Of a stretch of 64,000 bases of DNA, positions 1-64,000 are shown piece after piece. How positions within the stretch are numbered: position 1 is the first letter of the stretch; every line of letters begins with the position of its first letter. A model generated the notes under the pieces. The model was not told where the DNA came from. It worked only from the letters and a program-made list of their open reading frames with translations, and made no database searches. The stretch covers positions 512,031 to 576,030 of the forward strand of contig NZ_RKQK01000001.1 in NCBI RefSeq assembly GCF_003814915.1. The letters are read 5' to 3'. Position numbers and translations under genes: made by a program. Origin of the DNA: Pacificibacter maritimus. Its GTDB lineage: Bacteria; Pseudomonadota; Alphaproteobacteria; Rhodobacterales; Rhodobacteraceae.

Positions 1-254
1 ATGTGGCGGAGTCTGCGGGAATTTCGCGCAATTACGCGATTGAACTGTTCCGAAAAATGCTGGGCGTGACGGTGAAAGCCTATATCATCGATCTTAGAAT
101 TCACCACGCAAAGATGATGTTGGCGGATACAAACGAAAAAATTCTGTCGGTGGCATTTGACTGTGGCTTCACCTCTTTGTCGTCATTTTATGAGGCTTTC
201 AGCAAATCTTGTGGGCAGTCGCCCGCAGCCTACCGCCGCGAGCGTCAAGGTTAA
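1..254 (+). CDS. AraC/XylS-family transcriptional regulator, C-terminal fragment cut by window edge
   Basis: Only the last 83 or so residues are in the window; the reading frame (starting at base 3) runs in from the left edge, so the true start is outside. The fragment matches the paired helix-turn-helix DNA-binding domain of AraC/XylS regulators: a first helix-turn-helix (AGISRNYAIELFRK), the linker with the typical LRIHHAKMML segment, and a second helix-turn-helix with the family signature FDCGFTSLSSFYEAFSK, then the usual SPAAYRRE end. The sensor domain is not visible, so its ligand is unknown. It ends 6 bp from the convergent beta-galactosidase gene and may regulate a separate sugar locus lying to the left. 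Confidence 0.85.
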   Translation, partial: VAESAGISRNYAIELFRKMLGVTVKAYIIDLRIHHAKMMLADTNEKILSVAFDCGFTSLSSFYEAFSKSCGQSPAAYRRERQG

Positions 255-260
255 ATAGAC

Positions 261-2165
261 TTAGGGTTTAAGATCAAGGCGCAGCACACCCGCTGCAGGT
301 AGGATGCCAAACTCGGTCTCAACGGGTGCGTTTGTGTGATTAAACCAGAAGTCTTCGGTCGCAGTGCGCCGCGTGCGAATGCCATCGGGCAGGGCGCGGA
401 TCTCGAGGCCTGCGCGCGCGCAGAGCACAGCGATCACCCTGTCGAGCCCTTCCTGATCCAACCAAGCCCCGCAATAAAACAGACGGTCAGAACCGACCAA
501 AACAGGTGTTTCGCCGCTGGTTAGGACAGCTTTTGCCGTGCCTTCCAATTCTTCGCGGTACAATATCACTTGACCACCGCCCTCTATCGCGATCGGGCAA
601 TCTGGGCGCAGGCTTTCGACCCGCGCGACTGTGATGTCCAAGTTTGGCACATTTGGCGGTAAGGGTGTTGGCACTTCAAAGTCCCGCGTACGCGCGCCTG
701 TACGTGGGCCAAGTTGCACCACAGCATCGCTTGCGCAAAGTGCTTTGGTCAAATCTGTGTCCATGTGCATCAGGCCTGGCGCCAGAACAAGCTTATATCC
801 TGAAAATTCCCGAGTGGAGGCGGGGAGGATATCCACGCTCAACCCCGCTCGGCGCAGCGCGCGGTAGTGTTGAAACACAAGCTCAAAATAATCCAACTCT
901 GCCCCATGGGGTTGCACGGACCATGCCCAAGCAGCGTCATAATCAAAGATCAACGCAATGGGGGCTTGTACGGGTTGCACATCAGGGGCTTTTGCCAATT
1001 CGGCGGCGACTTGTGCCACTTCTTGCATCGCGGGCGCATCTTGGTAATCCGAGCGCTGTAGCCCTGCGTGCATCTGTTCTTGGGCGAAATGGGCCTGGCG
1101 CCAACGGAAATAACACACGGCCTCTGCGCCATGTGCAAAGGCTTCCCAACTCCAAAGACGCACCATGCCAGAAAGGGGCGCAGGGTTATAGGGGGCCCAG
1201 TTCACAGGACCAGGCTGCTGTTCCATAATCCACCACCGCCCACGGCCGACTGCGCGGTACAGATCATGATGAAAGGCCTGAAAATCAGGATCGCCTTGAC
1301 GCGCAAAGGCACGTTTATGGGCTGGCTCAGCCGTGACGCGATCCTCTAGAAAGCCCAAAGGATAACTGTCCCATGTGGCGATTTCCATATCTTCGTTCAG
1401 TTTGAAATGATCGAAATCGGTCGTGCGTCCCATGTAGTTATGCGACACAGGCGCAGATGAATGGGCTTTGATTGCTTCCACTTGCATTTGATTAAAAGCA
1501 ACAACTTGATCTGAGCTGAACCGATGAAAGGCCATGGAATGGGCGAAATTGGGTACAGTGACAGTCAAATTCGGTAAGTCAATTTCATCAAATGACTGGT
1601 AGTTCATGGACCAAAACACATTGCCCCAAGCCGCGTTCAACGCTTCAATCGAGGCGTAGCGTTCACTGAGCCATCGTTGAAATGCGCCGCGGGCCGCATC
1701 TGAATAGGATATGGTTGTGTCGTGGCAGCCATATTCATTATCTGTTTGCCATGCGCCCACATATGGGTTTTGTCCATAGCGTTTTGCCATCAATCGTGTG
1801 ATACGCTGACTTTCTTTGCGGTAACCTAAGTGAGAAAAGCAATAGTGGCGTCTGGATCCAAATTTGCGTGGGCGTCCTTCGGCATCAAGGGCCAACATAT
1901 CGGGGTGGCGGTCTAGCATCCAACGCGGCGGGGTGGCGGTTGGCGTGCCTAGCACAACTTTTAAACCCGCGCGGCCCAAGGTTTCAATCGCACGGTCTAA
2001 CCAGCCCCATTGCAAATCCTCTGGGTTTGGTTCGATTTGACCCCAAGAAAATTCCCCGATGCGCACCCAAGTCAGACCCAGTTCGGCCATGCGTTTTGCG
2101 TCATTGGCCCAAGTGTCTTCTGGCCAGTGTTCAGGATAATAACAGGTTCCTAGGGTGCGTTTCAT
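261..2165 (-). CDS. Beta-galactosidase, glycoside hydrolase family 42
   Basis: This 634-residue protein has the usual length and opening of GH42 enzymes (CYYPEHWPEDTW near residues 8-19), which release galactose from beta-galactosides. The acid/base glutamate is visible as E144 in TDNEYG, and the likely nucleophile is E315 in WWIMEQQPG. The catalytic TIM barrel is followed by a trimerisation domain with a Rossmann-like fold and a short beta C-terminal domain. No signal peptide is seen, so it should be cytoplasmic and act on imported sugars. It is the last gene of a minus-strand operon and overlaps the lactonase gene by 4 bp. Its product, galactose, is the expected input of the oxidative pathway encoded upstream. 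It appears intact. Confidence 0.93.
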   Translation of the reverse strand: MKRTLGTCYYPEHWPEDTWANDAKRMAELGLTWVRIGEFSWGQIEPNPEDLQWGWLDRAIETLGRAGLKVVLGTPTATPPRWMLDRHPDMLALDAEGRPRKFGSRRHYCFSHLGYRKESQRITRLMAKRYGQNPYVGAWQTDNEYGCHDTTISYSDAARGAFQRWLSERYASIEALNAAWGNVFWSMNYQSFDEIDLPNLTVTVPNFAHSMAFHRFSSDQVVAFNQMQVEAIKAHSSAPVSHNYMGRTTDFDHFKLNEDMEIATWDSYPLGFLEDRVTAEPAHKRAFARQGDPDFQAFHHDLYRAVGRGRWWIMEQQPGPVNWAPYNPAPLSGMVRLWSWEAFAHGAEAVCYFRWRQAHFAQEQMHAGLQRSDYQDAPAMQEVAQVAAELAKAPDVQPVQAPIALIFDYDAAWAWSVQPHGAELDYFELVFQHYRALRRAGLSVDILPASTREFSGYKLVLAPGLMHMDTDLTKALCASDAVVQLGPRTGARTRDFEVPTPLPPNVPNLDITVARVESLRPDCPIAIEGGGQVILYREELEGTAKAVLTSGETPVLVGSDRLFYCGAWLDQEGLDRVIAVLCARAGLEIRALPDGIRTRRTATEDFWFNHTNAPVETEFGILPAAGVLRLDLKP

Positions 2166-3091
2166 TTTGGGCTGCCTTGTGTTGTATCCCCTTGCTTTGC
2201 GTCCTCAGGGGGGACGATAAAGCTGTCGCGATCTGAAGATATGTGGGGCGCTGTGACATGAACTTGATGTTCGCGCTGGCCTGTAAACTGGGTTGGGAAC
2301 TTATATGTTTTGCCCGCCATAGGGTCATTGCTGACCCCTTCGGCGGCTGTGGTGACAAAAAGTGTTGTCAGATCGTCACCGCCAAAGGCAGGGCAGGTGA
2401 CCTGCGTGGTCGGCAGTTGGATAGCCTCGCGAAAGGTGCCGTCTGGGCTGTAACAGGCCACGCGACCTGCGCCCCATTGGGCATTCCAAAAATTACCTTG
2501 GGCATCCACAACGGCACCATCTGGGCCGAAGTCCTGATCGCTTAAATCTATAAACACGACGGGGTCGCCTTTTGGCCATCCGTCAAGATCCAGCGCTTGC
2601 CGCAAGATCCGCCCTTTGGCCGTATCGGTGAAATAGGCCTGTTGCCCATCAGGGGCAAAGCAGATGGCGTTTGAAATTGTGATATCGGCATAAAGCTGAC
2701 GTATCTGGCCATTATAATAGCGGTAAATCGCGCCTGCGTTTGGTTCTGCTTTGATGCCCATCGTGCCAATCCAAAACCCGCCAAAAGGGTCAGCGCGCCC
2801 ATCATTGGAGCGATTTAAAGGTTTGTCAGATTCTAGATCGGCGCGCTTTTCACATCGGCCTGTGTCGATATGAAACTGCCAAAGCGCCGTGGCGCTGGCG
2901 ATCAAAAGATGATCGTGATCTATCCAGCCCGCCGCTGACACATGTTCATCAAAGTGCCAACTGCGTTCTGTTTCACCTATGGTGGTGAAAAGGCGTTTGC
3001 CCAAAATATCAAACCAAAAAAACTGCCCGCGCAAAGGGTGCCACAGTGCGCCTTCGCCCAAGGTGCAAGCTCTGTGAGACAAGACAGTCAT
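2162..3091 (-). CDS. SMP-30/gluconolactonase-family sugar lactonase
   Basis: This 309-residue protein belongs to the SMP-30/regucalcin/gluconolactonase family of six-bladed beta propellers. Family features visible are the N-terminal LGEGALWHP metal-ligand segment (Glu), the NRSNDGRADPFGGFWIGTMG block near residues 93-112, and the FGPDGAVVDAQGNFW motif carrying the metal-binding Asp. In this operon the likely substrate is galactono-1,4-lactone formed by the sugar dehydrogenase, opened to galactonate. It overlaps both neighbours by 4 bp (beta-galactosidase downstream, aldolase upstream), which suggests translational coupling. Family assignment is firm; substrate is inferred from the neighbours, and arabinono- or gluconolactone are alternatives. 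Confidence 0.88.
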   Translation of the reverse strand: MTVLSHRACTLGEGALWHPLRGQFFWFDILGKRLFTTIGETERSWHFDEHVSAAGWIDHDHLLIASATALWQFHIDTGRCEKRADLESDKPLNRSNDGRADPFGGFWIGTMGIKAEPNAGAIYRYYNGQIRQLYADITISNAICFAPDGQQAYFTDTAKGRILRQALDLDGWPKGDPVVFIDLSDQDFGPDGAVVDAQGNFWNAQWGAGRVACYSPDGTFREAIQLPTTQVTCPAFGGDDLTTLFVTTAAEGVSNDPMAGKTYKFPTQFTGQREHQVHVTAPHISSDRDSFIVPPEDAKQGDTTQGSPK

Positions 3092-3696
3092 GATCCAAAG
3101 GCCGCGTCATAGGCTGCGACAACTTCCAAAGCTTTCGCGCTTACTTCATCAGCCGTCCAGCCAGGTTTGTAGATACTGGACCCTAACCCGAACCCTGTGA
3201 TGCCCGCCGCATGCCATGCGGCAAAATCCGAAGGCCCGACACCGCCCACCGCATAGGCTTTGGTCTGGGGCGGCAAGACGGCATTTATGGCGGAAAACCC
3301 ATCTAGGCCCAGCTTGAAGGCGGGAAATAGTTTGATCCCATCTGCACCTGCGCGCAGAGCTGAGAAGGCTTCTGTTGGTGTTAAAACACCCGGATAAGAC
3401 GCCATGTTATGGGCTTTTGTCGCTTTGATCACCGCTGGATTGCAATCGGGTGAGACAACCATATCTGCGCCGATTTGGGCAAGCCTCTCCACATCTGCCA
3501 CGGTCAAAACGGTGCCCGCGCCAATCTTGGCATCTGTGCCTGCGTGGTTGATCATCTGTTCGATGGTTTCAAACGGATTGGGTGAATTGAGCGGCACTTC
3601 GATTTTGCTGATGCCTGCGCTTATCAGGGCATCGGTGATGTCCAAAGCTTCATGGGTCTGAATGCCGCGCAAAATTGCAATGATTTCTCGGCTCAT
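3088..3696 (-). CDS. dgoA: 2-dehydro-3-deoxy-6-phosphogalactonate (KDPGal) aldolase
   Basis: This 202-residue class I aldolase belongs to the KDPG/KDPGal family. It cleaves 2-keto-3-deoxy-6-phosphogalactonate to pyruvate and glyceraldehyde 3-phosphate. The Schiff-base lysine is K122 in GIKLFPAF and the catalytic glutamate is E33 in KIEVPLNSP; GAGTVLT and the phosphate-binding GLGSSIYKPG end are also typical of DgoA. It overlaps the KDGal kinase gene upstream and the lactonase gene downstream by 4 bp each. Next to a DgoK-type kinase, DgoA is preferred over the Entner-Doudoroff KDPG aldolase Eda. All visible catalytic residues are intact. Confidence 0.92.
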   Translation of the reverse strand: MSREIIAILRGIQTHEALDITDALISAGISKIEVPLNSPNPFETIEQMINHAGTDAKIGAGTVLTVADVERLAQIGADMVVSPDCNPAVIKATKAHNMASYPGVLTPTEAFSALRAGADGIKLFPAFKLGLDGFSAINAVLPPQTKAYAVGGVGPSDFAAWHAAGITGFGLGSSIYKPGWTADEVSAKALEVVAAYDAAFGS

Positions 3697-4607
3697 GTTG
3701 CAGCCCTTTCTTGTGCTAGATAGGCCGCAATAAGGCCCGCGAGCGTCATGGTTTCTGCATCGACGCTGCGCGCTGCGACGCCTTGTGATATGAGTGCTGT
3801 TTCATAGATTGCGGCCAAAGATGACGCGCCAATGATGACGATGTTTTGCTCCAGCCAATACGGTTTTGCCGCCGCCAGTTCTGCCCCGATCAACAGAGCA
3901 GACAATCGCGCGCGCGCCGCAGCAGGGGGCAAATCATCCAGCAGGCTTTCAGCGCGCAGGCCAAACAGCTTTGCGGCCAAATCCGAAGGGCGGGACAGGG
4001 TGTCATTGAGGCCTGACACAAAGCTTTCTTGATCCCAATCTGTACCGATGGAATGGCGCAAAACAGAGTTTTGGCTGAGCAAAGCAAAGAGTTCGCCCGT
4101 CATAAAGGTGCGAAAGCTTACAATTTCGCCCGCGCTGATATGCGCCCATTTGGAATGGGTGCCTGGAAGGCAGATGACACCGTCAAAATCGGGTTCCTGA
4201 GCCAGAAATCCCGCGATCTGCGTTTCTTCGCCGCGCATAACATCTGCAGGGCTGTTTTGTTTTACCCCTGATAGGATATGCACCTGAAACCTGTCTGTGT
4301 GAAAGGCTGTGGCGCTTTTCACATCATTCGGGATGCAGGGCACAGCGGCGTATGGCGCTTCTGCCCAGCCTTGTTTTGCGCCAGCCATGCCACAAATGAA
4401 GGTAGGGATGGGGGCGTCTTGCGCAAAGAGATCACCAATTAAATTTGCCAGTGTCGGGGCAAATTGATCTTGCGTTAAACGGCTCATGCCTCTGTCACTG
4501 TCACGCCGCGCAATTACAGTTTTTCCCGCGCCCATGGCCCAAGCGCGCAGATGGGTTGTGCCCCAATCTACGGCCAACCAAGTGGCGTTGTGATCTGCTT
4601 GGGTCAT
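3693..4607 (-). CDS. dgoK: 2-dehydro-3-deoxygalactonokinase
   Basis: This 304-residue protein has the features of DgoK sugar-acid kinases: the N-terminal phosphate loop with VDWGTTHLRAW near residues 13-23, the MAGAKQGW motif, and the LPGTHSKWAHI block. It phosphorylates 2-keto-3-deoxygalactonate at C6 with ATP, supplying the DgoA aldolase. It overlaps the aldolase gene (4 bp) and the SDR gene (4 bp). The dehydratase that should make its substrate is broken in this operon, so the kinase may now depend on a dehydratase encoded elsewhere or on external 2-keto-3-deoxy sugar acids. Confidence 0.92.
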   Translation of the reverse strand: MTQADHNATWLAVDWGTTHLRAWAMGAGKTVIARRDSDRGMSRLTQDQFAPTLANLIGDLFAQDAPIPTFICGMAGAKQGWAEAPYAAVPCIPNDVKSATAFHTDRFQVHILSGVKQNSPADVMRGEETQIAGFLAQEPDFDGVICLPGTHSKWAHISAGEIVSFRTFMTGELFALLSQNSVLRHSIGTDWDQESFVSGLNDTLSRPSDLAAKLFGLRAESLLDDLPPAAARARLSALLIGAELAAAKPYWLEQNIVIIGASSLAAIYETALISQGVAARSVDAETMTLAGLIAAYLAQERAAT

Positions 4608-5371
4608 CCCGTCACCACCACACCGCCATCAACGACCACGGACTGACCTGTCATCATGCGGCTGGCATTTGAGGTTAAAAACTGCGCCGAGGCAACGATA
4701 TCGTCGGGGGCAAGATGATCCTTTAGACATTGGCGGTCCAAATGTGCTGCAAGGGAGGCTGGATCAGCCCACATATCAAGTTGTTTTTGCGTCAAAACCC
4801 AACCGGGGGCCAAAGCGTTGACGCGAATTTTATCGGGGCCAAATTCTCGCGCCAAGGAGCGTGTGAGACCATTTATACCTGAATTCGCGGCGGTATAGGC
4901 GGGGTAGCCTGTGTCGCCAAACATGTAGCTGATCGAGGTAAAGTTCACAATTGCCCCGCCGCCTGCTGCGCGCATGCCTTCGATGACGGATTGGCAGGCA
5001 AAGAAATAGGCTTTTAGGTTGATGGCTTGTGACCAGTCCCAAAAGGCTTCGTCGACGGTAAGTGTGTCGTGGCGTTGATCATTGGCCGCGTTATTGATGA
5101 GCGCAGTGATCGGCCCATGGGCTTTGGCCCCTTGGGCAATCGCGGCTTTTAGGGCTTGGATATCGGTAATATCACATTGGATAAACAGGGGTTTATTGCC
5201 TATTTCGGCTTCCATTTGATCAACAAAATCAGAGGCATCAGAGCGCCCGACAAATGCGACTTTCGCGCCTTGTTGCAAAAATCCTTTCGTCAGGGCTGCG
5301 CCAATTCCTGAACCGCCGCCTGTGATGAAAACGGATTTTTCCTTGAGATCATGAAAGGTGACGTCGTTCAT
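4604..5371 (-). CDS. SDR-family sugar 1-dehydrogenase-like protein lacking the catalytic lysine
   Basis: This 255-residue classical short-chain dehydrogenase resembles xylose/arabinose/galactose 1-dehydrogenases. The cofactor loop TGGGSGIG (residues 18-25), NNAA (93-96), Asn118, Ser146 and Tyr159 are in place. The lysine expected four residues after the tyrosine is Asn163: the segment reads YTAANSG, and the codon is AAT at 4883-4885 on the reverse strand. In classical SDRs this lysine lowers the tyrosine pKa and binds the nicotinamide ribose, so activity is doubtful. Its start overlaps the stop of the broken dehydratase (ATGA). By context it would oxidise D-galactose to galactonolactone. Either it is inactivated or it is a divergent enzyme; the first is favoured because the adjacent gene is dead. 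Confidence 0.85.
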   Translation of the reverse strand: MNDVTFHDLKEKSVFITGGGSGIGAALTKGFLQQGAKVAFVGRSDASDFVDQMEAEIGNKPLFIQCDITDIQALKAAIAQGAKAHGPITALINNAANDQRHDTLTVDEAFWDWSQAINLKAYFFACQSVIEGMRAAGGGAIVNFTSISYMFGDTGYPAYTAANSGINGLTRSLAREFGPDKIRVNALAPGWVLTQKQLDMWADPASLAAHLDRQCLKDHLAPDDIVASAQFLTSNASRMMTGQSVVVDGGVVVTG

Positions 5372-6116
5372 CAGTGGCTCTCCCGTGTGTCAAGGCGGGT
5401 GTCTTTGCCGACAAGAAAATCGAGATCCGCGCCCTGTTCTGCATGTAAAACTGTGTCGATATAAAGTTTGGCGTCGCCGCGTGTGTAGGGCGCGGGGTCT
5501 GGCGTCCAGTTTGCGCGGCGCTGTTCAAGTTCGGCGTCCTTCACCAGTAGATCAAGCTGGCCATGTGAGGCACTGACCCGAATGCGATCGCCAGTTTGGA
5601 CCAAGCCAAGCGTGCCGCCAGCTTGGCTTTCAGGCGAGACATGAAAAATAACCGTACCATATGCCGTGCCTGACATGCGCCCGTCAGAAATGCGGATCAT
5701 ATCGCGCACCCCTTCGCGCACAAGTTTCGCAGGGATCGGCATATTGCCAACCTCTGGCATGCGAGGATAGCCTTTGGGGCCGAGGCCTTTGAGCACAAAA
5801 ATTGAATCTGCTGTGACAGGCAAATCATCGCGGTCGATATTGGCTTTAAGGTCTTCGTCGACCATTTCAACAAGGTCATATCGCCTGCGCGCAGGGCTTC
5901 GGAGAACTTCCAAACGCCGCGTTTGACGCCTTCGGCCGGATCGCTCAGGCCAGAATTGCAGGGGGGCAGTTCTGACCATGTATTGCAAATCCCGATGATG
6001 GGGCGGCCATCAAAAGCGTGGTCTGGAAACCCTTGATTTTTCATCCATGACCGATGGATAAAACCGTCTTTGTCATGCGTTTCATACCAATGGGCGCTGC
6101 GGCGTATTTTCGTCAT
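5371..6116 (-). pseudogene. IlvD/Edd-family sugar-acid dehydratase remnant (internal deletions and frameshift)
   Basis: Two reading frames together carry the ends of an IlvD/Edd dehydratase (usually about 570-600 residues). Starting at 6116, the first frame gives the N-terminus: MTKIRRSAHWYETHDKDG, GIICNTWSE-like ICNTWSELPPCN, then VKRGVW. There it jumps near 5910-5915 to a segment normally about 100 residues further on (KFSEALRAGD). Near 5870-5885 it changes frame and continues as the C-terminal domain, with LGPKGYPRMPEVGNM, RISDGRMSGTAYGT and a RESH end. About 1 kb of the gene is missing, including most cluster and Mg ligands. It was the first gene of the operon, probably a galactonate or arabinonate dehydratase. 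The stop still overlaps the SDR start, so the C-terminal frame may act only as a translated leader. Confidence 0.88.
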
Positions 6117-6203
6117 GGTGTTTTCTTTCGCTTTCGCGCGTCTTTGACCTTTTGAGATAGCCGTGACCCTTTGAGTGAGCCGTGGTGCAAAGAATGCTTG
6201 TCT

Positions 6204-6236
6204 CAAATAGTGAAACCAGTTATCAATTATTGAAAC
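6204..6236. promoter_or_regulatory. Candidate operator: 13-bp direct repeats between dehydratase remnant and IclR gene
   Basis: Two near-identical 13-mers, CAAATAGTGAAAC (6204-6216) and CAATTATTGAAAC (6224-6236), lie 20 bp apart start to start, about two helical turns, on one face of the DNA. They sit in the 188-bp divergent promoter region between the galactoside operon and the IclR-family gene. IclR proteins commonly bind such paired sites in divergent promoters. Binding by the adjacent regulator is inferred, not shown. Confidence 0.5.
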
Positions 6237-6304
6237 TATGAGGCGGCGATACCCATCATGTCAACTGTTTCCTGACACTCACGGATCGCAGTCGGAGAAA
6301 ATGA

Positions 6305-7099
6305 ATGACGGATCACAAGACAGACATACAGATCACAGACGGCACTGTCGGCAAAGCGTTACATGTGTTGGATATGGTTGCCGAACAGATGCGCCCCCTA
6401 AGGTTCAACGAAATTTTGAAGCGCAGCCCTTACCCCAAAGCGACCCTATATAGGTTGCTGCAAACCCTGACAAATCAGGGGCTTTTATCATACGACGCTG
6501 GGATGCAGACCTACAAACCCGGCATGAGGTTGGTGCGATTGGCCCATGCTGCGTGGCGCCAAAGCTCGCTTGCCCCTGTGGCGCGGCCTTACTTGGATGA
6601 CCTGTCCAGAGCGCTTGGGGAAACAATCCATCTGGCGCAATTGGATCGGGGGCAGGTGGTTTATGTGGATAAACGCAATGCCCAAGATCCGATTGAGATG
6701 TTCTCACAGGCGGGCAAAGTCGGGCCAGGCTATTGTACAGGGGTTGGCAAGGCCATGATGGCGTTTCTCTCACCTGATGCCCAAAACGAAGCCATTCGGT
6801 ATCAATCGTTTTATGCCCATACAGATCATACTCTGACCAGTGATACGGCATTGCGCGCCGAACTGGCGCAGATTCACGACAGGGGGATCGCCTATGACCG
6901 CGAAGAACATGAAGTGGGGATCGTTTGCATCGCCGCGCCGATCTTGACCGCTCAGGGCCGCATGTTAGGCGCCATCTCCATCACTGTGCCAAGCCGTGAT
7001 GAAGGATTAAAAAGGTTGGAAACCTTCCGTCCCGCTATTTTGACCACAGCTGGCCACATTGGTAAAGCGGCAGAAAATTGGGAGTTTCCAAGCCTTTAA
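6305..7099 (+). CDS. IclR-family transcriptional regulator of the galactoside operon (inferred)
   Basis: This 264-residue protein has the two-domain IclR layout. An N-terminal winged helix-turn-helix covers roughly residues 13-80 (VGKALHVLDMV, KATLYRLLQTL, NQGLLSYD). A C-terminal effector domain follows, with the IclR signature around GYCTGVGKAMMAFL and GIAYDREEHEVGIVCIAAPI. The start at 6305 is chosen because GGAG at 6294-6297 lies 7 bp before it; an ATG at 6301 is in another frame. It is divergent from the sugar operon and probably controls it, with a sugar acid or lactone as likely ligand. It looks intact although the operon's first gene is broken. Confidence 0.92.
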   Translation: MTDHKTDIQITDGTVGKALHVLDMVAEQMRPLRFNEILKRSPYPKATLYRLLQTLTNQGLLSYDAGMQTYKPGMRLVRLAHAAWRQSSLAPVARPYLDDLSRALGETIHLAQLDRGQVVYVDKRNAQDPIEMFSQAGKVGPGYCTGVGKAMMAFLSPDAQNEAIRYQSFYAHTDHTLTSDTALRAELAQIHDRGIAYDREEHEVGIVCIAAPILTAQGRMLGAISITVPSRDEGLKRLETFRPAILTTAGHIGKAAENWEFPSL

Positions 7100-7151
7100 A
7101 CGCTTGTGTTCATCTTGCGTTTTGCCGAGTGCTGTGCCAGAAAAACTGGTT

Positions 7152-7937
7152 TTAAAGGCTTGCCTTGATAAACTCTGCAATCGGCTGGTCTAAATCAGGC
7201 GCTTTGCCTGTGCCAATCAGCGTATTGACCTGACTGTGCGAATATTGCGGCCGTGCCAGACCGCTGGCTGTATTTCCCTTATTCTTAAGCGCGTTGATGA
7301 AATGACGGTTCACGTGGTCACGGGCCGCGCCTGCGGTCCAGATCGCCATGACGCGCGGAGCTGGGCTTTGAAATGTTTGCATCGGCGACAAAGCATCCCA
7401 TTGGCTTGCATCAGGAAAGGCATTGGTGATGACCCTTGGCAAGCTGCCGCCAAGCGCTCTATAGTAGCTGCCGATGTCGATCAGCCCGTCATTGCTGATC
7501 ACGCCAGCCACCTGTGGCGCGCGTCCTGTGATCAAGGCCATCAAAGCCAGATGCGCGCCTGCGGAATGGCCAAGCGCCACGGTTTTGCTAAGATCTATGC
7601 CAATCTGGGGCAGGGCTTGAAAGGCTGTGGTCACAGCGTCAATCTGTGTCGGCACATCAGCACGCGGTAATTTAGGGTAATCTAGAGTGACGAAATTCAG
7701 GCCTAGGCTGTGGGCAAAATCGCGTTTTTTGCCGTAGAGCTTGCGCGATCCAACGCGCCAGCCGCCACCATGGACATAGACCAGCGTACCTTTGGCATCG
7801 TCTATCGCAAACAGATCAAGCTTGGCTGGACCGTAATCAAATGTCTGACGCGGGTGTGATTGCGCGAAAGCTGCTGCGCCAGTGACCACAAATGGGGTCG
7901 CTAAAAGTGATGTCACAAATCCGCGTCGGCTGAGCAT
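7152..7937 (-). CDS. Secreted alpha/beta-hydrolase (carboxylesterase/lipase-like)
   Basis: This 261-residue protein starts with a probable Tat-type signal: SRRGFV near residues 3-8, a hydrophobic stretch, and a likely cleavage after AFAQ. The mature part has the HGGGW oxyanion motif of the hormone-sensitive-lipase/esterase branch and a nucleophile elbow GHSAGAH. Substrate is unknown; small esters are likely. It lies 13 bp downstream of the TetR gene and probably shares an operon with it and PPK2. It converges on the IclR gene. Confidence 0.82.
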   Translation of the reverse strand: MLSRRGFVTSLLATPFVVTGAAAFAQSHPRQTFDYGPAKLDLFAIDDAKGTLVYVHGGGWRVGSRKLYGKKRDFAHSLGLNFVTLDYPKLPRADVPTQIDAVTTAFQALPQIGIDLSKTVALGHSAGAHLALMALITGRAPQVAGVISNDGLIDIGSYYRALGGSLPRVITNAFPDASQWDALSPMQTFQSPAPRVMAIWTAGAARDHVNRHFINALKNKGNTASGLARPQYSHSQVNTLIGTGKAPDLDQPIAEFIKASL

Positions 7938-7950
7938 GATCGGTCCTTAT

Positions 7951-8568
7951 CTATTCATCTGCTGGAATAAGCCCCAGACCCCTTAGATATATGCCGATCC
8001 CTGTCTCCAACAAGTCCTCGGGGGGAAATGGACTTTTGGTTCCGGGCGAATTGCGGGCAAAAAGTTCGACAACACCGTGGCTCATTGCCCAAATATGAGC
8101 GGAAAACATTTGCGCAGGGGGGCGTCTGTCCGCTGGAATGTGTTCAGATAATTTGGCCGCTGATTTTTCCAAAACACCCAAAGCCCGCGAGGACACTTTG
8201 TACAGTTCGGGCGTACGCTGGATGGAAATACCGCTTTCAAACATCGCCACATAATGTCCTGGATATTTGCGCGCAAAGGCCAAATACGCCCGCCCTGTGG
8301 CTTCAAATGCGGCCCGATCAGAGGGCTGGCCCGTCTCGTAAGCATATTCCAAAAGGTCTGCAAAAACCGCATAGCCTTGTTGAGCGATTTCGGCGATCAA
8401 ATCTTCGCGACCTTCAAAATGACGGTACACAGCCGCAGGGGTCACACCTGCGGTTTTCGCGGCTTCAGAGAGGGTAAACCCCGTTGGCCCTTTGGCTTCG
8501 ATTAAGGTCAAAGCCGCATCGACCAGCGCTTGGCGTAGGTTGCCGTGATGATAGCCGCGTTTTGCCAT
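7951..8568 (-). CDS. TetR/AcrR-family transcriptional regulator
   Basis: This 205-residue protein has an N-terminal TetR helix-turn-helix (residues 8-55, with GPTGFTLSEAAKTAGVTPAAVYRHF), followed by a helical ligand domain of the WHG/TetR_C type. The first codon overlaps the stop of ppk2 (TAATG), and the secreted hydrolase follows 13 bp later. That layout suggests ppk2-tetR-hydrolase co-transcription and possible autoregulation. The ligand cannot be read from sequence. Confidence 0.9.
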   Translation of the reverse strand: MAKRGYHHGNLRQALVDAALTLIEAKGPTGFTLSEAAKTAGVTPAAVYRHFEGREDLIAEIAQQGYAVFADLLEYAYETGQPSDRAAFEATGRAYLAFARKYPGHYVAMFESGISIQRTPELYKVSSRALGVLEKSAAKLSEHIPADRRPPAQMFSAHIWAMSHGVVELFARNSPGTKSPFPPEDLLETGIGIYLRGLGLIPADE

Positions 8569-9452
8569 TAAGCGTCTGATCCCGTGTCAAGCATCTCAGG
8601 GCCACCTGTGATCTTTGCATCGGGAGCGTGGATCACTTTAGCATCTTTGCCCGCATAGTCGATTTGGTTCAAAACGGTGCGGATCACATTCAAGCGGGCG
8701 CGGTACTTATCGTCTGAGCGCACCACGGTCCAAGGCGCGACATCCGTGTGGCTGCGGGCCAGTGTTTCGGTGATCGCATCTGTATATGCGTCCCATTTCG
8801 ACAGGCCTTTGACATCAATGCCAGACAATTTCCATTGCTTTAGCGGATCTTTTTCGCGCGCAAGAAAACGGCGCAACTGTTCTGCGCGTCCCACGTTGAG
8901 CCAGATTTTAAAGACCTGAATACCCTCATCCACCAGCATTTGTTCAAACGCTGGGACTTGGTTGAAGAAATGCGTTCTTTGATCATCGGTGCAAAAGCCA
9001 AAGACTTTTTCGACAACGCCGCGATTATACCAAGAACGATCAAATAAAACGATCTCACCTTTGCTTGGCAAGTGTTTGATATAGCGCTGAAAATACCATT
9101 CTCCAGATTCGCGTCCTGTGGGCTTTGCAAGTGCCACCACACGCGCAGAACGCGGGTTTAGGTTTTCGCGAAACCGCTTGATGGTGCCGCCTTTACCAGC
9201 TGCGTCACGCCCCTCAAAGACCACGACAATGCGTTTACCTGTGGCGGTGACATCATGCAGCATTTTCACCAATTCGCGCTGAATGTCTTTGATTTCGTCT
9301 TCGTAATCAGACTTTTTCATCCAAGTATCATAGGGGTAGCTGTCAGACAGGATGTCTTTTTTATCAGCTTTTTCAATGGCTTTTCGGATGTGTTTTGGGG
9401 CCTCAGTTTCAAAAAACTTCGATATGCCCCCATCAAAGGGTAGATCTGTCAT
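8568..9452 (-). CDS. ppk2: Polyphosphate kinase 2
   Basis: This 294-residue protein is a single-domain PPK2, which transfers phosphate between polyphosphate and nucleoside diphosphates. Walker A is [11 protein letters not shown] (residues 79-89), with the Walker B/DRSWYNR motif from D138 and the lid segment ([15 protein letters not shown]-like) around residues 111-124. Length and motifs fit the class I type that often favours GDP or ADP phosphorylation, but class cannot be fixed by eye. A GAGG ribosome site lies just before the start at 9452. The TetR gene begins on its stop codon. Confidence 0.93.
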
Positions 9453-9550
9453 AGCCTGCCTCGCGTTGGTCTTTGGGGCAATATGGGGCGTTTATCGTTG
9501 CTGTGCAATGCGACTGGTCTTTTATCGGTCAGTTTAATCGGGTTTCGCGC

Positions 9551-9637
9551 TTCGTCGAGTGACGCGCGTGCCGCCGCGCTTAGTCGAGTGACGCGCGTGC
9601 CGCCGCACTTAGTCGAGTGACGCGCGTGCCGCCGCGC
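9551..9637 (-). repeat. Three tandem copies of a 29-bp unit spanning a gene's stop codon
   Basis: Three head-to-tail 29-bp units lie at 9609-9637, 9580-9608 and 9551-9579. On the reverse strand each reads as GCGCGGCGGCACGCG followed by CGTCACTCGACTAA. Copies differ at one or two bases, for example TAA becomes GAA in the third. The first copy encodes the last residues (AARASLD) and stop of the alpha/beta-hydrolase gene, so the gene's end has been triplicated in the following intergenic DNA. The unit is GC-rich with an internal ACGCGCGT palindrome, consistent with slippage. Confidence 0.93.
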
Positions 9638-10571
9638 GATGTATCGCTTGTTCCACCTCATCCACTGCAACATGATGCGGCATATGACCAATTCCGCCAA
9701 GTTCGGTCAAACGGTTCACTTGCATCCGATTGTCCAAAGGAATGGCGTGGATCAGATTTGGCACCGTGGTGTCGGCTGTCCCATGCAGGCTTTCCACTGG
9801 AATGCCGATGGTGGGGTAGCGCAGGGCCATTTCGACGATTTGCGGTTTGATCGCGACCCTTTGGCGCGCATTTAATTGCGCTGTTTCTGGACGCAATGAC
9901 ATAAGCGGCTGAAAGGCATCAATATAGCCATCAGGGGCGGATTGCGGTGCAAAAACATCATCAATCTGGCTGGCAATATAGCTTTTGGGCACAAAGGCGC
10001 AGATCAACCAAGCCAAAGCAGGGCCAACCACAGGCGTGGTCATAACGCGGTAGAGCGGTGCTACAGGGCCTTCCCATTCATGCGAGGGGCTTGAGACCAA
10101 AACCAAGGCAGACAGGCTTTCAGGCGCATCCAGCGCCATGCGCAACGCAACAGCGCCACCGTAAGATTGACCCAAGACGATAGGTTTTCGCGCATCAAGC
10201 GCAAAGACAGCTTCGCGGATCGCGCGCGCTTGCGACAGTAAATCTTCGCCATGTTCCAGCATCGGAGAATGGCCAAAACCAGGACGGTCGACAACATAAA
10301 CGCGAAATTCGTCTTCGATCTCAGGCAAAAGCGAGTAGGTCATGTCATAGGTCGACCCAGACATACCGTGGATCAAGATCAAAGGCTGTGCGCGCGCAGG
10401 CCCGTAGGTTTCCACATGCACTGTGGCCCCACCTTTGCCCGTCACCATTTGGCCGCGCATCGGGGCAAGCTTTTCTGCCTGCCTGATCCGTTTGGTGGCG
10501 ATGACACCTGTAACAACCACCAGTAAGATTAGGCCGATGAAAATGCTAAGTACCAATGTTTTTTGCTTCAT
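9609..10571 (-). CDS. Membrane-anchored alpha/beta-hydrolase
   Basis: The start at 10571 gives 320 residues beginning MKQKTLVLS, followed at once by one hydrophobic segment (about residues 7-25) that is a signal anchor. An in-frame start 54 bp upstream would lie deeper inside metA and is less likely. The hydrolase domain has the HGMSGS oxyanion loop, VDRPGFGHS, the nucleophile elbow GQSYGGA, and a late histidine in GGIGHMPHH. Substrate unknown. The gene overlaps the 3' end of metA by 26 bp, so it is probably translated from the metA transcript. Its last codons lie inside the 29-bp tandem repeat. Confidence 0.85.
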
Positions 10572-11469
10572 AATGAGTGGTTTGGTAGATTTCGTTGATC
10601 CAGTTTCCGTAGAGCAAATGGGCATGTGATCGCCAACGGTTTGGCGGGCGTGCGGTCATATCATCATTGGGGTAATAGTTGCGTGGCAGTAGTATCGGTT
10701 TGCCTGCTTCTTTATCTCGGATCAGTTCACCATGTAGCGTGTCGGTGTCATATTCAAAGTGGTTAAAGATATACAATGCGCGATGTGCGGGATCTTGCAC
10801 CAAACAGGGCCCCGTTTCATCCGAGCCAAGCAAAGGCACAAGATCTGGCTTGGCTTCAATTTCAGACATACGCATTTCAGTCCAGCGGCTCACAGGAATA
10901 TAGCATTCATCTGAAAATCCGCGCAGGTAAGGCGATGCAGGCGCAAGGTTGTTTTGACGAAATAGACCAAAGGCTTTGTCTTTTAGGATGTGTTTTTTTA
11001 CCCCGTGAAAATAGTTGATCATAGCCATCCCGCCCCAGCATACGCCAAAAGTGGAATGCACATGGGTTTGTGTCCAGTCGAAGACCTGTTTTAATTCATC
11101 CCAATAGGTCACATCATCGAAAGGCAGATGTTCAATCGGCGCGCCTGTGATGATCAGCCCGTCAAATTTTTCGCCCGAGGCTTTGACCTCGGCAAACGAA
11201 CGATAGAACTGTTCCATATGTTCGGCTGCGGTGTTTTTGGTTTGATGTTCACTCATGCGGATCAATTGGAAATCGATCTGCAAAGGGGTGGCCCCGATCA
11301 AACGGGCGAATTGGTTTTCCGTTTGGATTTTCTTGGGCATCAAGTTCAGTAAAGCAATCCGCAAGGGGCGGATTTCTTGGGTTTGCGCCCGCCCAAGTCC
11401 CATGACCATAACGCCCTCAGTTGACAAAACGTCAAAGGCGGGGAGTGTTTCTGGCAAGGTAATGGGCAT
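10546..11469 (-). CDS. metA: Homoserine O-acyltransferase, MetA type (predicted acetyl-CoA specific)
   Basis: This 307-residue enzyme activates homoserine for methionine synthesis. The catalytic cysteine is C144 in FGVCWGG, with the partner glutamate in FNHFEYD. Acyl specificity in this fold is tied to one residue: Gly in E. coli MetA for succinyl-CoA, Glu in Bacillus-type proteins for acetyl-CoA. Here the segment reads [10 protein letters not shown], placing Glu113 at that position, so acetyl-CoA is the predicted donor (MetAA). I see no SAM-II or other clear riboswitch in the roughly 100 bp upstream. The membrane hydrolase gene overlaps its end. Confidence 0.93.
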
Positions 11470-11570
11470 TATATCGCGGCTTTCATGGTTTAGGTGATCA
11501 TTAGGCGGTATTACTTAATCTTCGGTGACTTTCGGATCAAGTCTGAGACATGGCGAGGGTCTTGGCTCGA

Positions 11571-12425
11571 CTACCCCAAGGCCTGCGAAATTACATCGCA
11601 AAAGGCCTGTGGTGTTGTGGCTTTGGCGACGTCTTCTGCTCGGATGGTCACCCCCCATTTGTCTGCCATCGCTTGATAGCGGGGTTGGCGATGCGCCAAA
11701 GCGCGCGCATAGGTGTAGCGAATAAAGTCATCAGGATTGACGGCATCAGGTGATATTGATTTTTCAACCAAATACTCATCCCAAATCGCATCCAAAAACG
11801 CAGGTTGATAGGCCATCGGTTTCGGAGCTCGATCAAAGCGGCGTACCAGTTCTTCTGTGTGCTCGTCTGACCCTTTGATCCAGACCAACAGCGCTTGTTG
11901 CGACAGGGGGGTCAAAATCGGATCATTCGGATCGTCTGCATCCACCCATTCGCAAATAGACCCACCAGTGTCGCAGATGAAATGGGGGTAGTTATACAGG
12001 CTTTGGGCGCGGTCTATAAAATGCTCAGTATCCATCAATGCCGCGATTTCTGCGGCGCGAAACTGGTTTTGACGGGCTTTGTACTCTTCGATCGGCAAGC
12101 CGCCTTTGTCTGGATCTCCTGGCTTTCCCAAGAAATGCGACACAGGGGCAAGGTTGTTGAACGAGACATTCGATTTGATGAAAATACTGTCTGACAGCAA
12201 TTGTTCACGCAAAACAGGCACTTTCATGGCCTCAGCTTTCAGATTGTCGTCAATGGCCTCGCCCAAGTGGCGGGTGGCAATCCTGTAGTCGACGGAATAG
12301 TGATACCAGTCACCTGTATCACGCAACATATTGGAAACATGTGTCTTTCCCAGACCCGACATGCCGAAAAGAATGATTTTCTTTTGGCTGTTCTCAGCCC
12401 ATGCTTGCCCTGCTGTCTTACTCAT
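11571..12425 (-). CDS. P-loop ATPase of unknown role
   Basis: The start at 12425 (MSKTAGQAW) is preferred, with GGGACGTGAG as ribosome site; an upstream in-frame ATG at 12533 would run into the neighbouring transporter gene. The 284-residue protein has a Walker A loop (ILFGMSGLGKTH near residues 18-29) and a possible Walker B region around LVWIKGSDEH. No transmembrane segment is seen. I recall similar proteins in Rhodobacterales annotated only as ATPase. It sits between metA and two EamA transporters on the same strand, but nothing in the sequence tells its substrate. Confidence 0.75.
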   Translation of the reverse strand: MSKTAGQAWAENSQKKIILFGMSGLGKTHVSNMLRDTGDWYHYSVDYRIATRHLGEAIDDNLKAEAMKVPVLREQLLSDSIFIKSNVSFNNLAPVSHFLGKPGDPDKGGLPIEEYKARQNQFRAAEIAALMDTEHFIDRAQSLYNYPHFICDTGGSICEWVDADDPNDPILTPLSQQALLVWIKGSDEHTEELVRRFDRAPKPMAYQPAFLDAIWDEYLVEKSISPDAVNPDDFIRYTYARALAHRQPRYQAMADKWGVTIRAEDVAKATTPQAFCDVISQALG

Positions 12426-12495
12426 CTCACGTCCCTTATCTCTCTTGCCTTTGGGTGGCATGGACTGAAGATAAGGGCAAGTGTTTTTGCGGGAT

Positions 12496-13410
12496 CTAAA
12501 AGCGTGCTTTTGCCATGCGCAGCAAGCGCCCATCGATGATCAAAAGCCCACAGGCGATAAAGATAAAGCCGATATATGCGGCCAAGGGCAAAGCCTCGCC
12601 CAGCACAATCGCGCCCAAAACGACAGACACAGGGGCCACCACCAAGGTGCAAAGCGTGGCATTGCCAGACCCTGCTGATTTGATCACCGAGAACAAAATC
12701 AGGTAAGCTAAGCCCGTGGAAATCAAGGATACATAAGCCCATGCGCCCAATGTGGTGGGGGTGAAGCTGGCAAAATCAGGCAGGCCGTGCATGTAAATTG
12801 CCACAGGGATCATCCAGACTGCTGCTCCTGAAATCATGCCCGCTGCTGAAATTTCCAATCTGATCCCCGTTAAATGCATCCGCGCCATCGCGGCCCCGAT
12901 TGCATAGCACAGGCAAGATCCCAATAACGCAAGTTGTCCTGCTGAGGTCAGATCAAAGCTGTGAAAAGCGTCTAGACCGATCACAGTGGCCACACCAAAG
13001 AACCCACATAAAACGCCAACCGCTTTGCGCAAGCCAAGGCGCTCATCTGCAAAGATCAAGGCGGCGACAACAGGGCCCAAAACGGCCGTAAAGGCGTTAA
13101 GAATACCTGCCAAACCTGAGGGAATATATTGCTGCCCCCAAGTGATCAAACCAAAGGGCATGGCCACATTGATCAATCCGATTAACAAAAAGCTGATCCA
13201 AATACGAGCGCCCTTGGGGATTTTAAACCCACGGATAAAGACATAAGCCCACAGCGCCAATGCGCCCCCTGAGACGCGCAGCGCCACCAAGGTTTCCACA
13301 GGCATTTGGCGCAGCATCAGTTCAATTGATAAAAACGACCCGCCCCAAAAAATCCCCATGGTTGCCAGACCAATCCATGCGCTGCGTGTCAGTACTTTTT
13401 GCGGTGCCAT
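12496..13410 (-). CDS. EamA/DMT-superfamily transporter
   Basis: The start at 13410 (MAPQKVL) is chosen, with AAAGGACG just upstream; a longer frame begins at 13491 but adds a non-conserved polar tail. The 304-residue inner-membrane protein has about ten hydrophobic helices in two EamA repeats, the first opening with FWGGSFLSIEL and the second with GALAY-like hydrophobic helices ending in GEALPL. DMT transporters of this type export amino acids or small metabolites. Substrate is unknown. Confidence 0.88.
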   Translation of the reverse strand: MAPQKVLTRSAWIGLATMGIFWGGSFLSIELMLRQMPVETLVALRVSGGALALWAYVFIRGFKIPKGARIWISFLLIGLINVAMPFGLITWGQQYIPSGLAGILNAFTAVLGPVVAALIFADERLGLRKAVGVLCGFFGVATVIGLDAFHSFDLTSAGQLALLGSCLCYAIGAAMARMHLTGIRLEISAAGMISGAAVWMIPVAIYMHGLPDFASFTPTTLGAWAYVSLISTGLAYLILFSVIKSAGSGNATLCTLVVAPVSVVLGAIVLGEALPLAAYIGFIFIACGLLIIDGRLLRMAKARF

Positions 13411-13556
13411 TTTTCGTCCTTTGAAATTCTGTGTGACACTGGCGCGGGGGTGGTGAATTAGCAAACCGAATCTTGTGCGAAGAGTCATCACAAAAACTGA
13501 TGATTCAAATGCATAGACGCGACATACGACAAGGGGATTTTGCGGTTTATGCGTCG

Positions 13557-14450
13557 CTAGCGCGGCAGGCGGTGTCTGGCGCGATTTTCATATAATATAT
13601 TGATATAGTTAGATGAAAAAATAACGAATGCGCCGATAAAGACATAGATATCGATCTGTTCATTGTAGAAAAACATCCCGATGACAGCGATCAAAGGCAA
13701 GCGCATAAAATCAATCGGTGTCACCACAGAGGCGGGGGCCAAAGACAGCGCTTTTGACAGGCAAAAATGAGCGCCAAGACCCGCGAAACACACGGCACAA
13801 ATCCACGGCCAAGCTTGGTCTTGGGGCCAGCGTATTTCACCATCAAATCCCGCACAAATGATCCCCATAACAAGTTGCATCATTGACAGGTAAAACAGGA
13901 TCGAAAGCAAAGTGACATGTGCCGTTTGCGTCAGTTTCTTGGTGAACAAAGCCGAGCCTGCAAAGCCAACCGCACAGGCCAATGCGGCCAGCAATCCGAT
14001 TGATAAACCCGCTGAACCAAATGGGCGCGCCACGATCAAAATACCGATAAAACCGCAGAGAAAGGACACAGCGCGGGCAGGGGTAATGCGTTCGCCAAAT
14101 ACAATCGCGGCCCCCAAGCCAACCAAGATAGGATAGATAAATTCAAGGGCAAAAAGCTGTGCCAATGGAATAAGGGTAAGGGCCAAAAGCCATAGGTTTT
14201 GACCCGCGAAATGAAACAGATTGCGCCCCAAATGCAAATGTAATGCCTTGGGTTCTAGGTCTTTCACCTGACGCGTTGCATAAGCGATGATCACTGTGGT
14301 GATCACGCCAATGGCCGAGCGGTAGGTCATGATTTCAAAGGTATCCAGCCCGTTTGACACTTGACGGCCGGACACAGCCAGAGCCGAAAACCCGAACACC
14401 GCGCCCAGCATCCAAAGGGCGGCACTCAGGGGATTTTGGCCTTGGGTCAT
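13557..14450 (-). CDS. EamA/DMT-superfamily transporter
   Basis: This 297-residue polytopic membrane protein has two EamA repeats (about ten helices). GAVFGFSALAVSGR is near the N-terminus and FGERITPARAVSFLCGFIGILI marks the end of repeat one. Its stop lies 147 bp from the next EamA gene; the two are similar in family but not near-identical copies. It shares a 4-bp overlap with the upstream ABM-domain gene, so they are probably co-translated. Substrate unknown. Confidence 0.88.
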   Translation of the reverse strand: MTQGQNPLSAALWMLGAVFGFSALAVSGRQVSNGLDTFEIMTYRSAIGVITTVIIAYATRQVKDLEPKALHLHLGRNLFHFAGQNLWLLALTLIPLAQLFALEFIYPILVGLGAAIVFGERITPARAVSFLCGFIGILIVARPFGSAGLSIGLLAALACAVGFAGSALFTKKLTQTAHVTLLSILFYLSMMQLVMGIICAGFDGEIRWPQDQAWPWICAVCFAGLGAHFCLSKALSLAPASVVTPIDFMRLPLIAVIGMFFYNEQIDIYVFIGAFVIFSSNYINILYENRARHRLPR

Positions 14451-14725
14451 GCTTGGACCTTTTGAAAATCGCGCGCCATATGGGAGGTCACGCGGCCCCA
14501 GTCCGATGTGCGCGTGCGCTCTTGGTGGGCTTCAAAGGCCGCTTCGGATCGGAAAACTTCGCTGACGTGAAATGTGCGCGGGTCTAGGTCGTCTTGCCAA
14601 AGTTCAAAGGTCAGGCAGCCCGCTTCGGCCTGCGACAAACGGATGTGTTTCGCCATCATCGACAGAACGTCTTCGATTTCGTTTTGCGCACAGCGCATCG
14701 TACCTGTCAGTAGTATTTTTCCCAT
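14447..14725 (-). CDS. Small ABM-domain (quinol monooxygenase-like) protein
   Basis: This 92-residue protein has the length and pattern of the antibiotic-biosynthesis-monooxygenase ferredoxin-like fold: an opening beta strand (ILLTGTMRC), EAGCLTFELWQDDLDPRTFHVSEVF, and FEAHQERTRTSDWGR, where family members carry the helix after the second strand. Such proteins act as cofactor-free quinol monooxygenases or as haem or aldehyde-binding dimers. Its stop overlaps the start of the EamA transporter gene (ATGA), hinting at a shared detoxification or export role. That link is inference. Confidence 0.8.
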   Translation of the reverse strand: MGKILLTGTMRCAQNEIEDVLSMMAKHIRLSQAEAGCLTFELWQDDLDPRTFHVSEVFRSEAAFEAHQERTRTSDWGRVTSHMARDFQKVQA

Positions 14726-14824
14726 GGCATGTTGCTAAGCATCTTAGGGCTTTGCTGCAAATGATTTCATCTTTCAATTTTGCCCATGGGCTGAGCAAAA
14801 TTTCGAAGGATGGCCATGTCATAG

Positions 14825-14856
14825 AAAAGGGCGCCTCGCATTTGAGACGCCCTTTT
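14825..14856. terminator. Rho-independent terminator downstream of guaA
   Basis: The arms GGGCGCCTC (14829-14837) and GAGACGCCC (14844-14852) pair with one G-T type mismatch around a 6-nt loop and are flanked by AAAA and TTTT. Read on the reverse strand the hairpin is followed by TTTTC, matching the end of guaA transcription; it could work in both directions. Confidence 0.85.
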
Positions 14857-14882
14857 ACCTATCAGAAATTGAGACAGAAGCC

Positions 14883-16445
14883 TTATTCCAGCTCGATTGT
14901 TCCTGGTGGTTTTGATGTTAGGTCGTAGAACACGCGGTTCACGCCCTTCACTTCATTGATGATGCGCGTCATCGTTTCGCCCATAAACTCATGCGTAAAC
15001 GGGTATGTATCGGCGGTCATACCGTCGACCGAAGTGACCGCGCGGATGGCGACTGCATAGTCATACGTGCGGCCATCGCCCATCACGCCCACAGTTTTCA
15101 TCGGCAAAATCGCGGCAAAAGCCTGCCAGATTTCATCGTACAATCCGTGCTTGCGGATTTGATCGATATAAACCGCATCAGCCTGCTGCAAAATCGCCAG
15201 TTTTTCGCGGGTGATCTCACCTGGGCAGCGAATCGCAAGACCAGGACCAGGGAAGGGGTGACGCCCGATAAAGCTTTGCGGCAGACCCAGTTCCAGACCC
15301 AGCGCGCGCACTTCGTCTTTGAACAATTCGCGCAAAGGTTCGACCAGTTTCAGACCCATCTTTTCTGGCAAGCCGCCCACATTGTGATGCGATTTGATGG
15401 TCACACTTGGGCCACCAGAGAAGGACACAGATTCGATGACATCAGGGTACAAGGTGCCCTGCGCCAAGAATTCCGCGCCTTCGATTTCATTGGCGTATTT
15501 TTGGAACACATCAATGAAAAGCTTGCCGATGGTTTTGCGTTTCACTTCGGGGTCAGAGACGCCTTCAAGTTCGCCCAAAAACAGATCGGATTCGTCAGCA
15601 TGGATCAGTTTGATATTGTAGTTGTCGCGGAACATTTTCACGACTTCTTCGGCCTCATTGAGGCGCAAAAGCCCGTGATCGACAAAGACACAGGTCAATT
15701 GGTCGCCGATGGCTTCGTGCAAAAGGATCGCAGTGACAGAAGAATCCACACCGCCTGACAGACCACAGATCACCTGTTTGTCGCCAACCTGTTCGCGGAT
15801 TGCCGCAATCGCTTGGTCTTTATAGCCCGCCATGGTCCAGTCGCCTGTAAATCCAGCGATTTTGACGAAGTTCTCATAGAATTTTGCGCCGTTTGGCGTG
15901 TGGTGCACTTCTGGGTGGAATTGCACAGCATAGAAATGACGGCTCGCATCCGCAGTGATTGCATAAGGCGCATTCGGAGATGTGCCGTAAACTTCAAATC
16001 CAGGTGCAATTTGCGAGACGTGATCGCCGTGCGACATCCAGACCTGTTCTTTGTCATTGGCAAACCAACCATCCAAAAGATCAAGTTTATGAGCATTCGG
16101 TGTCACAAAAGCGCGGCCAAATTCGGCTGTGCCATGGCCACTTTGCACCTTGCCGCCAAGCTGTTCCATCATGGTTTGCTGGCCATAGCAGATCCCCAAA
16201 ACAGGCACACCCATTTCGAACACCGATTGCGGTGCGCGGGGTGATCCTTCACGGGTCACGCTGTCAGGGCCACCAGATAAGATAACGGCTTTTGGCGCGA
16301 AATCGGCCAGAAATGCATCCGTTACATTCTGATAGGGGTGAATTTCGCAATAGACGCTAAGTTCACGCAGGCGACGCGCAATAAGCTGCGTCACTTGAGA
16401 ACCAAAGTCTATAATGAGGAGGCGGTCATGGGATATGCTGGTCAT
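14883..16445 (-). CDS. guaA: GMP synthase (glutamine-hydrolysing)
   Basis: This 520-residue enzyme converts XMP to GMP with glutamine and ATP. A class I glutamine amidotransferase domain comes first, with the catalytic cysteine in [12 protein letters not shown] and the His/Glu pair in [10 protein letters not shown]. It is followed by the ATP-pyrophosphatase domain with SGGVDSSV and the GuaA dimerisation domain, ending in the invariant KPPGTIELE-type C-terminus. Length is normal. It is monocistronic by spacing, with 187 bp of non-coding DNA upstream and a terminator downstream. Confidence 0.97.
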
Positions 16446-16632
16446 ATCCAGCGTTTAAGACGCTCAGTGGTTTGAGGCAAGATGATTTGATTACTCAAGG
16501 CGCTGTTTTGGCCGAGATTTTGCATTTAGCGCCCCTTGGTCGTGCTTTCCCCGCAAAAAAGACAGGCAGGATGGCACAGATTGAGGGGCGCGATGCGGCG
16601 GTGTTACAGGGAATGTGCTGTGTCTGATCTGT

Positions 16633-16926
16633 CTAGACCGATTGTGGACCACGGGGCAGCAGGCGCGCTTCGGCCATAAGGGCAATCAAGATTTCCACAT
16701 GACGCACGACATTATATGCTGCATCGCCGTTTTTGCGCGTTGTCTCAAAGGCAGCTTCTTTTTCGATCAAATCATCAATCACCTTGCTGCTTTGCAAATT
16801 GGCTGCGCTGCCCATCACACGTTTTAGATCACGCGACCGATTGTAGTCATTTACGCCAAAGCGGGCTGCGCGGATCAATAGGCGTGGGCGACGTAATGTG
16901 GCGAGTAGGGTGTTGATATCAGTCAT
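16633..16926 (-). CDS. Small conserved protein, DUF6477-like
   Basis: This 97-residue protein opens with TLLATLRRPRLLIRAARFG, which I recognise as the DUF6477 family of Rhodobacterales; the family name is from memory. It is basic at the N-terminus, mainly helical, and has no signal peptide or membrane segment. It is divergent from the DUF6456/helix-turn-helix gene across a 335-bp intergenic region, an arrangement I recall as conserved in the group. Function is unknown. Proximity to a DNA-binding protein suggests a regulatory or nucleoid-linked role, but this is inference. Confidence 0.75.
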   Translation of the reverse strand: MTDINTLLATLRRPRLLIRAARFGVNDYNRSRDLKRVMGSAANLQSSKVIDDLIEKEAAFETTRKNGDAAYNVVRHVEILIALMAEARLLPRGPQSV

Positions 16927-17261
16927 AGGTCTCTCCGAGTTTTAAGAGGCGCCGATTGGCGTCATGAGCGGCGATTAGGCCGGATGAAGAGAGATAAGCA
17001 CACCCTAGGGTTGTGTTGCGTATTGTTTCCATTTTGCGAACGGTGGATTCCCGTAACCTTTAAGAATTGTGGCGAAATCTGGGCTTAGCCGCGGCAAATT
17101 CGCGTCAATTAACGTTTGAGTAACCAAAACAACCCAAGATTGTATCTAGAATCGAAACAACAATTACTTTTAAGGGCTATTGTTTCCATAGCGTAGGTAT
17201 TCTGGAGCAATACTTATTCAATTTTGGAAACAATGGCTGCGGGGTTTGAAAGGAAAAAATC
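16927..17261. promoter_or_regulatory. 335-bp divergent intergenic region with repeated TATTGTTTCCAT motif and CtrA-like site
   Basis: No gene is seen here. The 12-mer TATTGTTTCCAT occurs at 17021-17032 and 17178-17189, and its inverted core TGGAAACAAT at 17225-17234, 27 bp before the plus-strand start. A CtrA-like sequence TTAA-N7-GTAA lies at 17109-17123, one mismatch from TTAA-N7-TTAA. The three motif copies suggest a binding site for an unidentified regulator, possibly the DUF6456 protein itself. Confidence 0.55.
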
Positions 17262-18458
17262 GTGGACCAAACTAAATTTACACATGAATCGGGCAATATG
17301 TTTCCCGATTGGGTCCCGCAAGACGCAAAACGCTATCTTGATCATACGGAACGCGGCCTGACGATACGCGCGCTCGCACGACGCGGCGGATGTGCGCCCT
17401 CTACAGTCATGCGTCAAGTGCGCAAAATCGAATTGAAGCGCGATGACCCCTTAATTGATGAAGCGCTAAGCAATCTTAGCCAATGCGCGGCCGATCTGAG
17501 CCAGCGCTGCGCCGAACAGGCGCAATCAGCACCACGCCCAAAGGATACCACTCACATGAATAAGTCGACTGACCATACCCCCAACACTTCAACTGACGGT
17601 GCAAATGACGCACTGTCTTCTGGGGCTTTGGTGCCCCCGACGGATGCGACAATCGAGTTTGAAGCCCGCCGCATTTTGCGCAGGTTGAGTGAACCAGGCG
17701 CCTGTTTGGCGGTGGCTCAAGATATGGAAAAAGCGGTTGTTGTGCGTGATTTGCCAGGCGGGCGCACCGCTCGCACTGCGGTTTTGGATCGGCCAATCGC
17801 TCAGGCGATGGCGCTTAAAGATTGGATCACAGCACAAGAAAAGGGTAAAATCACGCGCTACACGATCACATCCGCAGGGCGCGCAGCCTTGAAAATGTTG
17901 ATTGCAGCCGATGAAACAGCGCGCGCTGGTTTTGCCGAAGCGCCCGCAGGGTTTGGTCATCAAGGCACCGCTTGGCCTGTGCCCAGTGGCTTAAACCCCG
18001 AGGCAGAAAAGCAAAAGCGGGTACGCTATAATGCGGCCGAAAGTCCTGTTATGACCCTGTCGCGCCGTCGGGATAAAGATGGCGAGATGTTTCTTCCTCC
18101 AGAACTTGTGGGGGCTGCTGAACGTCTGCGCGAAGATTTTGAGCTTGCGCAAATGGATGCGGGCGCCGCACAGGATTGGGAACAGTATTTGACCTCTGGC
18201 GCTGTTCCTGAGACGGCGAAGGACACGGCGGGCTACGGCCCTCAGGCTGCAAAGGCACGTGTTGTTGCGGCTTTGGTTGATCTTGGGCCTGGCCTTGGGG
18301 ATGTGGCGCTGCGCTGCTGTTGCTATCTTGAAGGCATGGAAAATGCGGAAAAGAACCTTGGGTGGTCTGCGCGCTCAGGCAAAGTGGTTTTGCGGATCGC
18401 TTTGCAACGCCTCAAGCGTCATTTCGATCAAGCGGGCTATTCCAATCTGATCGGTTAA
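17262..18458 (+). CDS. Helix-turn-helix and DUF6456-domain protein
   Basis: The start at 17262 is GTG, preceded by GAAAGGAAAAA. The N-terminal part (about residues 18-55) has a helix-turn-helix pattern: AKRYLDHTERGLTIRALARRGGCAPSTVMR in sequence, interrupted here for length, with the recognition helix at residues 45-53. A low-complexity middle region follows. The C-terminal half has a winged-helix-like part (LKDWITAQEKGKITRYTIT) and ends in a region I recognise as DUF6456 (ESPVMTLSRRRDKDG onwards). The 398-residue protein is cytoplasmic and probably binds DNA. A terminator follows. Family name is from memory; role unknown. Confidence 0.8.
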   Translation: MDQTKFTHESGNMFPDWVPQDAKRYLDHTERGLTIRALARRGGCAPSTVMRQVRKIELKRDDPLIDEALSNLSQCAADLSQRCAEQAQSAPRPKDTTHMNKSTDHTPNTSTDGANDALSSGALVPPTDATIEFEARRILRRLSEPGACLAVAQDMEKAVVVRDLPGGRTARTAVLDRPIAQAMALKDWITAQEKGKITRYTITSAGRAALKMLIAADETARAGFAEAPAGFGHQGTAWPVPSGLNPEAEKQKRVRYNAAESPVMTLSRRRDKDGEMFLPPELVGAAERLREDFELAQMDAGAAQDWEQYLTSGAVPETAKDTAGYGPQAAKARVVAALVDLGPGLGDVALRCCCYLEGMENAEKNLGWSARSGKVVLRIALQRLKRHFDQAGYSNLIG

Positions 18459-18506
18459 GCCGCTCTTTGAGCTGTGATGTCAGGTGCCTTCCGCCTGACA
18501 CAGAAG

Positions 18507-18533
18507 GCCCTCGCTTTAGGCGGGGGCTTTTTT
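18507..18533 (+). terminator. Rho-independent terminator after the DUF6456 gene
   Basis: GCCCTCGC (18507-18514) pairs with GCGGGGGC (18520-18527) with one mismatch, followed by six T residues. It lies 49 bp after the stop of the helix-turn-helix gene and ends just before the convergent membrane-protein gene. Confidence 0.85.
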
Positions 18534-18538
18534 AGGTT

Positions 18539-18880
18539 TTAGACGGACACCACAGCAGCCCAGATTTGGTGTTCTGTAAAAACGCCACCGATCCAAGAAG
18601 TGGTCGCAAAGATCCAAATCCCGACAAGCAGGGACAGCCTTTTTTGTGGGGCGGTTTTGTAAATAAGTAGGATTATCAAAGCAGTGCTTGGGAAAAGTGG
18701 GGTTAGACAGGTGCTCAAAAGCATGTTGAATAAATAATTATCCCAGTTGGCGTATTCTGGTGTGCGCACATGCATACTAAGACCAATGGCCACGGCCGCC
18801 GTACACCAGCCATACAGACTCCCAAACGCGACATGGTCGCCTTTACTGCGTGCGGTTTTTTTAAACTGAATCTTGTTCAT
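18539..18880 (-). CDS. Hypothetical integral membrane protein
   Basis: This 113-residue protein is not one I recognise. It has a basic N-terminus (MNKIQFKKTARSKGD) and three or four hydrophobic stretches: around residues 20-36, 48-73 (MLLSTCLTPLFPSTALIILLIY) and 82-112. The basic loop between them and the short loops fit a small inner-membrane protein. It is more AT-rich by eye than its neighbours and is flanked by terminators on both sides, so it may be a recent insertion or an orphan. No strong ribosome site is obvious. Confidence 0.6.
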   Translation of the reverse strand: MNKIQFKKTARSKGDHVAFGSLYGWCTAAVAIGLSMHVRTPEYANWDNYLFNMLLSTCLTPLFPSTALIILLIYKTAPQKRLSLLVGIWIFATTSWIGGVFTEHQIWAAVVSV

Positions 18881-18942
18881 CGCAATAGATGTAATAACGG
18901 ATTGGAATTATTGCAATCTGTGGGCGACATCAGCATAACAAA

Positions 18943-18968
18943 GCCCGCAGTCTTTCAACTGCGGGCTC
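18943..18968 (-). terminator. Terminator downstream of the peroxiredoxin gene
   Basis: AGCCCGCAGT (18943-18952) and ACTGCGGGCT (18959-18968) form a perfect 10-bp stem with a 6-nt loop. On the reverse strand it is followed by TTTGTT, 22 bp past the peroxiredoxin stop. Confidence 0.85.
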
Positions 18969-18990
18969 TGTGAAATCAAAATAGGGCCGC

Positions 18991-19536
18991 TTAGGCTGCT
19001 TTTTGTTTCGCGTCTTTGAGATACGCCAAAACAGTTTCAGGAGAAGACACGCCATATGGGTCTTCGCCGTGGTTGTCGGACAGGCCTGGTTCTTCGAACC
19101 AAGCTTCTACAACGCCGTCTTTGACAACGGCCGCGTAGCGCCATGAGCGAACACCAAAGCCCAAGTTGTCTTTGTGGACAAGCATGCCCATGCGGCGCGT
19201 AAATTCGCCAGATCCATCAGGGATCACGCCCACGTTTTTAAGGTCCTGAGATTGCGCCCATTTGTTCATAACGAATGAGTCGTTCACGGACATGCAGTAG
19301 ATTGCGTCAATGCCTTCGGCTTGGAAATCAGCAAAGCCGTTTTCAAAACCAGGCAACTGGTATGTGGAACATGTTGGTGTGAAAGCACCTGGAAGCGAGA
19401 ACAAGACAACGCGTTTGCCTGCGAAGTAATCTTCGGTTGTTTTGTCTTCCCATTTGAACGGGTTGTCACCGCCAATGGATTCGTCGCGCACGCGGGTTTT
19501 AAACGTTACGTTTGGAAGCTTTTTACCAGTTTGCAT
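18991..19536 (-). CDS. Peroxiredoxin, Prx5 type
   Basis: The start at 19536 (MQTGKKLPNV) gives 181 residues; the frame is open further upstream but the extra N-terminus is not family-like. The thioredoxin-fold protein has the peroxidatic cysteine C56 in PGAFTPTCST, as in Prx5/glutaredoxin-linked peroxiredoxins, and the conserved Arg downstream. Only one cysteine is conserved in the active-site region, with a second at FQAEGIDAIYCMS. It reduces hydrogen peroxide and organic peroxides in the cytoplasm, probably with glutathione/glutaredoxin. It stands alone between its terminator and the divergent lipA. Confidence 0.93.
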   Translation of the reverse strand: MQTGKKLPNVTFKTRVRDESIGGDNPFKWEDKTTEDYFAGKRVVLFSLPGAFTPTCSTYQLPGFENGFADFQAEGIDAIYCMSVNDSFVMNKWAQSQDLKNVGVIPDGSGEFTRRMGMLVHKDNLGFGVRSWRYAAVVKDGVVEAWFEEPGLSDNHGEDPYGVSSPETVLAYLKDAKQKAA

Positions 19537-19774
19537 TGTCTTACTCCTGAGTCTGTTTGTTTGCAGCCCAATGGGAGGATCGGGCCGCGTGAACCATTTC
19601 ATGGCGCAGCTCTTAGAAGGATTCCAGCTTGGGTTCAATATTGCATGACATGACAGTTTCGTAACGCGGGATACGGGGTTGAGCAGGGCACATAGCAGCC
19701 GCCCACGCTTGGCCCTTGCCCTGTGGGTTTGACAAGATATAACAGGCCAACAGATTTAAAAGGGGGATCTTCCC

Positions 19775-20728
19775 GTGCGCGATCTTAAAATTCCAGCTCA
19801 GCGACACCCTGAAAAGCAAAAGCGGGCTGACAATGCGCAGCCTAAAAAGCCTGAATGGATTCGCGTGAAAGCGCCGACATCGGCAGGCTATAAAGAAACG
19901 CGTGATATCATGCGCGAAAACAAACTGGTCACAGTCTGCGAAGAAGCGGGCTGTCCAAACGTGGGCGAATGTTGGTCGCAAGGCCACGCCACCATGATGA
20001 TTATGGGCGAAGTCTGCACCCGCGCTTGTACATTTTGCAACATCGCGACAGGCAAACCGCCTGAGGCTTTGGACGTATTCGAACCTGGCCGTGTCGCGGA
20101 TGCGGTGCAAAAACTGGGCCTAAACCACGTGGTGATCACTTCGGTAGATCGTGATGACATCGAAGATGGCGGTGCAGAACATTTCGCCATGACAATTCGT
20201 GCCATTCGCAAAAAATCTCCGAACACCACGATCGAAATCCTGACGCCCGACTTTATTCGTTGTGATCCCAAAGTGTTAGAAGTGGTCGTTGAAGCGCGCC
20301 CTGACGTGTTCAATCACAATCTAGAAACCGTGCCTGGCCTCTATCCAGAAGTGCGCCCTGGTGCGCGGTATTTCCACTCTTTGCGGTTGCTTCAGCGCGT
20401 CAAAGAACTTGACCCCACGATGTTTACCAAATCTGGCATCATGGTCGGTTTGGGCGAAGACAAACAATCTGTCACCCAAGTGATGGAAGATATGCGGGCT
20501 GCTGACATCGATTTTGTCACCATAGGACAATATTTGCAGCCAACGCCAAAGCACCACGCCGTTGACCGCTTTGTAACGCCTGAAGAATTCGCGACTTATG
20601 AAAAAACCGCTTATAACAAGGGCTTTTTGATGGTGTCAGCAACGCCTTTGACGCGCTCTAGCTATCACGCGGGGGATGATTTTGCCCGTTTGCGCGATGC
20701 GCGTTTGAAAAAATTCGGCTCTGCTTAA
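19775..20728 (+). CDS. lipA: Lipoyl synthase
   Basis: This 317-residue radical SAM enzyme inserts two sulfurs into protein-bound octanoyl groups to make lipoate for 2-oxoacid dehydrogenases. Both iron-sulfur clusters are seen: the auxiliary cluster cysteines C55, C60, C66 ([13 protein letters not shown]) and the radical SAM triad C81, C85, C88 (CTRACTFC). The RSSY motif near the C-terminus is present. The start is GTG at 19775. A stem-loop terminator follows. No lipB is adjacent. Confidence 0.97.
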
Positions 20729-20750
20729 AGCGGCGCGATAGACTGATTGG

Positions 20751-20781
20751 AACCAGCGGGGGCGCCTCGCTGGTTTTCTTT
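20751..20781 (+). terminator. Rho-independent terminator after lipA
   Basis: AACCAGCG (20751-20758) pairs with CGCTGGTT (20768-20775), followed by TTCTTTT. It lies 22 bp past the lipA stop and ahead of the RNA methyltransferase gene. Confidence 0.85.
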
Positions 20782-20833
20782 TGCCATACTCAAGGCGCGC
20801 CATGCCCTTGGATTTCCCCTTTGTGAGGCTTTC

Positions 20834-21970
20834 ATGACTGCATCTTTTGACATTTTTCTAGCAACGGTTCCGGGGCTTGAGCATGTGCTGCTGAATGAAG
20901 TTATTGAGGCGGGGTTTCAAAATCCTGTGGCAACTGGCGGCGGCGTGACGATCCAAGGATCGTGGCATGATGTTTGGCGTGCAAACCTGACCCTGCGCGG
21001 GGCTTCAAAAGTTTTGGCGCGCATCGGTGAATTTCGCGCCTTTCACTTGGCCCAGCTTGATAAACGCAGCCGCAAATTTCCTTGGGCTGATATTTTGGGC
21101 CAAGATGTGATCGACAATGATCTGGCCATCAAAGTAGAAGTAAACACCAATAAAAAATCGAAAATCTATCACGCAGGCGCGGCTGTCGAGCGCATTGAGC
21201 GTGCGATCCACGAAGAGTTCGGCGCGAAAATTGCCCAAGGGTTGGAAAATGCCGATATCGTTTTTAAGGTGCGTATCGATGACAATAATGTGCAGTTTTC
21301 TATAGATACATCGGGCGAAGGTTTGCACAAGCGCGGGCACAAACAGGCCATGGGCAAGGCGCCAATGCGCGAAACCATGGCCGCGTCTTTCTTGCGCGCT
21401 TGCGGCTATAGCGGCAATGAACCTGTGCTCGATCCCATGTGTGGATCAGGCACATTTTTGATCGAAGCTGCTGAAATATCACGTAATTTTATGGCTGGTC
21501 GGGCGCGATCTTTCGCTTTTGAAGCACTGGCAAGCTATGATGCTGATGCCGTGCGGGGCATTCGTGAGGCATGGAAAATTCGGGCGAGCGACCAGCGTTT
21601 TTACGGATCAGATCGTAATGTAAATGTGATCGGTTTTGCCAAAGACAACGCTGCGCGGGCAGGGGTTTGTGATCTATGTCACTTCGCTCCCACACAAGTT
21701 TCAAACCTTGAGCGCCCAGACGGCCCTGCGGGTTTGGTGATCGTGAATCCGCCCTACGGCGCGCGGATCGGGAAAAAGAAAGATCTGTTTGCGCTCTACG
21801 GGTCTTTCGGCGATGTGATGCGTGAAAAGTTCAAAGGATGGCGTGTGGGCATGATCACGTCAGACACGCAATTGGCCGAAGCCACACGTTTGCCGTGGAA
21901 ACCCACCGAAGCACCGATCGCCCATGGCGGGTTGAAAGTGAAGCTGTTTCAAACAGATACCCTGCGCTAG
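20834..21970 (+). CDS. THUMP-domain class I SAM-dependent RNA methyltransferase
   Basis: The start at 20834 (MTASFDIFL) gives 378 residues; an in-frame ATG 87 bp upstream lies in the lipA terminator region and is rejected. The N-terminal part fits a ferredoxin-like plus THUMP domain (to about residue 160). The C-terminal Rossmann domain has the motif LDPMCGSGTFLIEAA and the adenine N6/guanine N2-type motif IVNPPYGARIG. This is the COG0116 family, which includes the N-terminal half of RlmKL (23S G2445) and TrmN-like enzymes. Target base is not determinable from sequence. Confidence 0.9.
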   Translation: MTASFDIFLATVPGLEHVLLNEVIEAGFQNPVATGGGVTIQGSWHDVWRANLTLRGASKVLARIGEFRAFHLAQLDKRSRKFPWADILGQDVIDNDLAIKVEVNTNKKSKIYHAGAAVERIERAIHEEFGAKIAQGLENADIVFKVRIDDNNVQFSIDTSGEGLHKRGHKQAMGKAPMRETMAASFLRACGYSGNEPVLDPMCGSGTFLIEAAEISRNFMAGRARSFAFEALASYDADAVRGIREAWKIRASDQRFYGSDRNVNVIGFAKDNAARAGVCDLCHFAPTQVSNLERPDGPAGLVIVNPPYGARIGKKKDLFALYGSFGDVMREKFKGWRVGMITSDTQLAEATRLPWKPTEAPIAHGGLKVKLFQTDTLR

Positions 21971-21974
21971 GCGC

Positions 21975-22865
21975 CTATTGAACAGGTGTCACGCGCTTTA
22001 AATAAGCGGCCACAGCTTCGCGATCACTTGGGGCAAGCTGTGCGAAATTCTCAACCACATGGGCCATATGGCCGCCTGCGGAATCGAAATCAGGCGTAAA
22101 GCCGCTTTCGAAATAATAGGCGATTTCTTCTTCGGTCCATGTCAAAGTGCCTGGTGTGATATTTGGGATCATACCCCGCCCTGACGGGTTTGGTGCGCCG
22201 CCCAAATGTTTGGAATTATCCAATCCACCCAAGGCATTACGTGGTGTATGGCACTCACCGCAATGGGCTAAAGCTTCAACCAAATAACGGCCATTTAGGT
22301 CTTCTTCGGTCATGTTGGGGTCTGTGACCACCCAATCTGTTGCATGCGATCCAAACAGCAATTTCCATCCACCCAAACTGCGGCGGATGTTAAAGGGAAA
22401 ACCGACATCATGGGCTTGGCTTGGTTGATCTGATGCAGGCAGGGTTTGCAGATAGCCATGCAGCGAGACCACATCGCTGGGCGTCATTTTCGCGTAGGAT
22501 GTATAGGGAAAGGCGGGGTAGTAATGTTGGCCTTCGGGCGATGAGCCATGCAGCAAAGCATTGGCCAAATCCGTGGCCGACCAAGCGCCGATACCTTGGT
22601 CTTTGCTGCTAGAAATATTGGGCGCATAGAAGGTCCCAAACTCTGACGGAAAGCTCATGCCGCCCGATAGGCTGTCCGCGGTGCCGTCAACACCTGCGTG
22701 GCAAGAGGCACAGCCCGCAGCGGTGTATACAAATTTCCCACGGTCCACATCGGGCGTGATCCCTGCGATCAGAGCGTCATCGATTTTGCGCGGTTCAGTC
22801 AAAACCCAAGCCACAGCCGCGCCTAAAATGGCCGTTCCAAAGAGATAGACAAAGGATTTACGCAT
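21975..22865 (-). CDS. Membrane-anchored di-haem c-type cytochrome
   Basis: This 296-residue protein has an N-terminal hydrophobic anchor or signal (residues 5-22) and two haem c sites: CASCH (C52-H56) and CGECH (C202-H206). Distal methionine candidates lie in the SGGMSFPSEFGTFYAPN segment and in GGAPNPSGRGMIPNITP. The pattern resembles cytochrome subunits of membrane-bound alcohol, aldehyde or gluconate dehydrogenases, but with two rather than three haems. It would sit on the periplasmic face passing electrons to the respiratory chain. No dehydrogenase partner is adjacent. Confidence 0.9.
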   Translation of the reverse strand: MRKSFVYLFGTAILGAAVAWVLTEPRKIDDALIAGITPDVDRGKFVYTAAGCASCHAGVDGTADSLSGGMSFPSEFGTFYAPNISSSKDQGIGAWSATDLANALLHGSSPEGQHYYPAFPYTSYAKMTPSDVVSLHGYLQTLPASDQPSQAHDVGFPFNIRRSLGGWKLLFGSHATDWVVTDPNMTEEDLNGRYLVEALAHCGECHTPRNALGGLDNSKHLGGAPNPSGRGMIPNITPGTLTWTEEEIAYYFESGFTPDFDSAGGHMAHVVENFAQLAPSDREAVAAYLKRVTPVQ

Positions 22866-22960
22866 GATGGCCTCGCAAAATAACGGGTGTTTTTAATAGC
22901 CTAGCACAGGATTTTTACGGCGTCTTGACCTGATTTAGGCCGCTTCAAACGGCTGAAAAA

Positions 22961-23143
22961 TCAGCGTGGAATACCGCCGCGCGACAGGCGATCATGCTGC
23001 ATCCAATCGGGCACGCCGATTGTTTTTTCAATCCCAACCAAGATCAAACAGGCCAAGACAATTGAGAACACCAGCTTGATGCGTTTGGCAGAGGGGGGAT
23101 TTTGCGACCAACGTTTGGCGCGCACAAGCCACATCGGATTCAT
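22961..23143 (-). CDS. Small single-pass membrane protein, unknown
   Basis: This 60-residue protein has a basic N-terminus (VRAKRWSQNPPSAKRIK), one hydrophobic helix (residues 24-40, LVFSIVLACLILVGIEK) and a polar tail ending GGIPR. The layout fits an N-in single-span protein. I do not recognise a family, though similar small proteins occur in Rhodobacterales. It is preceded by an AGGAC-like ribosome site and lies on the same strand as the cytochrome c gene, 95 bp upstream of it. Confidence 0.6.
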   Translation of the reverse strand: MNPMWLVRAKRWSQNPPSAKRIKLVFSIVLACLILVGIEKTIGVPDWMQHDRLSRGGIPR

Positions 23144-23313
23144 GATCTGTCCTTTTTGACGATGCTTGTTATACGTTTATGATCATACCTATGGCACTTG
23201 AAATGCGCAATTGTCCACGTGATCTGCGACTTTTACGGCGCTGCGGCATGCTATCCCTTGCAATCTGGGGCCAGACATTGGACATAAGCCGCGTCATTGA
23301 CGGGAGCACTTAA

Positions 23314-23760
23314 ATGCCGACGCATCGCGAAACAAAGATCATGCCTTATACGGCCCAACAAATGTACGATTTGGTGGGGGATGTGCAAAGCTATCCGAAA
23401 TTTTTGCCGTGGAATGCCGCAGCCCGCATCAGATCGCGTGACCAGTTTGAAGATCACGAAGTGATGCTGGCCGATTTGGTGATTTCTTTTAAAGTGTTTC
23501 GCGAAAAATTTGGCTCCAAAGTTGTGCTTTGGCCCGATGATCTTAAGATCGATACCGAATATCTGGATGGACCGTTCAAGTATCTCAAAAGCTGGTGGAA
23601 ATTCCGCGACCTTGATGAGGGCGGCTGCGAGGTTGAATTTTTCGTCGATTTCGAATTTAAAAACGCCATTTTGCAATCTGTGATCGGCATGGTGTTTAAC
23701 GAGGCGATGCAGCGGATTGTGCGCGCTTTTGAACGCCGCGCGGCGGAACTTTATAAATAG
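23314..23760 (+). CDS. RatA/COQ10-family START-like protein
   Basis: This 148-residue protein matches the START/polyketide-cyclase fold of bacterial RatA and mitochondrial COQ10. Family signs are MPTHRETKIMPYTAQQMYDL at the N-terminus, DVQSYPKFLPW near residue 28, and FNEAMQRIVRAFERRA at the end. The family is named toxin RatA in E. coli (ribosome association), but alphaproteobacterial members are better regarded as COQ10-like ubiquinone-binding proteins. No antitoxin gene lies beside it, so the toxin label should not be taken literally. Confidence 0.9.
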   Translation: MPTHRETKIMPYTAQQMYDLVGDVQSYPKFLPWNAAARIRSRDQFEDHEVMLADLVISFKVFREKFGSKVVLWPDDLKIDTEYLDGPFKYLKSWWKFRDLDEGGCEVEFFVDFEFKNAILQSVIGMVFNEAMQRIVRAFERRAAELYK

Positions 23761-23810
23761 GTCGCGCCAAAGCCTTGCGCTTGAGGCATTGATCCTGAAA
23801 AGGCCATGAA

Positions 23811-23838
23811 AAAAGGCGAGGATAAGACCCCGCCTTTT
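23811..23838. terminator. Bidirectional terminator between ratA-like gene and amt
   Basis: AAAAGGCG (23811-23818) and CGCCTTTT (23831-23838) pair, with three inner G-C pairs and one mismatch. Both strands end the stem in T residues, serving the two convergent genes. Confidence 0.8.
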
Positions 23839-23857
23839 GGTGTTTTATAGCATTGGT

Positions 23858-25039
23858 TTACGAATTGTGGTCGTAAGCACTTTCGCCGTGCTGTGCCAAA
23901 TCCAGACCTTGATGTTCAGTTTCTTCATCCACACGCAAAGATGTAACCATGCTGCAAAGCTTGACCAAAATCACTGTGACAACAAAGGTGAAGACCCCAA
24001 CGATGGCAAGCGCGCCGAATTGCGCAATCGCATTGGCACCATCGGCAAAGAAAATGATCATGATCGTGCCGAAAATACCGCCGACGCCGTGCACAGCGAA
24101 GACATCTAAAGTGTCATCAATCTTCAGCTTGTTGCGGATCACATTGACCATTTCCTGACACAAGACACCTGCAACAGCGCCGATGATCAGGGCAGCTACA
24201 GGGCCGACAAAACCAGCGGCAGGCGTGATAGATGCAAGCCCCGCAATCGTCCCTGTGACGATGCCCACAAGTGACGCTTTGCCGTATTTGATCTTTTCCC
24301 AAAGCGCCCAAGTCACAGATGCTGTGGCCGCAGAAATATGCGTGACTGTGATCGCCATCGCCGCGCCACCATCTGCCGCAAGCTGTGATCCGCCATTAAA
24401 GCCAAACCAACCAACCCAAAGCATCCCAGCGCCGATCATAACGTAACCTGGATTATGCGGAGGTTTGTTGTCGACCTTGCGACGTCCCAGCATGACCGCG
24501 ATGATCAAAGCCGCAATGCCAGCCGTTTCATGCACCACGATGCCGCCTGCGAAATCCATCGTGCCTGTGTCGCCAAATATGCCACCATCAGCCAAGAACC
24601 CGCCGCCCCAAATCCAATGGGTCACAGGCGCGTAGCACAGCAACATCCACAAAGATGAGAACAAGATCACAAAGTTAAAGTTGATGCGCTCCACATAAGC
24701 GCCGACGATAAGCGCAGGGGTGATGATCGCAAATGTCATCTGAAAGGCAAAGAACAGCACTTCAGGAATGGTGCCAGACACAGAGTCAGCCGTGACGCCG
24801 TTTAAAAAGGCCTTGCCCAAACCGCCCCACAAAGGCCCGCCATCGCCAAAGGCAATGGAATAACCAAAGGCAAGCCAAAGAATGCTCATCACACTGGCAA
24901 TCGCATAGACATGCATGAAAACGCTCAACACGTTGCGGGCACGTACCAGCCCACCGTAAAACAGTGCCAAGCCTGGCAATGACATAAACAAGACCAGCGC
25001 AGTTGCGGTCATGATCCAGGCAGTATCAGCTCCGACCAT
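23858..25039 (-). CDS. amtB: Ammonium transporter
   Basis: This 393-residue protein has about eleven transmembrane helices and the Amt family marks: MSLPGLALFYGGLVR near residue 18, a conserved pore His in a WIWGGG-type and VHETAGIAAL context, and GVGGIFGT near the C-terminus. Start at 25039 is supported by a strong GAGGAGGGGAAA site. It therefore begins directly in the first helix with no N-terminal leader, unlike E. coli AmtB. No glnK gene is beside it, although the family is usually paired with one. The C-terminal tail for PII contact is present (DEETEHQGLDLAQHGESAY). Confidence 0.95.
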   Translation of the reverse strand: MVGADTAWIMTATALVLFMSLPGLALFYGGLVRARNVLSVFMHVYAIASVMSILWLAFGYSIAFGDGGPLWGGLGKAFLNGVTADSVSGTIPEVLFFAFQMTFAIITPALIVGAYVERINFNFVILFSSLWMLLCYAPVTHWIWGGGFLADGGIFGDTGTMDFAGGIVVHETAGIAALIIAVMLGRRKVDNKPPHNPGYVMIGAGMLWVGWFGFNGGSQLAADGGAAMAITVTHISAATASVTWALWEKIKYGKASLVGIVTGTIAGLASITPAAGFVGPVAALIIGAVAGVLCQEMVNVIRNKLKIDDTLDVFAVHGVGGIFGTIMIIFFADGANAIAQFGALAIVGVFTFVVTVILVKLCSMVTSLRVDEETEHQGLDLAQHGESAYDHNS

Positions 25040-25207
25040 TTTCCCCTCCTCAGGATTAATTTTTTCGCACTGTGGCGCGTAAAGCGGCTTTTATGCGATT
25101 GGGAAAGGGGCGTTTGCTGAAGAAATGCGATTAAATATAGGGCAATTGGCTGATTGATAGCCAAATAGGCGCAATCTGCGTTGCTTGTCTAAAAATGAGG
25201 CGAAAAA

Positions 25208-25726
25208 CTAACGGGTTGCGATTTTGTCGCCTTCTAGCGCATCCAAAAGCCAGCTTAATGCGGTATCAACCGTTTTGGCGCGCACTTCGCTGCGCCCGAT
25301 GGCGCCGAATTCTACAGTTTTCACCGAGACTTCAATCTCGCCAGATGCACTGATTTTGGCCAGCCCGAAACACACGCGGCCAACAGGTTTGAATTCTGAT
25401 CCGCCAGGGCCTGCAATTCCTGTGACAGAGACACAGAGATGCGCTTGTGAGTGTTGCACTGCGCCGCGTGCCATTTCACCTGCGACCTGTTCGGATACGG
25501 CGCCTGTGGCCTCAAGTGTTTGCGCTGAGACGCCCAGCATGTCGATTTTAGCGGCATTGGAATAAGTGATAAAGCCGCGGTCCACCACGTCGGAGGATCC
25601 TGCGATATCTGTCAATGCAGCTATGATACCACCGCCAGTACAGCTTTCAGCGGTGGCGATGCGCAGACCTTGCGCACGTGCCGCACTTAGCACCTGTTTT
25701 GCGCGTTGGGCCGTCATCTGGGTCAC
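25208..25726 (-). CDS. pncC: CinA C-terminal-type nicotinamide-nucleotide amidase
   Basis: This 172-residue single-domain protein corresponds to the C-terminal part of CinA (PncC), which deamidates NMN to nicotinate mononucleotide. Typical motifs are IATAESCTGGGIIAALTDIAGSS near residues 22-44, AVSEQVAGEMARGA, and VTGIAGPGGSEFKPVG. The COG1058 N-terminal domain of full CinA is absent. It overlaps pgpA by 4 bp and ends the ispDF-pgpA-pncC operon. Confidence 0.92.
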   Translation of the reverse strand: MTQMTAQRAKQVLSAARAQGLRIATAESCTGGGIIAALTDIAGSSDVVDRGFITYSNAAKIDMLGVSAQTLEATGAVSEQVAGEMARGAVQHSQAHLCVSVTGIAGPGGSEFKPVGRVCFGLAKISASGEIEVSVKTVEFGAIGRSEVRAKTVDTALSWLLDALEGDKIATR

Positions 25727-26232
25727 ATCAAAACCCCATGCGCAAGCCCCGCCAAGATCACAACACAGATCGCAGCCATAATGCCTGCAATCACATCATC
25801 CAACATGACGCCGACAGCGTCACCACGCGCATCCGCTTTGCCAACTGGGCCAGGTTTCCAGATGTCGAACAGGCGAAACAGAATAAAGCCCGCCAAATAT
25901 CCAGGCCAAAGGGCCGCACTTTCAACGCCCATCATTTGCGCACCAAAGGCCACGGGCCACAGGGCAATCCACTGGCCTGCGACCTCATCGATCACAATTT
26001 CAGACGGGTCATGTTCATCGCTGCCAAGGGTCGCACCAGCCGTCATGATCCGCGTGGCCCAAAGCCCTGCAATACAGACAACGACAGTTGCAAAAGCCAC
26101 CAAACCAAAACCGCCAGCTTCATTGAGGGCCCAAAACACAGGGATGGCCGCAGCTGATCCCCATGTGCCGGGGGCGGGGGTGAGAAAACCGATACGGGCA
26201 AAGGTGCCGACGAGTTCTGCGAGGTCTTTCAT
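25723..26232 (-). CDS. pgpA: Phosphatidylglycerophosphatase A
   Basis: This 169-residue membrane protein dephosphorylates phosphatidylglycerophosphate to phosphatidylglycerol. Family features are the GFLTPAPGTWGSAAAIP segment near residues 16-32, EIVIDEVAGQWIAL, and the KPGPVGKADARGDAVGVMLDDVIAGI block near the C-terminus. Three to four hydrophobic helices are visible. It lies 15 bp from ispDF and overlaps pncC by 4 bp. Confidence 0.93.
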   Translation of the reverse strand: MKDLAELVGTFARIGFLTPAPGTWGSAAAIPVFWALNEAGGFGLVAFATVVVCIAGLWATRIMTAGATLGSDEHDPSEIVIDEVAGQWIALWPVAFGAQMMGVESAALWPGYLAGFILFRLFDIWKPGPVGKADARGDAVGVMLDDVIAGIMAAICVVILAGLAHGVLM

Positions 26233-26247
26233 GGGCTGTCTTTATCC

Positions 26248-27408
26248 TTACGTTTTTATCAAAGTAGCGGTGGCGATTGAGGCGATACCTTCTTCGCGCC
26301 CTGTAAAACCAAGGCGCTCTGATGTGGTGGCCTTGACCGAAATACGGTCAAGATCGACGCTCATAATGTCTGCAAGTGCGGCGCGCATCGCATCTGCATG
26401 GGGACCGATTTTAGGCTGCTCGCAGATCAAAGTGACATCGCAATTGGCAAGATTAAAGCCCTTTTTGCGGGCGAGATCAATTGCATGGCGCAAAAAGATA
26501 TGGCTGGCAGCGCCTTTCCATTGCATGTCTGAGGGGGGGAAATGCCGCCCGATATCACCTTCGGCCAAAGCACCATAAATGGCATCGGTCAGGGCGTGCA
26601 TGCCGACATCTGCATCAGAATGTCCTTGTAAGGTCTTGGTATGTGGGACTTTTACGCCGCAAAGCCAGACATGGTCGCCCGCGCCAAACCGATGTACATC
26701 ATAACCGTTTCCAAGACGAATATCCATTTGCGTTTTATCCTTATCAGGGGGGATTGCTGCGCGAAGTGCGGCTTCTGCGCGGTCGAAATCTTGCGCATGT
26801 GTGATTTTAAAATTGCGTTCATCGCCCATGGTGATCGTGACGCTATGGCCTGCGGCGCGCGCGACTTCAACATCATCGGCGGCTGTGCCTGAAAAGGCGC
26901 GATGCGCCTGCAAGATCAGATTAAAGTCAAACCCTTGCGGTGTTTGTGCGCGCCAAAGCCCTGTGCGATCCTCTGTGCCATCCACATGGGTGTCACCGCG
27001 CCAAAGCGCATCGGTAACGGGCAGGGCTGGCGCACAGGCTGGGTTGGTTTGAAGGATAGATTTGACAGCTGCAATCGTTTTGTGAGGCACCAAAGCGCGG
27101 GCCGCGTCATGGATCAAGACATGGGTGACACCACTGTGCTGCATCGCTTCGAGACCTGCTTGCACTGACTGTGAACGTGTCGCGCCGCCGAGAACGGGCG
27201 TCACATCTTGCAGGCTTGCGATCAAATCTGTGTCTTCTACGTGATGCACGATATAAATCACGTCAACACTGCCGCGAAAGGCGCGGATGGTGTGGTCAAT
27301 CACCCTTGGGCAGCTTGGGTCTTGACCCAGCTTGCGCCATTGTTTGGGTGTATCTCCGCCTGCGCGGGTGCCGCGCCCTGCGGCGACGATCAGTGCTGCT
27401 GTTTTCAT
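26248..27408 (-). CDS. ispDF: Bifunctional IspD/IspF isoprenoid enzyme
   Basis: The start at 27408 ([13 protein letters not shown]) gives 386 residues. The N-terminal IspD part (about 1-230) is the CDP-methylerythritol cytidylyltransferase with [10 protein letters not shown] and the conserved HDAARALVP. The C-terminal IspF part (from about [15 protein letters not shown]) is the MECDP synthase, with its zinc ligands in GNGYDVHRF and the [16 protein letters not shown] block. The two MEP-pathway steps are non-consecutive, with IspE acting between them. This fusion is common in alphaproteobacteria. It heads the ispDF-pgpA-pncC operon. Confidence 0.96.
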
Positions 27409-27575
27409 AAAGTCGTGAATAATCCTTGCGCGCCTATGTTGCAATGCGCCTGCGATGCGATCTGTTTGATTAAATTTTAGGCACGTTATGCTTTTAGGTG
27501 TTTTTTTACGCGCTAGGCTTTGCGACTCTTTGATTGACTTGTTAGTCAGGTATCAACTGCACAAGGATTAATCAC

Positions 27576-28556
27576 TTGCCCATTCGATTGGCAGACATAA
27601 CTTTGGACCCGCCGATTTTCCTTGCCCCCATGGCGGGGATCACGGATTTGCCGTTTCGCGATTTGGTCGCCTCTTTTGGTGCGGGCCTTGTTGTGTCTGA
27701 AATGGTGGCGAGCCATGACATGTTAAATGACAGGCCTGGATCGCGCGAAAAAGCTGAACTTGGCTTCGGCGTTGAAAACACAGCTGTGCAATTGGCAGGG
27801 CGTGAAGCGCATTGGATGGGCGAGGCGGCCAAGATGGTCGCAGCCAATGGTGCGCGGATCATCGACATTAATATGGGCTGCCCTGCGAAAAAAGTTGTGA
27901 GCGGCTATTCTGGCTCCGCTTTGATGCGGGATCTGGATCATGCCTTGACCCTGATCGAAGCTGTGGTGGCCGCAGTTGATATTCCTGTGACGCTGAAAAC
28001 CCGTTTGGGTTGGGATGATGCCTTGCTGAATGCGCCAGATTTGGCGCGACGGGCGGAAAATGCTGGCATTCAAATGATCACAATCCATGGGCGCACGCGG
28101 TGTCAAATGTACAAAGGCAGTGCCGATTGGGCCGCCATTCGGGGCGTGAAAGATGCCGTGAATATCCCAGTGATTGCCAATGGCGATATCACAACGCCTG
28201 AAAAAGCCGATCAGGCTTTGGCGCAATCTGGGGCTGATGGCGTGATGATCGGGCGCGGCGCACAAGGCCGCCCTTGGGTTTTGGCGCAGATCGCGGCCAA
28301 TATCACAGGCGCAACAGCCCCCAAAGCCCCAACGGGGCAGGCATTTTGCGATATGGTGAGTGCGCATTTTGAGGCGGGATTGTCATTTTACGGCGCTGAA
28401 CTGGGTGGGCGTGTGATGCGCAAACATTTGGGGTGGTACATGGACACAGCCGAAACTCCACTTGAGCTGCGCAAACAGGTTTTGACCCAAAAAGACCCCC
28501 GAAAAGTGTTTGATTTTCTTCCCGATGCTTTGGCAACGACAGGAGTGGCGGCATGA
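27576..28556 (+). CDS. dusB: tRNA-dihydrouridine synthase B (NifR3)
   Basis: This 326-residue FMN enzyme reduces uridines in tRNA. Family marks are the LAPMAGITDLPFR opening, NMGCPAKKV with the catalytic cysteine, TLKTRLGW, TIHGRTR and VMIGRGAQGRPW. The start codon is TTG at 27576, preceded by AAGGA. It overlaps ntrB by 4 bp. The order nifR3-ntrB-ntrC-ntrY-ntrX is the classical Rhodobacter/Azorhizobium arrangement, where nifR3 is the first gene of the ntr operon. Confidence 0.95.
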   Translation: MPIRLADITLDPPIFLAPMAGITDLPFRDLVASFGAGLVVSEMVASHDMLNDRPGSREKAELGFGVENTAVQLAGREAHWMGEAAKMVAANGARIIDINMGCPAKKVVSGYSGSALMRDLDHALTLIEAVVAAVDIPVTLKTRLGWDDALLNAPDLARRAENAGIQMITIHGRTRCQMYKGSADWAAIRGVKDAVNIPVIANGDITTPEKADQALAQSGADGVMIGRGAQGRPWVLAQIAANITGATAPKAPTGQAFCDMVSAHFEAGLSFYGAELGGRVMRKHLGWYMDTAETPLELRKQVLTQKDPRKVFDFLPDALATTGVAA

Positions 28557-29638
28557 CTGCGACCTCATTTGAAACTTTATGGCCTTCCTTGCCTGTGCCT
28601 TCGGTTATCGTAGGTGCAGATGATACCATTTGCGAATTGAATTCGGCGGCTGAGGACTTTCTAAACGCTTCTGCCAAATCCATGCGCGGTGTGCCCGTCT
28701 TGGATAAGTTGGCCATTGATGCCCCTTTGGAAGAAGCCTTTGACCGTGTGCGCCGCGATGATGCGCCCATGTTCATCAATAATGTCGATGTGTCAGGCGG
28801 CAACGCTGCGCCTGTGCAATGCAACATCCAGATCGCGCCTTTGTCTGGCCTGCCGGGCTATATGCTTTTGTTGATGGAGCCGCGCCAGATTGCAGACCGT
28901 TTGGGGCGGTCTCATTCGGTGAAATCGTCAGCGCGCTCTGCCATCGGTATGGCGGAAATGCTGGCGCATGAGATTAAAAACCCTTTGGCTGGCATTACGG
29001 GCGCAGCACAATTGCTGTCTATGGGCCTGTCGGCCGAAGACCAAGAATTGACAGATTTGATTGTCGAAGAAAGTCGCCGCATCGTGGCCTTGCTGGAACA
29101 GGTTGAACAATTTGGCAACCTGCGCCCCCCTGCAAAACGTGCGATCAATGTGCATGATTTGATTGATCGCGCGCGCAAATCGGCGCAACTGTCTTATGGC
29201 GCTTCGATGAAATTTATCGAATCCTTCGATCCGTCTTTGCCGCCCACTTATGTGGATGGCGACCAGTTTATGCAGGTCTTATTGAACCTGTTTAAAAACG
29301 CCTGTGAAGCAGCAGGAAAAGACGGTGGTACAATCCAGATTCGCACCTTTTATGATCTATCGCTGCGTCTGAGACGCAAAGACGGATCCGGCGGGGCTTT
29401 GCCTTTACAAGTCGAGATCATGGATGACGGGCCTGGCCTGCCGCCTGAAATCGCTTCTGATATATTCGAACCTTTCGTGTCTGGGCGTGAAAACGGCACA
29501 GGGCTGGGCTTGGCCTTGGTGTCGAAAATTATTTCCGACCACGAAGGCTGGATTTCAGTTGAGTCGGTCGCAGGTAAAACCGTGTTCCGTATTTCACTGC
29601 CCGTGGCCCCCCGCGAGGCAATGCAGGCCAATTCATAG
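28553..29638 (+). CDS. ntrB: Nitrogen-regulation sensor kinase NtrB
   Basis: This 361-residue histidine kinase phosphorylates NtrC when nitrogen is low. An N-terminal PAS-like domain (about residues 10-110) is followed by the H-box LAHEIKNPLAGITGAAQLL with the phosphorylated His, then the ATPase domain with an N-box (FKNACEAAG), DDGPGLP and GTGLGLALV. There is no transmembrane segment, as expected for a cytoplasmic sensor controlled by PII. It is translationally coupled to dusB. ntrC follows after 75 bp. Confidence 0.95.
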   Translation: MTATSFETLWPSLPVPSVIVGADDTICELNSAAEDFLNASAKSMRGVPVLDKLAIDAPLEEAFDRVRRDDAPMFINNVDVSGGNAAPVQCNIQIAPLSGLPGYMLLLMEPRQIADRLGRSHSVKSSARSAIGMAEMLAHEIKNPLAGITGAAQLLSMGLSAEDQELTDLIVEESRRIVALLEQVEQFGNLRPPAKRAINVHDLIDRARKSAQLSYGASMKFIESFDPSLPPTYVDGDQFMQVLLNLFKNACEAAGKDGGTIQIRTFYDLSLRLRRKDGSGGALPLQVEIMDDGPGLPPEIASDIFEPFVSGRENGTGLGLALVSKIISDHEGWISVESVAGKTVFRISLPVAPREAMQANS

Positions 29639-29713
29639 GCATACCCCAGCGGTGTGACCCAGTAGATATGACGACCCCGCGAAACATCGCGGACCACTAA
29701 GGAGACTTAAGAC

Positions 29714-31084
29714 ATGGACGGCACTATATTAGTTGCAGATGACGACCGCACCATTCGGACTGTTTTGACGCAGGCGCTGACCCGTGCGGGGTGCAAAGTG
29801 CATGCAACATCTTCATTAGTGACTTTGATGCGCTGGGTCGAAGAAGGCAAAGGCGATCTGGTGATTTCAGATGTGATGATGCCTGATGGCAATGGCTTGG
29901 AAGCTTTGCCTAAAATCGCCCAAGAGCGCCCCGGACTGCCTGTCATCGTTATTTCTGCGCAAAATACCATTATGACCGCGATCCAAGCTGCCGAAGCTGA
30001 GGCTTTTGACTATCTCCCAAAACCTTTCGATTTGCCTGACTTGATGAAACGTGCGGCAAAGGCGCTTGAAGTCAAACGCCGCGCCAATCCTGCGCCATCC
30101 ACCGCAAAAGCGCCCAGCGATATTCAAGACGACCTGCCTTTGGTGGGGCGTACGCCTGCGATGCAAAACCTTTACCGTCTTGTGGCGCGCGTGATGAATA
30201 CCGATCTGCCTGTGTTGATCACAGGCGAAAGCGGCACAGGGAAATCCCTGATTGCCCGTGCAATTCATGATTTTTCAGATAGGCGCTCTTTGCCCTTCGT
30301 GGTGGTGACAGCCAATGATTTGGAAGCTATGGAAGGCCCAGCTTCAGTCATTTCACGTGCGAAAAACGGATCAATCTTGTTTGATGAGGTTGGGGATCTG
30401 GATGAAGATGCCCAAGCGCGCATCGTGCGGATGCTGGATAGTTTTACCGATCATTCGCCACGCATCATGTCCACATCACAAGCCGATTTAAGCGCCAAGA
30501 TGGAAAGCGGCGCCTTTCGCCAAGATCTGTTCTATCGTCTCGGCGGGGTCAATCTGGCCGTGCCCAGTCTGCGGGAACGGGTCGATGATATCACGCTTTT
30601 GGCCGATTATTTCTTTGGCAAAGCGGAACGTGACGGCATGGCCTTGCGCCGCTTCACGCCTGAGGCTCTGGAATTGGTGCGCACATACAGTTGGCCAGGC
30701 AATGTGCGTCAACTGGAAAACACAATCCGCCGTTTGATCGTCACGGCCCCTGAAGAAGACATCACTTTGGCAGAGGTCGAATTGGTCCTAGGCAATCAGC
30801 CCGCTGTTGAACCCACGCAAGGCGGGGGCGGTGATAAACTCTCTGCCTCTGTGGCCAAACACCTGCGTCGCTACTTTGATTTACATGGTGGGGCCTTGCC
30901 TCCGCATGGGCTGTATCAGCGGATTTTGAAAGAAGTCGAAGCTCCGTTGATTGAAATCGCCTTGGACGCTGTCGGTGGAAATCAGGCTAAATGTGCTGAT
31001 CTTCTTGGGATCAACCGCAATACCTTGCGTAAAAAGATATCAGACCTCGATATTCAAGTGACACGCCGCCGTAAATTGATGTAA
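29714..31084 (+). CDS. ntrC: Nitrogen-regulation response regulator NtrC, GAFTGA-less
   Basis: This 456-residue protein has a receiver domain with phosphoacceptor D53 in ISDVMMPDG, an AAA+ domain with Walker A GESGTGKS (171-178) and Walker B ILFDEV (221-226), and a C-terminal Fis-type helix-turn-helix ([16 protein letters not shown]). The loop between Walker A and B that normally carries ESELFGHEKGAFTGA is replaced by a short stretch ([19 protein letters not shown], 201-219) with no GAFTGA. Rhodobacter capsulatus NtrC is known to lack this motif and to activate sigma-70 RNA polymerase, so the same is expected here. Confidence 0.95.
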
Positions 31085-31202
31085 AACAGCCACACCCCCG
31101 TGTCGGATAAGGGACAGTGACAGAATCGCATCACTGTTGCTGGTCTGCCTGCCATGGGGGACAAGGGTAACCTTGCTTGGGTGTTTTTCTTCGGGGGATG
31201 GT

Positions 31203-33464
31203 TTGCGTAAGCCAATAGCAAGATCCAGCTTTAACAAACTGATGCGGTTACGCCGCCTTAGGCAATTGCAAAATTGGACCACCCTGTTTTTATTCGTAGC
31301 AGGGCCGATATTGGCGATAGCGACCTTTGTTGTGATCGGTCCGTTGGATCAAATCACATCAACCTCAGGATTGCGCGCCGTGCTTTTGGCGGACTTGATT
31401 TATGTGATCTTGGTCGCGGGTTTGATCGCCCAACGCATTGTGAAGATCGTCGCAGCGCGGCGGGCGCATTCTGCTGGATCACAGTTGCATTTACGTCTTA
31501 CAGGCGTCTTTGTGTTGCTGGCGCTTATTCCCACTGTCACTGTGGCCGTTTTCGCAGTTGTAACACTGAATTTCGGGCTTGAGGGCTGGTTTTCAGACCG
31601 CGTGCGCAACGTTGTTGGATCTTCACTGTCCGCAGCAGAAGCCTATGAGGGCGAGCACCGCGATGGTCTGTCCGCTGACACGCGCAGCTTGGCAAATTAT
31701 ATCGTTGAACGGCGTAGGTCCGTCACGATTTTACCCGATGGAGCGTTGCGCGAAGTCCTAAATACAGGGCAGGGCCTGATCCAGCGGGGGCTACGCGAAG
31801 CCTTTGTGATCGACAAAACAGGCACCATTCGCGCGCGCGGTGAGCGGTCTTACCTGTTCGATTATGAGCCGCCAAATGCGCGCCAACTCGCCCGCGCTGA
31901 GGTGGGTGAATTGGTTTTGATAGATGATTGGGATGCCAATGAAAGCCGCGCTTTGCTGCGCCTATCTGGCTTTGCTGATCGATATTTGTATGTGACGCGC
32001 GATGTGGATGGGGCGATTTTAAACCTTTTGGATGAAACCCAAGAAACCATCGCGCTCTACAATCAGCTTGAAAATGACCGTGGTCGTCTTTTGTTCGAAT
32101 TCGGTTTGATTTATTTGGGCTTTGCTTTGATATTGATCTTGGCGGCCACATGGGTGGGCTTGCGCTTTTCCGAAGGTCTTGCGCGCCCGATCGGCCGATT
32201 GGTTGAGGCTTCAAACCGCGTGAAAAACGGCGATTTGACCGCCCGTGTTGCAGAGGAGGCCACCGAAGATGAGGTTGCTGTTCTGGGGCGGGTTTTCAAC
32301 CAAATGACCGAAGAATTAAACGTGCAGCGTGATACATTGTTGGAACGCAGCGCGCATATCGAAACGCGGCGCAGGCTGTTTGATTCCGTGCTGGGATCCG
32401 TCACCGCAGGGGTGATCGCGCTTGATCCTGATGGTCATATTTCGCTGTTGAACCCATCGGCCGAGGGGCTTTTATCGGTCGTTTCAAACGATGTGATCGA
32501 TGTGCCTTTGAGTGTTGCTGTGCCAGAATTCGGCCCATTGTTTGAAACCTTGCAAGAACAGGGGCGCGAAGTGGTACAAGACGAATTGCGCCTGATCCGC
32601 CCGCAGGCGCAAGAAAATCTTTTGGTGCGGATCGCCCAAAGGCGGGATGTGGACGGCGTTCTCGAAGGCTATGTTGTGGCCTTTGATGACGTGACGGATC
32701 TGGTCAGCGCGCAGCGCATGGCCGCTTGGGGCGATGTGGCGCGCCGCATTGCCCATGAAATCAAAAACCCTTTGACGCCGATCCAGCTTTCTGCCGAACG
32801 TATTTCGCGCAAATTCGGTAAAGGCATGAGCGAAGATGACCGCGCGGCCTTGGATCAATATACATCCGTGATCGTGCGCCAAACGGGGGATTTACGGCGC
32901 ATCGTTGATGAATTTTCCAAATTCGCCCGTATGCCAACCCCTGAGCTGCGCGAATTGGATCTGGTAGAATTGGTCCAAGGGGCTGTCTTGTTGCAGCGTA
33001 ACGCGCAGATGGGCGTGCGTATCGACACCCAGATTGATGTGCCCAAGGCCATCGTTGATGTGGATGGCACTATGATTGGCCAAGCCCTTACAAATTTGAT
33101 TAAGAATGCAGGTGAAGCTATTGAAAGCTTGGATAAAAACGATCTTTCAAAAGAGTATGACCCCCGTATTCTTGTGACCATGTCGCGTGCAGATGATCAG
33201 GTCGTGATCACCATCACAGACAACGGCATTGGTTTGCCAAAAGACCGCGCGCGGTTGTTTGAACCCTATGTCACCACGCGCGATAAAGGCACGGGGCTGG
33301 GCCTGCCGATCGTGAAAAAGATCATTGATGAACATGGGGGCAGCTTAACCTTAAGCGATGGTGAGCCGCTGGATTCCTCGGGGCGCGTTGGCGCTTGCGC
33401 TACTGTGCGATTAGATCTAGCTGTTCCTAAACTAAACCAATTAAAACAAAAACTTGCAGTGTAA
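31203..33464 (+). CDS. ntrY: Membrane sensor kinase NtrY
   Basis: The protein has several N-terminal transmembrane segments (about residues 22-120), a periplasmic loop, a further helix near residue 310, HAMP (about 325-380), PAS (about 390-500), the H-box RRIAHEIKNPLTPIQLSAERI, and an ATPase domain ending with GTGLGLPIVKKI. It pairs with NtrX in nitrogen, redox or envelope control. Start at TTG 31203 is preferred because GGGGGATGG precedes it, giving 753 residues. An alternative TTG at 31137 adds 22 residues of poor quality. It follows ntrC and precedes ntrX by 14 bp. Confidence 0.92.
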   Translation: MRKPIARSSFNKLMRLRRLRQLQNWTTLFLFVAGPILAIATFVVIGPLDQITSTSGLRAVLLADLIYVILVAGLIAQRIVKIVAARRAHSAGSQLHLRLTGVFVLLALIPTVTVAVFAVVTLNFGLEGWFSDRVRNVVGSSLSAAEAYEGEHRDGLSADTRSLANYIVERRRSVTILPDGALREVLNTGQGLIQRGLREAFVIDKTGTIRARGERSYLFDYEPPNARQLARAEVGELVLIDDWDANESRALLRLSGFADRYLYVTRDVDGAILNLLDETQETIALYNQLENDRGRLLFEFGLIYLGFALILILAATWVGLRFSEGLARPIGRLVEASNRVKNGDLTARVAEEATEDEVAVLGRVFNQMTEELNVQRDTLLERSAHIETRRRLFDSVLGSVTAGVIALDPDGHISLLNPSAEGLLSVVSNDVIDVPLSVAVPEFGPLFETLQEQGREVVQDELRLIRPQAQENLLVRIAQRRDVDGVLEGYVVAFDDVTDLVSAQRMAAWGDVARRIAHEIKNPLTPIQLSAERISRKFGKGMSEDDRAALDQYTSVIVRQTGDLRRIVDEFSKFARMPTPELRELDLVELVQGAVLLQRNAQMGVRIDTQIDVPKAIVDVDGTMIGQALTNLIKNAGEAIESLDKNDLSKEYDPRILVTMSRADDQVVITITDNGIGLPKDRARLFEPYVTTRDKGTGLGLPIVKKIIDEHGGSLTLSDGEPLDSSGRVGACATVRLDLAVPKLNQLKQKLAV

Positions 33465-33478
33465 GAGTGGAGTAAACG

Positions 33479-34882
33479 ATGTCTGATATTTTGATTGTTG
33501 ATGATGAACAGGACATTCGCGAGCTGATTGGCGACATATTGAAAGATGAAGGCTATGAAACCCGTCTTGCGGCCAATTCAGATGGGTGCATGGCTGAAAT
33601 CGCTGCCTCTGTTCCATCACTGATGGTTTTGGATATTTGGTTAAAAGACAGCCACATGGATGGGATCGATATTCTAAAACATGTGAAACGCGAACATCCA
33701 GAAGTGCCGATCATCATCATCTCTGGTCATGGCAATATCGAAATCGCTGTCGCTGCCATCAAACAAGGTGCCTATGACTTTATCGAAAAGCCGTTCAATA
33801 TTGATCAGTTGATGGTCGTTGTCGGTCGTGCGATGGAAACGTCGCGCTTGCGTCAAGAAAACTCTGCGCTGCGCCGCAAAGATGGCGGCGAAGTCGATAT
33901 GATCGGCAGTTCCGCGGCCTTTAAACAGCTTAAATCCAATCTGGAAAAAGTCACCAAGTCTAACGGGCGTGTCATGCTCACGGGGCCTGCGGGTGTGGGC
34001 AAAGAAGTGGCCGCGCGCTATATTCACAGCCACTCTGATCGCGGGGCTTTCCCGTTTGTTTCCGTCAGTGCAGCGACAATCGAACCTGACCGCATGGAAG
34101 AGGTGCTGTTCGGGCGCGAAAGTTCAGAGCAGGGCATCGAAAAAGGTCTGTTGGAAGAAGCCAGCGGCGGGGTGATCTATTTTGATGAAGTGGCGGATAT
34201 GCCTGCGGGCACTCAGTCCAAAATTTTGCGGGTCTTAGTGGATCAACGATTTACCCGCGTGGGTGGTTCCGAAAAGATCACGGTTGATCTGCGTGTGATT
34301 TCATCCACCAGCCGCGATTTGGAAACCGAAATTGCCGCAGGAAACTTTCGCGAAGAACTTTACCACCGTTTAAATGTGGTGCCGATTGAAGTGCCTGCTT
34401 TGGAAAAACGCCGCGAAGACATCCCTGTTTTGGCCGAAGCCTTTATTGCGCAGTTCAACAAAACCCAAGGCTTGCCCCTGCGCAAATTGACCGACGACGC
34501 GGTGGCAATGCTGCAAACTTTGGCATGGCCTGGAAATGTGCGCCAATTGAAAAACGTGATCGAACGGGTCTTGATTTTGGGCGAAGGCACAGCCGCGATC
34601 ACAGCCGATGAGTTGCCAGAGCAGGCAGAAAAAGGCGAAGATGACGGACGTTCTATCTTGTCGCCAAGCATCGCAACCTTGCCCCTGCGTGAGGCGCGTG
34701 AACTGTTTGAACGCGAATATTTATTGACACAAATCAACAGGTTTGGTGGAAATATTTCGCGTACAGCGTCGTTCGTCGGCATGGAGCGGTCTGCTTTGCA
34801 TCGCAAATTAAAATCCTTGGGCGTGGTCACAGGTCATAAATCGGGCGGCCGCGTGGCCTATATCCCCGAAGACGTTGAGTAA
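33479..34882 (+). CDS. ntrX: Response regulator NtrX, GAFTGA-less
   Basis: This 467-residue protein has a receiver domain with phosphoacceptor D52 (VLDIWLKDSHMDG), an AAA+ domain with GPAGVGKE and the sensor region FDEVADMPAGTQSK, and a Fis-type helix-turn-helix near the C-terminus (TASFVGMERSALHRKL). Where GAFTGA would be, the sequence reads EEVLFGRESSEQGIEKGLLEEA, so the sigma-54 contact is missing. A GGAG ribosome site precedes the ATG. It is the partner of NtrY and the last ntr gene; trkA follows 157 bp later. Confidence 0.94.
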   Translation: MSDILIVDDEQDIRELIGDILKDEGYETRLAANSDGCMAEIAASVPSLMVLDIWLKDSHMDGIDILKHVKREHPEVPIIIISGHGNIEIAVAAIKQGAYDFIEKPFNIDQLMVVVGRAMETSRLRQENSALRRKDGGEVDMIGSSAAFKQLKSNLEKVTKSNGRVMLTGPAGVGKEVAARYIHSHSDRGAFPFVSVSAATIEPDRMEEVLFGRESSEQGIEKGLLEEASGGVIYFDEVADMPAGTQSKILRVLVDQRFTRVGGSEKITVDLRVISSTSRDLETEIAAGNFREELYHRLNVVPIEVPALEKRREDIPVLAEAFIAQFNKTQGLPLRKLTDDAVAMLQTLAWPGNVRQLKNVIERVLILGEGTAAITADELPEQAEKGEDDGRSILSPSIATLPLREARELFEREYLLTQINRFGGNISRTASFVGMERSALHRKLKSLGVVTGHKSGGRVAYIPEDVE

Positions 34883-35039
34883 GGCGCTTTGACCACGGGT
34901 TCCTGTGTGAAATCATATCTGCGGGGACCGTTGAGGCGTTGACCGCATCTGATTTACGTGTAACCCAAAGTCATAAGGCGATTGCCTTGGGATGAATGTG
35001 TGGGCCTCATAAGGGGCTTGGATCAATAAGGGATGATCG

Positions 35040-36416
35040 ATGAAAGTCATCATTTGTGGCGCGGGCCAAGTCGGCTGGCAGATTGCACGGCAATTGTCTG
35101 GCGAGAAAAACGATGTGACAGTTGTGGACAATAATCCCGATCTGGTGCGGCGTGCCACCGATACCTTGGATGTGCAAGGGGTCGAAGGCTTTGCCTCATA
35201 CCCCGATATCCTTGATAAAGCGGGCGCACGTGATGCAGATATGATCATCGCGGCCACCCATTCAGACGAGGTCAACATGGTCACCTGTCAGGTGGCGCAT
35301 TCGGTTTTCAACGTGCCGCGTAAAATCGCGCGCTTGCGGGCGCAATCCTATTTGACGGCGATTTACTCTGATCTTTATCGCCGCGATCACATGCCGATTG
35401 ATGTGGTGATTTCACCTGAAAAAGAAGTGGCCGAAGCTGCGCTGCGCCGTCTTGCTGCACCCGCAGCTTTTGATACCCAAGCGTTTTTCGGCGGATCTGC
35501 CCAGCTTTTGGGGATCTCTTTGTCTGAACATTGCCCTGTTTTAAATACGTCTTTGCGCGAGCTAACCGATCTGTTTTCAACGCTGCGCGCCATTGTGGTG
35601 GGCGTGCGCCGCGAGGGCGTTTTGTTTTCCCCCGATGCAGACGATCAGTTGTTTGCAGGCGATGATATTTACATTTTTACCCATTCCAAAGACGTGACGC
35701 GCACGCTGGAAATTTTCGGCAAAACCAACCGCAAACAAGAACGTGTTGTCATTTTGGGCGGCGGCAATGTGGGTCTGGGCGTGGCCAAAGCGCTGGAACA
35801 GCGTACAGAACGTGTGCGCGCTAAAGTGATCGAAAAGAACCGCAAAATCGCTGAAAAAGCCGCAGACTCGCTTGAGCGCACCATCGTTTTGCACGGCGAT
35901 GCCTTGGATGCCGAGGTCTTGAGCGAAGCAGGTATTTCCCGCGCCGATGCGGTGCTTTGTGTGACCGATGACGATAAGGTCAATATGCTCTCGGCCGTGC
36001 GCGCCAAACAGGCGGGCTGTACGATGGCGATCTGTCTGGTCAATGATCCGTCTTTGGTGCCCGTTCTGACAGCCCTTGATATCGACGCCCATATCAATCC
36101 GCGTGCCACCACCGTATCTTCGATTTTGCGCCACATCCGCCACGGGCGCGTGCGCAATGTCTATTCCATCGGCGACGGTGAGGCCGAGGTGATCGAAGCA
36201 CAGGTGCTGTCCACATCGCCTTTGTCTGGGCACCGTATTCGCGACATTGCTTTCCCCGAAGGCGTGCTTGTGGGGGCGGTCATGCATGGCGATAAATTCA
36301 TTAAACCCACCAGCGAGACCCGCATCGAAGAAGGCGATGTTTTGACCCTCTTCTGTCTGGCAAAAGATGTGCCTGAAGTGGAACGCTTGCTGCAAGTTTC
36401 GATTGATTATTTCTAA
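35040..36416 (+). CDS. trkA: Trk system potassium uptake regulatory subunit TrkA
   Basis: This 458-residue cytoplasmic protein has two RCK units. Each has a Rossmann NAD-binding part (CGAGQVGWQIARQL at the N-terminus and LGGGNVGLGVAKAL near residue 240) followed by a TrkA-C domain. It gates the TrkH channel in response to nucleotides. Its stop overlaps the trkH start (TAATG). Location after the ntr cluster is the common alphaproteobacterial order. Confidence 0.96.
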   Translation: MKVIICGAGQVGWQIARQLSGEKNDVTVVDNNPDLVRRATDTLDVQGVEGFASYPDILDKAGARDADMIIAATHSDEVNMVTCQVAHSVFNVPRKIARLRAQSYLTAIYSDLYRRDHMPIDVVISPEKEVAEAALRRLAAPAAFDTQAFFGGSAQLLGISLSEHCPVLNTSLRELTDLFSTLRAIVVGVRREGVLFSPDADDQLFAGDDIYIFTHSKDVTRTLEIFGKTNRKQERVVILGGGNVGLGVAKALEQRTERVRAKVIEKNRKIAEKAADSLERTIVLHGDALDAEVLSEAGISRADAVLCVTDDDKVNMLSAVRAKQAGCTMAICLVNDPSLVPVLTALDIDAHINPRATTVSSILRHIRHGRVRNVYSIGDGEAEVIEAQVLSTSPLSGHRIRDIAFPEGVLVGAVMHGDKFIKPTSETRIEEGDVLTLFCLAKDVPEVERLLQVSIDYF

Positions 36417-37987
36417 TGAACCGCTTTTCGCGCATGCCATTTTTTGTTCAGCTGATGCTGATCTGCGCAGGGGCAATGATGGTGCCTGCGATTTATGGCG
36501 CTGCCGTGCAACAAAATGCGGAATCGCGTGCCTTCTTTTATTCGGGCATTCTGCTTGCCTCTTTTGCCTGCTTCATCGCCATCGCGAGATTTCGTGGCGA
36601 AGACACAGTAGACCGCGATACCAAACGCGACCGTGATCGCGAAGGGCGCAATCAGCTTTTGGTACTTGTGGCCGCCTATACGGTTTTGCCCTTGGCTTTG
36701 GCAGTTCCTTTTTCAGAAGCCATTCCCAGCACCACATTCTTCAACACCTATTTCGAAATGGTCTCCGCTTTGACCACCACAGGGGCAACCGTGTTTGATG
36801 ATCCAGCCCGTTTGCCACGCACAGTGCATCTTTGGATCGCTTTGGTTGGCTGGTTGGGCGGATTTTTCGCATGGGTCACTGCCATTGCTGTACTGGCCCC
36901 GTTGAATTTGGGGGGCTTCGAAGTGATTTCAGCGCGCCCAAGATCCACGGGCAATGCCTCCGCATCGCGCACCTCACAAATCGCGCGTGTCGCGGCAGGG
37001 CCTGAGCGTTTGTCGCGCTATACGCAGCGGCTTTTCCCTGTGTATTTCGGCCTGACCATCGCTTTGTGGTTTGCGCTTGCTATGGCGGGATCTTCGCCTT
37101 TTGTGGCGCTGTGTCATGCGATGTCGACCATGGCCACATCGGGGATTTCCCCCGTAGGTGGGCTGACAGGAGAACACCACAGTCTGGGCGGTGAATTTCT
37201 GATTTTTGCGTTTTTGATGCTGGCATTGTCACGCAAAACCTTTGCGGTTGAACAATCCAGTATCGATTTTAAGCCATTGTACCGCGATTCAGAAATGAAA
37301 ATCGCCGCGGCATTATTGATCGTTTTGCCCACGATTTTGGTCGCGCGTCACTGGATTGCTGCCTATGAAATTGACCCCGCTTCGGTGCAAACTGCGAGCA
37401 CCATCGTGCAGACAATCCAATCTTGGTGGGGCAGCTTGTTCATGGTTATGTCGTTTCTGACCACTTCTGGCTTCGAAAGCCAATATTGGGACGCCGCAAG
37501 ACTTTGGTCTGGTTTGCAAGCGCCAGGTGTTTTGTTGTTGGGTTTGGCTGTGTTCGGCGGCGGAGTTGCGACCACTGCGGGGGGCGTGAAATTGCTGCGC
37601 CTTTACGCTTTGGTGCGTCACGGTGAGCGCGAAATTGAAAAGATGATATCGCCCAAATCTGTGGGCGGAGCAGGGGCCACAGCGCGCAGATTGCGGCGTC
37701 AGGGGGCCTATGTCGCTTGGGTCTATTTCATGTTCTTTGCGCTGACCATCGCGGTCGTTATGATGGGCTTGGCCTTAACGGGGCAGCCCTTTGAACAGGC
37801 CGCTGTCTTTACTGTATCCGCGCTGACCACCACGGGGCCTTTGGCGCAATTTGCAGCCGAAACCGCCTATAGTTATGCAGGGTTAAGCGACGCAGCCAAG
37901 GCCATTTTAGCCGCGACGATGGTTTTGGGGCGTTTGGAAATGTTGGCGATCGTCGCATTGTTTAACCCTGATTTTTGGCGCAAGTAG
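36416..37987 (+). CDS. trkH: Trk potassium transporter TrkH
   Basis: This 523-residue polytopic membrane protein is the K+ channel partner of TrkA. It has about ten to twelve hydrophobic helices and the selectivity-filter-like repeats seen as TTTGATVFDD, ATSGISPVGG, TTSGFESQYW and TTTGPLAQFA. An extended loop precedes the last helices. It starts on the trkA stop codon. hfq follows 181 bp later. Confidence 0.95.
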   Translation: MNRFSRMPFFVQLMLICAGAMMVPAIYGAAVQQNAESRAFFYSGILLASFACFIAIARFRGEDTVDRDTKRDRDREGRNQLLVLVAAYTVLPLALAVPFSEAIPSTTFFNTYFEMVSALTTTGATVFDDPARLPRTVHLWIALVGWLGGFFAWVTAIAVLAPLNLGGFEVISARPRSTGNASASRTSQIARVAAGPERLSRYTQRLFPVYFGLTIALWFALAMAGSSPFVALCHAMSTMATSGISPVGGLTGEHHSLGGEFLIFAFLMLALSRKTFAVEQSSIDFKPLYRDSEMKIAAALLIVLPTILVARHWIAAYEIDPASVQTASTIVQTIQSWWGSLFMVMSFLTTSGFESQYWDAARLWSGLQAPGVLLLGLAVFGGGVATTAGGVKLLRLYALVRHGEREIEKMISPKSVGGAGATARRLRRQGAYVAWVYFMFFALTIAVVMMGLALTGQPFEQAAVFTVSALTTTGPLAQFAAETAYSYAGLSDAAKAILAATMVLGRLEMLAIVALFNPDFWRK

Positions 37988-38168
37988 TCAGGGATATCGC
38001 GCAAATGCGCGCCAAATCGTATTTATTGCGACGAATTAGGAACATGTTCGCGATTTCAGTGCGTTGAAATCTTGACATTTCCTGCAACATGCTGCGAACG
38101 TGGCGCCAAGTAGCTGCACCATTCGAGAGGCAGTCCGCAACAAAAGCGCAAGAAAAAAGGCAAAAAAC

Positions 38169-38402
38169 ATGGCCGCCGATAAGCAAAACCTGCAAGACGC
38201 ATTCCTAAACAATGTGCGCAAAGCCAAAGTTCCCGTAACGATTTTTTTGATTAACGGTGTGAAACTTCAAGGTGTTATCACTTGGTTCGATAATTTCTGC
38301 ATGCTTTTGCGCCGTGATGGTCAATCTCAGCTTGTGTACAAACATGCGATTTCGACAATCATGCCATCAACACCTATCAGCCTCTACGACGGCGACGAGT
38401 AA
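38169..38402 (+). CDS. hfq: RNA chaperone Hfq
   Basis: The start at 38169 gives 77 residues, normal for alphaproteobacterial Hfq; a longer frame upstream is not family-like. The Sm1 region runs from [26 protein letters not shown] to about residue 45 and Sm2 is [11 protein letters not shown]. It forms a hexameric ring that pairs sRNAs with mRNAs. The ribosome site is AAAAAAGGC upstream. hflX begins 3 bp after its stop, so the two are co-translated, as in most proteobacteria. Confidence 0.96.
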
Positions 38403-38405
38403 AAA

Positions 38406-39695
38406 TTGCAAGAACATGACACGCCGTTGACACGCGCTTGGGTGATCCATCCGGACATCCAAGCCAACCGTAATCGCCGTGACCCGCAGGCAGGCTTGCA
38501 AGAAGCTGTGTCTTTGGCGGCGGCTTTGCCGAATTTGGATGTCATCGGCACTGAAATCGTGCGTTTACCAAAATTGCAGCCTGGACATCTGTTTGGAAAA
38601 GGTAAGATCCAAGAACTCAAAGAGCGCATTTCTGAAAATGAAATAGACTTGGTTCTGATTGATGGCCCTGTGAGCCCCGTCCAACAACGCAATCTTGAAA
38701 AGGAATGGAAGGTAAAACTTCTAGACCGTACGGGCCTGATTTTGGAAATCTTTTCCGATCGTGCCCGCACGCGCGAGGGTGTGTTGCAGGTCGAATTGGC
38801 GGCCTTGGGCTATCAGCGCACGCGTCTGGTGCGCGCTTGGACCCACTTGGAACGCCAACGTGGTGGTTTGGGCTTTGTCGGCGGTCCGGGTGAAACCCAG
38901 ATCGAGGCCGATAGACGCGCCATTGATGACCACATGAACAGGTTGCGCAAACAGCTTGAAAAGGTTGTGAAAACACGTGAATTGCACCGCGCAAGCCGTG
39001 CAAAAATCCCGTTCCCGATTGTCGCTTTGGTGGGCTATACCAACGCTGGCAAATCGACCTTTTTCAACAAGGTCACTGGCGCGGATGTCTTTGTCAAAGA
39101 CATGTTGTTTGCCACGCTTGATCCGACGATGCGATCTGTTGTTTTAGAAGCGCCGCAAGGGGGCACAGACCGCGAAATCATCATGTCCGACACGGTTGGT
39201 TTTATTTCCAGCTTACCGACACAGCTTGTGGCCTCGTTCCGTGCGACTTTGGAAGAAGTGCTAGACGCGGATTTGATCATTCACGTTCGCGATATTGCCC
39301 ATGAGAAAACCCATGAACAAGCCGTGGATGTGCGTACGATTTTGAACGATCTGGGCATCAAAGAAGATGCGCCCATGTTTGAGGTCTGGAATAAGATCGA
39401 CCTGCTTGATGATGAGGCCCGAGATGCGCGGCTTGCGCGTGCGGCGGCTGAGGATGATAAATTCGCAATTTCAGCCATTACAGGCGAGGGGATTCCCGAA
39501 CTTTTGGCGGCGATCTCTGGCTTTTTCGAAGAAGAAAAAATCAAACGCGACTTTGTGATCCCATACGCAGAGGGCAAAAAACGCGCTTGGTTGTTTGAAC
39601 AGGGTATTTTGGAAGCAGAAGAAGCAACAGAAGAAGGCTATGCCGTCACCGTGTTGTGGACACCGCGCCAAGAAAAAGAATACCGCGAAATGTAA
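38406..39695 (+). CDS. hflX: Ribosome-associated GTPase HflX
   Basis: This 429-residue protein has the HflX N-terminal domain (GTEIVRLPKLQPGHLFGKGK), a helical linker with the GGLGFVGGPGETQIEADRR block, and the GTPase domain with GYTNAGKSTFF (G1), DTVGFISSLP (G3) and NKIDLL (G4). It splits stalled 70S ribosomes under stress. The start is TTG at 38406, 3 bp after hfq. A strong hairpin lies past its stop. Confidence 0.95.
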   Translation: MQEHDTPLTRAWVIHPDIQANRNRRDPQAGLQEAVSLAAALPNLDVIGTEIVRLPKLQPGHLFGKGKIQELKERISENEIDLVLIDGPVSPVQQRNLEKEWKVKLLDRTGLILEIFSDRARTREGVLQVELAALGYQRTRLVRAWTHLERQRGGLGFVGGPGETQIEADRRAIDDHMNRLRKQLEKVVKTRELHRASRAKIPFPIVALVGYTNAGKSTFFNKVTGADVFVKDMLFATLDPTMRSVVLEAPQGGTDREIIMSDTVGFISSLPTQLVASFRATLEEVLDADLIIHVRDIAHEKTHEQAVDVRTILNDLGIKEDAPMFEVWNKIDLLDDEARDARLARAAAEDDKFAISAITGEGIPELLAAISGFFEEEKIKRDFVIPYAEGKKRAWLFEQGILEAEEATEEGYAVTVLWTPRQEKEYREM

Positions 39696-39714
39696 GTCTG
39701 GCTGATGTCAGTGT

Positions 39715-39744
39715 TTGGGGGCAGGCGCAAAACCGCGCCCCCAA
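39715..39744. terminator. Stem-loop between convergent hflX and a membrane-protein gene
   Basis: TTGGGGGC (39715-39722) and GCCCCCAA (39737-39744) form a perfect 8-bp stem around a 14-nt loop that can pair internally (GGCG with CGC). Neither side has a good T-run, so it is a terminator by position rather than by a full signature. Confidence 0.55.
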
Positions 39745-39763
39745 GCCAACCACTCTTGCAGAG

Positions 39764-40063
39764 CTATCCCCAACCCGAACGCCAAATCCAAGTGCAAGCG
39801 CCAATAAACCCTGCCAAGGCCAAGCCGATAATGGCGTGGCCTACAAACATTTGACCATAGGTATCTGCGGCCAGTTCGGTGCCTTCCGTGATCCAACGGA
39901 TCAGAAAAAAGCGACTTGATGTACCGATTGAGCCGCCAGAGCGAATGTCATAGCCCCAATAGGCGATGAAGCCGAACAAAAGCCCTAATGAAATGAAGGC
40001 GCTGCTGTTATATCTCAGTTTTTCAAAGGCGAGGCTGAGGGCAGAAGGCTTTGACTTATTCAC
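39764..40063 (-). CDS. Small membrane protein, unknown
   Basis: The start at 40063 is GTG, 1 bp after the zntB stop, with GGAAAA just before it (inside zntB); a longer frame from 40186 overlaps zntB and is rejected. The 99-residue protein begins MNKSKPSALSLAF and has two hydrophobic helices (about residues 20-36 and 73-92) with a polar loop RSGGSIGTSSRFFLIRWITEGTELAADTYG between them. I do not recognise the family. Tight spacing implies co-expression with zntB. Confidence 0.65.
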   Translation of the reverse strand: MNKSKPSALSLAFEKLRYNSSAFISLGLLFGFIAYWGYDIRSGGSIGTSSRFFLIRWITEGTELAADTYGQMFVGHAIIGLALAGFIGACTWIWRSGWG

Positions 40064-40064
40064 G

Positions 40065-41090
40065 TTATTTTCCAAACATGCCCATGCGTTTAAAGAGCCA
40101 GATTTGTCCAATGCTGACCATGACCAATACAACGCAAACAACAGCAAAGCCCCAAGCATTATTTGCCAAGGGAATTCCGCCGACATTGACGCCTAAAAGC
40201 CCCGTCAAAAGGCCCAAAGGCAAAAATATTGCGGCAACGATAGACAGTAAAAGCATTTGACTGTTCATGGTTTCGGCGCGGCGATCCATGATCTGATCTT
40301 GCACAATCTGCGCACGGTCACGAATGGCATCCAGTTCTTCGGCCAAGCGCGTCACACGATCAGCAGCCTCGCGCAGGCGACTGCGATCTTGGTCTTTCAA
40401 CCATGACAAGTCTTCGATTTCCAAGGTTGATAATGCATCGCGTTGTGGAAACATATAGCGGCGCAAAGTGGTGGCAGAATGGCGCAGAACTGCCAATTTG
40501 CGACGCACTGATTGCAAAGTGCTGCTATCGATCAATTCGTCTTCCAGACTGTCGATCGCTTCATTCAACTCAGCCACAATCGGTTCCGCGCGATCAGACA
40601 AGCGCAGCGCCAGTTTCGCGATTAAATCGCCAGGCGTCTCGGGCGCTTTGCCACGCGCCATAGAGTCAAAGAGGTCTCCGATGGCTTTCAATGGGCGTTT
40701 CCAAACGCCGATGATCACTTTGCCTTCAATCCAAAAGCGCGCTGAAATCATGTCTTCTGGGGCGGCCCCTTCATTAAGATTGACGCCGCGCAGGTTCAAG
40801 ATCACGCCATCACCATGCACAGTACAGCGCGGCCGCGTTTCGGATGCGGTGAGCGCGTCAAAGACGAAACTGTCCAGATTGAACAGGGCCAACTCTGCAT
40901 GTGTCGTCGTTTGATCTGCATCTGCGCTATGGGGCGCTGAATGCACCCAAGCAAAGCAAAACCCATCCGCGCCTAAGGTCGCACTGCCTTCTGCAAAGTC
41001 CTGCAGATCAGCGCTGCGCGATCCGCCATGCCCATCTAAGGCAAAGAGTTGCGCTTTGGGCGCGGCAGTCCGAGAGGCAATTGAAGGCAT
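40065..41090 (-). CDS. zntB: CorA-family transporter, ZntB type
   Basis: This 341-residue protein has a large cytoplasmic alpha-beta domain, a long helical stalk and two C-terminal helices. The loop after the first helix reads GLLGVNVGGIPLANNAWG; ZntB proteins carry this GxNVGGIP form, whereas CorA magnesium channels have GMNF/GMN. It most likely moves zinc (proton-linked in studied homologues). It precedes the small membrane protein by 1 bp and follows the acylase gene divergently placed at 41125 on the same strand with 34 bp between. Confidence 0.9.
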   Translation of the reverse strand: MPSIASRTAAPKAQLFALDGHGGSRSADLQDFAEGSATLGADGFCFAWVHSAPHSADADQTTTHAELALFNLDSFVFDALTASETRPRCTVHGDGVILNLRGVNLNEGAAPEDMISARFWIEGKVIIGVWKRPLKAIGDLFDSMARGKAPETPGDLIAKLALRLSDRAEPIVAELNEAIDSLEDELIDSSTLQSVRRKLAVLRHSATTLRRYMFPQRDALSTLEIEDLSWLKDQDRSRLREAADRVTRLAEELDAIRDRAQIVQDQIMDRRAETMNSQMLLLSIVAAIFLPLGLLTGLLGVNVGGIPLANNAWGFAVVCVVLVMVSIGQIWLFKRMGMFGK

Positions 41091-41124
41091 GGGTCAATCC
41101 CTATGTTGAAGTTTCAGTCAGGCT

Positions 41125-43611
41125 TTAGTCTTCGGGCAAAATCGTGGTGATCCCGACGCCTGCAGCACGCGCCAAGCTGGGATCAAGGGTCATAGGCACA
41201 TATTCACCACGCCGCCACAATTCGCCCAAATCATCATAGTGACGCGACAAGGGGTGGCCCGATTGACCTGTTGCTGTGATAAAGACCGAACTGTCCGGAT
41301 CGGCAAAATCATAAACCCCGCGGTAGGCTGCACCATGCACATTTGCATAGGGCGCATCGGCTTTGCCAGAGGTCACGCCGCGCATCAGGGTGTTATCGCC
41401 CCCAGAGGTGGATTGGCGAATGTTCACGATCCATTTCAAAAAGGGCACATCCCCCAAAACGGGATGTTTGTGCTCGGCCATATGCGCATCGCCCCAGCGC
41501 AGGGATTCAAGCGCTGTTCCGTAGGTTTCGCCCACGGCCAAAAGCGCATCATCCAAAGAGAGCCGCGCAATATCAGAACAGGTTTCCGTGCTGGCAGATT
41601 GCAGAACATCACACCAAACAGAAGCCCCGCCTATATCGCGAAACACCCGTTCGATAAACAAAGGTTCCACATGGGTAAAAGCGCGCGCCAAAGGCCCCAA
41701 TTCATCACGGATCAAACGATCTTGCAAAGCCCGCATCCATGCAGAATAGATCAGCGGTTCGGGCAGATGTTCGTTCATTTCGCCGTTCCATTCGGCTAAA
41801 AGTTCAAGGGCGCGTTGGCGTTGACGTTCGGGGGTGCCCTCTGGTGCGGCTTCTCCCGTGAACCACAGATCAGCGGCCACAAGCGGCAAAAGGGCGCGCG
41901 CAGAATAGGAAACGATGTCGTTTTGCGCCTCTATAAAGCTTTCGCGTGTGTGCACTTCGCGGCTTTGCATCAGGCCTTTCCAGCGTTGAATGCGCTGCGT
42001 ATCGCCCCAGTGATAGGACAGGTGATTGGGAAAGGCTTCGTTGGTGGTTTTATTGTTGGTATTGCCGACAATTCCCGTTTCATCGGGGGCGGCCAGTGGC
42101 AAAGAGGCGTAGTCGCGTACCCCTTGCCAGCGGTTTGCCTCGACCCAGCCCTGCGAAGGAATGCGGCCTTGGCTTTGGTGATTGATATCACGCAAAGGTG
42201 CTCGGCCGATGGTTTTTTGCGCCACACGATCAGGGTCTGCTAACGTCAGGTTTAAAGCGGGGGCCACGAAATCTTGCCCAGCCTCAAGGCCTTCATCGAC
42301 AGAATTGGCTTGCATCAAAGCGTAAAGGGCTGACATTGACGTGTCATCAGCTGCGAGGGCTGTCCAAGCCACAGACATCAAGAACCCCGTGGGCGTGACC
42401 GTGTTCAAGTTAAACGCAGTTTGCGGCAGCACTGGTCCGTTTTCGGTCCAGCGAAGGGTCACAGTTTCGGGGGCTGCGTCTTTGATGCGAATAATAGACG
42501 ATTTTATGCGCATCTTTTTGAACCCCTCAGGGGTCATGACTTGGGTGCTGTCTTCTGGGTTAATCTGTTCGATGTAAAGGTCCGCATCATCCGTGTAAGC
42601 CGATGTGATCCCCCAAGCCAAACTGTCTTTGCGCCCCGCAACGATAAAGGGGATGCCTGGAATAGTCGCCCCGATTGTGCCACCCGTGCGCAGACCCAGA
42701 TGCGCCAAATACCATGCACCAGGCGCGGTGAAGCCAAGATGCGGATCATTGGCCATCAAAGACGCGCCAGAAGCAGAGCGCGCAGGGGCGGCAGCCCAAA
42801 CATTAGATGCCCCCCCAAAAGGCGCAGGTTGAAGACCTGCCATGGCGTAATTTTCGGACATCTGGCTTGTGCCTTGCGCAAGCTTATTCGGTAGATCGCT
42901 GTCTTTGGGCAAGATTTGCGCATAGTCTTTCAACATCGTGCTGACACTTCCAGGCGCATCAGGCAGCAAATCGCGCAGGCGTTCCTTTGGCAACAAAAGC
43001 GAGGTGCGCGCGCGCGTGACTTCGGTGGAAATATGATCGGATTGGCGCAGAGCAACCAGTTTCAGCAAGGCCAGAGAATCTTCGGCACGCCAATAGGCAA
43101 TTTCTGAGGGAAATAGGAAAAACTCGGGCGCACCGCGTCCCATTGATCCTTTGTTGATTTCACCGATCCACGCATTCACACCGCGTGCATATGCGTCAAG
43201 CGCTGCACGGGTTTGTGGCGTTTGAACTGCGATCGAGCTCTCAGCAGCGTCATAAATCGCCAAGCTTCGCATCAATTTATCAGTGTTTTTGGTCCGCGGA
43301 CCAAACAGTTCTGACAGCTTTCCTTGCGCAGTGCGCCGCAACAGCATCATTTGAAACAAGCGGTCTTGGGCATGGGCAAAGCCTATGCCGTAAAACACAT
43401 CTTCGTCGGTACTGGCAAAAATATGCGGCACATTGGCCGTATCGCGTGCTATTTCAATCGGCCCCGACAGGCCTTTGGTTGTAAATGTTGCATTGTAATC
43501 GGGCAGGGACCGCGTGCCTAAGTAATAAGCCAAGTAGCCGATCATCAATGTGATAATCAAAATGCCTATAACAAGGCGAAACAACCATTTAAAATAGACT
43601 GCCATGGACAA
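41125..43611 (-). CDS. Penicillin acylase-family protein
   Basis: This 828-residue protein is an Ntn hydrolase precursor of the penicillin/acyl-homoserine-lactone acylase family. An N-terminal membrane anchor or uncleaved signal (residues 9-30) places it in the periplasm. The alpha chain follows, then a spacer, then the beta-chain serine S269 in FGGASNVWAA, which would become the N-terminal nucleophile after self-cleavage. NDPHLGF and the Asn in VGNTNNKTTNEAFPNHL are conserved. Substrate may be an N-acyl amide such as an AHL; this cannot be read from sequence. An alternative start two codons later is possible. Confidence 0.9.
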   Translation of the reverse strand: MSMAVYFKWLFRLVIGILIITLMIGYLAYYLGTRSLPDYNATFTTKGLSGPIEIARDTANVPHIFASTDEDVFYGIGFAHAQDRLFQMMLLRRTAQGKLSELFGPRTKNTDKLMRSLAIYDAAESSIAVQTPQTRAALDAYARGVNAWIGEINKGSMGRGAPEFFLFPSEIAYWRAEDSLALLKLVALRQSDHISTEVTRARTSLLLPKERLRDLLPDAPGSVSTMLKDYAQILPKDSDLPNKLAQGTSQMSENYAMAGLQPAPFGGASNVWAAAPARSASGASLMANDPHLGFTAPGAWYLAHLGLRTGGTIGATIPGIPFIVAGRKDSLAWGITSAYTDDADLYIEQINPEDSTQVMTPEGFKKMRIKSSIIRIKDAAPETVTLRWTENGPVLPQTAFNLNTVTPTGFLMSVAWTALAADDTSMSALYALMQANSVDEGLEAGQDFVAPALNLTLADPDRVAQKTIGRAPLRDINHQSQGRIPSQGWVEANRWQGVRDYASLPLAAPDETGIVGNTNNKTTNEAFPNHLSYHWGDTQRIQRWKGLMQSREVHTRESFIEAQNDIVSYSARALLPLVAADLWFTGEAAPEGTPERQRQRALELLAEWNGEMNEHLPEPLIYSAWMRALQDRLIRDELGPLARAFTHVEPLFIERVFRDIGGASVWCDVLQSASTETCSDIARLSLDDALLAVGETYGTALESLRWGDAHMAEHKHPVLGDVPFLKWIVNIRQSTSGGDNTLMRGVTSGKADAPYANVHGAAYRGVYDFADPDSSVFITATGQSGHPLSRHYDDLGELWRRGEYVPMTLDPSLARAAGVGITTILPED

Positions 43612-43698
43612 ATAGAACCTGCTTTATGTTGACGAATGCGCCCTAAGCGTTAGGACTTATTGTGGCGTTAAACCACACTTACTCAAAGGAAAAAAGCC

Positions 43699-44571
43699 AT
43701 GGCGCGCGTAGCATTTCTAGGTCTTGGGGTTATGGGTGGCCCGATGGCAGGTCATCTGGCAAAAAATGGCCAATCGGTGACTGTTTACAACCGCACCTAT
43801 GCCAAGGCTTTGGACTGGGCCGAAACTCACAAGGGCCAATCTGCCGCAACTCCACGCGAGGCGGCACAAGGCGCGCAATTCGTGATGGCATGTGTGGGCA
43901 ATGATGATGATCTGCGCTCTGTCTGTTTGGGCGATGATGGCGCGTTTTCTGGCATGCAGACAGGTGCGATTTTTGTCGATCACACGACGGTTTCAGCCAA
44001 AGTAACGCGTGAATTGGCTGAGATCGCGGCACAAAAGGGCATCGGCTATGTGGATGCGCCTGTCTCTGGCGGTCAGGCTGGCGCTGAAAACGGCGTGCTT
44101 TCTGTCATGTGTGGTGGCTCCGAGGCCGATTTTACGGCAGCTGAACCCGCGATGCAGGCTTATGGAAAAATCATCAAACGCTTAGGCAATGTGGGTGCGG
44201 GCCAAACAGCAAAGATGTGCAACCAAATCGCCATCGCAGGCTTGGTCCAAGGCCTGTCAGAGGCGCTGCATTTGGCGGAAAAATCTGGCCTTGACGGCGA
44301 AGCCTTGGTTGATGTGATTTCTGGTGGCGCCGCTGGCAGTTGGCAGATGGTCAACCGTCACAAAACCATGCTGGCAGACGACTATGACCACGGCTTTGCT
44401 GTGGATTGGATGCGCAAAGATTTGGCGATCTGTCTGGAAGCGGGCGATGATGTGGGGGCCAGCCTGCCAGTGACCGCTTTGGTCGATCAGTTTTACAAAG
44501 ATGTGCAAAAAATGGGGGGCGGACGTTGGGACACCTCAAGTTTGATGAAACGCTTGAAGTCTTTTGATTAA
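43699..44571 (+). CDS. Beta-hydroxyacid dehydrogenase family NAD(P)-dependent reductase
   Basis: This 290-residue protein has an N-terminal Rossmann domain with GLGVMGGPMAGHLAKNG, the DAPVSGGQAGAENG loop near residue 117, and the all-helical C-terminal domain with the catalytic lysine in GAGQTAKMCNQI. It belongs to the 3-hydroxyisobutyrate/tartronate semialdehyde/succinic-semialdehyde (GLYR) reductases. Substrate is not determined by the motifs. It is divergent from the acylase gene and single by spacing. Confidence 0.88.
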   Translation: MARVAFLGLGVMGGPMAGHLAKNGQSVTVYNRTYAKALDWAETHKGQSAATPREAAQGAQFVMACVGNDDDLRSVCLGDDGAFSGMQTGAIFVDHTTVSAKVTRELAEIAAQKGIGYVDAPVSGGQAGAENGVLSVMCGGSEADFTAAEPAMQAYGKIIKRLGNVGAGQTAKMCNQIAIAGLVQGLSEALHLAEKSGLDGEALVDVISGGAAGSWQMVNRHKTMLADDYDHGFAVDWMRKDLAICLEAGDDVGASLPVTALVDQFYKDVQKMGGGRWDTSSLMKRLKSFD

Positions 44572-44635
44572 GGCTATGTTATAAAACAGATGTGCCGCGG
44601 GCGGATCTGCCGTTTTTGATTGATTGGATGCATGT

Positions 44636-45076
44636 ATGCTAGAAACGCTTTTGTCATTTTTGGGAAAACCCCCTGAGTACCACACGCCTTTACCAGAAGC
44701 AGACGCACGTCACGCCATGGGGGCATTGATGGTGCGCGCTGCAAAGGCGGACAGCGTGTTTCGATTGGAAGAAATTCAGGTCATAGATGAAGTCTTGGCT
44801 GCGCGCTATGATTTGAACCCTGTAGAGGCTGCAAAAATGCGCGCTTCTTGTCAGTTGTTGGAAAGCGAAATGCCAGACACGGTTGAGATGACGGATATTT
44901 TGAAATCCTCCGTTTCAATCGCCGAACGTGAGGCCACGGTCGCTGCACTTTGGGCGGTCGTCTATGCCGATGGCGTCAAAAAAGAACCTGAAGAACAGTT
45001 GTTGCGCGAAATCGAGCGCGCCTTGGGTATTTCAAAAGCGCGTGCGCAAGAGTTGAAACAAGCTGCCAAAGGCTAG
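44636..45076 (+). CDS. TerB-family protein
   Basis: The start at ATG 44636 (MLETLLSFLG) is preferred to an alternative TTG at 44624. The 146-residue protein matches the TerB/DjlA-N helical fold: ADARHAMGALMVRAAKADSVFRLEEI, then EREATVAALWAVVYADGVKKEPEEQLLREIERALG. Acidic residues at the tips of the two halves fit metal binding. In this group the family is a stand-alone protein of unknown role, and no other tellurite genes are present. It precedes rlmE by 121 bp. Confidence 0.82.
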   Translation: MLETLLSFLGKPPEYHTPLPEADARHAMGALMVRAAKADSVFRLEEIQVIDEVLAARYDLNPVEAAKMRASCQLLESEMPDTVEMTDILKSSVSIAEREATVAALWAVVYADGVKKEPEEQLLREIERALGISKARAQELKQAAKG

Positions 45077-45197
45077 GGCATTTTGCAGCTTTGGACGGTT
45101 TGACCACATCTGTTTTTACGCCCTTTGAGGCAAAAGCCTGCATTCCAATCCCCGTTGGTTAGTGGTATGGCAGGGACAAAGACGGAAAGTTGACATC

Positions 45198-45902
45198 ATG
45201 GCTGAAAAGAAATCATCGGGGCGCGGCGTGCGCGACCTGCGCGTAAAAGTTAAATCAGCACGGGGGCGCAAGCTGTCTTCGACCCTTTGGCTTGAGCGTC
45301 AGTTGAATGATCCATATGTAAAACGGGCGCAAACTGAAGGCTATCGCGGGCGCGCGGCTTACAAAATCTTGGAACTCGACGACAAATTCCGCTTTCTCGT
45401 GCCGGGTGCGCGGGTGGTCGATCTGGGCTGTGCGCCTGGAGGCTGGTGTCAGGTGGCCGTAAAGCGGGTCAATTCTTTGGGTGAAAAATCTGGCAAACGC
45501 ATTGGCTATGTTTTGGGCGTCGATTTGCAAGAAGTCGAACCTATTGCGGGGGCTGAAATTCACCAGCTTGATTTCATGGAAGATGACGCGGATATCAAAA
45601 CCAAGAAATGGCTGGGCGGTGCAGCTGATGTTGTGATGTCCGATATGGCTGCCAAAGCATCGGGTCACAAACAAACCGACCACAACCGCATTATGGCCTT
45701 ATGCGAAGCCGCTGCCTATTTCGCTTTTGATGTTTTGGATGAGGGCGGTACTTTTGTGGCCAAGGTTTTGGCTGGGGGCGCTGAGGGGGATTTGCAAAAG
45801 ATCCTCAAGCAGCGTTTTACCAAAGTGGTGCATGTGAAACCGCCGTCATCGCGCTCTGACAGTTCTGAAAAATTTGTTGTGGCAACAGGCTTTAAGGGCT
45901 GA
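45198..45902 (+). CDS. rlmE: 23S rRNA (uridine2552-2'-O)-methyltransferase
   Basis: The start at 45198 ([10 protein letters not shown]) gives 234 residues; the frame is open upstream but the extra residues are not family-like. The Rossmann fold has the SAM motif [15 protein letters not shown] and the K-D-K-E tetrad (K in [11 protein letters not shown] in [11 protein letters not shown] in [10 protein letters not shown] in [10 protein letters not shown]). It methylates U2552 of 23S rRNA, a late 50S assembly step. A galactose-mutarotase-like gene starts 2 bp later. Confidence 0.94.
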
Positions 45903-45904
45903 CC

Positions 45905-47014
45905 ATGTCGGGGTCTATGACCTTATCTGCAGGCGATGTATCCGTTAGATTTAATCCGCTTGTGGGGGCTATAAGTGCCGTTCACATGGCGGGGCAGTCG
46001 ATTTTACATCAGGCCCATTGGGTTGGCACAGCTTTAGCCGATTGTGCAGACGCACCTGTGGATGCACATCTGTCTGGCGATTTCTTTTGCGCGCCTTTCG
46101 GCGGATCAGGCCTGTCAGATATCCCGCCGCATGGTTGGCCTGCCAATACCCCTTGGTCGATCACTCATACCAGCGAAACCCCGCAAGCCGCGCAGCTTAG
46201 CGCTAAGTTACAGCGCGATGTTTTTGGCGCAAGGCTGACCAAGACCGTCCAGTTGATTTCGGGCCACTCAGCGGTATATCAAACGCATCACATTTCAGGC
46301 GGGCAGGGGCATTTGACCTTTGCGCATCACCCGATGGTACATGTAGCGCAGGGATGCCACATAGGGTTTTCGCGCAAGCTTTGTGCTATAACGCCCGATA
46401 ATCCACTCGAACCTCAGCACAGGTTGGCCTATCCCGCACGCAGCACCGATTTGGCGCGCTTTCCCAGCAAAGACGGTGGCAACGTAGATTTGCATCACTA
46501 CCCGTTTCAAGACGCGGATGAAGTCACAGCACAAAAGGCGCAAGGCCATGAAGATTTCGTCACGCTGGTTGAGGCGCCTGAGGCCGCAATCGGTTGGACG
46601 GCCGTGACGCGCAGGGCTGAAAAAGACATCGTGATCTTTTTGAAAGACCCGAAAGTCGCCCCAGTGACAATGCTATGGCACTCGAATGGCGGGCGCGCTT
46701 ATGCCCCTTGGAATGGACAGCACAAATCTGTCTTAGGGGTCGAAGATGGATGTTGCGCAGGGGCTTCAACCTTGGCCGATGCAGCAAAAGACAATGCCAT
46801 TGCGCGTGAAAATATAGCGACCCATATTCACTTGGCGCCGACGAAGACCACAGTCATGCGCCATGCTATTTTGCGCGTGGCCCGCCCCGAACACTGGCAG
46901 TCTGTCGCGGATATTGTGCCAAGTGGTGATAGCTTGCGATTGATTTCAGGCGATGGGGCGCAGTTGGATGTGGCATTTGATTGCGGTTTTTTCCCACATT
47001 CATCATCACGATAG
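45905..47014 (+). CDS. Aldose-1-epimerase-like protein, unknown
   Basis: This 369-residue protein has the beta-sandwich pattern of galactose-mutarotase-like folds: alternating hydrophobic strands, GDFFCAPFGGSGL, SGGQGHLTFAHHPMVHV, and a late HSNGGRAYAPWNG block. The classical mutarotase His/Glu pair cannot be placed with confidence, so function is open. It starts 2 bp after rlmE. A downstream DUF2059 gene follows 70 bp later. It could be a sugar-binding or epimerase protein; it is not near the galactoside operon. Confidence 0.68.
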   Translation: MSGSMTLSAGDVSVRFNPLVGAISAVHMAGQSILHQAHWVGTALADCADAPVDAHLSGDFFCAPFGGSGLSDIPPHGWPANTPWSITHTSETPQAAQLSAKLQRDVFGARLTKTVQLISGHSAVYQTHHISGGQGHLTFAHHPMVHVAQGCHIGFSRKLCAITPDNPLEPQHRLAYPARSTDLARFPSKDGGNVDLHHYPFQDADEVTAQKAQGHEDFVTLVEAPEAAIGWTAVTRRAEKDIVIFLKDPKVAPVTMLWHSNGGRAYAPWNGQHKSVLGVEDGCCAGASTLADAAKDNAIARENIATHIHLAPTKTTVMRHAILRVARPEHWQSVADIVPSGDSLRLISGDGAQLDVAFDCGFFPHSSSR

Positions 47015-47084
47015 TGTCACAGCACTTGCACATCTTTGCAGCTTGATTACCTATTATATACAAATCTTGTATAGACGGTGTCCT

Positions 47085-47954
47085 ATGGCTTATCTTAATT
47101 TTTCAGTTCTTAAATCTATCGCTTCAGGTCCCGTTTTGCGCGCTATGCTTTTGGCACCCGTGGCATTGGTTTTCAGCCTGTCATCTGCAGTGTCTGCCCC
47201 TGTTGATCGGCTGATGGATCTCATGAAATTCCGCGATGTTATCGCAGTGCTCTCCGAAGAGGGGCGCAGCATGTCTGACGATATCTCGGATGAAGAATTG
47301 GGCATACCCCGCGCGGCTTGGGACGAAATGATGACGCGTCTTTATGACGAAGAACGTCTGGAAGTCGCGTTTCGCGGGGCTTTGGTTGACGCCTTTGGTG
47401 ATGCCGATCTGGGGCCTGCTGTCGCGTTTTTTGAAACGGATTTGGGGCAAGAAATTGCTGAACTGGAACTTAATGCGCGCCGTGCCATCGGCGACGAAGC
47501 TGTCTTGCAGGCCGCAGGCGACCTTTGGGCTGAACTCGATCCCTCAAGTGAGCGCAGCAGTTTGATTGAAAGCTATGTAAATACGAATGATCTGATCGAA
47601 ATGAATATCATTGGGTCGCTCAATTCGGACATGGCCTATTATCGCGGGTTTAATGCGCAAGCCCTCGACGGGATGGGCGTTGATGAGGCAACAATCATGC
47701 GCGAAGTTTGGGCTGGCGAACCCGAAGCGCGGGCGCGTGTGACCGAATGGGTTTACGGGTTTTCCGCTTTGGCCTATCAGCCGCTGTCCGATGAAGATTT
47801 TGCAACCTATGTCGATTTCGGAAAAAGCGAGACAGGCCAAACGCTAAATCTAGCTATGTTTGCCGCCTTCGATAGTGTCTATGCCGATCTTGCACGCGGT
47901 TTGGGCGCTGGCACAGCTGTTTTGGCACAAAGCTCTGCTGGTCAGGACTTATAA
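47085..47954 (+). CDS. Exported DUF2059-domain protein
   Basis: The start at 47085 (MAYLNFSVLKS) gives 289 residues; a longer frame from 46953 overlaps the upstream gene and is rejected. An N-terminal signal (residues about 8-43, ending VSA-P) is followed by two helical repeats: FRDVIAVLSEEGRSM to AFFETDLGQEIAELE and NLIEMN-like helices to FVDFGKSETGQTLN. The end matches the DUF2059 pattern. Likely periplasmic, function unknown. Confidence 0.78.
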   Translation: MAYLNFSVLKSIASGPVLRAMLLAPVALVFSLSSAVSAPVDRLMDLMKFRDVIAVLSEEGRSMSDDISDEELGIPRAAWDEMMTRLYDEERLEVAFRGALVDAFGDADLGPAVAFFETDLGQEIAELELNARRAIGDEAVLQAAGDLWAELDPSSERSSLIESYVNTNDLIEMNIIGSLNSDMAYYRGFNAQALDGMGVDEATIMREVWAGEPEARARVTEWVYGFSALAYQPLSDEDFATYVDFGKSETGQTLNLAMFAAFDSVYADLARGLGAGTAVLAQSSAGQDL

Positions 47955-48020
47955 GACGGCCCATTTGCGCGGGTCTTGGCGCTCTACATGGGTTTATTGG
48001 TGAATTGCTCCAGTCAGTGC

Positions 48021-48049
48021 TTGACTTTAAGGCCACGATTCTTGATATA
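48021..48049 (+). promoter_or_regulatory. Candidate sigma-70-type promoter for rplU-rpmA
   Basis: TTGACT (48021-48026) is separated by 17 bp from GATATA (48044-48049). It lies about 200 bp upstream of rplU and just ahead of two stable hairpins, so a long structured 5' leader is expected. A second weaker pair (TTGATA 48042, GCTATA 48065) overlaps it. Judged by eye only. Confidence 0.5.
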
Positions 48050-48086
48050 CGCGCCACTTGGCGTGCTATAAGTGCGACCGAGGGCT

Positions 48087-48163
48087 ATTGTTTTGGATAA
48101 ACCCAATCGTAGATTGGCATAAAACAATGGTGTTTAGAAAATCTCGTCCCCAAAAGTGGGACG
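48087..48163 (+). promoter_or_regulatory. Structured 5' leader of rplU with two hairpins
   Basis: Hairpin one has an outer stem ATTGTTTT (48087-48094) with AAAACAAT (48121-48128) enclosing an inner stem CCAATC (48103-48108) with GATTGG (48112-48117). Hairpin two pairs CGTCCC (48145-48150) with GGGACG (48158-48163). They lie in the 297-bp untranslated stretch before rplU, where no convincing gene is present. Ribosomal-protein leaders often bind the r-protein for feedback; that role is inferred. Confidence 0.55.
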
Positions 48164-48251
48164 CGCTGTTCGCGGTAACAAACGCTGGCGCAGATGGGCA
48201 TACCATTTGCAAAGGGACCAAAGAACGCGGGTATATTGAAAGGACGACTGC

Positions 48252-48911
48252 ATGTTCGCAGTTCTGAAAACTGGCGGTAAGCAATACAAAGTACAAAGCG
48301 GTGACGTTTTGCGTGTAGAAAAGCTTGCTGTCTCAGCTGGTGAAAAAATCCAGTTCAACGAGATTCTTATGGTTGGCTCCACTGTGGGCGCACCATTGGT
48401 TGATGGCGCAGCTGTACAAGCTGAAGTGATCGACCAAATCAAAGGCGAAAAGCTTATCAACTTCGTTAAGCGTCGTCGTAAGCACTCTTCGAAACGCACC
48501 AAGGGCCACCGTCAGCAACTTACTTTGCTACGTATTACTGACATCTTGGAAAAAGGTGCAGACGCATCTGGCGTTAAAGCTGCTGTTGGCGCAAGCTTGG
48601 CACGTAAAGAAGCACATGTTGCAGCTTACGGTTCTGGCGATGCTGCTCTTAAGGCTGCTGCGAAAAAAGCCGCGGCTCCAAAAGCTGCCGCAAAAGCTGC
48701 ACCAGCAGCTGCTGGGTCTGACGATTTGAAACAATTGTCTGGTGTTGGTCCTGCTTTGGAGAAAAAACTCCACGCTGCAGGTGTAACATCTTTCGCTCAA
48801 ATCGCAGCTTGGACAGAGGCTGACGCCGAAGCATTCGGTGAAAAGTTGTCTTTCAAAGGCCGCATCGAGCGCGAAGGCTGGATTGATCAAGCCAAAGCTT
48901 TGGCGAAATAA
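48252..48911 (+). CDS. rplU: Ribosomal protein L21 with C-terminal helix-hairpin-helix extension
   Basis: Residues 1-103 are a normal L21 (MFAVLKTGGKQYKV through KRRRKHSSKRTKGHRQQ to the RITDI end). A long Ala/Lys-rich linker (about 115-157) follows, then a helix-hairpin-helix domain (about 158-219) with DDLKQLSGVGPALEKKLHAAG and FAQIAAW, like the domain fused to NuoE and some other alphaproteobacterial proteins. Total 219 residues, about twice the usual L21. It begins the rplU-rpmA unit; rpmA follows 22 bp later. Confidence 0.96.
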   Translation: MFAVLKTGGKQYKVQSGDVLRVEKLAVSAGEKIQFNEILMVGSTVGAPLVDGAAVQAEVIDQIKGEKLINFVKRRRKHSSKRTKGHRQQLTLLRITDILEKGADASGVKAAVGASLARKEAHVAAYGSGDAALKAAAKKAAAPKAAAKAAPAAAGSDDLKQLSGVGPALEKKLHAAGVTSFAQIAAWTEADAEAFGEKLSFKGRIEREGWIDQAKALAK

Positions 48912-48933
48912 GTAGAGTTTAGGAGAGCACACC

Positions 48934-49203
48934 ATGGCACATAAAAAAGCAGGCGGTTCGTCCCGCAACGGTCGCGACTCAGCTGGTCGTCGTCTCGGCG
49001 TTAAACTCTACGGTGGTCAGGCTGCAATCGCAGGCAACATCATCGTGCGTCAGCGCGGCACGAAGTTCTACCCAGGCGAAGGCGTTGGCCTTGGCAAGGA
49101 TCACACAATCTTCGCAACAGTCGAAGGCAATGTGAAATTCCACAAGGGTCTCAAAAACCGCACCTTCATTTCCGTGCTTCCAGTGGCAGAGGCCGCTGAA
49201 TAA
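48934..49203 (+). CDS. rpmA: Ribosomal protein L27
   Basis: This 89-residue protein begins [20 protein letters not shown], the conserved N-terminus that reaches the peptidyl-transferase centre, and contains [22 protein letters not shown]. No cleaved N-terminal extension of the Firmicute type is present. The ribosome site AGGAG lies just before the start. A terminator with a UUCG loop follows. Confidence 0.97.
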
Positions 49204-49229
49204 GCCGACCTTGATGGTTTACAATTCAA

Positions 49230-49260
49230 GGGATCGGCCTTCGGGTCGGTCCCTTTTTTT
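49230..49260 (+). terminator. Rho-independent terminator after rpmA
   Basis: GGGATCGGCC (49230-49239) pairs with GGTCGGTCCC (49244-49253) around a TTCG tetraloop, followed by seven T residues. It is a textbook intrinsic terminator closing the rplU-rpmA unit. Confidence 0.95.
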
Positions 49261-49397
49261 GTCCTAACGTCTGCTCGCAAACTTAAAGGGCGACGTTCGA
49301 TATTTAGAATTTTTGTGTATGCGGTATGTCATTCAAGCCGCGCCGGCCCCCTTGGGAGGGGGTGGCCGTAGTCACTTACTCTTCGAGGAGGAGAGAT

Positions 49398-49955
49398 ATG
49401 AAATTGGATCATACGATTGAGCGTGATAACGCCAATGTTCAAGCCACAATAGCGGCAGAACGCTTTGTTCTGCGTGCACCGAAAACATCGGATGTAGGGC
49501 TTTTGTCGCTTTACGCCAGCGATAAACGTGTGGCCCATGCTGCGCGGTCTTTGCCGCACCCTTTGCCGCCAGGCGCAACAGAAGCCTTCATTGCCCGCTC
49601 GCTTGACCCGAAAGTGGCATTGCATACCTATATCATAGATGGCGCGGCCGCTGGCCTGTCTGAAGTCATGGGTGTGATGCAGTTGAAACCCCTTGAGCGC
49701 GATCAATCTGAAGTCAGCTTTTGGGTTGCGCCCTCATTTTGGGGCACAGGTATCGCGTCATCTGCACTCAAAGCTTTGGTGGCGGCAAACCCTTTGGGTG
49801 ACAAAACGCTCTTTGCTGAAATTTTCCAAGACAACCAAGCTTCAGCGCGCGTTGTGACAAACGCGGGATTCGAATATCTGGGTGACGCCGAAACCTTTAG
49901 CGTGGCGCGTGGCGCGCGCGTGCCAACATGGACTTATGTCTGTAAATTAAGCTGA
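49398..49955 (+). CDS. GNAT-family N-acetyltransferase (RimJ/RimL-like)
   Basis: The start at 49398 follows a strong GAGGAGGAGAG site; the frame continues upstream through a GC-rich hairpin (49344-49368, CGGCC with GGCCG) that is unlikely to be coding. The 185-residue protein has the GNAT core with motif A around EVSFWVAPSFWGTGIASSALKAL and motif B in FQDNQASARVVTNAGFEYLG. It resembles acetyltransferases of the RimJ/RimL group that modify N-terminal amines. It lies between rpmA and obgE, a common position in Rhodobacterales. Confidence 0.87.
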   Translation: MKLDHTIERDNANVQATIAAERFVLRAPKTSDVGLLSLYASDKRVAHAARSLPHPLPPGATEAFIARSLDPKVALHTYIIDGAAAGLSEVMGVMQLKPLERDQSEVSFWVAPSFWGTGIASSALKALVAANPLGDKTLFAEIFQDNQASARVVTNAGFEYLGDAETFSVARGARVPTWTYVCKLS

Positions 49956-49967
49956 TTTCCGCTGGAA

Positions 49968-50000
49968 AAGAGGCCGCCGATACAGGTCTGGCGGCCTCTT
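49968..50000 (+). terminator. Stem-loop after the GNAT gene
   Basis: AAGAGGCCGCC (49968-49978) and GGCGGCCTCTT (49990-50000) form a perfect 11-bp stem with an 11-nt loop, 12 bp past the acetyltransferase stop. There is no long T-run (TTAACCCC follows), so strength is uncertain. Confidence 0.7.
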
Positions 50001-50128
50001 AACCCCTGTGGTGATTGATAAAAAGCAAGAAAGCGTGTCTTTACGCGTTTTCACTCTTACGCCGACCGCGTCGGGCGCGCATAAGGTTGATTGAATTTGC
50101 TAAACAGGCAGGATATGCCTCGGTCTGA

Positions 50129-52271
<2,143 letters not shown>

Positions 52272-52275
<4 letters not shown>

Positions 52276-53537
52276 GCGATACATTGAATATTACCGACCT
52301 CATGCAAGACATCGGCAAACGCGCCAAAGCGGCCGCCGCTGAACTGGCTTATGCTTCAGCCGAACGGAAACACGCGGCCTTGATAGGTGCTGCAGAAGCG
52401 ATTTGGAAACGCCGTGCCGAGATCGTTGACGCCAATGAAAAAGACATGCAATTTGGCCGCGACAAAGGGCTGACATCTGCGATGTTGGATCGTTTGATGC
52501 TAGACGAAGACCGCATTCGCGGCATCGTTGACGCCCTGCGCACCATTGCTGAACAAAAAGATCCTGTGGGTGATGTTATTGCCGAATGGGATATGCCATC
52601 TGGCTTGCATATCAAACGCACACGTACGCCCTTGGGCGTCATCGGCGTGATCTATGAATCGCGCCCGAATGTGACCGCAGATGCAGGCGCTTTGTGCCTG
52701 AAAGCGGGCAATGCGGTGATTTTGCGCGGTGGCTCTGAGAGCTTTCATTCCTCTGGCGTGATCCATGAATGTTTGGTTGATGGTTTGGTGTCAGCGGGTC
52801 TGCCCGCAGATGCGATCCAGCGTATTCCCACCCGTGACCGTGCGGCTGTGCGCGAACTTTTGACTATGACCGATTATGTCGATGTCATTGTGCCCCGTGG
52901 CGGCAAAGGGCTGGTTGGCTTGGTTCAACGCGAAGCCCGCGTGCCTGTTTTTGCCCATCTCGAAGGCATTGTTCATGTGTTTATGGATGCTTCAAGTGAC
53001 GCGAAAAAGGCGATGGATGTTGTCATCAACGCCAAAACCCGTCGCACTGGGATTTGTGGTGCTGCCGAATGTTTGCTTATTCACAAAGACTTAGTTGATA
53101 CTCTTGGGACTGATGTGGTCAAAGCTTTGATCGACGCGGGCATTGAAGTGCGCGGCGATGAGACCTTGCAAGCAATCGAGGGTGTTGTTCCTGCGACCCA
53201 AGACGACTGGGGGCATGAGTACGCCGATAGCATCATCGCGGCCAAGGTTGTTGACGATATTGATGGGGCGATTGCGCATATTCATCAATATTCTTCATCG
53301 CATACGGATTGCATTATTTCCGAAACCGATGCCAATGTGGCCAAGTTTTTTGAGCGTATTGATAGTGCGATTTTGATGCATAACTCATCGACACAATTCG
53401 CCGATGGTGGTGAATTTGGTATGGGTGGCGAAATCGGGATCGCGACAGGTAAAATGCATGCGCGTGGACCTGTGGGGGCAGAACAATTGACTTCGTTCAA
53501 ATATCTCGTGACCTCAAATGGCGCGACGCGCGGCTAG
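52272..53537 (+). CDS. proA: Glutamate-5-semialdehyde dehydrogenase
   Basis: This 421-residue enzyme of the aldehyde-dehydrogenase superfamily reduces glutamyl 5-phosphate to the semialdehyde. Marks are [34 protein letters not shown] and the catalytic cysteine in [15 protein letters not shown]. Length is normal. It overlaps proB by 4 bp and ends the obgE-proB-proA unit. A bidirectional terminator separates it from chpT. Confidence 0.97.
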
Positions 53538-53564
53538 GTCTGCAATTGAAATAGCCAAAATAGA

Positions 53565-53596
53565 ATGGCGCGTCCTTATGCGGGGCGCGCCATTTT
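53565..53596. terminator. Bidirectional terminator between proA and chpT
   Basis: ATGGCGCG (53565-53572) and CGCGCCAT (53586-53593) pair perfectly around a 13-nt loop, with A-rich sequence before and TTTT after. It is placed between two convergent genes. Confidence 0.8.
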
Positions 53597-53613
53597 GCAC
53601 AAATTTCGCCTTT

Positions 53614-54213
53614 TTAGGCCATCAGGCGCAACGCCCCAGCGTCGTCTTGGCTGCAAATTCGCCGCCCTAATAAGTCGGCTTGAAGCGGGGCCAAGATGAA
53701 TTGTACTTCATTGGGTTTCAATCCATCTGGCGTGGAAACAGCGCCTAAGCGTGCCCAAAGTTCAGGTGAAGGGTCCAAGCGGTCAGAGCGTGCCGTGACT
53801 TGCAATTGGCCATTTTCACTGCTGATTTGAATTGCGCCACCACGGGGCAGAGCAGTTTCGATACACATCACCATGAGGCAAGCAAGCTTGACTTCATCGC
53901 GCAACATATCTGTTGTTGGCTGCCAGTCATATGTTTGGCGCGGTGTTTCTAGACCTTTGAGAATGCTCACCATCTCTTGGCGACCTGTCATTTGACCCTG
54001 TGATGCCATCCCAAAGGCGATGCGGAAAAACTTTACCCGCGCATTTGCATTGTCCACACTTTCCGAGATAAGGCTGAGTTCGGCACTTGTGTCACCCGCA
54101 GACATGGCCAAAAGTTCGACACCATTTGAAATGGCACCGACGGGGCTGATAAGATCGTGGCAAATACGCGAACCGATCATTGCTGCGATGTCGCGGGTCA
54201 TATCTTTGGTCAT
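53614..54213 (-). CDS. chpT: Histidine phosphotransferase ChpT
   Basis: This 199-residue protein matches ChpT, which passes phosphate from CckA to CtrA (and CpdR) in the alphaproteobacterial cell-cycle and motility relay. The DHp-like N-terminal helix has the phosphorylated His19 in SRICHDLISPVGAISNGVEL; the C-terminal half is a degenerate kinase-like domain without ATP-binding motifs. No transmembrane segment is present. A small DUF3553-type gene is divergent, 36 bp away. Confidence 0.93.
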   Translation of the reverse strand: MTKDMTRDIAAMIGSRICHDLISPVGAISNGVELLAMSAGDTSAELSLISESVDNANARVKFFRIAFGMASQGQMTGRQEMVSILKGLETPRQTYDWQPTTDMLRDEVKLACLMVMCIETALPRGGAIQISSENGQLQVTARSDRLDPSPELWARLGAVSTPDGLKPNEVQFILAPLQADLLGRRICSQDDAGALRLMA

Positions 54214-54249
54214 TGTGTCTCCTGAGGGGGCGTTAGTAAGGGAATTCGA

Positions 54250-54429
54250 ATGGACAATCTTAATGCGATGTTAGAACCTGGTCAGATCGTGTGCCATCCG
54301 CAGCAAAGCGATTGGGGCAAGGGGCAGGTGCAATCGAACATCAATGGTAAGTTGACGGTTATGTTTGAACACATGGGCAAAGTTGTGATCGACAGTCATC
54401 GCGTGGCGCTCCTTCCCTTGTTTGAATAG
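54250..54429 (+). CDS. Small DUF3553-like protein
   Basis: An ATG at 54250 opens 59 codons to a TAG at 54427-54429. The product begins MDNLNAMLEPGQIVCHPQQS and has DWGKGQVQSN, then NGKLTVMFEHMGKVVID, ending ALLPLFE. This looks like DUF3553, a small SH3-like beta-barrel found in alphaproteobacteria; I recall the name from memory. A ribosome site (AAGGGAATTCG) precedes it. It is divergent from chpT and only 36 bp away, a placement I recall as common. Function unknown. It falls below common length cut-offs and is easy to miss. Confidence 0.78.
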   Translation: MDNLNAMLEPGQIVCHPQQSDWGKGQVQSNINGKLTVMFEHMGKVVIDSHRVALLPLFE

Positions 54430-54586
54430 TCTGAATTTGGTTAACGAAAGGTTTCTTTACGGCTGAGCGGCCGCGGGGCCTGTGGTTGATACAGCAAGTG
54501 TTGGTGTTTATAGTCGTGAAACTGGCGGCGAATGCAACCCTAAGCTGTATTAATTCTCTGACAATCAGCAGCCGTGTTGCAATGAC

Positions 54587-55417
54587 ATGACGAAGCCCGT
54601 AGAACCCGCGCAAGGCTCCCAAGTAAAAAGACAAAAAATGAGTGACCTAGATCACAAGTTCGAATTGCGTTTCGCAGTCTCAGCGCAAGACCTGCGGGCT
54701 GCACAGCGCTTGCGCTACCGCGTTTTCGTGCAAGAGCTCGGATCAGACGGTCCTATGGTTGATCACGAAGCAGAACTTGAAGCGGACGCTTTTGACCCAA
54801 GCTACGACCACCTGATGTTGATAGACAAAGCGCGCTCGGATGATCCATTGGAACAATGTGTCGGGGTGTACCGTTTGCTCACTGGGGATAAAGCCGATCA
54901 GCTTGGCGGGTTTTACACCGAAGCCGAATATGATCTGACCAGATTAAAGGCCTCGGGAAAGCGTTTGCTGGAACTTGGGCGATCCTGCGTGGCCCCTGAG
55001 TATCGCGGCGGCACAGCGCTCTATCATATGTGGGCTGGACTGGCAAAATACGTGTTTGAGGGCGGTTTTGATGTGCTGTTCGGCGTGGCCTCGTTCCATG
55101 GCACGGATCTTAAACAATTGTCCGCGCCATTGTCTTTGTTGCATCATCGCCATCTTGCCCCAGAAAACTTACGCGTGCGCGCCGTTGATGACCAATTTCA
55201 ACGCATGGATTTGATCACAGAAGACCAGATAGATCGCCGCGCGGCAATGTTGGAGGTGCCAGCTTTGATCAAAGCGTACCTGCGCTTGGGCGGCACAGTG
55301 GGCGAGGGGGCTTTTATCGATCATGCCTTTAACACGATTGATGTGTGTTTGATCTTGGATATTGCACAGGTCAGCCCACGCCAAAAAGAAATGTACACCC
55401 GCGAGCGTATTCGATGA
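54587..55417 (+). CDS. olsB: Ornithine N-acyltransferase OlsB
   Basis: This protein (up to 276 residues) adds a 3-hydroxyacyl group from acyl-ACP to ornithine, the first step of ornithine-lipid synthesis. It has a GNAT-like fold with RLRYRVFVQELG near residue 41, ELGRSCVAPEYRGG, and FGVASFHGTD. The first ATG at 54587 has a weak site; an in-frame ATG at 54638 (MSDLDHKFEL) is a plausible alternative. It overlaps olsA by 4 bp. Confidence 0.92.
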   Translation: MTKPVEPAQGSQVKRQKMSDLDHKFELRFAVSAQDLRAAQRLRYRVFVQELGSDGPMVDHEAELEADAFDPSYDHLMLIDKARSDDPLEQCVGVYRLLTGDKADQLGGFYTEAEYDLTRLKASGKRLLELGRSCVAPEYRGGTALYHMWAGLAKYVFEGGFDVLFGVASFHGTDLKQLSAPLSLLHHRHLAPENLRVRAVDDQFQRMDLITEDQIDRRAAMLEVPALIKAYLRLGGTVGEGAFIDHAFNTIDVCLILDIAQVSPRQKEMYTRERIR

Positions 55418-56253
55418 GCGCCCCATTATGGGACAGTGAAACACCGCTGCCAGCGCCACCTGCCGCGCGGTTTGATATGCTGCGTTTGATCTTGCGCGGG
55501 GTGCCGATTGTGGCACTGATCTTGATTTGCCTGCCTTTGATGATGATCCTGCGTGCAATTGAACGACTTTTCTATGGTGCAGGGCGGCCTTGGTCATCCG
55601 TATTTCCGCGGTTCGTATCGCGCAGCGCGCTGAGGATCATGGGCATCCCGCTGACCACCATTGGTGCGCCGATGAAACAGCACGGGGCCGTCGTGGCCAA
55701 TCATTCGACTTGGCTGGATATCTTTTCACTCAATGCCTGCCAGCGGGTGTTCTTTGTCTCGAAAGCCGAAGTTGCCAATTGGCCCGGCATTGGCCTTTTG
55801 GCACGTGCAGCAGGAACTGTGTTTATCGCCCGTGATCGCAAAGATGCTGGGCGGCAAAAGGTGGTGTTTGAACAGCGTTTGTTAATGGGCCACAAACTGT
55901 TGTTTTTCCCCGAAGGCACATCCACGGATGGGCAGCGGGTTCTGCCTTTTAAACCCACTCTATTTGCGGCCTTTTTTGCACCCGAGTTGATTGACGATCT
56001 GTATATCCAACCTGTCACTGTGCGCTATACCGCCCCCGAAGGCGCTGATCCGCGGTTTTACGGCTGGTGGGGGGATATGGATTTTGCGCCCTCTTTGGTC
56101 AGCTATCTCAAGGCGCGCAAACAAGGGTCTATTACGGTGACGTTTCACGATCCAATCGCCGTCGCAGCTGTCAAAAACCGTAAGGAGATGGCGCAGATTT
56201 GCGAAGATCAAGTGCGTTCAAGCCTGAGCGACAGGTCAAGAATTCAGCCATGA
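55414..56253 (+). CDS. olsA: Lyso-ornithine lipid O-acyltransferase OlsA (PlsC-like)
   Basis: The start at 55414 overlaps the olsB stop (ATGA). The 279-residue protein has an N-terminal membrane helix (about residues 27-48) and the PlsC motifs: block I NHSTWLD with H97 and D102, FIARDRKDAG, and block III FFPEGTSTDG. It adds the second acyl chain to lyso-ornithine lipid. Phospholipid PlsC is the alternative; pairing with olsB makes OlsA more likely. Confidence 0.92.
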   Translation: MSAPLWDSETPLPAPPAARFDMLRLILRGVPIVALILICLPLMMILRAIERLFYGAGRPWSSVFPRFVSRSALRIMGIPLTTIGAPMKQHGAVVANHSTWLDIFSLNACQRVFFVSKAEVANWPGIGLLARAAGTVFIARDRKDAGRQKVVFEQRLLMGHKLLFFPEGTSTDGQRVLPFKPTLFAAFFAPELIDDLYIQPVTVRYTAPEGADPRFYGWWGDMDFAPSLVSYLKARKQGSITVTFHDPIAVAAVKNRKEMAQICEDQVRSSLSDRSRIQP

Positions 56254-56257
56254 AAAA

Positions 56258-56274
56258 GGGGGCCATCAGCCCCC
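56258..56274 (-). terminator. Terminator between olsA and the ThiE-like gene
   Basis: GGGGGC (56258-56263) pairs with GCCCCC (56269-56274) across a 5-nt loop. Read on the reverse strand it is followed by TTTTT, fitting the end of the ThiE-like gene. The T-run lies in the olsA stop region. Confidence 0.78.
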
Positions 56275-56300
56275 AGTGTATTTCAATATGAATTGCGCGC

Positions 56301-56930
56301 TTAATGCATTGCAGCAATCAAACGGCCCAAAGCAGCACTTGGATCGTCTTGGCCCCAGATCTCATCGCCTATGGCAAAGAAATCGGTATGCGGCGCAAGG
56401 GTTTTGATCGTCTCGGCGTCCAAAGCACCCTCGGCGACGACTGGCACTTCGATCATCTGTGACCACCATTCAAACAGCTCCTTTTCGGCCTGCTCGCCTG
56501 TGCCCAAAGCATTCGGGCCCGCAGGTCCAAAGGCGATATAATCTGCGCCGATCTCGCCTGCTGTCATGCCGTCATGGCGGGTCGCACCACAATAGGCGCC
56601 AACGATTGCGTCTGCGCCCAAGGTTTTACGCACTTCGCGCACAGAACGCGCGCCATCAAGCAAATGAACGCCGTCAAGCCCGTGCTTTTCCGCTAACGCC
56701 ACGTGGGAATCGATCACAATCGCCACATCTTTCGCATGGCAGATTTCGCGCAGTGCATCGGCTGCGCGGCCCAATTCAACTTCGTCTTTGCTGGCCATAG
56801 CCATGCGCACACAGCCGATGTCGTGATCCGCTAGAACTTTTTCCAGCTTGGCAGGAAAGCTGTCCAAATCGAATGCCGCAGGCGTCAAAAGGTAGATTTG
56901 TGGCACTTCGGGTTGAGATTGGTCAGACAT
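56301..56930 (-). CDS. ThiE/TenI-fold protein with degenerate active-site motifs
   Basis: The start at 56930 (MSDQSQPEVPQ) gives 209 residues; the frame extends upstream into the trmJ promoter region and is not used. The TIM-barrel pattern follows thiamine-phosphate synthase: IYLLTPAAFDL at the start, DVAIVIDSHVALA near residue 72, GLDGVHLLDG where ThiE has HLGQ-D, and DYIAFGPAGPNALGTG where ThiE has a phosphate-binding GPIFPTxTK segment. Several ThiE residues are therefore changed. It may be a TenI-like aminase relative or another barrel enzyme; thiamine synthesis is uncertain. Confidence 0.75.
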   Translation of the reverse strand: MSDQSQPEVPQIYLLTPAAFDLDSFPAKLEKVLADHDIGCVRMAMASKDEVELGRAADALREICHAKDVAIVIDSHVALAEKHGLDGVHLLDGARSVREVRKTLGADAIVGAYCGATRHDGMTAGEIGADYIAFGPAGPNALGTGEQAEKELFEWWSQMIEVPVVAEGALDAETIKTLAPHTDFFAIGDEIWGQDDPSAALGRLIAAMH

Positions 56931-57086
56931 GGGCGACTCCTTTGGCTTTGGGTCGATATAACGTGTTTGTGGCCCCTGTGAAAGCCTTTGCGCATCACGC
57001 TTGGCTTGCGATTTTGTGCGCTTGGCCCTAACACAAGCGAAAGCAGTTTTGCACCAGACGACAACCACCACAAAGGGCCTTTTGTA

Positions 57087-57863
57087 ATGTCAGATACAAT
57101 GTCAGACGATAGCCAAGATTTTGACGTGACAGGTCCAACCCCGACCTTTGTTTTGGTACGCCCGCAAATGGGTGAAAACATCGGCGGTGCCGCGCGGGCG
57201 ATGTGGAATTTCGGTCTTGATCGGATGCGTATCGTTGATCCGCGTGATGGCTGGCCCAGCCAAAAAGCCATCGCCATGGCCTCTGGCGCAGGGCGTTTAC
57301 TGGACGAAGCAGGCATGTATGACACCGTGCCCGATGCTTTGGCCGATTGTGATTTCGTTTTTGCGACCACAGCCCGTATGCGTGATATCACCAAACCAGT
57401 GATGTCCCCTGAGCGCGCCATGGAACATGCGCGTGCGATCATCGCCAAAGGCGGCAAGGTCGGGGTGATGTTCGGGCCTGAACGCGCGGGACTGGAAAAC
57501 GAAGATGTCATCCACGCCAATGCGCTAATAACAGTGCCGATAAATCCAGAGTTTCCATCCCTGAATTTGGCACAATGTGTTTTGCTGACCGCCTATGAAT
57601 GGCGCCGCCAAACCGCTGATATCATCCCTGAAGTGGTTGAAATGGCGGGCACGGATTGGGCGGGCCATGTGGAAATGGAAAAGATGGGGGATCACTACGA
57701 GGAGACGCTCGAACAAGCTGGTTTCTTTTTCCCAGAAGCCAAAGCCGCCAGCATGAAATTGAACCTGCGCAACATGTGGTCGCGTATGCCGATGACCAAA
57801 ATGGATGTGCAGATGATGCACGGGATCATGCGCCAGATGAAGCGTTGGAAAGATCGCGGATAG
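57087..57863 (+). CDS. trmJ: tRNA 2'-O-methyltransferase TrmJ
   Basis: The start at 57087 (MSDTMSDDS) gives 258 residues, with a second ATG four codons on. It is a SPOUT enzyme with the trefoil-knot motifs TFVLVRPQMGENIGGAARAM, VGVMFGPERAGLENED and NPEFPSLNLAQCVLL. TrmJ methylates position 32 of tRNA. The C-terminal helical extension is short. It is divergent from the ThiE-like gene and followed by a terminator. Confidence 0.93.
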   Translation: MSDTMSDDSQDFDVTGPTPTFVLVRPQMGENIGGAARAMWNFGLDRMRIVDPRDGWPSQKAIAMASGAGRLLDEAGMYDTVPDALADCDFVFATTARMRDITKPVMSPERAMEHARAIIAKGGKVGVMFGPERAGLENEDVIHANALITVPINPEFPSLNLAQCVLLTAYEWRRQTADIIPEVVEMAGTDWAGHVEMEKMGDHYEETLEQAGFFFPEAKAASMKLNLRNMWSRMPMTKMDVQMMHGIMRQMKRWKDRG

Positions 57864-57892
57864 CGCACAGACCTTGGCAGGATCACTATTTA

Positions 57893-57924
57893 CGCCGCTG
57901 CGGCTCCAAGTCGCGGCGGTTTTT
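57893..57924 (+). terminator. Rho-independent terminator after trmJ
   Basis: CGCCGC (57893-57898) pairs with GCGGCG (57913-57918), with an inner CGGCT/AGTCG pairing, followed by five T residues. It lies 30 bp past the trmJ stop. Confidence 0.75.
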
Positions 57925-58061
57925 GCCATTTTGGCCCGTTTGAGTGGCCAAAGCAGGCGTTTGATGCCTTGCCCTTCGCCCTTTCGCTGCCTAGTTTCTC
58001 ACGCAACACAGGCCTGTCCCCTCATCTCGGTGAGGCATTGCTTTTAAAGAGGTTCGCATTC

Positions 58062-59216
58062 ATGGCGCAAAAACCAAACAGCACACGCAGCATTTTCCAA
58101 GAGGTCGGCACAGATGAAAAAGCCGTCGCAGCCCCAAAAGGTGGTCTGATCGATACAGGGCGTGCAGGGGCGCGCAAAGGCATCCGCGCTTGGCTGATAC
58201 TCTTGTTTGCTATGGTGCTTTTGATGATTGCTGTTGGAGGCATGACGCGGCTTACAGATTCAGGTCTGTCGATCACAGAATGGAAACCTGTGACAGGGGC
58301 CATGCCGCCCATGTCTGCCGAACATTGGGCATCTGAATTTGAAAAATATCAACAAATTCCAGAGTATAAGCTGCAAAACGAAGGGATGTCCCTGTCAGAA
58401 TTCAAAACCATCTATTGGTGGGAATGGGGCCATCGCCAACTTGGGCGCACTATTGGGCTTGTGTGGTTTTTGGGCTTTGCAGGCTTTGCTTTGGCGCGAA
58501 AAATCCCGACAGGCTGGACCAAAAAACTTTTGTTCATCGGCGCTTTGGGCGGGCTGCAAGGCGCGATTGGCTGGTGGATGGTTGCCTCTGGTTTGACAGG
58601 GGATCGTTTGGATGTGGCCTCATACCGATTGGCCACGCATCTGGGGCTGGCCTTTGTTATTTTCGGATTTATCACTTGGTATGTGTTTGAACTTGGCAGG
58701 TCGCAAACGGATCTGATGCAGGCGCGGCGTCATAAAGATGCAAAGCTTGTCACCAAGGCCACAGGCATGATGCATCTGGCGTTTTTACAAATCTTGTTGG
58801 GTGCTTTGGTTGCGGGCATTGATGCTGGGCGCGGCTTCACAGATTGGCCTTTGATGGGGGGGCAGTTTTTGCCGCCCGATCCCTTGAGCCTGACGCCTGT
58901 GTGGCGCAATTTCTTTGAAGATGCAGGGCTTGTGCAATTCATGCACCGTATGATGGGCTATATCTTATTTGCTTACGGCATGTTGGTATGGATTAAGGGA
59001 CGGAAATCGGCCAATCGCAGTACCCAAGCTGCCTTTAATATGATGGCAGCTGTGCTGTTTTTGCAGATGGTTTTGGGCATTGTCACGGTTTTGAATGGCG
59101 CGCCTATGCACTTTGGTTTGGCGCATCAACTGGGGGCAGTCGCGCTGTTTGTGGCCATTTTGCGCGCACGTTTCCTCAGCAGCTTTCCCAAATCCCAATC
59201 TGTTCGAGGGGCATAA
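58062..59216 (+). CDS. ctaA: Haem A synthase (COX15/CtaA type)
   Basis: The start at 58062 (MAQKPNSTRS), after AAAGAGG, gives 384 residues. It has eight membrane helices in two four-helix halves. Marks are VGGMTRLTDSGLSITEWKPVTG near residue 63, EFKTIYWWEWGHRQLGR with haem-ligand His, and HRMMGYI plus HQLGAVALF in the second half. It oxidises haem O to haem A for cytochrome c oxidase. It starts an operon with the carboxypeptidase and thioesterase. Confidence 0.94.
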   Translation: MAQKPNSTRSIFQEVGTDEKAVAAPKGGLIDTGRAGARKGIRAWLILLFAMVLLMIAVGGMTRLTDSGLSITEWKPVTGAMPPMSAEHWASEFEKYQQIPEYKLQNEGMSLSEFKTIYWWEWGHRQLGRTIGLVWFLGFAGFALARKIPTGWTKKLLFIGALGGLQGAIGWWMVASGLTGDRLDVASYRLATHLGLAFVIFGFITWYVFELGRSQTDLMQARRHKDAKLVTKATGMMHLAFLQILLGALVAGIDAGRGFTDWPLMGGQFLPPDPLSLTPVWRNFFEDAGLVQFMHRMMGYILFAYGMLVWIKGRKSANRSTQAAFNMMAAVLFLQMVLGIVTVLNGAPMHFGLAHQLGAVALFVAILRARFLSSFPKSQSVRGA

Positions 59217-59219
59217 TCC

Positions 59220-60698
59220 ATGAGCGCATTCACTGATCTGATGGCCTATGAGAAAATCACGCAAGCGCTAGGATCTGTCGCGGGGCGGCTGAACTGGGAT
59301 CAAGAAACAATCATGCCAGCAGGCGCCAGTGCGCAGCGCGGCGAAGAACTGGCGGCGATGGAAACCGTGTTGCATGCGCGGCGTACAGACCCGCGCGTGG
59401 GCGACTGGTTGGCCGCGATTGAGGGGCATGCTTTGGACCAAGTGCAGGCGGCGAACCTGCGCGAGATCAAAAAATCATATGCGCGCAACACCAAAGTGCC
59501 CGCTGCTTTGGCCGCTGAAATTGCGAAGGTGACATCATTGGCGCAAGGTGTTTGGGCCGAAGCGCGCGCAAGCGATAATTTCGCGCATTTCGCGCCGATG
59601 TTTCAACAGGTCGTCGCGCTGAAACGTGAAGAAGCCGCCGCGCTTGCTGAGGGTGGGGATCTGTATGACGCGATGCTGCAAGACTACGAGCCTGGCGCAA
59701 CAGCGGCGCAATTGTCGGATATGTTTGGCGCATTGCGCCCCCGTCTGACAGCGCTGCGTGATAAGGTTATGGGGGCCGACCAGCCCAAAGGCGTCAGCGG
59801 CACCTTTGATGCTGATGCGCAGATGGCGCTGACGCGCGAGGTGGCCAAAAGCTTTGGCTATGACTTTAATCGCGGGCGGATTGACAAGGCCGTGCATCCG
59901 TTTTCCAGCGGCTCTGGTGCCGATGTGCGCATCACCACGCGCACCTCTGAAGATGATCCATTCAATTGCCTCTATTCCACCATCCACGAGGTGGGCCACG
60001 CCTGTTACGAGCTTGGTATTGATGATCAGCATATGTTGACGCCGCTCGGTGCGGGCGTCTCTATGGGCGTGCATGAAAGCCAATCGCGTATTTATGAAAA
60101 CCAATTGGGCCGTTCGCGTGCCTATACCGAATATCTATACGGCAAAATGCGCGATAAGTTTGGCGATTTTGGCATCAAGAACGCTGATGGGTTTTACGCG
60201 GCTGTAAACCGTGTCACCCAAGGCTATATCCGCACCGAAAGTGATGAAATCCAGTATAATCTGCATGTGCTTTTGCGCTTTGATCTGGAACAGAAAATCA
60301 TCAATGGCGCGCTTGAAATTGCTGATTTGCCTGAGGCATGGAATGCAGGTTTTGAAGCTGATTTTGGCGTGAAAGTCGACAAAGTATCAAACGGCTGTTT
60401 GCAAGATGTGCATTGGCCTGTTGGGCTGTTCGGCTATTTCCCGACCTATTCATTGGGCAATGTCTATGCGGGCTGTTTGAACAAAGCTCTGCGTGATGAT
60501 CTGCCTGATTTGGACAGCAGCTTATCCCAAGGTATTACGACACCCGCCACAGATTGGCTGCGTGTTCACCTGCAACAGTTCGGTGGGCTACGCGCCCCCA
60601 ATGAAACTATTCAACATGCCTGCGGATTTGCGCCGAATGAAACGCCCTTGTTGGAGTATCTAGAGGCAAAGTTCAGCGACATATACGGTCTGTCATAA
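59220..60698 (+). CDS. M32-family metallocarboxypeptidase
   Basis: This 492-residue helical protein is a Taq-type carboxypeptidase. The zinc motif HEVGH is at residues 256-260 (with the third ligand in a later Glu, HESQSRIYENQ), and VHPFSSG, HPFS-type and IRTESDEIQYNLH motifs are typical. It removes C-terminal residues from peptides in the cytoplasm. It begins 3 bp after ctaA and its stop overlaps the thioesterase start (TAATG). Confidence 0.94.
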   Translation: MSAFTDLMAYEKITQALGSVAGRLNWDQETIMPAGASAQRGEELAAMETVLHARRTDPRVGDWLAAIEGHALDQVQAANLREIKKSYARNTKVPAALAAEIAKVTSLAQGVWAEARASDNFAHFAPMFQQVVALKREEAAALAEGGDLYDAMLQDYEPGATAAQLSDMFGALRPRLTALRDKVMGADQPKGVSGTFDADAQMALTREVAKSFGYDFNRGRIDKAVHPFSSGSGADVRITTRTSEDDPFNCLYSTIHEVGHACYELGIDDQHMLTPLGAGVSMGVHESQSRIYENQLGRSRAYTEYLYGKMRDKFGDFGIKNADGFYAAVNRVTQGYIRTESDEIQYNLHVLLRFDLEQKIINGALEIADLPEAWNAGFEADFGVKVDKVSNGCLQDVHWPVGLFGYFPTYSLGNVYAGCLNKALRDDLPDLDSSLSQGITTPATDWLRVHLQQFGGLRAPNETIQHACGFAPNETPLLEYLEAKFSDIYGLS

Positions 60699-61117
60699 TG
60701 GCAATTTTGATGGATCGCGCAGCACTTGAAGACCACCTTAGGGGCGATTTCGGCCCTCTGGGCGATGCTTTGCAGATCGAAACTGTGACGCCAGAAGCTG
60801 TGACTTTGCGCCTGACACCTCGCGCCACAGAAATTCGCCATGGCGGGACTGTGTCTGGCCCCGCTTTGTTTTTATTGGCCGATGTTGCGTTTTACATGGC
60901 GGTTTTGGCGAAGGCTGGGCCCAAGAAAATGTCAGTGACGGTCAGTGCTTCGATTGATTATCTGCGCCGACCTGCGGGTGATTTGCCTGTTTTGGGCGAA
61001 GCGCGCGTTCATAAACTGGGACGGTCATTGGCCATGGGGCAGGTTTTGATGCGCAATCCTGACAGCGATGACGTTTTGGCGCAAGCGCAGCTGACTTTTG
61101 CCTTGCCGCCAAGCTAA
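60698..61117 (+). CDS. PaaI-type hotdog-fold thioesterase
   Basis: This 139-residue protein has the hotdog fold of the PaaI family: RHGGTVSGPALFLLADVAFYMAV, with HGG and the conserved Asp, then VTVSASIDYLRRP. It probably hydrolyses an acyl-CoA. Start is on the M32 stop. No aromatic-degradation genes are near. It converges on the tandem HD-domain gene, 12 bp away. Confidence 0.88.
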   Translation: MAILMDRAALEDHLRGDFGPLGDALQIETVTPEAVTLRLTPRATEIRHGGTVSGPALFLLADVAFYMAVLAKAGPKKMSVTVSASIDYLRRPAGDLPVLGEARVHKLGRSLAMGQVLMRNPDSDDVLAQAQLTFALPPS

Positions 61118-61129
61118 ATCGCAGTCCTT

Positions 61130-62308
61130 TTACACAGCATTATGGGCAATGAACCAAGGTTCAACACGCGCACGGATAAAGGGCCAAAGGGCAGGCGCAC
61201 CACGGCTGATTTTGTCGCCGACACGGGTTTCAAGCTGTGCAAGCGTCACATTGTAAACCCGCCATGATCCACCGTCATTTGCAAGATTATGTAACACAGG
61301 CTGGGCACGATCAATGGATTTGGTAAAAATCGCTGTCGGTGTTTCGGCCTGTTCGAATTCTTCCCAAATCTGGCGCAGGGCTTTGCCTTGATCGGTGGGT
61401 AAAAGACCAAACAAGCGATCAGCGGCTTTGATTTCGGCCAGTTCTTGCGCTCTATGCGCCTCTGGCGTCACTGTGCCGTGGATCGGATTATCCCCTGCAT
61501 CAACTTCGACAATATCGTGTAAAAGCATCATCACCAGTGCCGTATAAAGATCTATATCCCCCCGCGCTTGATCCGCCAGTGTCAGGGTGTAGAGCATCAC
61601 ATGCCACGAATGTTCGCCCGAATTTTCAGGCCGAGAGCCATCCATAATCGGCGTTGCGCGCAGCACAGATTTCAAACGATCCGCTTCGCACCAATAGGCA
61701 TAGCGCTGCTCCATCACAGGATCAGTGGCACGGTTTTCAAATTTGGCCAAGGTGAAATCATACAGCGCAGGCAAAGTATCTTTGATCCGAAAAGCACGCC
61801 CAGAGCGCAGGTTTTTTTCCACAATGTCGCGTTCTTCGACAAGTTGCTTTTGTGCTCCGATACATTGCAATGCAGGGGCGAGAAAATCGATTGCTTTGGC
61901 ATATCGCGCCGTCGGGCTTTGCATGGCTTCAAATTCTTGCCAAATGGCGGTGAAGCTTTGGTATTGTTCTTTGGGCAAAAGTCCGAAAATGCGCTGTGCA
62001 GCCTTGGCTTCGGCCTGTTCAATCTCTTGGGGATTGTAAAGGATATGGATCGGATGATCGCCTGCATCTATTTCAACGATGTCATGCAAGATCAACATTT
62101 TGAGTGCCAAACACAGATCAACATCATCAGGGGCAATCGGCGCGCATAAAACCGCCAAAAGCGCTGCATGCCACGAATGTTCAGCAGAGTTTTCAAACCG
62201 CTCTCGCGTCATGATTTGATTGGCGCGCTCAACAGTTTTAAGCTTATCCGCTTCAAGCAAAAAGGCGTATTGGGCATCAAGGCGGGCTGTTTGATCGCTG
62301 GATGTCAC
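61130..62308 (-). CDS. Tandem HD-domain phosphohydrolase (YfbR-like, duplicated)
   Basis: This 392-residue protein contains two similar HD domains. The first has ENSAEHSWH (H44, H47) and LILHDIVEIDAGDHPIH (HD at 75-76); the second has ENSGEHSWH (H233, H236) and LLHDIVEVDAGDNPIH (HD at 264-265). Each half resembles the single-domain HD phosphohydrolases of the YfbR/YGK1 (5'-deoxynucleotidase) type, which are about 190 residues. All metal ligands of both domains are intact. The small unknown gene lies 1 bp upstream. Function is probably nucleotide dephosphorylation. Confidence 0.9.
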   Translation of the reverse strand: MTSSDQTARLDAQYAFLLEADKLKTVERANQIMTRERFENSAEHSWHAALLAVLCAPIAPDDVDLCLALKMLILHDIVEIDAGDHPIHILYNPQEIEQAEAKAAQRIFGLLPKEQYQSFTAIWQEFEAMQSPTARYAKAIDFLAPALQCIGAQKQLVEERDIVEKNLRSGRAFRIKDTLPALYDFTLAKFENRATDPVMEQRYAYWCEADRLKSVLRATPIMDGSRPENSGEHSWHVMLYTLTLADQARGDIDLYTALVMMLLHDIVEVDAGDNPIHGTVTPEAHRAQELAEIKAADRLFGLLPTDQGKALRQIWEEFEQAETPTAIFTKSIDRAQPVLHNLANDGGSWRVYNVTLAQLETRVGDKISRGAPALWPFIRARVEPWFIAHNAV

Positions 62309-62309
62309 G

Positions 62310-62579
62310 TTAGACTTCTACATCATCTTCTGAACTTGGTGGCGGGGCCGTAGGAGACAGCCCCGCTTTATGTTCTTTGACACGTTGCAAAATATAATCA
62401 CGGGCACGGCGTTCGGCCAATCGCACACGGGCTGCGGTGTTAAACGCTTCTTGTGTGGTTGTGGATGTTGCGCCAATCACTTGCGATACCTGTTGAATGA
62501 ACTGTTCATCGCCGATTGCATTCATAGCTTTGATTGCATCTTTGGCCAGCTCATCGGCCAGATCGTCCATGATCCCCAT
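62310..62579 (-). CDS. Small conserved protein, unknown
   Basis: This 89-residue protein (MGIMDDLADELAKDAIKAMNA) is acidic and helical, with TTTQEAFNTAARVRLAERRARDYILQRV in the middle and a Pro/Ser/acidic tail (PPPSSEDDVEV). No signal or membrane segment. I do not recognise a family. It lies between the alpha/beta-hydrolase (12 bp) and the tandem HD gene (1 bp) and is almost certainly co-transcribed with both. Confidence 0.7.
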   Translation of the reverse strand: MGIMDDLADELAKDAIKAMNAIGDEQFIQQVSQVIGATSTTTQEAFNTAARVRLAERRARDYILQRVKEHKAGLSPTAPPPSSEDDVEV

Positions 62580-62591
62580 GATTTGCGTCCT

Positions 62592-63245
62592 TTAGCGTGT
62601 GTTTTCAGTCAAACGGCGACGCACATAGGCGGTCACATGTTCGATCAATTCTTCCATGTAGTCATCTTCGAAAAAGTGGCCTGCGCCTTCGATTTCGGTA
62701 TGGGTGATGGTAATGCCTTTTTGTTCGTGCAGTTTGTTGACCAAAGCATGGGTGTCTTTGGGCGGGGCCACACGGTCGGCTGTGCCGTTGATCATCAAGC
62801 CAGATGACGGGCAGGGGGCCAAGAAAGAAAAGTCATACATATTTGCGGGCGGTGACGCTGAAATAAAGCCAGTGATTTCTGGGCGGCGCATCAAAAGTTG
62901 CATGCCGATCCAAGCGCCAAAGCTAAAGCCCGCAACCCAGCAATGTTTCGCGTTGGGGTTCAAGGATTGCAAGTAATCCAGCGCTGAGGCCGCATCAGAC
63001 AATTCGCCGATACCTTGATCATATTCGCCTTGCGACCGACCAACGCCGCGAAAGTTAAAGCGCAACACGGTAAAGCCCATTTTGTGAAAGGCGTAATGCA
63101 TATTGTACACGACTTTATTGTTCATCGTGCCGCCAAATTGCGGATGCGGGTGCAAAATAATTGCGATCGGTGCGTCTTTGGCGCGTTGGGGGTGGTAACG
63201 GCCTTCTAGGCGGCCTTCTGGGCCTGGAAAAATCACTTCGGGCAT
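62592..63245 (-). CDS. Alpha/beta-hydrolase (COG2945-like)
   Basis: This 217-residue protein belongs to the small cytoplasmic hydrolase group: HPHPQFGGTMNNKVVYN near residue 32, LRFNFRGVGRSQGEYD, the nucleophile elbow GFSFGAWIG, and GAGHFFEDD at the end. No signal peptide. Substrate unknown. It heads the hydrolase-small-HD operon and is divergent from iscR across a 334-bp gap containing an ICE element. Confidence 0.9.
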   Translation of the reverse strand: MPEVIFPGPEGRLEGRYHPQRAKDAPIAIILHPHPQFGGTMNNKVVYNMHYAFHKMGFTVLRFNFRGVGRSQGEYDQGIGELSDAASALDYLQSLNPNAKHCWVAGFSFGAWIGMQLLMRRPEITGFISASPPANMYDFSFLAPCPSSGLMINGTADRVAPPKDTHALVNKLHEQKGITITHTEIEGAGHFFEDDYMEELIEHVTAYVRRRLTENTR

Positions 63246-63579
63246 TGAGGTCCCTGTCTCCTTAGGTGTTCATATCTGTGGCTGTCGCAATGGACAGTTG
63301 CACAGTGAACGCCCTGTATGGGGTGTCGTTTTGTGCTCGTTTTGCGGACCCGTTACAGCTATAGTTGACGTATTAGCTCAGGAACTTTAGAAGCATTCTA
63401 AACTAAACGCTCTAATAGGGCGCACGAGATGTCATGGAGTTAAGGCTCCAAGGCGCTCACGTCAATGTTTTTGCACATAAATTGCCCCTTTTGCAGGGGA
63501 ATCATGGCGAATAGTATAGTGGATCACGCGACTCGTGGGCTTTGCTGCGCGCGAGAGACCCAAATTTGGAGAACGGTAC
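63246..63579. promoter_or_regulatory. 334-bp divergent intergenic region upstream of iscR
   Basis: No gene is convincing here; a frame across 63465 onward is a shadow of iscR. The stretch holds a possible -35 element TTGACG (63365-63370) just before the ICE palindrome, a second AT-rich candidate -10 (TCTAAT, 63411-63416), and the iscR ribosome site GGAG near 63568. Confidence 0.6.
63386..63402. promoter_or_regulatory. Iron-control element (ICE, Irr box)
   Basis: TTTAGAA-GCA-TTCTAAA is a perfect 7-3-7 palindrome identical to the consensus TTTAGAA-N3-TTCTAAA of the alphaproteobacterial Irr box. It overlaps the likely iscR promoter and is 178 bp before the iscR start. Irr is a haem-sensing Fur-family regulator that acts at such sites under low iron. 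Binding is inferred from the match. Confidence 0.82.
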
Positions 63580-64000
63580 ATGAAACTCTCAACAAAAGGT
63601 CGCTATGCGATGGTCGCTTTGGCGGATCTGGCGCTGCAAAAAGACGACTGCTTGCTGTCTTTATCGGAAATTTCCAAGCGCCAAGACATATCGCTGCCGT
63701 ATCTTGAACAGTTGTTCGTAAAACTGCGCCGCGCTGAATTGGTGATCTCTGTGCGCGGGCCAGGCGGTGGCTATAAATTGGCTAAATCGCCCTCTGATAT
63801 TCGTGTGTCAGATATTTTGGAAGCTGTCGATGAAACTGTATCGGCCATGCATACGGGCGCGGGCGCGTCTGGCGGCGTGTCGGGCAGTCGCGCGCAATCC
63901 ATGACCAACCGCTTATGGGAAGGTCTGTCAGCGCATGTTTACGTGTTTTTGCACCAAACGCGCTTGTCTGACATCACGGGCAACGGCTTGCGCCCTTGTC
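63580..64000 (+). CDS. iscR: Rrf2-family regulator IscR, truncated at window edge
   Basis: The first 140 residues are in the window. It opens MKLSTKGRYAMVALADLAL with the Rrf2 winged helix (LSLSEISKRQDISLPYLEQLFVKLRRAELV) and GPGGGYKLAK. The region where E. coli IscR has its three cluster cysteines (residues 92-104) reads HTGAGASGGVSGSRAQSM with no cysteine. C24 and C140 are the only cysteines seen. Rhodobacter IscR is known to have an unusual cluster ligation with few cysteines, so this fits the group. It probably heads the suf operon beyond the edge. Confidence 0.93.
   Translation, partial: MKLSTKGRYAMVALADLALQKDDCLLSLSEISKRQDISLPYLEQLFVKLRRAELVISVRGPGGGYKLAKSPSDIRVSDILEAVDETVSAMHTGAGASGGVSGSRAQSMTNRLWEGLSAHVYVFLHQTRLSDITGNGLRPC

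Follow-up and report, generated by a model that had tools for sequence, protein, structure and literature searches.

The window analyzed here is a stretch of 64,000 nucleotides from Pacificibacter maritimus (G000:C1:512031-576030), whose genome of 3.08 Mb is assembled into eight contigs and 99.94% complete. Near the start of the window a run of minus-strand genes is arranged in the order dehydratase remnant, SDR sugar dehydrogenase, DgoK, DgoA, lactonase and GH42 beta-galactosidase (Table 1), and past the GH42 gene follow an AraC regulator whose MelR match stays below cut-off, the genes of an ABC transporter of the Opp type and a GH4 alpha-galactosidase scoring 665 bits (cut-off 486). The region is a galactoside locus carrying De Ley-Doudoroff genes, with a putative galactose dehydrogenase, a putative lactonase, DgoK and DgoA assigned by family match and the dehydratase missing. 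Apart from the remnant all genes of the operon are open reading frames, as the initial annotation had stated for the genes downstream. The ATG of the SDR gene overlaps the stop codon of the remnant (TGATG), and a ribosome-site-like GGGAGAG ahead of this ATG lies within the RESH codons of the remnant (5371-5400), with a similar arrangement in the six orthologs printed; this motif may explain why the 3' end of the remnant survived.

Table 1. Positions of the dehydratase remnant, its junctions and the surrounding genes in the window.
Feature	Position	Strand	Remark
Remnant segment 1, dehydratase codons 1-69 (MTKIRRS...VKRGVW)	5910..6116	-	from ortholog alignment
Junction 1, common word GTTTGG	5910-5915	-	final 6 nt of segment 1
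Remnant segment 2, KFSEALRAGDMTL	5871..5909	-	frame as in segment 1; 285 nt gone ahead of the segment
Junction 2, frame-changing 184-nt deletion after segment 2	about 5871-5873	-	
Remnant segment 3, mid-gene island VEMVDEDLK	5845..5873	-	other frame; shares TTG of junction 2 with segment 2
Junction 3, common word (EDLK)	5845-5856	-	final 12 nt of segment 3; 495-501 nt gone afterwards
Remnant segment 4, C-terminal 157 codons (ANIDRDD...RESH) and stop	5371..5844	-	partial ILV_EDD_C domain
Premature stop in the frame of the original ATG	5697..5699	-	
SDR sugar dehydrogenase, probable D-galactose 1-dehydrogenase	4604..5371	-	specificity inferred
2-keto-3-deoxygalactonokinase (DgoK)	3693..4607	-	PF05035
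2-dehydro-3-deoxy-6-phosphogalactonate aldolase (DgoA)	3088..3696	-	NF006600, 259 bits (cut-off 207)
SMP-30/gluconolactonase-like lactonase (SGL)	2162..3091	-	PF08450
GH42 beta-galactosidase	261..2165	-	family match
IclR-family regulator	6305..7099	+	divergent, upstream of the remnant

The region 5371-6116 is a real remnant, a pseudogene. Alignment to intact dehydratases (29 orthologs), the check proposed in the initial annotation, resolves it into four pieces, in collinear order, of an IlvD/Edd sugar-acid dehydratase of 569 codons, with three deletions between them. The N- and C-terminal signatures described earlier in two frames were both found on the minus strand, and VKRGVW is indeed joined to KFSEALRAGD, with 95 codons (285 nt) omitted in 23 of the 29 aligned orthologs, in line with the roughly 100 residues given earlier. 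The two deletions originally assumed have to be corrected to three, as the last two had been merged and the island VEMVDEDLK lies between them. In total, the deletions of 285, 184 and 495 nt (the last one 501 nt in comparison to longer orthologs) remove 964 nt, close to the 1 kb first estimated, and the length balance adds up (743 + 964 = 1707 nt, or 569 codons). The original start codon is retained (ATG at 6116), the frame beginning there terminates about 330 nt ahead of the SDR gene, and segment 4 is read in the frame of segment 3.

Using spliced alignment, the combination 285+184+495/501 was the best solution in 13 of 29 orthologs and 285+679/685, with the island unresolved, in 10; the divergent answers in the remaining 6 are probably due to the alignment method, which permits no small indels. 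Over its 27 nt, the island reaches a median of 21.5 identities at the mid-gene site versus 14 at the 3' partner and 15 at the best other place, and in the 15 nt outside the common word the mid-gene site beats the 3' partner in all 26 orthologs that allowed placement of the two sites (3 of 29 did not). At junction 1 the deletion ends of the orthologs agree at 5-6 of 6 nt (VW codons; n = 25 of 29), with a median fraction of 0.008 for equally good in-frame pairs at the same offset, and at junction 3 the agreement is 9 of 12 nt in the median (range 7-12, EDLK codons; n = 25 of 29) with a corresponding fraction of 0.003. For junction 2 reading the alignment by eye indicated a common word of only about 3 nt (TTG). 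All these words are estimates from the sequences of orthologs and not from the ancestor's own. Direct repeats of at least 12 nt are absent from 5300-6300, which as post-deletion sequence is uninformative on the ancestor. The usual reading of such junctions is deletion between short repeats, either in one complex event or in three. A scan for promoters and terminators in 5371-6320 yielded matches to consensus only.

Homology and operon position identify the origin of the remnant as an IlvD/Edd sugar-acid dehydratase, and NF004784 matches at 1.6e-62 with 212 bits, short of the 539 bits required of a full-length protein, as expected of a fragment. The C-terminal piece matches PF24877 at 5e-39, covering positions 53-191 of this 191-position profile, and shares 82% identity with the best ortholog, so chance resemblance is no concern. 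In contrast to a gene with complete N- and C-terminal IlvD/Edd domains, the PF00920 match of the remnant spans just 33 of 316 positions with 21 bits (cut-off 27). Besides Cys200, the motifs of IlvD/Edd dehydratases presumably provide two further cysteine ligands of the Fe-S cluster. The motifs GCDKT and CMTMGT are lost, PCN at the first cysteine site is retained, and MSGTA as well as the final His are still present. With two of three cysteine sites gone, the remnant cannot be a normal dehydratase; the Fe-S role of Cys200 is described in PMC11316719.

Further IlvD/Edd genes had been proposed as a possible replacement, and the genome contains three intact ones: IlvD (1138 bits, cut-off 710), Edd (974 bits, cut-off 708) and a paralog that passes the L-arabinonate dehydratase equivalog NF009559 (940.6 bits, cut-off 882). 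This L-arabinonate-type paralog lies at G000:C1:1321582-1323324 and carries the motifs with Cys, Ser and the terminal His, and its best solved relative is RlArDHT (5J83; 1120 bits over 576 residues). It belongs to a ChvE-Ggu-type L-arabinose operon elsewhere on the same contig, arranged as LysR, ChvE, ABC ATPase, GguB, dehydratase, Gfo/Idh/MocA-like dehydrogenase, DHDPS-like gene and aldehyde dehydrogenase. In detail, ChvE and GguB score above cut-offs, the aldehyde dehydrogenase has below-cut-off matches only and the Gfo-like and DHDPS-like genes have no NCBIfam match at 1e-20; the names of these three, of LysR and of the ABC ATPase are our own reading of the sequence.

For wild-type RlArDHT, kcat/Km values (per mM per min) of 930 with D-galactonate, 570 with L-arabinonate and 4400 with D-fuconate are given in PMC11316719. 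PMC9795676, citing earlier work, states that the same enzyme prefers L-arabinonate over D-galactonate, and also describes, for Rhizobium, a Gfo/Idh/MocA-type 1-dehydrogenase of L-arabinose and D-galactose. In PMC6336799 an L-arabinonate dehydratase from another bacterium is termed highly specific, which argues against simply presuming promiscuity. Judged by the RlArDHT kinetics, the paralog is probably able to dehydrate D-galactonate. A GalT gene of the Leloir route (PF01087) was not found in the genome. A DgoD-type substitute of the enolase superfamily was considered and rejected, as by eye none of the three PF13378 matches is DgoD-like: one adjoins TRAP-transporter-like genes, one is dipeptide-epimerase-like and one is enolase itself (below cut-off).

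Beyond the window genome, 294 other family genomes were sampled. Intact orthologs of the head gene, as looked for at the suggestion of the initial annotation, occur as an open remnant-type gene in 32 of them (E <= 1e-60), and the L-arabinonate type is present in 73 (E <= 1e-250). The SDR gene or a close homologue was found in 129 genomes (E <= 1e-75), 31 with and 98 without the remnant-type gene, and the latter divide into 26 with and 72 without the L-arabinonate type. The two dehydratase types show no significant anti-correlation (5 genomes with both, 7.9 expected, Fisher p 0.28), and we therefore rejected redundancy as a statistical driver of the loss. All five other sampled genomes with both types have both genes open, which indicates that redundancy alone does not cause loss.

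We opened 20 of the 98 SDR loci, chosen non-randomly, and 18 are SDR-dgoK operons whose stretch of 13-15 kb gave no IlvD/Edd match; a GH42 gene is present in 12 of them and an IclR gene in 13. The other two are L217, with another IlvD/Edd type beside SDR, and L227, with SDR alone. Among three plasmid matches without dehydratase that were opened, the one of Paracoccus seriniphilus is a dgo operon, and those of Sulfitobacter D7 and Thalassovita were ruled out. Traces of a dehydratase were found in none of 19 dehydratase-less dgo operons at E < 1e-3. The SDR-dgoK loci without IlvD/Edd in the stretch (L213, L215, L216, L218-L226, L228-L234) must rely on a dehydratase from elsewhere or of an unfamiliar kind. 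PF00920 genes number three or more in each of the 20 opened genomes, so that these probably contain a further paralog in addition to IlvD and Edd. One extra IlvD/Edd gene was read in each of 12 of these genomes, and each is 42-48% identical to both dehydratases of the window genome. Comparison of two of the extra genes with solved structures puts one closest to 7M3K, a Brucella protein named 'galactonate dehydratase' by its depositor, and the other closest to 5OYN. As a side observation in one of the 20 genomes, an IlvD/Edd-family gene at G070:C4:1288480-1289419 was matched in two pieces and is possibly frameshifted.

The regulator upstream of the remnant is 54-67% identical to the IclR genes of 13 of the 18 dehydratase-less operons, and no IclR gene was found in the dehydratase-bearing loci within the about 2-2.5 kb fetched upstream (L083 came without upstream sequence). 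Judged by IclR, the locus in the window looks like a hybrid.

Ten loci around relatives of the paralog (82-85% identity) were fetched from genus-mates; six (G001, G002, G003, G007, G012, G016) continue into dgoK-dgoA-lactonase and four do not. Twenty loci from other genera were a non-random selection, five picked for a nearby dgoK, five for also holding the remnant-type gene, nine with the place of dgoK unlisted and one (G216) with dgoK listed on another contig. Nine of these have dehydratase and dgoK-dgoA on one strand (L112-L119, L122), although in L115 and L116 they are separated by some 5 and 8 kb containing other genes; L121 is divergent, L125 has weaker dgoK/dgoA matches on the opposite strand and nine have neither. 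The five loci of genomes with both types lack dgoK-dgoA beside the L-arabinonate type in the stretch, as does the genome of the window, and the remnant-type gene was found in none of the 15 genomes in which an L-arabinonate-type dehydratase clusters with dgoK-dgoA. This clustering means that the dehydratase type is already paired in nature with the galactonate branch. In L098-L103, L112-L119 and L122 ChvE-Ggu-type L-arabinose operons run into or adjoin dgoK-dgoA-lactonase, and apparently one dehydratase serves two sugars there. The L-arabinonate-type dehydratase gene at G271:C6:56294-58027 contains an internal TAG.

Taken together, we consider it probable that the head dehydratase was lost through three deletions and that the galactonate step is covered in trans by the L-arabinonate-type paralog. 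The head gene of the De Ley-Doudoroff galactoside operon would have encoded an IlvD/Edd dehydratase, presumably for D-galactonate. It was inactivated by three deletions, of which two or more lie at short common words and may stem from slippage or end joining between short repeats, and it is decaying. The intact dehydratase of the ChvE-Ggu-type operon would then dehydrate D-galactonate in trans, and DgoK and DgoA of the remnant operon could complete the route. The operon would thus remain useful because D-galactonate dehydration is supplied from outside. Observed directly are the three deletions, an intact paralog closely similar to a characterized enzyme, open neighbors with ordinary pN/pS and the joining of this dehydratase type with dgoK and dgoA in relatives; the substrate in the organism, expression and the order of events are our inference. 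The galactose and arabinose operons may, however, not be co-induced. The initial annotation was right about the dead remnant, and of its two alternatives, a missing central step or a substitute dehydratase, the second is better supported in view of the intact paralog near RlArDHT, the seemingly constrained neighbors and the failure to find GalT.

The opposite view is that the galactose route is gone together with its dehydratase and that the other genes are intact solely because the loss is recent. The remnant itself fits, as it still displays mostly pre-loss constraint: segment 4 has a mean pN to orthologs of 0.155 compared with 0.113 among orthologs and a pN/pS of 0.234 versus 0.183, and segment 1 is not raised (pN 0.113 versus 0.110, pN/pS 0.151 versus 0.182), so the decay signal is moderate and the loss young relative to the branch. 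The pN/pS of the neighbors is not raised in comparison to the ortholog level (SDR 0.273/0.315, DgoK 0.455/0.495, DgoA 0.444/0.446, GH42 0.329/0.385, SGL 0.384/0.411), and their mean pN is at the ortholog level (SDR 0.202/0.208, DgoK 0.333/0.331, DgoA 0.310/0.291, GH42 0.256/0.254, SGL 0.287/0.289), where pS is close to saturation in all pN/pS comparisons, SGL was compared with nine orthologs without L065, L072 and L073 (which ran past stops, as no row of another gene did) and the short L083, and DgoA without the partial gene of L076. On these sequence measures the neighbors look to be under ordinary constraint. For changes at invariant sites, the window ranks 1 of 18 for DgoA, which speaks for a dead pathway, 3 of 20 for SDR, 4 of 20 for DgoK, 3 of 17 for GH42 (5 radical, most of all) and 6 of 10 for SGL; the ranks of DgoA, GH42 and SDR may reflect decay beginning in the neighbors or simply a long branch. 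As a suitable dehydratase is present in the genome and SDR-dgoK operons persist with no IlvD/Edd gene in the stretch in 18 of 20 opened loci, we regard a dead pathway as rather unlikely.

An assembly or sequencing artefact, with an intact gene collapsed, would account for the unusual finding of three closely spaced deletions. It would need three separate collapses in a nearly complete genome, the common words of about 3-12 nt are presumably too short to mislead an assembler, and the retained parts contain extra missense changes. Of 134 positions that are invariant in the family (18-19 orthologs), 7 are altered in the remnant, 4 of them radically (G-E, L-P, L-F, G-R, L-F, Y-D and Q-H overall), which is rank 1 of 19 genes; the next gene has 6 of 140 and the remainder at most 2. 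These changes favor real decay, and in combination with the short common words they make an assembly collapse very unlikely. Finally, we regard it as very unlikely that the frame of segments 3 and 4 continues to yield a small protein, for example a partner of the L-arabinonate-type dehydratase. Segment 4 is indeed stop-free with MSGTA and the terminal His retained, and the RlArDHT C-terminus completes the active site of the neighboring subunit with its last His (PMC11316719), but in the remnant the C-terminal domain is incomplete, two cysteine sites are gone, Y-to-D, G-to-R and other invariant-site changes have accumulated and a dedicated start or ribosome site is not established.

Loss of the head dehydratase covered in trans is, judged by sequence comparison, likely to be recurrent and tolerable. 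In a 39-row tree built from SDR and DgoK (the window plus 19 operons each with and without the head gene; L217 and L227 left out) both kinds are intermixed with 12-13 changes, at least 7 of them forced by well-supported branches, and the labels are no more clustered than shuffled ones (as low in 275 and 160 of 500 shuffles), in a tree that cannot separate gains, losses and transfer. The window adjoins L075 of G180 (support 98/86 for SDR alone, 84/76 for both proteins), which retains the head gene and also has the L-arabinonate type. We tentatively put forward, as a serious possibility, that in Rhodobacterales-type bacteria the galactoside operon has a detachable head gene, the galactonate dehydratase, repeatedly gained and lost because promiscuous dehydratases of the L-arabinonate or the xylonate/7M3K type serve the operon in trans, and that the window was caught losing it.

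As a pseudogene the remnant is ordinary, and it is informative as a snapshot of a seemingly recurrent loss. Read gene by gene the pathway appears broken, whereas the comparison suggests that a shared enzyme of another sugar's operon can fill gaps of this kind. Gene-by-gene completeness scores for sugar pathways in this bacterial group can mislead. The arabinose-operon dehydratase and growth on galactose form a testable pair. A literature search by title and beginning of the abstract yielded no treatment of an L-arabinonate dehydratase shared for galactonate in Rhodobacterales.

De Ley-Doudoroff galactoside loci of Rhodobacteraceae are described in PMC5507952, and the locus in the window resembles them in bringing together enzymes of this route, an IclR-family regulator and an alpha-galactosidase. 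It differs in that its dehydratase is a remnant and in having the Opp-type transporter, the GH4 enzyme and the AraC regulator instead of a CUT1 system. Intact head dehydratases (e.g., L035-L063) are 69-82% identical to the remnant in the C-terminal part and precede SDR and DgoK in 19 widely opened loci (one ends at the contig end), but unlike the remnant they are open frames of 568-700 codons with no internal stops. Among solved structures, RlArDHT from Rhizobium leguminosarum (5J83, 5J84, 9EVV) is related to the proposed substitute rather than to the remnant; for L035, an intact ortholog of the remnant, the nearest structure is 8EJ0.
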